Origin: Candidatus Mcinerneyibacteriota bacterium
Lineage (GTDB): Bacteria; AUK180; JAQVHJ01
DNA: 19,902 bases
Direction: 5' to 3'
Assembly (NCBI GenBank): GCA_030630935.1
Contig: DAOVMD010000007.1
Coordinates: 1 to 19,902, forward strand
The position numbers and the translations under genes are program-made. The notes under the pieces were generated by a model, which saw nothing but the letters and a program-made list of their open reading frames with translations, was not told the DNA's origin and made no database searches. Below, in pieces: positions 1 through 19,902 of the stretch; the first letter of the stretch is position 1; each line of letters starts with the position of its first letter.

Positions 1-633
1 AACAGAAAGAATAACTGGATGGATTGGAAAAACGAAGTAGTCATTATACCCGTTACAACAATGATCAAGAGGATAACCGGCAGTGATATTTTAAATGAGA
101 TTTCTTTCAAAGTGCACGAGGTTGAAGAACTTGAAGAAGGTATGGCTGAGGCAAAGGAAATTTTATTAGCAAACAGATATGACAATGAAGATTTCAGGAT
201 ACAATCAAGAAGTGAGAGGATGGAAGAATGGCGTAAGATGCGGGAGATGTGGAATTTTGTATTAGGAGCAATCGCTTCCATTTCGTTGCTTGTCGGTGGA
301 ATTGGTATAATGAATACACTTCTTGCTAATATTACTGAGAGGATTAGGGAGATTGGAATTAGAAAAGCAATCGGGGCAAAGAAAAGAGATATTCTATTTC
401 AGTTTCTAATAGAATCTATCGTTTTATCTACATTAGGAGGATTTCTCGGAATCTTTGTCGGGGTATATTTTTCAAATATAATTCAAAATTTCGCTGAAAT
501 GGATACTTCTATCTCAGCAAGAATTATTATCATCTCATTTTCATTCTCGGTTTTAGTAGGGATTGTTTTTGGAATTATGCCATCGGTTAAGGCAGCAAAG
601 CTGGACCCGATAGACTGTTTAAGGTATGAATAG
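1..633 (+). CDS. MacB/FtsX-family ABC transporter permease, C-terminal part (5' end outside window)
   Basis: The reading frame is open from the first base, so the gene starts upstream; the first ATG (19) is internal. About 210 residues are visible. They cover the end of the extracytoplasmic (MacB_PCD-like) domain, then the FtsX-like membrane domain with three hydrophobic segments (about codons 84-104, 138-160 and 175-198). The family signature is clear at about 296-400: GGIGIMNTLLANITERIREI followed by GIRKAIGA, the cytoplasmic coupling region that contacts the ATPase. The C-terminus (KAAKLDPIDCLRYE) matches the usual A..L.P...LR.E ending of MacB permeases. Such permeases work with a MacB-type ATPase and often a periplasmic adaptor to move lipids, peptides or envelope factors; the partners would lie upstream. 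The last 15 bases overlap the 3' end of the convergent GldG-like gene. Family assignment is firm; the substrate is unknown. Confidence 0.9.
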   Translation, partial: NRKNNWMDWKNEVVIIPVTTMIKRITGSDILNEISFKVHEVEELEEGMAEAKEILLANRYDNEDFRIQSRSERMEEWRKMREMWNFVLGAIASISLLVGGIGIMNTLLANITERIREIGIRKAIGAKKRDILFQFLIESIVLSTLGGFLGIFVGVYFSNIIQNFAEMDTSISARIIIISFSFSVLVGIVFGIMPSVKAAKLDPIDCLRYE

Positions 634-1872
634 TTTCTTTCTGAATCGAATCCTCACCAGAAAAATTAAAAAAGGCAATATCCCAAAAATTATATATAGC
701 ATTTTGAATTTATAGTTTTTTGTTGTGAACCAATACTGAGATATAATTAAATACTGAGCATGGAGTGAATGAATAGAAGCAGGTCTTTCATAAGTTGAAT
801 AACGAATTAAATTATATAAAAAATACCAGACTCGGATATTCTTCCTTGAATCCTTCAGGAAATCACAATCTCCAATCACAATTAATCTCCTTAATTTTAG
901 ATCATAATTCTCGATAATACGCCACTCGGATAACATTCCAAAAGTATAATACTGTTCCTCAATTCTACCTCTTAGAAGTGTGAATGTTTTAACATCTCTT
1001 AAGATATACCTTCCTTCCTTAACTACCTTAGGATCATAAAGAGTAATAGACTTAATCTCGCTATCTATAAACCAGTGAGACTCAACCATTACATCTAACT
1101 CATAATCATCATACGAAAAATCTTCAATGGTTAGATTAAATTTATCTAAAAGTATCTGTAAATTTTCCAATTCGTACGAATTCGTTTTTAAATTTTCAGG
1201 AGAGAACCTTTCTTTTAACGGTCTGCCTAATAAAATAATCACAGAATTCCCATTCTTCAGGAAGGGGAGCAGCTCATCTTTCTTAAGGTCTTCTGATAAC
1301 CCGGGAATAAGTAAAACCTGGTTTGTTAATTCTGCAGAATTTTCATTGAATTCAGTTAATGAATATCCATTCTCTCTAAGGAACTTTACAAACCCCTTTC
1401 TTTCTTTCTGCAGATCAAGTTCGTTATGCCCTGTTGAAAAGAAAATAGTCCGCAGTTCTTTTCTCAGGCACGTTTTTATCCCCCTTAAAATATCTACGAA
1501 GTCTACAAATATAAAATTATCATCTGTCTTGATCAAGGCTGAATCTAATTTATAAACACCGTATTTCTTGATCAACTGAGGATTTAAATCTGTTCTTATT
1601 ATATCGACTTTAATCTTATTGTTATACGAATGGAGGATTCTGAAAATATTTTCAAGTTTTCTTTGTAGAACTTTATCCTTTTCTATAAATGCAACTAAGT
1701 TTATTTCTTTATTAATACTCTTCAAGAACTCCTGGTCATCTATACTAATATGATAATCCATGTTTGGAATATAAATTGTGATATCAAAATATTTCTGAAT
1801 AAATAGATTCACTGAAATAACACAAATAATTAAAAAGGTAAAGATAACTATTTTCTTTAATATTTTTTCCAT
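619..1872 (-). CDS. GldG-like membrane-anchored ABC transporter auxiliary protein
   Basis: A 417-residue protein with an N-terminal signal anchor (about 7-25), a large extracytoplasmic region and a C-terminal membrane helix (about 391-410) followed by a basic tail. The middle has the features of GldG/ABC_transp_aux proteins: a segment ending in FVDILRG, then the FFSTGHNE motif (144-151; usual form T.GHGE), then a Rossmann-like stretch (LLIPGLSEDL, about 187-196) and FLKNGNSVIILLG. In the family this protein works with an ABC-2 permease and an ATPase (GldF and GldA in gliding Bacteroidetes), but homologues are widespread in bacteria that do not glide, so no motility role is claimed. It is the last gene of the minus-strand operon; its start overlaps the permease stop by 16 bases. 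It is shorter than many GldG proteins. The N of FFSTGHNE replaces the usual Gly. Confidence 0.78.
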   Translation of the reverse strand: MEKILKKIVIFTFLIICVISVNLFIQKYFDITIYIPNMDYHISIDDQEFLKSINKEINLVAFIEKDKVLQRKLENIFRILHSYNNKIKVDIIRTDLNPQLIKKYGVYKLDSALIKTDDNFIFVDFVDILRGIKTCLRKELRTIFFSTGHNELDLQKERKGFVKFLRENGYSLTEFNENSAELTNQVLLIPGLSEDLKKDELLPFLKNGNSVIILLGRPLKERFSPENLKTNSYELENLQILLDKFNLTIEDFSYDDYELDVMVESHWFIDSEIKSITLYDPKVVKEGRYILRDVKTFTLLRGRIEEQYYTFGMLSEWRIIENYDLKLRRLIVIGDCDFLKDSRKNIRVWYFLYNLIRYSTYERPASIHSLHAQYLIISQYWFTTKNYKFKMLYIIFGILPFLIFLVRIRFRKKLFIP

Positions 1873-2588
1873 TTTACAACCAGGTTCGCTCCAAAAATAA
1901 ACGTTATAATAAATGAACTAAAATAAATAATATCACTCAATGTAATTATTCCATATAGAAGATTCTGAACCCTGATATCGGGTAAGAGAAACTTTAAGAC
2001 TTCTGAGAATCCTGATTCCGGAAAGAATACCGGAAAAGTCTCCAGGAAGAAACACAATAAAAACATTCCTAATGTAATCCCTGCTGCTGATGCCGGGTAA
2101 TGATTAAAACTTGAAATAAAAACCCCCAAAGAAATATAGAATGATGAGATTAGAAAATACCCTAATAAAGCAATTAAATATAAGTCAAGTTGTACCGGTG
2201 TTTTCACAAAACCAAAAACCTTATATATCCACGGAAATATTAAAAAGAAAATTGTAAATACCAGGAATTGAGTTTGTATAAATTTGAACTTACCCAGGAC
2301 ATAATGAAATGGTTTCATTCCACTTGCCATAATTATCTCAAGTTCACCGGTTAATTTATCCTTTGCAATTGAGTTCATCGTAAATAAAGGTATAAATAAT
2401 ATTCCTAACCTTGTTAGTCCTTTAATAAAAACATAAGATTCAATCTTGCCATAGTAAAATGAAAAACTATTAAAAGTATACCCTGCAATCAATAAAAACA
2501 ATACTGAAATCGATTGAAGAAAGGTACTTTTCCTAAATAGTAAAAACTCTCTCTTAAAAATTGACATTACATCTCTAAACATTTTCAT
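1857..2588 (-). CDS. ABC-2 type permease, GldF-like
   Basis: A 243-residue integral membrane protein with about six hydrophobic segments (near 24-44, 58-72, 105-125, 134-158, 166-188 and 215-238). A short cytoplasmic motif, DKLTGELEIIMASGMKPFHY (77-96), followed by VLGKF, corresponds to the E...GT.E.L...P......GK element that couples ABC-2 permeases to their ATPase. The start ATG overlaps the stop of the upstream ATPase by 4 bases (ATGA), and the 3' end overlaps the GldG-like gene, so the three are very likely made together as one transporter. There is no Shine-Dalgarno sequence of note, consistent with translational coupling. The transported molecule cannot be read from the sequence. Confidence 0.82.
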   Translation of the reverse strand: MKMFRDVMSIFKREFLLFRKSTFLQSISVLFLLIAGYTFNSFSFYYGKIESYVFIKGLTRLGILFIPLFTMNSIAKDKLTGELEIIMASGMKPFHYVLGKFKFIQTQFLVFTIFFLIFPWIYKVFGFVKTPVQLDLYLIALLGYFLISSFYISLGVFISSFNHYPASAAGITLGMFLLCFFLETFPVFFPESGFSEVLKFLLPDIRVQNLLYGIITLSDIIYFSSFIITFIFGANLVVKWKKY

Positions 2589-3253
2589 TCAAATTTTTCA
2601 ATTGTATTTTTTATTGTTTTCAATTTATCCTCACCTTCAATCCATTCGACTTCTATTGCTTTCTTATTCCTCAGAATCAAGACCCTGTCACAGATTTTTG
2701 CAATTTCTTCGAGGTTATGTGAAGCTATCAGTAAAGTCTTTTCACCTTTCAAACTTAAAATTGATTCGATAAATTTCCCTTTATGATATTGGTCGATATT
2801 ACTGAAGGGTTCATCCAGGATAATAAAATCCGGGTTGTTTAAAAGGCACCTTGCAAGACTTACTCTTTGTAAAAAACCCTTTGATAATTCATTTAGTTTT
2901 TTCGTTACTTCACTTTTGAGTTCTAATAAATCAATGACTCGCTTTATGCTTTCTCTAATTATATCCTTTTTAACCTGATAAATTATGCAATATGAAAGGA
3001 GGTATTCAACTACTGTTAAATTAAGTTTTTTATTTGTATTCTCAGGTTGATAATTAATACGGATATCATCATCAAACCTGACCGTTCCATCATACCCGTC
3101 GATTAAACCAAGAACAATCCGAATAAGGGTTGTTTTCCCTGAACCATTCTCCCCTACTAATCCCATAAAATCATTTTGTTTAATCCGGAAATTTAAGTTC
3201 TCAAGAATTTCTGTTCTCTTAATTTTATATGTAAGGCTGGAAATATCAATCAT
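2585..3253 (-). CDS. ABC transporter ATP-binding protein (GldA/CcmA-like)
   Basis: A 222-residue nucleotide-binding domain with all core motifs: Walker A GENGSGKT (34-41), a Q-loop-like Q69, signature LSKGFLQR (123-130), Walker B FIILDEP (143-149) and the switch His in IASHN (H179). It is a stand-alone ATPase with no fused membrane region; two copies would pair with the adjacent ABC-2 permease. The signature reads LSKGF rather than LSGGQ, a common variation in the GldA/NatA/CcmA subfamily. The start ATG overlaps the end of the ATP-grasp gene by 8 bases, and the upstream sequence has no strong ribosome binding site, again pointing to coupling. Confidence 0.93.
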   Translation of the reverse strand: MIDISSLTYKIKRTEILENLNFRIKQNDFMGLVGENGSGKTTLIRIVLGLIDGYDGTVRFDDDIRINYQPENTNKKLNLTVVEYLLSYCIIYQVKKDIIRESIKRVIDLLELKSEVTKKLNELSKGFLQRVSLARCLLNNPDFIILDEPFSNIDQYHKGKFIESILSLKGEKTLLIASHNLEEIAKICDRVLILRNKKAIEVEWIEGEDKLKTIKNTIEKFE

Positions 3254-4136
3254 TTCGAAAGGTTTTTACCGATTTGTTTTTAAAACTTTTAAGAATAAAA
3301 TCTGCATAAACCTCAAGTGGATTAAATTTATATAATTCGATGTCGGTTTCCTGAAATCTTGAAGTTGCATCTATATCAATAAGATAATATTTACCTTCTG
3401 AGTCCTTTAAAATATCAACACTTCCTAATTGATTATTTGTTGCGGAAAATATTCTTACAGCAATGTCAAGAAGTTCAGGGGGATAGTCATTTAATATTTT
3501 AGCTTCTTCTCTTTTAGAAATCCTATCACAGGGAATCTGTAAAACAACCTTGAATTCACCGAAATTCTTAACACGGTAAATTACCCTATCCGGTGAATTA
3601 ATATAATTTTGAATAATAAAAAAATTATCATGTTGAAGTTTACTTAAATTCTCCGAGATAAATACTTCTCCTTCCTCTTTGCTATCTACAATTGCTGTTA
3701 GGAAATTTTTACCTGAACAATTTGGCTTAATAACAACAGGAAACTTCAGCTCGTCAAATGTTTTATTATCTTCATAAACTTTAAAATATGGAAATAATAT
3801 TTTAAACTTCATCAACTGTAAGAACGTTCGCAGCCTACTTATTTCAAAGAAGAAAGACTGAGAAGAATTTACAACTAAAAAACTAAGCTGATTAAAAACT
3901 TCGATTAAACTTGCCAGTTCCTTAATGACCATATAATGTTTTGAAACCAATTCATCGGTAAATATTCGATTAACTAAGACGTTTGAAATATGAAAAATAT
4001 CGTAGAATCTGACTTTTTTGTTTAGGATATCAACCAGTTGGCATTCTACTCCCCTTGACAGAAGAATCCTGAATAATTCAGAATTACTCCAGTCTTTCTC
4101 CCCTGTAATGATTGAAATAAAAGGTTTCTTGGGCAT
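3246..4136 (-). CDS. ATP-grasp family enzyme (RimK/YheC-like), substrate unknown
   Basis: A 296-residue protein. The N-terminal ~100 residues form an alpha/beta pre-ATP-grasp region (starts FISIITGEKD). The ATP-grasp core follows: lysine of FPVVIKPNCSG (K137), adenine-side strand FFIIQNYI (172-179), a YRV...FKVVLQIP strand (187-202), then GSVDIL (238-243) and the metal-binding strand YLIDIDATSRF (251-261). ATP-grasp enzymes of this shape ligate a carboxylate to an amine or thiol through an acyl-phosphate. The metal strand is usually E.N or D.N; here it is D254-I-D256, so the usual Asn is replaced by Asp while a related DVNATS-type pattern is recognisable. The start ATG directly follows the TAA of the cyclase gene. 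No precursor peptide gene is visible nearby. The family is fairly sure; product and substrate are unknown. Confidence 0.75.
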   Translation of the reverse strand: MPKKPFISIITGEKDWSNSELFRILLSRGVECQLVDILNKKVRFYDIFHISNVLVNRIFTDELVSKHYMVIKELASLIEVFNQLSFLVVNSSQSFFFEISRLRTFLQLMKFKILFPYFKVYEDNKTFDELKFPVVIKPNCSGKNFLTAIVDSKEEGEVFISENLSKLQHDNFFIIQNYINSPDRVIYRVKNFGEFKVVLQIPCDRISKREEAKILNDYPPELLDIAVRIFSATNNQLGSVDILKDSEGKYYLIDIDATSRFQETDIELYKFNPLEVYADFILKSFKNKSVKTFRND

Positions 4137-4733
4137 TTAATACTTTATTTTGAAATAGTTAACCTCGATACTGCTGATTGTTTTACGAATTTTCTTACTG
4201 AATTTATAACCCAAATATGTTTTTAGAAATTCATAAATCTGCTCTTCAATTAATATCTCACCGTCTTTTGCAAGGTCTTCTCCAAGCTTGGACGCAACAT
4301 TAACAGTATCTCCAAATACATCATTATTATAATTAAGGACTCTGCCTGAGGCAAGACCCATACAAAAACCAAATCGATTTTTTTTATTCGCATCTAAATT
4401 ATAAATCATAATTTTCTTTTGAATTTCAATAGCACAATTCGCAGCAGAACGCATATCTTTAAAAATTACTAATAGATTATCTGCTGAAGTCTTTAATAAA
4501 TGTCCATGGTTTTTCTTGATAATCGGGGCAGTCAGTTTTACCATTTTATCAAAAAGGTATAAGAAGTGAACAATCCCATAATTCTTTGTTTTCTGAGAGA
4601 AATTTGTTGAATCACAAACCATTACAACCTTGTTTACTCCAAACTTCTTCCAGATCTCTTCCTCAATAACGGTAAAGTTATCCTGTGATTCTTCTATTCT
4701 TTCTAAGTAAATATCCATTTTTTTCTTTGTCAT
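4137..4733 (-). CDS. Class III adenylate/guanylate cyclase-like protein, catalytic domain only
   Basis: A 198-residue protein consisting of a short N-terminal helix-rich lead (1-33) and one cyclase homology domain. Numbered from the start chosen here: first metal Asp in VVMVCDSTNF (D41), base-specifying Lys and second metal Asp in KTSADN (K81, D85), and the VFGDTVNVASKL segment holding D138 (adenine-selecting position), N145 and K149. The K81/D138 pair is the adenylate cyclase-type combination. The transition-state Arg expected at 149 is Lys, and the usual Gly before the metal Asp is Ala, so activity may be weak or lost. The start at 4733 is preferred over the upstream in-frame ATG at 4766, because that one lies between the -35 and -10 boxes of the promoter and would not be transcribed. 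It is the first gene of the operon. No membrane or sensor domain is present. Confidence 0.8.
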   Translation of the reverse strand: MTKKKMDIYLERIEESQDNFTVIEEEIWKKFGVNKVVMVCDSTNFSQKTKNYGIVHFLYLFDKMVKLTAPIIKKNHGHLLKTSADNLLVIFKDMRSAANCAIEIQKKIMIYNLDANKKNRFGFCMGLASGRVLNYNNDVFGDTVNVASKLGEDLAKDGEILIEEQIYEFLKTYLGYKFSKKIRKTISSIEVNYFKIKY

Positions 4734-4756
4734 AGGCCTACCTGTTTTAAAAATTG

Positions 4757-4785
4757 ATTTTATCATATAATATCATATTTGTCAA
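4757..4785 (-). promoter_or_regulatory. Sigma-70-type promoter of the cyclase/ATP-grasp/ABC operon
   Basis: On the minus strand: -35 TTGACA (4785-4780), a 17-base spacer, -10 TAAAAT (4762-4757). Transcription should start near 4750, giving a leader of about 17 bases with AGG just before the ATG at 4733. The match is one base away from consensus, which makes this one of the strongest promoter calls in the window. It decides the start of the cyclase gene. Confidence 0.75.
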
Positions 4786-4965
4786 GAATTTTCTCTGCAA
4801 GAAAAAAACAAAAAACCATTTCACCGCCCCCAAATAAATCTGGGGTAGTTAATTTTGCATTCTGTAGTTCATCTAAGCAACTCCAACTTTGAATAAGAGC
4901 ATTGTTATATATAATGCAAAATCATTATTCAATGCAGAGCGAAGCGAAGCGACGCAATTTTTTTT

Positions 4966-4991
4966 CTCTGCGTCCTCTGCGTCCTCTGCGG
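4966..4991 (+). repeat. Short direct repeat, CTCTGCGTC units
   Basis: Three tandem copies of a roughly 9-base unit (CTCTGCGTC, CTCTGCGTC, CTCTGCGG). A very similar tract lies in gap B at 11372-11397, in the same orientation. This is a dispersed non-coding repeat, too short and irregular for CRISPR. Confidence 0.7.
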
Positions 4992-5304
4992 TTTGAATTG
5001 CATTCGAATGAATCTTTAAGCAACATTTGTTATAAACAAATATAAACTCCATAAGTAAGTCAATTACATGTCTTTTTAAAGTCTCCCGATACGTGGAGTT
5101 TATCCCGAATTCACTTCGGGACTATACGGGATTTCCACCCTTCGGTCGTCAACCTGCTGAAGAATTCTTTTGTTGTTTGTTTGTTTTTGTTTGTCCAATC
5201 CATAGTCCTTGTTCTAAAGAGATTGCCGGAGGCACAACCTCATTGACAACAATTAAGATTGCCGCACTTTGCTTTAGCGCGTGGCTGAAGTGTAACGGAA
5301 GTCA

Positions 5305-5320
5305 TCCCGACGCGTCGGGA
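5305..5320. repeat. 16-bp perfect palindrome
   Basis: TCCCGACGCGTCGGGA is fully self-complementary and flanked by GTCAT (5301-5305) and ATGAC (5323-5327), which extend the symmetry imperfectly. It sits in a GC-rich island inside an AT-rich gap. It looks like the core of a REP-like intergenic repeat; a protein-binding role is possible but not shown. Confidence 0.65.
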
Positions 5321-5442
5321 CAATGACAAAGAACGGCTGTTCCACACTCAAGCGTGCAAATGTCATTACATAATGAGATTGACACGCTTCGCTCCGATGC
5401 ATAATGATAAAAATCGTTGTGAAAAAAATTTAAATAAAATAC

Positions 5443-5471
5443 TTGAAAAATCGTAAAAATAATAGTATAAT
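5443..5471 (+). promoter_or_regulatory. Sigma-70-type promoter of the lepB-metK-ahcY operon
   Basis: TTGAAA (5443-5448), a 17-base spacer, TATAAT (5466-5471). The start of transcription is expected near 5478, about 22 bases before the ATG at 5500, leaving room for the AAAGGA ribosome binding site at 5487-5492. It is the only convincing promoter upstream of the six plus-strand genes 5500-9811. Confidence 0.75.
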
Positions 5472-5499
5472 ATGAAGTTTAAGATAAAAGGAATATTTT

Positions 5500-5757
5500 A
5501 TGAGAAGAAAACGTTCAAAATCATCAAAGAAACCTGATGTAAAAAAGGTAAAAGCCAGGGCACCTCTTAACACTCTGTTAGTTAAGATAATAATCGGTAT
5601 CATCCTGGTCTTCATTGGATTTTATCTTGTTTTCAGCAGTGCAAAATATATTTTACCAATATTCATTATAGTTGCAGGCTATGCCATAATTGCATTTGCC
5701 CTTCCCATTTCAGATAAAGTAAAAAGCAAAGAGAATTCCAATGAACGAAAAGAATAA
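5500..5757 (+). CDS. Small two-helix membrane protein, unknown function
   Basis: An 85-residue protein with a strongly basic N-terminus (residues 1-25, rich in Lys/Arg), two hydrophobic segments (about 27-47 and 50-70) and a charged C-terminus. By the positive-inside rule both ends should face the cytoplasm. Start support is good: AAAGGA at 5487-5492 with 7-base spacing, right behind a strong promoter. The 3' end overlaps lepB by 17 bases, so the two are likely translated together. I do not recognise the family. A minus-strand ORF overlapping it (5430-5615) has no such signals and is rejected. Confidence 0.7.
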   Translation: MRRKRSKSSKKPDVKKVKARAPLNTLLVKIIIGIILVFIGFYLVFSSAKYILPIFIIVAGYAIIAFALPISDKVKSKENSNERKE

Positions 5758-6445
5758 GTCTTTACACCGAAAGAAATTTATTAAAGAATGGTTAGAGATT
5801 TTTATTGTTGCTTTTTTAATTGCAATGTTAATAAAATCATTTTTAGTAGAAGCAGTTACAATTCCCAGTGGTTCAATGGAGGACACCTTATTAATCAAGG
5901 ATCATTTATTTATAGATCGATTTTTATATGGTATCACTATTCCATTAATACAGAAACCCCTTCATATACTTGAGTACAGGAAACCGAAGCGTTTTGACCT
6001 TGTTGTTTTTCCTGCACCGAAGCTTGCAATGACTGATAAGCACAAGAAATTATTCATCAAGCGTGTCGTAGGTGTTTCGGGAGATAAGATTGAGATTATT
6101 GATGATGATCTTTACGTTAATGGCATCAGGCAGAATGAACCCTGGAAAAAATTAGTTAGTCCCGAGAACCCATATTATTATGAGTCAAATTGGCCATTCA
6201 GGAAATATTTATATTTAAATATTAAAGCTTATATCCAGAAATATGGAGAAGCACCGAAATTATCAGATTGGCCGCCGCCGGCAGGTAAGCCATTTATAGT
6301 TCCGGAAGGTTATGTCTTTCTTATGGGCGATAACCGTCGTAGGTCATTTGATTCAAGGTGGTGGGGACCTATTCCTATCACTGAGATTGAAGGAGTTGTT
6401 TTAATCAGATACTGGCCCCTAAAAAGGTTTGGTGTTCCAAAATAA
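5741..6445 (+). CDS. lepB: Signal peptidase I
   Basis: A 234-residue serine-lysine protease that removes signal peptides from exported proteins at the outer face of the inner membrane. One N-terminal membrane helix (about 18-38) precedes box [13 protein letters not shown], whose nucleophile is S45. The general base is K107 in [13 protein letters not shown], and box E is [15 protein letters not shown] (197-211). All catalytic elements are intact. Between the catalytic Lys and box E lies an aromatic/proline-rich insert (about 144-188, including [10 protein letters not shown] and [10 protein letters not shown]), longer than in minimal Gram-positive enzymes. The start overlaps the preceding small membrane protein gene; AAAGAGA lies just upstream. 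One likely client in the window is the secreted protein at 9833-11050, which ends its signal in AKA. Confidence 0.95.
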
Positions 6446-6462
6446 ATACAGGAGAGTTTAGC

Positions 6463-7617
6463 ATGCATAAAAGAGATTACCTATTCACATCAGAATCGGT
6501 TACTGAAGGGCATCCGGATAAAATTTGTGATCAGATTTCTGATTCGATTTTAGATGCAATAATCTTGAAGGATTCGGAAGCGAGAGTAGCTTGTGAAACC
6601 TTAGTAACAACTGGTTTAGTTTTTATAACTGGTGAAATCACGACAAAAGTTTACGTTGATATTCCACCACTAATCAGGAAACTTTTAAAAGAGATCGGAT
6701 ATACAAAAGCGAAGTATGGTTTTGATTATGAGACCTGTGCAATCCTGACATCGATTGAGAAGCAATCTTCAGACATTGCACTTGGAGTTGATAAGGATGG
6801 TGCGGGGGATCAAGGTTTGATGTTTGGTTATGCAACCGATGAGACTCCTGAGTTAATGCCGTTACCAATAATGCTGGCGCATAAGCTTACAATGAGATTA
6901 ACCGAAGCAAGAAAAGATAAAATCTTACCATATTTAAGACCAGATGGTAAATCCCAGGTAACCGTAGAATATGTAAATGGAAAACCAAAGTATGTTGAAG
7001 CAGTTGTAGTTTCAACTCAACATTCCGAAAAAGTTGATATTGATCAGCTTCGGAAAGATGTTCAGGAATATGTCATTGATTATGTAATACCTAAAGAACT
7101 TTGTGCAAAGAATATTAAATATTATATTAATCCGACAGGTCGATTTGTACATGGGGGTCCAAAAGCGGATTCCGGATTAACCGGCAGGAAGATCATTGTT
7201 GATACTTATGGTGGAGTCGGGTCTCACGGCGGCGGATGTTTCTCCGGTAAAGATCCCACGAAGGTTGACAGGTCTGCATCTTATATGGCAAGGCATATTG
7301 CCAAGAATATTGTAGCAGCAAAGTTCTCAAAAAAATGCGAAGTTCAGTTAGCTTATGCAATTGGTGTTTCTGAACCTGTCTCTATTCTTGTTAATACCTT
7401 CGGTACAGGAAAAGAGGACGATAAAATATTAGAGAAACTTATAAGGAAAGTTTTCCCATTGACCCCAAAAGGAATCATTAAGCATCTTAATTTATTACGT
7501 CCTATTTACAGATTAACAGCATCATACGGACATTTTGGAAGAGAACTTGAAGAGTTCACCTGGGAAAGTACTCATATGGTACCTGAATTAAAAAAAGTAT
7601 TAAAAAAAATTAAATAG
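6463..7617 (+). CDS. metK: S-adenosylmethionine synthase
   Basis: A 384-residue enzyme making SAM from methionine and ATP, acting as a tetramer in the cytoplasm. Diagnostic motifs are all present: [20 protein letters not shown] (11-30), [12 protein letters not shown] (113-124), [20 protein letters not shown] (231-250) and [17 protein letters not shown] (255-271). The length matches bacterial MetK. The usual GGP.GD is GGPKAD here, a variant also found in some other lineages. It has a strong ribosome binding site (AGGAGAG, 6450-6456, 6 bases before the ATG), lies 17 bases after lepB and is followed 15 bases later by ahcY. The gap from lepB is far too short for a SAM riboswitch. Confidence 0.98.
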
Positions 7618-7632
7618 TCAAAGGAGAGATTA

Positions 7633-8889
7633 ATGAAATACGATATTAAAGATGCAAAATTAAAGAATCAAGGTGTTCTAAAGATTGAATGGGCAGAAAG
7701 GAACATGCCTGTTTTAAGAAATATTAAAAAGAGACTTGAAAAGCAAAAACCTTTTAAGGGAATCAGGATTGCGGCATGTTTACATGTAACAACTGAGACT
7801 GCCAATTTAATGCGTACCCTGAAGGCCGGTGGAGCAGAAGTTGTACTAACTGCTTCTAACCCATTATCCACTCAGGACGAAGTTGCCGCAGCATTAGTAA
7901 AAGCTTTTCAGATCCCGACATTTGCGATTAAAGGTGAGAGCAATAAAATCTATTATCAGCACTTGAAATCTACACTTAGTATAAAACCGCATATCACAAT
8001 GGATGATGGTGCTGACCTTGTCTCTACAATTCATAAGACACATCGTAAACTTATCAAAGATATTATAGGCGGGACCGAAGAAACTACAACAGGTGTAATT
8101 AGATTAAAGAGCATGGCTGCAAATAACGTTTTAGAATTCCCGATCATCGCTGTCAATGATTCCTATACAAAATTTCTCTTTGATAACAGATATGGAACCG
8201 GTCAAAGTACAATTGACGGTATTTTAAGAGCCACAAATGTTCTTATTGCCGGTGGTGATTTTGTAGTCTGCGGTTATGGTTGGTGTTCCAAGGGAATTGC
8301 CAAGAGAGCGGCAGGTATGGGTGCGCGTGTAATCGTAACAGAAGTTGACCCGATAAAAGCAATTGAAGCAGTTATGGATGGATTCACAGTAATGCCGATT
8401 GCTGATGCTGCAAAAATCGGTGATATATTTGTTACCGCAACCGGTGATATCAATGTTATCAGAATGGAGCACTTCCAGAAGATGAAGGAAGGAGCGATCG
8501 TTGCAAACTCAGGACACTTTAATGTTGAACTTGACCTTGATACATTACGAAAGAAATCAAAGAAAAAAAGGGATATCAGAAACTCAGTCAGGGAATATAC
8601 CTTGAAAAATGGTAAGAAAATTTATATCCTTTCTGAGGGTCGATTAGTAAACCTTTCAGCAGCTGAAGGACATCCGGCAATTGTAATGGATATGTCTTTT
8701 GCAAATCAAACTCTTGCAGCTGAGTTTATTTTAAAGAATGCTAAGAAACTTGAGAAAAAAGTCTATAAACTTCCTGATGAACTTGATATCAATATTGCTA
8801 ATCTAAAATTAAAGACAATGGGTATTAAAATTGATAAGTTGACTCCTGAGCAGATTGAATATCTGAACTCCTGGGAGTTAGGTACTTAG
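7633..8889 (+). CDS. ahcY: Adenosylhomocysteinase (S-adenosyl-L-homocysteine hydrolase)
   Basis: A 418-residue NAD-dependent enzyme that splits S-adenosylhomocysteine into adenosine and homocysteine, removing the inhibitory product of SAM-dependent methylation. Clear motifs: [11 protein letters not shown] (49-59), [15 protein letters not shown] (74-88), [10 protein letters not shown] (149-158), [19 protein letters not shown] (184-202) and the NAD-binding GYGWCSKG (214-221). It lacks the extra segment of the longer eukaryotic/proteobacterial type and ends in LNSWELGT rather than the Lys...Tyr-Arg-Tyr tail, so it belongs to the short archaeal/Thermotoga-like class. In the NAD loop the third glycine (usually GYGWCGKG or GRG) is Ser219. 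The ribosome binding site AAGGAGAG is 4 bases upstream. Coupling with metK makes a methyl-cycle pair. Confidence 0.97.
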
Positions 8890-8898
8890 GAATACTTA

Positions 8899-9294
8899 AT
8901 GTATTTTCCGGAAGAGAAAAACTTAAAGTTAAAGCCAGGAGATATTATACTCCTGGCTTTTTTTATTTTATTTTCAATCGTTTTATTCTTAAAACCATTC
9001 ACTGCAAAATCTAATGATCTGATCCTGGAAGTTATAAAAGATGGCAAAATAGTCTATGAACTTTCTCTTAGTTCTTCCGGGGAATGGGACATTTCAGATG
9101 AAAAGGTAAGGTTTCGATTTGCAATTCTTAAGGATAAAAAGGTTACGGTTCTCGATTCTAATTGTCCTCAACAGATCTGTGTAAAATCAAAAATGATTTC
9201 GAAACCCGGAGAAACAATTATTTGTATTCCTAATAAGATAATTTTAACAATTAAAGGTAAGGAAAAAACTTCAGTTGATACGACAACCTATTAA
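8899..9294 (+). CDS. NusG domain II-containing membrane-anchored protein
   Basis: A 131-residue protein with one N-terminal membrane helix (about 16-33) and an extracytoplasmic beta-rich domain. The family hallmark is the Cys-containing stretch CPQQICVKSKMISKPGETI (89-107) followed by ICIPNKIILTIKG, with Cys at 89, 94 and 109. The N-terminal KPGDIIL before the helix is also typical of the family. Its function is not established; it is commonly found beside Gx transporter genes, as here. The ribosome binding site TTAGGA overlaps the ahcY stop, giving likely coupling. Codons 11-21 double as a strong intrinsic terminator hairpin (see separate entry). The 3' end overlaps the next gene by 20 bases. 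Confidence 0.88.
   Translation: MYFPEEKNLKLKPGDIILLAFFILFSIVLFLKPFTAKSNDLILEVIKDGKIVYELSLSSSGEWDISDEKVRFRFAILKDKKVTVLDSNCPQQICVKSKMISKPGETIICIPNKIILTIKGKEKTSVDTTTY
8931..8966 (+). terminator. Intrinsic terminator or attenuator inside the NusG-II coding region
   Basis: AAAGCCAGGAG (8931-8941) pairs perfectly with CTCCTGGCTTT (8950-8960) over 11 bp around an 8-base loop. A T-rich run continues directly (seven to eight Ts, then ATTTTATTTT). It lies 42 bases after the ahcY stop but within codons 11-21 of the next gene. Structure and position are typical of a rho-independent terminator. Because the next ORF is a real family member, it probably ends only part of the transcripts, with ribosomes on the downstream gene able to open the stem. 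Confidence 0.75.
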
Positions 9295-9811
9295 ATATAA
9301 AGAAGATTTAATTATTGCTGTTTTTATAATTCTTGCTTCAATATTCAATATTGTCGAAACAGCATTACCCCGACCAATTCCATGGTTGCGGCTTGGCCTG
9401 GGAAATATCTTTATTATTTCAGGAATTATCTTCTTCGGGTTTAAAGCAGGATTAATTATTGGGATTTCGAAATTGATAATTTCATCATTATTTCTCGGTA
9501 CAATATTTTCCCCGGCATTCTTCATGGGATTAACAGGAACACTTCTTAGTATTATTATTATGTCGTTCACATGGAAATATTTAAAAAAATTCTTTTCAGT
9601 GGTAGGGATTAGTATGCTGGGGGGAGTTTTCCATAATATTGGTCAGATGATTGTAATTCTTATTATTATGAATTTTTCAAAAGCTTTAATAATACAATTC
9701 CCTATTATTATATTTTTTGGAACCGGAGCAGGTTTCGTAATTGGTTTGATTACTGTTTCTTTTATAAAAAAATGGGAGGCACATTTTCATGCACCTCCCT
9801 TAACAAGATAA
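9275..9811 (+). CDS. Gx transporter family membrane protein (formerly heptaprenyl diphosphate synthase component I-like)
   Basis: A 178-residue, very hydrophobic protein with five or six membrane segments. Family landmarks are ETALPRPIPWLRLGLGNI (28-45), the SKLIISSLFLGTIFSPAF stretch (65-82), GLTGTLLSI and SMLGGVFHNIGQM (113-125). Members are ECF-transporter-like membrane proteins; many were annotated as heptaprenyl diphosphate synthase component I, which is doubtful. They often neighbour NusG-II proteins, ApbE or polyprenyl synthases. The start is a TTG at 9275, inside the end of the NusG-II gene, with AAGGA 11 bases upstream; no ATG is close enough to the N-terminus. It is the last gene of the operon. 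Its final codons (9774-9799) also encode the terminator of the opposing gene. Confidence 0.85.
   Translation: MIRQPIKYKEDLIIAVFIILASIFNIVETALPRPIPWLRLGLGNIFIISGIIFFGFKAGLIIGISKLIISSLFLGTIFSPAFFMGLTGTLLSIIIMSFTWKYLKKFFSVVGISMLGGVFHNIGQMIVILIIMNFSKALIIQFPIIIFFGTGAGFVIGLITVSFIKKWEAHFHAPPLTR
9766..9799 (-). terminator. Intrinsic terminator of the minus-strand DUF6600-like gene
   Basis: Read on the minus strand, GGGAGG (9799-9794) pairs with CCTCCC (9779-9774) around a 14-base loop. A seven-T run (9772-9766) follows after one base. It lies about 34 bases beyond the stop of the gene ending at 9833. It is embedded in the coding end of the plus-strand Gx transporter gene. In the plus direction no T-run follows, so it should act one way only. 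Confidence 0.65.
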
Positions 9812-9832
9812 AAGAGCTATATTAAAATTTCA

Positions 9833-11050
9833 CTACTTATGCTTACCACCGTTAGTATCCTTGTCTTTGCTCTTGTTCTTACTTCCATTTTTCTTATCTG
9901 AACCGGAACTTTTCTTTCCTTTACTATCTCCATTTCCACTCTTGGTGTTACCATTAAATACATTTGAAAATATTGAAATAAAGGTTGAACTTTTCTTTGT
10001 CGATTGCGGTTTATTATATTCCTTCTTTGAATTATTGTCCGGTGGTGCTTTCTTATTAGATGGTGGATTTTTCTTAGAAGGCGGAGTATTGTAACGTGAG
10101 TTGGGTTGCTTCGGCGGCTTATTATAATTCTTGTCTGAACCTGAATTCTTTGGACCTGAATTCTTTGAATTTGGAGGTCTTTTATAATTAGTCGGCCGAT
10201 CATTCTTCTGAGACGGTTTTGTGTTTCTATACTTATTCTTATCACTACGATACAATTCATCCTTAGGTCCGCTATGCTTATTTAACTTAAAATTCTTCGG
10301 ATTCTTTCCGGTCTTTTTTATCCAGTTCCTTTCAAAATCCTTCTGCCTCTTAGTATAATTCTGCTTAAAACTCTTTTCATTTGCTCCATACTTCTTATAT
10401 TCAGCAGTCGGCTTAAGATTAGGTGGAGACTTGGTCCATTTATCCGGACGGAAATCTCCTTTAACAGGTGCCCCGGATTTGTACTTGCTGTTGCCAGGTT
10501 TTACAAATTTATATTTACCTGAGCTAAAAGAACGCTTATCAACTGCTACCCAACCTTTTGATTTGTACTTAGGATATTTATGTTTATATGCAGGATTCTT
10601 GTACTTCGGGTAATTATAGTAATAAGGTCTATTCCCAGGACCTAAAGGAACCCACGCAACATAATTACGATGATGATACCAAGCAACATAACCAGGTCCC
10701 CAAACTCGACCCGGAACCCAGAGCCAACCATAGTACGGAGAAAAACTCCATCTCCCATAATGATAGGTTACCCAACCCCAGGGTTCATCAGAGACCCAAA
10801 CCCAACCATGGTGATAGTCCCAAACCCAACGGCCATAATAATAAGGCTGCCAACCAACCCAGGTATGCGGTACCCAAACTTCGCCATGACCTGATACCCA
10901 AACCCAGCGGCCATAAGAATCCCAATATGGTGAACCTGTTCTATAAACTACGCCTACTGAAACTGAAGCCTTAGCTTCACGAACTGTTATAAAAAATAAC
11001 GCGAGTAAGATGAATAACACCAAACCTACTTTAAAAAGTTGCTTTTTCAT
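9833..11050 (-). CDS. Secreted tryptophan/tyrosine-rich protein with DUF6600-like domain and disordered basic tail
   Basis: A 405-residue exported protein. Residues 1-28 are a classic signal peptide (basic start, VGLVLFILLALFF core, cleavage after AKA). Residues 35-138 are an aromatic domain with recurring GRWVW / GWVWV / HYGRW / GWLWVPG elements, ending VAWVPLGP, which fits the DUF6600 / YXWGXW type seen in periplasmic or surface proteins. Residues ~145-405 are low complexity, rich in Lys, Asn, Pro, Ser and Gly, probably disordered and highly basic. The ribosome binding site is strong (AAAGGAGG just before ATG). A possible weak promoter is TTGTAC-17-TAAGAT (11144-11116, minus strand). Function is unknown; binding to cell wall or polyanions is plausible but unproven. 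It is a single-gene unit facing the lepB operon. Confidence 0.85.
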   Translation of the reverse strand: MKKQLFKVGLVLFILLALFFITVREAKASVSVGVVYRTGSPYWDSYGRWVWVSGHGEVWVPHTWVGWQPYYYGRWVWDYHHGWVWVSDEPWGWVTYHYGRWSFSPYYGWLWVPGRVWGPGYVAWYHHRNYVAWVPLGPGNRPYYYNYPKYKNPAYKHKYPKYKSKGWVAVDKRSFSSGKYKFVKPGNSKYKSGAPVKGDFRPDKWTKSPPNLKPTAEYKKYGANEKSFKQNYTKRQKDFERNWIKKTGKNPKNFKLNKHSGPKDELYRSDKNKYRNTKPSQKNDRPTNYKRPPNSKNSGPKNSGSDKNYNKPPKQPNSRYNTPPSKKNPPSNKKAPPDNNSKKEYNKPQSTKKSSTFISIFSNVFNGNTKSGNGDSKGKKSSGSDKKNGSKNKSKDKDTNGGKHK

Positions 11051-11154
11051 TTCTGCCTCCTTTGTTTTAAAGAACTTTCACCTATTAATATATCAACTTT
11101 TATGCCAAATACCGTATCTTACCTAATGTTGGGACAACGTACAAAATCGCACCC

Positions 11155-11183
11155 TTGACATGTGTTAAAAAACACATAATAAT
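11155..11183 (+). promoter_or_regulatory. Orphan promoter-like site with palindromic spacer
   Basis: A perfect TTGACA (11155-11160) is followed 17 bases later by AATAAT (11178-11183). The spacer contains ATGTGTT-AAAA-AACACAT (11160-11177), a 7-bp inverted repeat that could bind a dimeric regulator. No gene follows closely on the plus strand; the next starts at 12128 and has its own promoter. It may be a site controlling the divergent gene ending its leader at 11050, a promoter for a small RNA, or chance in AT-rich sequence. Confidence 0.35.
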
Positions 11184-11371
11184 GTAGTTAAATCCTGCAA
11201 TTTTAGAAAAAAGTATACAAGATAGCTTCGCTACGCTACGCATTTATGATTTATGATTGATAGTTGGTAATTTAAGATTGGGTTAGCATATAAATACTTA
11301 TGGTGCTTTATATTCATATCCATTATAAATAGTTCATTCATGATTTTACTTTTTAATTATTTTTCTTTTTT

Positions 11372-11397
11372 CTCTGCGCTCTCTGCGTCCTCTGCGG
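11372..11397 (+). repeat. Second copy of the CTCTGCG repeat tract
   Basis: Three short units (CTCTGCGCT, CTCTGCGTC, CTCTGCGG) match the tract at 4966-4991 in gap A, including the terminal CTGCGGT. Both lie in non-coding sequence in the same orientation and after a T-rich stretch. Confidence 0.7.
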
Positions 11398-11677
11398 TGA
11401 AAAACTTTCTTTTCTTCTTTTTTCTTTTATTTCCATATTTAAAAAAGTTCTCGTTAGTTCTCTTTAGTTTACTGTCAATTATTTTTATTTTTACCTTTTC
11501 TTCATGGTTTGAAAAACATTCAATTGTTTTATTAAGCAACAATCGCTCTAAACTAATGTAAACAATATAAATATGTCTATTATAAGTCTCTTCTAGTCCC
11601 TGTAAAAAATTTTGTTTTTTTTATTTTGTTATTTGTTCTTATTCTCTTTCGTAATGAGTGATTAACGGGACACCCCA

Positions 11678-11703
11678 TGTTCAAGCTACTCTGTGCTTGA
11701 ACA
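11678..11703. repeat. 9-bp inverted repeat (hairpin)
   Basis: TGTTCAAGC (11678-11686) and GCTTGAACA (11695-11703) are perfect complements around an 8-base loop. No T-run follows on either strand, so it is not a standard terminator. The word TTCAAG is also the core of the repeat tract at 17188-17337. Confidence 0.6.
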
Positions 11704-11985
11704 GAGAATAGATATCAGAGAACAGAGAGTAGTTGTTTTATAGATCGTAGATAACAGAAAAAGAAAATTCTTATGTTCTCATTGTCACATTTCTTTGGAA
11801 ATAAAAGAATGTTTTATCAATTGTGTTACTTTTCCCTATTTACAGAATGTCCCAAGTTTTTTATTTTTTTGTTTTTATCTTTATTTTTCATCCTAAACAA
11901 TTCTTTTTGTTATTTTACTAATTTTTTAGGAGATGAATTATTAATGTTAACATTTTGATATTGTAACATAACTGTTAAATTTTCC

Positions 11986-12014
11986 TTGACATTTCACAGA
12001 AATTTTGATAAAAT
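11986..12014 (+). promoter_or_regulatory. Sigma-70-type promoter of the seven-gene operon
   Basis: TTGACA (11986-11991), a 17-base spacer, TAAAAT (12009-12014): the same boxes and spacing as the promoter of the minus-strand cyclase operon. Transcription should begin near 12021, leaving an AT-rich leader of about 105 bases. The leader holds an extra AGGAG (12083-12087) with no start codon behind it. No further convincing promoter is seen before 17819, so this one probably serves all seven genes. Confidence 0.72.
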
Positions 12015-12127
12015 CCTATTAATTGATTATAGATTGTTAGTATAAATTTCTAATTTATCATTAGTTAAAAACATAATATTATAGGAGAAGAAAATTTTTA
12101 TAACCCGACTTAATAAAGGAATGAATT

Positions 12128-12694
12128 TTGCGAGTTAAAGGCACGGTATTTAAATCTACTATTAAGTTTATCAAGAAGCATTGGGGTGAGACCGGATTTC
12201 AGAAGATATTATCCAATCTAACAGATGAAGAGAGTACTTTATTATCATTAACTGTTTCGAATGCATTATGGTATCCTTTTGAAGTCTATATGAATTTTAG
12301 TATGGCCATATTAAAGGAATTTGGTTCAGGAGATTTGAGTTTACTCCGGAGGATTGGTGGATATTCAGCCTTGGAGGGCTTAAAAACGGGTTATAAAATA
12401 CTATTCCGAATGGGCAGTCCGTTTTTCATTGCAAAGATTGCCCAGAAAGCATACTCAATGTATTTTGATGTTGGGAAATTAGAATTAATAGAAGAAAATC
12501 ACGATGAGAAATATGTGATTTTAAAACTTTCAGAGATTTCAGAGATCCATGATTTTCATTTAGAGCGTATTTCCGGCTGGATTGAGCAGACTTTTGTAAT
12601 GACCGGAGGTCGTAATCCCAATGTAGAAATTATCAAGAAGAATAATGAAGGAGAGAATTTTGTATTATTTAAAGGTACTTGGAAAGATGATTAA
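12128..12694 (+). CDS. DUF2378/V4R-like protein, paralog 1 of 3
   Basis: A 188-residue soluble protein starting with TTG. The start is supported by AAAGGA (12115-12120, 7-base spacing), a stop codon just upstream in frame, and alignment with its two paralogs (M-basic-V/I-K-G). Shared landmarks along the three: GTVFKSTIKFIKKHWGETG near the N-terminus, ALWYP (WYP invariant), GSGDLSLLRRIGGYSA (G.GDL...R..G), a KIL/KIF...SP/SI.F segment, YFDVGKLELIE (Y.x.G) and RISGWIE....TGG near the C-terminus. The overall pattern resembles DUF2378 (TIGR02265) proteins and, more loosely, the V4R/heme-NO-binding fold, a small-ligand-binding shape; this match is from memory and tentative. It is the most diverged of the three and heads the operon. 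Confidence 0.8.
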   Translation: MRVKGTVFKSTIKFIKKHWGETGFQKILSNLTDEESTLLSLTVSNALWYPFEVYMNFSMAILKEFGSGDLSLLRRIGGYSALEGLKTGYKILFRMGSPFFIAKIAQKAYSMYFDVGKLELIEENHDEKYVILKLSEISEIHDFHLERISGWIEQTFVMTGGRNPNVEIIKKNNEGENFVLFKGTWKDD

Positions 12695-12723
12695 ATTAAA
12701 ATTAATAATAAATGGAGAAAAAG

Positions 12724-13278
12724 ATGAAGATTAAAGGCTCAGCAATAATTTCCTCAATTGATTATATAAAGATTCATTTTGGTGAAGAAGGGAAGAAAGA
12801 GGTTTTTGCACGCCTTCCTGAAGAAGAGCAGAAGATTGTTAATCAGCCTGTATTATCATCGATGTGGTATCCCCTTTCTATTTTTATTAATTTAAATCAG
12901 TTTACTGATTCAATTTTTGGAAAGGGTGACCTTGAATTAGTCAGGATAATGGGTGCTTTTGGTGCTGAGCATGATCTTAAAACTATCTATAAGATTTTTT
13001 ATAAAATTGGTTCAATTCAATTTATATTGAAACGTGCATCACAGGTATTTTCAACATATTATAATCAAGGCCAGATGCAGGTGTTAGAATCATCATCCGA
13101 TTGGGGAATAATTGAATTATCAGATTTTCCTGATATTACTGAGGTTTATCTTCAGCGTGTTTCAGGTTGGATGGAGAAGACCATTGAACTCAGTGGAGGG
13201 CAATATCCAAAGGTTGTAACAATAAGAAAATTAAAAGATGGTAAATCTGTTGTAGAGTTCAAAGCAACCTGGACATGA
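12724..13278 (+). CDS. DUF2378/V4R-like protein, paralog 2 of 3
   Basis: A 184-residue protein. The ATG at 12724 is preferred over the one at 12712: TGGAG lies 6 bases before it, and it aligns exactly with the first residues of the paralogs (MKIKGSAIIS versus MKVKGSAIIS in copy 3). It carries the common landmarks: SMWYP, GKGDLELVRIMGAFGA, TIYKIFYKIGS, SRASQVF-like KRASQVFSTYY and RVSGWMEKTIELSGG. It is clearly closer to copy 3 than to copy 1, suggesting that 2 and 3 arose from the later duplication. It begins 29 bases after copy 1. No signal peptide, membrane helix or cysteine cluster is present. Function unknown; a ligand-binding or sensory role would fit the suspected fold. Confidence 0.8.
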   Translation: MKIKGSAIISSIDYIKIHFGEEGKKEVFARLPEEEQKIVNQPVLSSMWYPLSIFINLNQFTDSIFGKGDLELVRIMGAFGAEHDLKTIYKIFYKIGSIQFILKRASQVFSTYYNQGQMQVLESSSDWGIIELSDFPDITEVYLQRVSGWMEKTIELSGGQYPKVVTIRKLKDGKSVVEFKATWT

Positions 13279-13315
13279 TTTTCATGTTTCAAAATTTTAA
13301 TTTTAGGAGTCCAAA

Positions 13316-13870
13316 GTGAAAGTAAAGGGTTCAGCAATAATTTCAACACTTGATTTTGTAGACATTAACTATGGTAAGGAAGGGATAAAAAGAATTTTAC
13401 ATGTTCTTGATGAAACCGATAGGAAAGTTCTAAATGAAACACTTTTTGCAACTTTTTGGTATCCTTTAAGAACATTAATAAATCTCAGTCGAGCCGTTGA
13501 CAATGAATTCGGAATAGGTGATCTAAGTTTTATCCGCAGATTAGGTAGTTTTAGTGCTTCTCATGATTTAAGGACAATTTATAGGATATTTTATAAAATT
13601 GGTTCCCCGCAATTTGTTATCAGCCGAGCTTCTCAAGTATTTGCAACTTATTATGATGCCGGGAATTTAGAAGTAATTGATTCAGGGAAGAGTTTTGTAG
13701 TTATTGAGTTGACTGATTTCCCGGAAGTTGATGAAGTCTTGATTCAGCGAATATCAGGTTGGATAGAAAAGACTCTTACATTAAGTGGAGGGAAAGACGT
13801 AAAAACTGTTGCGGCGATTAAAGAGAGAGCAGGTAAGGAATATGTTGAGTTCAACACTAAATGGGATTAA
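13316..13870 (+). CDS. DUF2378/V4R-like protein, paralog 3 of 3
   Basis: A 184-residue protein starting with GTG, with AGGAG 6 bases upstream. It shares with copy 2 the N-terminus KGSAIIST/SID, WYPL, GIGDLSFIRRLGSFSA, TIYRIFYKIGSPQFV, SRASQVFATYYDAG and QRISGWIEKTLTLSGG. It lies 37 bases after copy 2, and its stop overlaps the start of the first membrane protein gene (the ATG at 13861) by 10 bases, which ties the paralogs to the membrane genes. The three genes use three different start codons (TTG, ATG, GTG) with similar ribosome binding sites, which may tune relative amounts. Confidence 0.8.
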   Translation: MKVKGSAIISTLDFVDINYGKEGIKRILHVLDETDRKVLNETLFATFWYPLRTLINLSRAVDNEFGIGDLSFIRRLGSFSASHDLRTIYRIFYKIGSPQFVISRASQVFATYYDAGNLEVIDSGKSFVVIELTDFPEVDEVLIQRISGWIEKTLTLSGGKDVKTVAAIKERAGKEYVEFNTKWD

Positions 13871-15063
13871 GTTTGAAGCCTTCCAAATTAACATCTCTTC
13901 CCGAAAATGAAAGAATGAGTTCTCTCCCCCTCTATAGAATTCGGGGAGTTTTAATTATTTTTTATTTATTTATACTAATAATTCCGGTTTTTGGGAAGCA
14001 ATTTAATTTTAAAGCATTTGATACACCAAATGATTCCGGCAATTCAATTTCCATTTACTTAACAGTAACAGATAACTTTTCAACAGGGCGATATGTAATT
14101 TATCGAATTGATGAAGATAATAATGAATTTGAAGTAGTAAATTTTGAATTGTCAGATTCCAAAATCCTGGAATTTAGTTTTATAGATTCAAATGTGAAAG
14201 ATGGGGTGGGATATAGATACCAGCTTTATTATACAAAAAAGAATCTTAGCAGTTATTTCATTTTATCAGAAACCAGCTTTATTTATTCCTCACCACAATG
14301 GTATCATAAGAAGAAGACCCCGGTTCTAATAGGGATTTTGATTTATGTTTTAGTTTTATTTTTATCAATTCTTCTTGCCAAGCGGGGTGGAATAAAATAT
14401 ATCCGGAAATTACCTGGTCTTGATGCGATTGAAGATGCGGTTGGCCGTGCGACAGAGATGGGTAAGCCGGTACTTTATTTAACCGGTCTGGAAAGGATAA
14501 GTAATATTGCAACGATTGCTTCACTCGATATTCTTGCACGAGTTTCAAAAAAAGTTGCGGAGTATGAGACGCCATTATTAATTCCGTGTTTTGATCCGAT
14601 TGTTTTAATAATTGCGCGGGAGATCGTTCGTGAATCTTATAGTTTTACCGGGAAACCGGATATTTATAACGAAGATAATATTTATTATATTACAGGTAAC
14701 CCGTTTGGTTATGTTGCTGCAGTTGACGGGATTATGATGAGGGAGAAACCTGCTGCGAATTTTTATTTAGGTGCATTTTATTCAGACTCGTTAATTCTTG
14801 CGGAGACCGGTGCTGCCACAGGGGCAATACAGATTGCGGGAACCGATTCTCCAATTCAACTGCCTTTTTTTATTGCAGCGTGTGATTATACTCTTCTTGG
14901 TGAAGAATTATATGCCGCAAGTGCATATTTATCACGAAAGAAAGAGTTATTAGGAACCCTGAAAACTCTTGATATTATGAAGATTTTAATTATGATATTT
15001 ATTTTACTCGGTTCAATTTTAATTACATTTGAAATTGATATAACCGGTTTTTTAATTCGGTAA
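13861..15063 (+). CDS. Membrane protein with fibronectin III-like and DUF6754-like domains
   Basis: A 400-residue protein. A signal anchor at about 29-45 is followed by a beta-rich domain (50-145, with GRYVIYRIDEDNNEFEVV and DGVGYRYQLYY, fibronectin type III-like), a membrane helix (154-173), a large alpha/beta domain (about 185-360) and a C-terminal helix (372-390). The alpha/beta domain contains LPGLDAIEDAVGRATEMGKP, YLTGLERISNIATIASLDIL, YITGNPFGYVAAVDGIM, LGAFYSDSLILAETGAATGA and FFIAACDYTLLGEELYAASA. I associate this pattern with DUF6754 proteins of uncultured bacteria; their function is unknown. The true start could be the ATG at 13915, as the first 18 residues are polar and neither start has a strong ribosome binding site. 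It overlaps paralog 3, which argues for a linked role. Confidence 0.78.
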   Translation: MGLSLKPSKLTSLPENERMSSLPLYRIRGVLIIFYLFILIIPVFGKQFNFKAFDTPNDSGNSISIYLTVTDNFSTGRYVIYRIDEDNNEFEVVNFELSDSKILEFSFIDSNVKDGVGYRYQLYYTKKNLSSYFILSETSFIYSSPQWYHKKKTPVLIGILIYVLVLFLSILLAKRGGIKYIRKLPGLDAIEDAVGRATEMGKPVLYLTGLERISNIATIASLDILARVSKKVAEYETPLLIPCFDPIVLIIAREIVRESYSFTGKPDIYNEDNIYYITGNPFGYVAAVDGIMMREKPAANFYLGAFYSDSLILAETGAATGAIQIAGTDSPIQLPFFIAACDYTLLGEELYAASAYLSRKKELLGTLKTLDIMKILIMIFILLGSILITFEIDITGFLIR

Positions 15064-15072
15064 ATAGAAAAT

Positions 15073-15699
15073 ATGAAAAAAAGAATTCCACTCTTTATTG
15101 TATTTTTAGTTGGGATGTTAATGATCATTCAATTCTTTATCCCGCACCGGTTATCGGTTACTTTCTATACAGGGTTTTTGAATTGGTTTACTGCAATGGT
15201 CCTGTTTGCATTGATAATTGGAATCGGGACCCTGCTGAACAGACATTTTAAAAAGATTAAAAGGAAAGATGACGATTGGGGCTTTTCAATAGTGACGATT
15301 ACCGGTTTTTTCGGAATGTTATTAATTGGTATTTTTGGAGGGATTGGAGAGGGGACATTATTTATGAAATTATTTGAATTTGTTCTCACTCCACTTCAAG
15401 CAACGATGTTTGCGTTATTAGCTTTTTTTATTGCCAGTGCCGCATTCAGGGCATTTCGAGCAAGGACTTTTGAAGCTAGTTTATTATTAATTGCAGCCTT
15501 AATTGTAATGTTAGGCAGAGTTCCAATCGGGGATAAATTGACATTTGGTTTTGCTTCTACTTTAACAGAATGGATATTCCGAATCCCTAATATGGCTGCC
15601 AAACGCGGGATTCAAATGGGTATTGCACTTGGGATGATTGCAACTTCTTTAAAGATAATCTTTGGGATCGAAAGATCATGGCTGGGTTCGGATGACTAA
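15073..15699 (+). CDS. Six-helix membrane protein of unknown function (operon member)
   Basis: A 208-residue integral membrane protein with hydrophobic segments near 5-23, 36-54, 70-91, 105-126, 133-147 and 180-198. A short basic loop lies between segments 2 and 3 (NRHFKKIKRKDDDWG). Notable stretches are GFFGMLLIGIFGGIGEGTLF, ASAAFRAFRARTFEA and RIPNMAAKRGIQMGIALG. There is no transporter or enzyme motif I recognise. It begins 9 bases after the preceding gene and its stop overlaps the next one, so it is part of the same translational chain. The FRAFRARTFEA loop resembles a cytoplasmic interaction loop, but this is only impression. Confidence 0.75.
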   Translation: MKKRIPLFIVFLVGMLMIIQFFIPHRLSVTFYTGFLNWFTAMVLFALIIGIGTLLNRHFKKIKRKDDDWGFSIVTITGFFGMLLIGIFGGIGEGTLFMKLFEFVLTPLQATMFALLAFFIASAAFRAFRARTFEASLLLIAALIVMLGRVPIGDKLTFGFASTLTEWIFRIPNMAAKRGIQMGIALGMIATSLKIIFGIERSWLGSDD

Positions 15700-16543
15700 A
15701 ATGGATATTATAAAAAAGATTTTACACCTTGACAGAAGAATTATTTTCCTAACGTTATTTATAGTGCTGTTAATTACACCTTTTATTCACCTGGAGATGA
15801 AGATAAATATTACAAACCCAACACGGAGAATTTTTAATGATGTTGAAGAGATGAGTGAAGGTGATCCAATAATCGTGAGTATGAGTTATGCACCATTCGC
15901 AAAGCCCGAATTATATCCAATGACCCTGGCATTTTTAAGACATTGCTGTATGAAGAAATTACGAATTATTTTTGTTGCAACTAATGAAGCCGGAATGAGT
16001 ATTGCTATTCAGGCAATGGAAGAGATTAAAATGGAATTTGAATATGAGCATGGTAAGGATTATGTTCTTTTGGCTTTTAATCCTGTACTTTCAGCTGTAA
16101 TGCTCGGGATGGGCGAGAGCATTACGGATATTTTTCCAGAGGATTATTATGGTAATAAAACAAAAGGTCTTAAGGTGCTTAAGGATGTAAATGATTATAG
16201 GGATATTAAGTTGTTAATGGATTTCTCCGCAGGCGATAGCCCTGTCTGGTGGGTTGTTTATGCCAACACCAGGTATAACCAAAGGATCGGGACAGGTGTG
16301 ACCGCAGTCATGGCTGCTGATTTCTATCCGTACTTGAATACAGGACAAATGATTGGACTTATTAATGGCTTGAAAGGTGCTGCAGAGTATGAAACTCTAA
16401 TAAATCACACGGCAGAAGCAACGGAAAAAATGACGTCACAAGCAATTGCTCATATCGTCATTATTCTCTTTATTCTAATTGGAAATATTGCTTATTTTAT
16501 TGATAAACGAAATAAAAGGAAAGAAAGACATGGAACTGCTTAG
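15692..16543 (+). CDS. Membrane-anchored alpha/beta protein of unknown function (operon member)
   Basis: A 283-residue protein with an N-terminal helix (about 18-34), a soluble alpha/beta domain (about 55-240) and a C-terminal helix (about 253-272). The domain begins DPIIVSMSYAPFAKPELYPM and has alternating strands and helices (RIIFVATNEAGMSIA, DYVLLAFNPVLSAVMLGMG, LLMDFSAGDSPVWWVVYANT) and ends RIGTGVTAVMAADFYPYLNT-GQMIGLINGLKGAAEYE. The topology is the same as for the domain of the 13861 gene product, and the GT...AAD-aromatic ending is similar, so the two may be distant homologues. The start at 15692 overlaps the upstream stop; an ATG at 15701 with GGATG 6 bases before it is an alternative. 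The longer TTG start (15662) is unlikely. No catalytic motif is recognised. Confidence 0.75.
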   Translation: MTKMDIIKKILHLDRRIIFLTLFIVLLITPFIHLEMKINITNPTRRIFNDVEEMSEGDPIIVSMSYAPFAKPELYPMTLAFLRHCCMKKLRIIFVATNEAGMSIAIQAMEEIKMEFEYEHGKDYVLLAFNPVLSAVMLGMGESITDIFPEDYYGNKTKGLKVLKDVNDYRDIKLLMDFSAGDSPVWWVVYANTRYNQRIGTGVTAVMAADFYPYLNTGQMIGLINGLKGAAEYETLINHTAEATEKMTSQAIAHIVIILFILIGNIAYFIDKRNKRKERHGTA

Positions 16544-17153
16544 TAATATTTTAAATCCATGGAATCTACTTGCAGCATTTTTAACGTTTGCAATATTCTC
16601 ATTCCTTTATAAGGATAATCCATTTTATAAATTTGCGGAGCATCTGTTTGTCGGAGTCTCGCTGGGGTATTCAACTTGTATAATAATTTTTAATGCTTTC
16701 ATTCCAAAAGTTGTTAACCCAATATTTACTGACTTCTCGCATAATTGGCACCTGGTAATTGCAGTACTATTAGGTATGATGTATTTCTTCAGATTCAGCT
16801 CAAAATATCGATGGCTGATAAGGTTCCCAATGGCAATTCAAATCGGATTTACCGCAGGGATTTCTGTTACCTTAAGAATGGATGCGAGATTATTTAAACA
16901 ATTAAAATTTACAGTGATGCCATTAGATAATATCTATACTATTATTGTGATTGTCGGTGTCATCTCAGTGTTAATTTATTTCCTGTTTACTTTTAAGAGA
17001 AAAGGAATCCTGAACCCGTTAGCAAAACTCGGAACAATTTTCCTAATGGTCGGATTCGGAGCAACATTCGGGAATACGGTCATGGCAAGAATTTCCCTCC
17101 TGATCGGAAGAATATCTTTCCTTCTTAAGGACTGGCTACATATCCTGGAGTGA
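16530..17153 (+). CDS. Multi-helix membrane protein of unknown function (last operon member)
   Basis: A 207-residue integral membrane protein with about six hydrophobic segments (near 12-27, 38-57, 72-87, 97-112, 133-152 and 166-182). Conspicuous stretches are NPFYKFAEHLFVGVSLGYST (28-47), FFRFSSKYRWLIRFPMAIQI, and the C-terminal GFGATFGNTVMARISLLIGR. The start at 16530 is chosen because AAAGGA lies 9 bases upstream; a longer in-frame ATG at 16479 lies deep in the previous gene and has no such site. It overlaps the preceding gene by 14 bases. A perfect hairpin follows the stop. I do not recognise the family; it is probably a subunit of a membrane complex with the three preceding gene products. 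Confidence 0.75.
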   Translation: MELLSNILNPWNLLAAFLTFAIFSFLYKDNPFYKFAEHLFVGVSLGYSTCIIIFNAFIPKVVNPIFTDFSHNWHLVIAVLLGMMYFFRFSSKYRWLIRFPMAIQIGFTAGISVTLRMDARLFKQLKFTVMPLDNIYTIIVIVGVISVLIYFLFTFKRKGILNPLAKLGTIFLMVGFGATFGNTVMARISLLIGRISFLLKDWLHILE

Positions 17154-17155
17154 AA

Positions 17156-17184
17156 AACTATTTTTCGGTAACCGAAAAATAGTT
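17156..17184. terminator. Perfect inverted repeat after the seven-gene operon (probable transcript end)
   Basis: AACTATTTTTCGGT (17156-17169) and ACCGAAAAATAGTT (17171-17184) are exact complements, giving a 14-bp stem (11-12 bp once a real loop is allowed). It starts 2 bases after the TGA. The following bases (AAATTG) are not a T-run, so it may stabilise the 3' end or block RNA decay rather than act as a canonical terminator. Confidence 0.5.
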
Positions 17185-17187
17185 AAA

Positions 17188-17337
17188 TTGTTCAAGAGTT
17201 AAACGAGTTAAAATGTAAAAGATGCTACGATAGTTCAATTGTTCAAGAGTTAACGAGGCATGCTTTGCATGCGTTCAAAAGTTCAAGAGTTAAAGTGTTT
17301 AAGAGTTCAATTGTTCAAATGTTAAATATGTTAAAGA
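17188..17337 (+). repeat. Irregular tandem repeat tract, TTCAAGAGTTAAA units
   Basis: At least five imperfect units built on GTTCAAGAGTTAA, GTTTAAGAGTTC and GTTCAAATGTTAA occur with variable spacing. The units drift in length and sequence, unlike the constant repeats and unique equal-length spacers of CRISPR. The tract is non-coding in all frames for any useful length. Confidence 0.65.
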
Positions 17338-17550
17338 GCTAAAAAAGCTACGATAGTTAAATTCGGTTAACTCTGTTAACTTCATAGATAACTGAGAGCA
17401 GAGAAAAGAAAACTGAAAAGATTTAATTTTCATTTAATAGTTAAGGATAAATAAAAAGTTTAAATTAAGAAATATCGCTTTAAATAATAGCATTGTAATA
17501 CATAATGCAAAACATTATTCATTTTTAATTCTTCATTGTTCATTTTTACT

Positions 17551-17565
17551 TGCAGAGCGAAGCGA
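17551..17565 (+). repeat. 15-bp dispersed repeat shared with gap A
   Basis: TGCAGAGCGAAGCGA is identical at 4933-4947. Both copies lie downstream of the same AT-rich module (CATTGT...TAATGCAAAA...CATTATTC), at different distances, so they are pieces of a larger, eroded repeat. Confidence 0.7.
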
Positions 17566-17818
17566 TGCTATGTTTTCATCCCGTCAATCCCGTACATCCC
17601 TGTTAAAAATCTTTGCATTCAGTAGTTCCCTTAAGCAGCGTTCGCTTTAAACAATTATAACGATATTAGTAAATTACTTACAAGTCCATTTAAAGTCTCT
17701 GTCAATTATTTTTTGTCTTTTGTTTTTATTATTATTTTTCAGATTGAGATTGCCGCGTCGCTTTGCTTCTCGCAATGACATTCTGATGATAGAAGAAAAC
17801 TCCACTGTTTTTTTATTG

Positions 17819-17847
17819 TTGAAAATCGATTAAGTTTATGTTATAAT
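17819..17847 (+). promoter_or_regulatory. Sigma-70-type promoter of the MutL/GlmL-like gene
   Basis: TTGAAA (17819-17824), a 17-base spacer, TATAAT (17842-17847). Transcription should begin near 17854, about 33 bases before the ATG at 17887. A GGGAG ribosome binding site (17875-17879) has 7-base spacing. The boxes are the same as for the lepB operon promoter. Confidence 0.75.
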
Positions 17848-17886
17848 TATTTAAACGAGAAATAAAAAGATACAGGGAGTTTACTT

Positions 17887-19902
17887 ATGATTTATTCAAT
17901 TGATGTTGGCAGTACAACAACTAAGCTTATTAAGTTTAAGACTAAGGGTACGAATTTAATAGGCATCGAATTTGAGGAGAGACATCCTACAACAGTTGAA
18001 TCACCTTATAATGATGTTGGAGTTGCGATCGAGAATTTATTTAAGAAATGTAACCTTTTAATTAAACAGGAAGATACATATATAACAAGTTCCGCTGGTG
18101 GTGGTTTAAAGATTCTGGTTGTTGCTTTAACTTCAATAATCTCAGGGTTTTCCGCAGTACGTGCAGCTGAAGTTTCAGGTGGGATCATCCTGGAAAATAT
18201 TACGATTGATCATCCTGTTAATAAAGTTGAGAAGATTCGCAAGATAATAGAATCTTCTCCTGATATGATCCTTTTTCTCGGTGGTTTGGAAAAGGGCGAA
18301 GTTGCAAAGCTTGTTGAATTATTTTACATTTTAAGTTATTCAAAACCAAAAAATTATCTTACGGGCGAAAAGATCCCTTTGATTTATGCCGGCAACTCGA
18401 GAGCGGTTCCCCATTTAAAAGAAATCCTTTCAGAGCATTATGAAATTTATATTGAAGAGAATGTTCGACCTTCTTTACTTCAGGAAAATGTTGAAGAAGT
18501 AAAAGAATTGATCCAAAAACTTTTTACAAAACATGTTATGAAGATTGCTCCCGGTTTTAAGGGGATCTTTAAATATACGGCAAATGATATTTCCCCGACA
18601 CCCTTAGCTGTTGAGGCATTCCTCCAGAAATATTACCTTGAACATCAGAAGAATATTCTTGCGATTGACATTGGCGGCGCAACAACAGATATCTTTTCAA
18701 TTTTTGAAGAGAAGACCAATCGAACGGTTGTTGCTCAATTTGGTTTGAGTTATAATATAAATAATATTGTAAAGGAAGAAGATTCGGAATTTGTAAATAA
18801 CTTTTTTGAATCTGGAGTTGATTATAATAATTTCCTGAATTATATTGGGAATAAAAATGTTAACCCGACCTATAACCCGAAATCCCGTGAAGAGATCCAA
18901 TTTGAAATGATAATTGCATCTTTAATTATAAAAAAATCAATTGCTCTTCATTTTTCGAAGTATTTCAAACCTATTTATAAGGCAATTACTATAGATGGTT
19001 ACCGTGAAGTAGATGTACTGCACCAGCTTCAAACATTTAATAAGAAAGATAGTGAAACTATTTTATTATCGGGTGGAATATTTACAGTTTTAAGTCCTGA
19101 TGATACGTTAAAAGTGATTGATACAGCATTTGATAAGGAGAGCGAGATTGCTATTTATAAAGATGATTTTTTTATACTTCCAAATTTAGGAAATATATTG
19201 AAGAATTCTAATTACAATATTGATCAGGTTGTTGAAAAGAATATTACATTTTGCGGACATACAACTCAGGAGATAAAAACGTTAAAGACAAAGTTTTTGG
19301 AATTTGGTAATTTGTTAAAGTTCAATAAAGAAAAAAGCAATGTTGAAACGGAACTTAAGGTAAGAGTCCTGGAATTTTCGAAAGTCAATATTCTCTTAGA
19401 GTATACATTATCAAAATTAATATTTTATCCTTATATTAGAGAGATTGAAGCAGGTAAAAAGTTGAGTCAGGAAACAATAATTGCTTCTTGCCCTGAAGTA
19501 ATTAATGAGTTTGTTACAAAGGCAATTTATGTAAGATCGGATGAGGAAATTGAATATTTAAAGGAGGAGCACGAGGAATTTAGACAAGGGGAATTCATCT
19601 ATAAAAAAACCAGTACTGATGCATTTAATTTTAGAAAACCCTCTAGATTTTCATTCAATTATTCCGGCAAAATTCTCCGGATTGATCCTGTAAATAATAT
19701 TGTAATTTTTATAAAAGAAACAGAGAGACCTGATGATCTCAATCCCGTTTTGAAATCCATGGTAACAGGTGAAGTTACAGGTATTTTAAATAATGAAATT
19801 AAAATTTTAATATCTGGTGAAATAATCCTTGGAAAGATCGGTTTTGGAAGGGAAGTATTGGGAAAACTAAATGTCTTTTTACAGGGAGAGATGTCCCAGT
19901 AT
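17887..19902 (+). CDS. MutL/GlmL-like ASKHA-fold protein (glutamate mutase L family), 3' end outside window
   Basis: The frame is open from the ATG at 17887 to the last base: 672 codons with no stop. Two ATP-binding phosphate motifs of the ASKHA (actin/Hsp70/sugar kinase) fold are present: IDVGSTTTK (5-13) and LAIDIGGATTDIFS (258-271). Other MutL/GlmL landmarks are SSAGGGLKI (68-76), DMILFLGGLEKGE (126-138), PLIYAGNSRAV (164-174), PTPLAVEAFLQ (237-247) and ILLSGGIF (392-399). In glutamate mutase operons this protein is thought to act as a chaperone or reactivase for the B12 enzyme, but no mutase gene is in the window and the protein is common in bacteria without one. The region after ~575 is a beta-rich extension (GKILRIDPVNN, MVTGEVTGIL, GKIGFGREVLGKL), beyond the usual ~460-600 residues. 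It has its own promoter. Confidence 0.85.
   Translation, partial: MIYSIDVGSTTTKLIKFKTKGTNLIGIEFEERHPTTVESPYNDVGVAIENLFKKCNLLIKQEDTYITSSAGGGLKILVVALTSIISGFSAVRAAEVSGGIILENITIDHPVNKVEKIRKIIESSPDMILFLGGLEKGEVAKLVELFYILSYSKPKNYLTGEKIPLIYAGNSRAVPHLKEILSEHYEIYIEENVRPSLLQENVEEVKELIQKLFTKHVMKIAPGFKGIFKYTANDISPTPLAVEAFLQKYYLEHQKNILAIDIGGATTDIFSIFEEKTNRTVVAQFGLSYNINNIVKEEDSEFVNNFFESGVDYNNFLNYIGNKNVNPTYNPKSREEIQFEMIIASLIIKKSIALHFSKYFKPIYKAITIDGYREVDVLHQLQTFNKKDSETILLSGGIFTVLSPDDTLKVIDTAFDKESEIAIYKDDFFILPNLGNILKNSNYNIDQVVEKNITFCGHTTQEIKTLKTKFLEFGNLLKFNKEKSNVETELKVRVLEFSKVNILLEYTLSKLIFYPYIREIEAGKKLSQETIIASCPEVINEFVTKAIYVRSDEEIEYLKEEHEEFRQGEFIYKKTSTDAFNFRKPSRFSFNYSGKILRIDPVNNIVIFIKETERPDDLNPVLKSMVTGEVTGILNNEIKILISGEIILGKIGFGREVLGKLNVFLQGEMSQY

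Follow-up and report, generated by a model that had tools for sequence, protein, structure and literature searches.

The four membrane-protein genes of the window (the whole stretch of 19,902 bp analyzed here), designated A, B, C, and D, very probably encode one undescribed inner-membrane complex, which is found in about a quarter of the sampled bacterial genomes. Together with the genes for a MutL-type ATPase (M) and its partner protein (K), they very probably constitute one system. DUF6754, several unnamed membrane proteins, and an ATPase with a misleading glutamate mutase name would thereby be joined into one testable system with the parts T-N-M-K-A-B-C-D, N and T being small proteins that accompany the system in many genomes. 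The conserved multi-protein membrane system is present in 81 of the 290 sampled genomes, often in several copies, and no described function was found for it.

Layout of the gene cluster

An earlier note on this DNA placed seven open reading frames at 12128-17153. All of them are present in the list of open reading frames, and the overlaps that it gave (13861/13870, 15692/15699, and 16530/16543) are exact; the remaining intergenic gaps are 17, 37, and 9 bp. The three small genes at 12128-13870 are called S1 to S3. The features are as follows.

11986..12014, + strand: promoter-like pair, not significant against shuffles
12128..12694, + strand: S1, accessory HNOB/V4R-like small soluble protein (HNOB 1.4e-4, below the cut-off), TTG start
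12712..13278, + strand: S2, accessory paralog of S1 (37% identity to S1)
13316..13870, + strand: S3, accessory paralog of S1 (36% identity to S1), GTG start, 10-bp overlap with A
13861..15063, + strand: A, signal/TM helix, FnIII domain outside, TM helix, cytoplasmic Rossmann-like DUF6754 domain, TM helix
15073..15699, + strand: B, six-TM protein with N and C termini inside and a conserved SAAFRAFRAR cytoplasmic loop
15692 (ATG)..16543, + strand: C, two TM helices around an extracytoplasmic Rossmann-like domain
16530 (ATG)..17153, + strand: D, six-TM protein with a conserved DNPFYKFAE loop
17156..17184, + strand: perfect hairpin directly after D, without a T-run
17887..19902, + strand: M, MutL/GlmL-type ASKHA ATPase of a divergent form, cut by the contig end

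A promoter had been claimed at 11986-12014. The -35/-10 pair is present there (TTGACA-17-TAAAAT, 11 of 12 consensus matches, with TG), but it does not stand above chance: 38 promoter-like sites were observed against about 31 expected in shuffles, and thus the promoter is plausible and putative. The inverted repeat after D is perfect over 14 bp (fold z = -5.4), and since no T-run follows, it is terminator-like at most.

Conservation of the membrane module and its soluble partners

The survey covered 290 genomes from across the bacterial domain. DUF6754, the family of A, was found in 81 of them and the C profile also in 81, with both in 79. For 79 of approximately 90 A copies with readable context, B-C-D come next on that strand, and the same order was observed for 42 of the 50 A copies in the domain-wide genomes alone. 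Because this order is repeated in dozens of unrelated genomes, the arrangement is more than chance. B is kept between A and C (41-53% identity across phyla) and D after C (37-48% identity) in 79 modules, and a genome carries from one to seven copies of A. The proposal of a conserved four-gene membrane unit with no recognized function is thus borne out by gene order and co-occurrence across genomes; the survey of their neighborhoods, named beforehand as a possible refutation, showed that A to D do travel together. No published function for the complex was found in a literature search.

Protein A is a member of Pfam DUF6754 (PF20539), whose gathering score it exceeds (residues 145-394, 1.2e-109, 365.8 bits against a cut-off of 27). 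Its description as a protein with FnIII and alpha/beta domains agrees with the profile search, the structure model (pLDDT 77.6), and the fold match, the FnIII domain being recovered by profile and by fold. Likewise, the model of C (pLDDT 88.5) and its fold matches support an anchored alpha/beta protein. According to the positive-inside topology, the alpha/beta domain of A is inside and its FnIII domain outside, and the alpha/beta domain of C is outside. The cytoplasmic domain of A matched the RCK domain of MthK (Z 9.4, rmsd 2.6 over 113 residues; a generic Rossmann-like match), and the domain of C matched 1kjn (Z 9.8, likewise generic Rossmann-like) and TrkA (Z 8.7, rmsd 4.1 over 139 residues). 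Though both are Rossmann-like by model, A and C showed no homology in profile comparison, nor did B and D. In PDB sequence searches, C had no match, and no solved structure resembled B or D. Few charged residues are conserved in the helices of B and D; thus an ion path is not favored.

The ATPase gene M, which lies on the same strand and starts 733 bp downstream of D, is absent from the earlier note, as is the partner K; the two are the real genomic partners of A to D. The M protein of the window matches PF13941 over the whole domain of about 450 residues (residues 4-451, 4.3e-70, 237.1 bits against a gathering score of 27), and the nucleotide motifs D-GSTTTK, DIGGATTD, and SGG aligned in all 10 M sequences compared, including the window copy. 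M is about 600 aa long, or about 860-1030 aa where it is fused to K, and in an alignment with such a fused protein (from L042), the C-terminal part of the window M aligns with K. In the sister genus L074, the gene order is D-(124 aa)-M. M was found in 76 of the 81 A-positive genomes and in 10 of the 209 others (Fisher p = 5e-52, not corrected for phylogeny); in five A-positive genomes no M was detected.

K, a soluble barrel-sandwich/KOW-like protein, is very conserved and essentially confined to A-positive genomes: all 75 genomes with a strong K match are A-positive. In 35 loci it immediately precedes A, and for 34 of the 36 M genes outside the window's phylum it directly follows M; within that phylum, the stand-alone M-K pairs do not adjoin ABCD. 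In 38 genomes there are 108 copies of A, yet one stand-alone K each. Since K is usually single while A is present in one to seven copies, one soluble pair may serve several membrane modules. PDB sequence searches with K and M gave weak partial matches at most, and a literature search on PF13941 and the GlmL family found nothing.

Possible mechanism and alternative explanations

In the reading that we propose, A to D make up a single inner-membrane module within a bacterial envelope machine that is widespread and undescribed; its other core parts would be the ATPase M (MutL-type ASKHA) and the soluble protein K, joined in many genomes by N and T. M may bind and hydrolyze ATP in the cytoplasm and, via K, dock on the cytoplasmic face, possibly at a surface made up of the Rossmann-like domain of A and the conserved loops of B and D on that side. 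Changes driven by the nucleotide would then gate or energize the membrane core of B and D, and the FnIII domain of A and the Rossmann-like domain of C may touch a ligand or partner outside. A single M-K pair would energize several ABCD modules, as in ECF transporters one energizing unit serves several substrate units. This mechanism as a whole, with M-K energizing ABCD and transport or gating as the output, is a tentative one, somewhat short of an even chance; our best guess for the output is an ATPase-gated transport or envelope complex. Counting against the mechanism are the generic character of the Rossmann-like matches, the scarcity of conserved charges in the B and D helices, the M-K pairs located apart from ABCD in the window's phylum, and the five A-positive genomes in which M was not detected. 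With rather more doubt than belief, the system could be a new class of envelope machine, in which a MutL-type ASKHA ATPase, with K as its dedicated adaptor, powers one inner-membrane complex of four subunits, or several of them, with Rossmann-like domains on either face of the membrane. If true, it would energize transport or gating while bearing no relation to the ABC, ECF, P-type, and secretion ATPases.

Another possible explanation is that the system serves the cell envelope as a scaffold, for structure or for assembly, following the logic of PilM-PilN-PilO-PilP, with M as a nucleotide-dependent scaffold and with A and C positioning or assembling surface components. An ASKHA protein combined with membrane proteins having extracytoplasmic domains would fit such a role, as would the extracytoplasmic part of A, which can be nearly absent or as long as about 900 aa, and a sister module in the window's phylum, downstream of which lie ECF sigma, zf-HC2 anti-sigma-like, and bactofilin-like genes. 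However, the Rossmann-like domains in A and C speak against it, two six-TM subunits exceed what a scaffold needs, and no pilus genes were seen among those neighbors that were annotated (a minority) or recurrent; we regard the scaffold as unlikely, if worth keeping in mind. M could also be a GlmL-type factor of the ordinary kind that reactivates a B12-dependent mutase, its link to ABCD being incidental or concerned with B12 supply. M is in fact homologous to GlmL (8e-68 for the L018 protein, below the equivalog cut-off), and a methylmalonyl-CoA (MM-CoA) mutase family protein occurs in 33 of 50 carrier genomes. However, the other 17 carriers lack that family, and the glutamate mutase E subunit was above the PF06368 cut-off in none of the 50, on which ground a glutamate mutase link for M was rejected. 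Furthermore, several genomes with short, high-scoring GlmL-type proteins (G056, G084, G112, G201, and G226) have no DUF6754, whereas the long form accompanies it. An ordinary mutase factor is therefore very improbable, and our results suggest that the mutase-related names for the long MutL form are wrong.

The earlier note had regarded the small paralogs as a set of cytoplasmic sensors or adaptors of the complex. V4R and HNOB are ligand-binding domains, and the tight spacing and the 10-bp overlap of S3 with A suggest co-translation. The described likeness to DUF2378/V4R proteins was recovered as weak similarity to HNOB, V4R, and DUF2378, but every match is under the curated cut-off: S1 reached 22.3 bits against the HNOB gathering score of 25.5, S2 and S3 had no Pfam match, and the best values among S homologues were 24.7 bits against 31 for V4R (2.6e-5) and 13.6 against 22.2 for DUF2378 (0.06-0.3 for other homologues). 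A PDB sequence search with S gave no match, and a literature search on DUF2378 found nothing relevant. The sensor role was not supported: the family is spread through this genome (nine matches; 24 of the 290 genomes overall), and beyond the window's phylum it shows no co-occurrence with DUF6754, which is present in 2 of the 17 S-positive genomes there. Of the 88 loci examined, the window is the only one in which S adjoins ABCD. A dedicated sensor or adaptor role is thus improbable. As a co-evolving part, S was rejected because of its distribution; the S family is lineage-expanded and is not part of the conserved system, and in this genome S1 to S3 may be co-expressed passengers or regulators.

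Several other clues were discarded. Omp85, present in 79 of the 81 carriers, is almost universal in the sample (272 of the 290 genomes) and hence uninformative on outer-membrane linkage. Genes for fatty-acid synthesis that lie downstream in Phycisphaerae, and the LplA, BirA-like, and GcvP neighbors, were set aside as lineage-specific. The PADLOC anti-phage defense models gave no match at E 0.01 to S1, A to D, M, or K.

The proposed ATPase-driven membrane machine is open to experiment. Its carriers include Planctomycetota, a phylum with a model that can be cultured and with transposon data across the whole genome (PMC10632474); thus, look-up of essentiality and deletions are feasible. In their main text, the Planctopirus and Verrucomicrobium essential-gene papers mention none of the system's genes.

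Comparison with known systems

The S paralogs resemble HNOB, V4R, and DUF2378 proteins weakly, as described above. For DUF6754, the Pfam entry gives no function, a literature search (DUF6754/PF20539) found no paper, and, as far as found, none of B, C, D, and K has been described with it as a partner. With the GlmL/MutL accessory ATPases (PF13941, NF040745, TIGR01319), M shares the whole domain and the nucleotide motifs; it differs in length, in the absence of glutamate mutase, and in scores below the NCBIfam cut-offs (229 against 475 and 169 against 204 bits), the GlmL equivalog cut-off of 475 bits being reached neither by the L018 M (229) nor by the window M (154). The cytoplasmic domain of A and the extracytoplasmic domain of C, both Rossmann-like, may resemble RCK/TrkA gating domains in fold (Z 8-9.4, a common arrangement); however, no sequence similarity was found, the fold is very common, and the domain of C is outside the cytoplasm. 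In PilM-PilN-PilO-PilP, the type IV pilus alignment complex, a cytoplasmic ASKHA protein is combined with membrane proteins bearing periplasmic domains, and the present system is similar in having an ASKHA protein and membrane proteins with outside domains. However, no sequence link was seen, and A to D include two six-TM subunits and Rossmann-like domains; fold searches with A and C gave no PilN/PilO-like or transporter match above common Rossmann folds, and no PilN, PilO, or PilP among the matches listed. The A-D/M/K core has no ABC ATPase, and no sequence link to ECF transporters was seen; the likeness to these lies in the working logic only, namely, an energizing unit that, judging from the copy numbers, would be shared by several modules.

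The seven-gene cluster

The window lies on contig C404 of a genome in 471 contigs, estimated to be 80% complete. The earlier note described three small soluble paralogs (S1-S3) and four membrane genes (A-D; together the ABCD module) as one operon; all seven open reading frames are present, with the coordinates and the three overlaps that it stated.

12128-12694, plus strand: S1, start codon TTG
12712-13278, plus strand: S2
13316-13870, plus strand: S3, start codon GTG
13861-15063, plus strand: A
15073-15699, plus strand: B
15692-16543, plus strand: C
16530-17153, plus strand: D
17156-17184: perfect 14-bp hairpin after D, no T-run
17887-19902: M, MutL/GlmL-type (PF13941) ATPase gene with a K-like C-terminal part (K, partner protein of M), cut by the contig end

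A promoter-like pair is present at 11986-12014, where a promoter had been claimed, although such pairs are about equally common in shuffled sequence. Between the hairpin and M, which lies just downstream of the proposed operon, about 700 bp are AT-rich and contain repeats: five imperfect copies of a 24-nt AT-rich direct repeat, ATAGTTAAATTGTTCAAGAGTTAA, lie between D and M at 17179-17325. Elsewhere, on the minus strand, the window encodes an ABC-2 transporter set with ABC_transp_aux (GldG-like), ATP-grasp-like and class III nucleotide cyclase-like proteins (619-4766), and a DUF6600 protein with a long low-complexity tail rich in Lys, Asn, Pro and Ser (9833-11050).

Judged from spacing, the S genes are likely co-expressed with ABCD. 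The suggested role of the S proteins as sensors or adaptors of a membrane complex is unsupported: among the loci read, S adjoins ABCD only in the window, and of the 17 genomes outside the phylum with the S family (also found in 7/7 genomes of the phylum, with nine matches in the window's genome), just two have DUF6754 (PF20539), the Pfam family of A. Sub-threshold matches were to HNOB for S1 and to V4R for an S homologue.

Predicted folds and topology

Domain folds and topology of the system proteins are predictions. A matches DUF6754 (1.2e-109), and its AlphaFold model (mean pLDDT 77.6) runs from a signal/TM helix through an FnIII sandwich, another TM helix and a Rossmann-like alpha/beta domain to a final TM helix. 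Both domains previously read from the sequence are thus recovered, the FnIII domain also by profile (titin, 4e-13) and fold (Z about 10). C, likewise, fits its description as an anchored alpha/beta protein, with a Rossmann-like domain flanked on either side by a TM helix (pLDDT 88.5); its best fold match was 1kjn (Z 9.8, rmsd 3.2 over 138 residues), followed by TrkA/RCK-type and many further Rossmann domains. Since the folds of A and C are common, no function can be deduced from them. For B and for D, six TM helices are predicted; neither protein has a significant match in Pfam, and sequence searches of the PDB gave none. Family-wide charge counts predict that the alpha/beta domain of A faces the cytoplasm and that of C the outside. 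Among the positions conserved in B are those of the TM4-TM5 cytoplasmic loop (SAAFRAFRAR), and among those conserved in D, the TM1-TM2 loop (DNPFYKFAE).

Conservation of ABCD with M and K

In a survey of 88 loci, with profiles made from window and WOR-3 proteins, 79 copies of A had B-C-D directly behind them on the same strand (42/50 in domain-wide genomes, 24/27 in named Planctomycetota/WOR-3/Neomarinimicrobiota and related loci, 13/13 in the window's own phylum); the membrane genes do travel together. Tandem ABCD-ABCD copies were frequent. M (about 600 aa) and then K (about 374 aa) frequently lie upstream: K directly follows M in 34/36 M genes outside the window's phylum and lies immediately before A in 35 loci. 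Across phyla, K shares 43-90% identity with the reference, and about 100 alignment columns are invariant. The protein has a barrel-sandwich-like region (weak RnfC_N/Biotin_lipoyl matches); we read its C-terminus as KOW-like, the SPT5 match being just E 0.55. Two small proteins are associated: N (~110 aa) adjoins the cluster in 26 loci, mostly directly before M, and T, with two TM helices, occurs in 20, often one gene farther out. At L125 (G126 C38), one A-B-D set is surrounded by four C-type genes, as if C had been duplicated repeatedly, and L020 (9295-12377) carries an extra divergent A-B-C-D set with many conserved residues lost from A and C.

Among 290 genomes sampled across bacteria, DUF6754 and the C profile were each found in 81, with 79 in common; the two with C and without A (G099, G237) have weak C matches. 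PF13941 was above the cut-off in 86 genomes, 76 of them with DUF6754 (Fisher p = 5e-52, not corrected for phylogeny), and all 75 genomes with strong K are DUF6754-positive. M was not detected in five DUF6754-positive genomes (G013, G064, G083, G223, G260), although G013 has K. Several M-only genomes (G056, G084, G112, G201, G226) have a short, high-scoring GlmL-type protein in place of the long form. DUF6754 was found in 0/14 well-known control genomes. A is present in one to seven copies per genome, and 38 genomes have 108 A copies together and one stand-alone K each. For the ABCD-M-K set, the part list, the gene order and the co-occurrence are what the data show directly.

The window carries a divergent M, the C-terminal part of which aligns to the K part of a fused MutL-K protein (L042). 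Three other genomes of the phylum encode relatives, 861-862 aa long, that share this extension. In the sister genus (G006, L074), a 124-aa four-TM protein and then a window-type M come after D, so that the family offers two instances of D-M linkage. The window's B-C-D branches early (support 0.96) as a paralog of the phylum's other ABCD module, behind which genes for ECF sigma, anti-sigma-like and bactofilin-like proteins usually lie. In the window's genome this second module (L046, 61-8016) has a 1160-aa A with a long extracytoplasmic part and then B-C-D; next come genes for an ECF sigma factor, a zf-HC2 anti-sigma-like protein and a bactofilin-like protein.

Possible role and comparison with known systems

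A-D may make up one complex onto which M-K would dock, ATP binding by M gating or driving it, and a single M-K could be common to several ABCD modules. Transport or gating is a plausible though tentative output; a scaffold or assembly role is rather unlikely, and we rank it lower because there are two polytopic subunits and the copy numbers are one-to-many. That M is a mutase reactivase is disfavoured, because glutamate mutase was found in 0/50 carriers and the MM-CoA mutase family is absent from 17/50.

Our search, which covered few subscription papers, found none naming DUF6754 and nothing relevant on PF13941, PF20539 or the GlmL family; an earlier description is possible. To our knowledge, no known system has the same combination of parts as ABCD-M-K, whose newness is a matter of composition and distribution rather than of a demonstrated activity.
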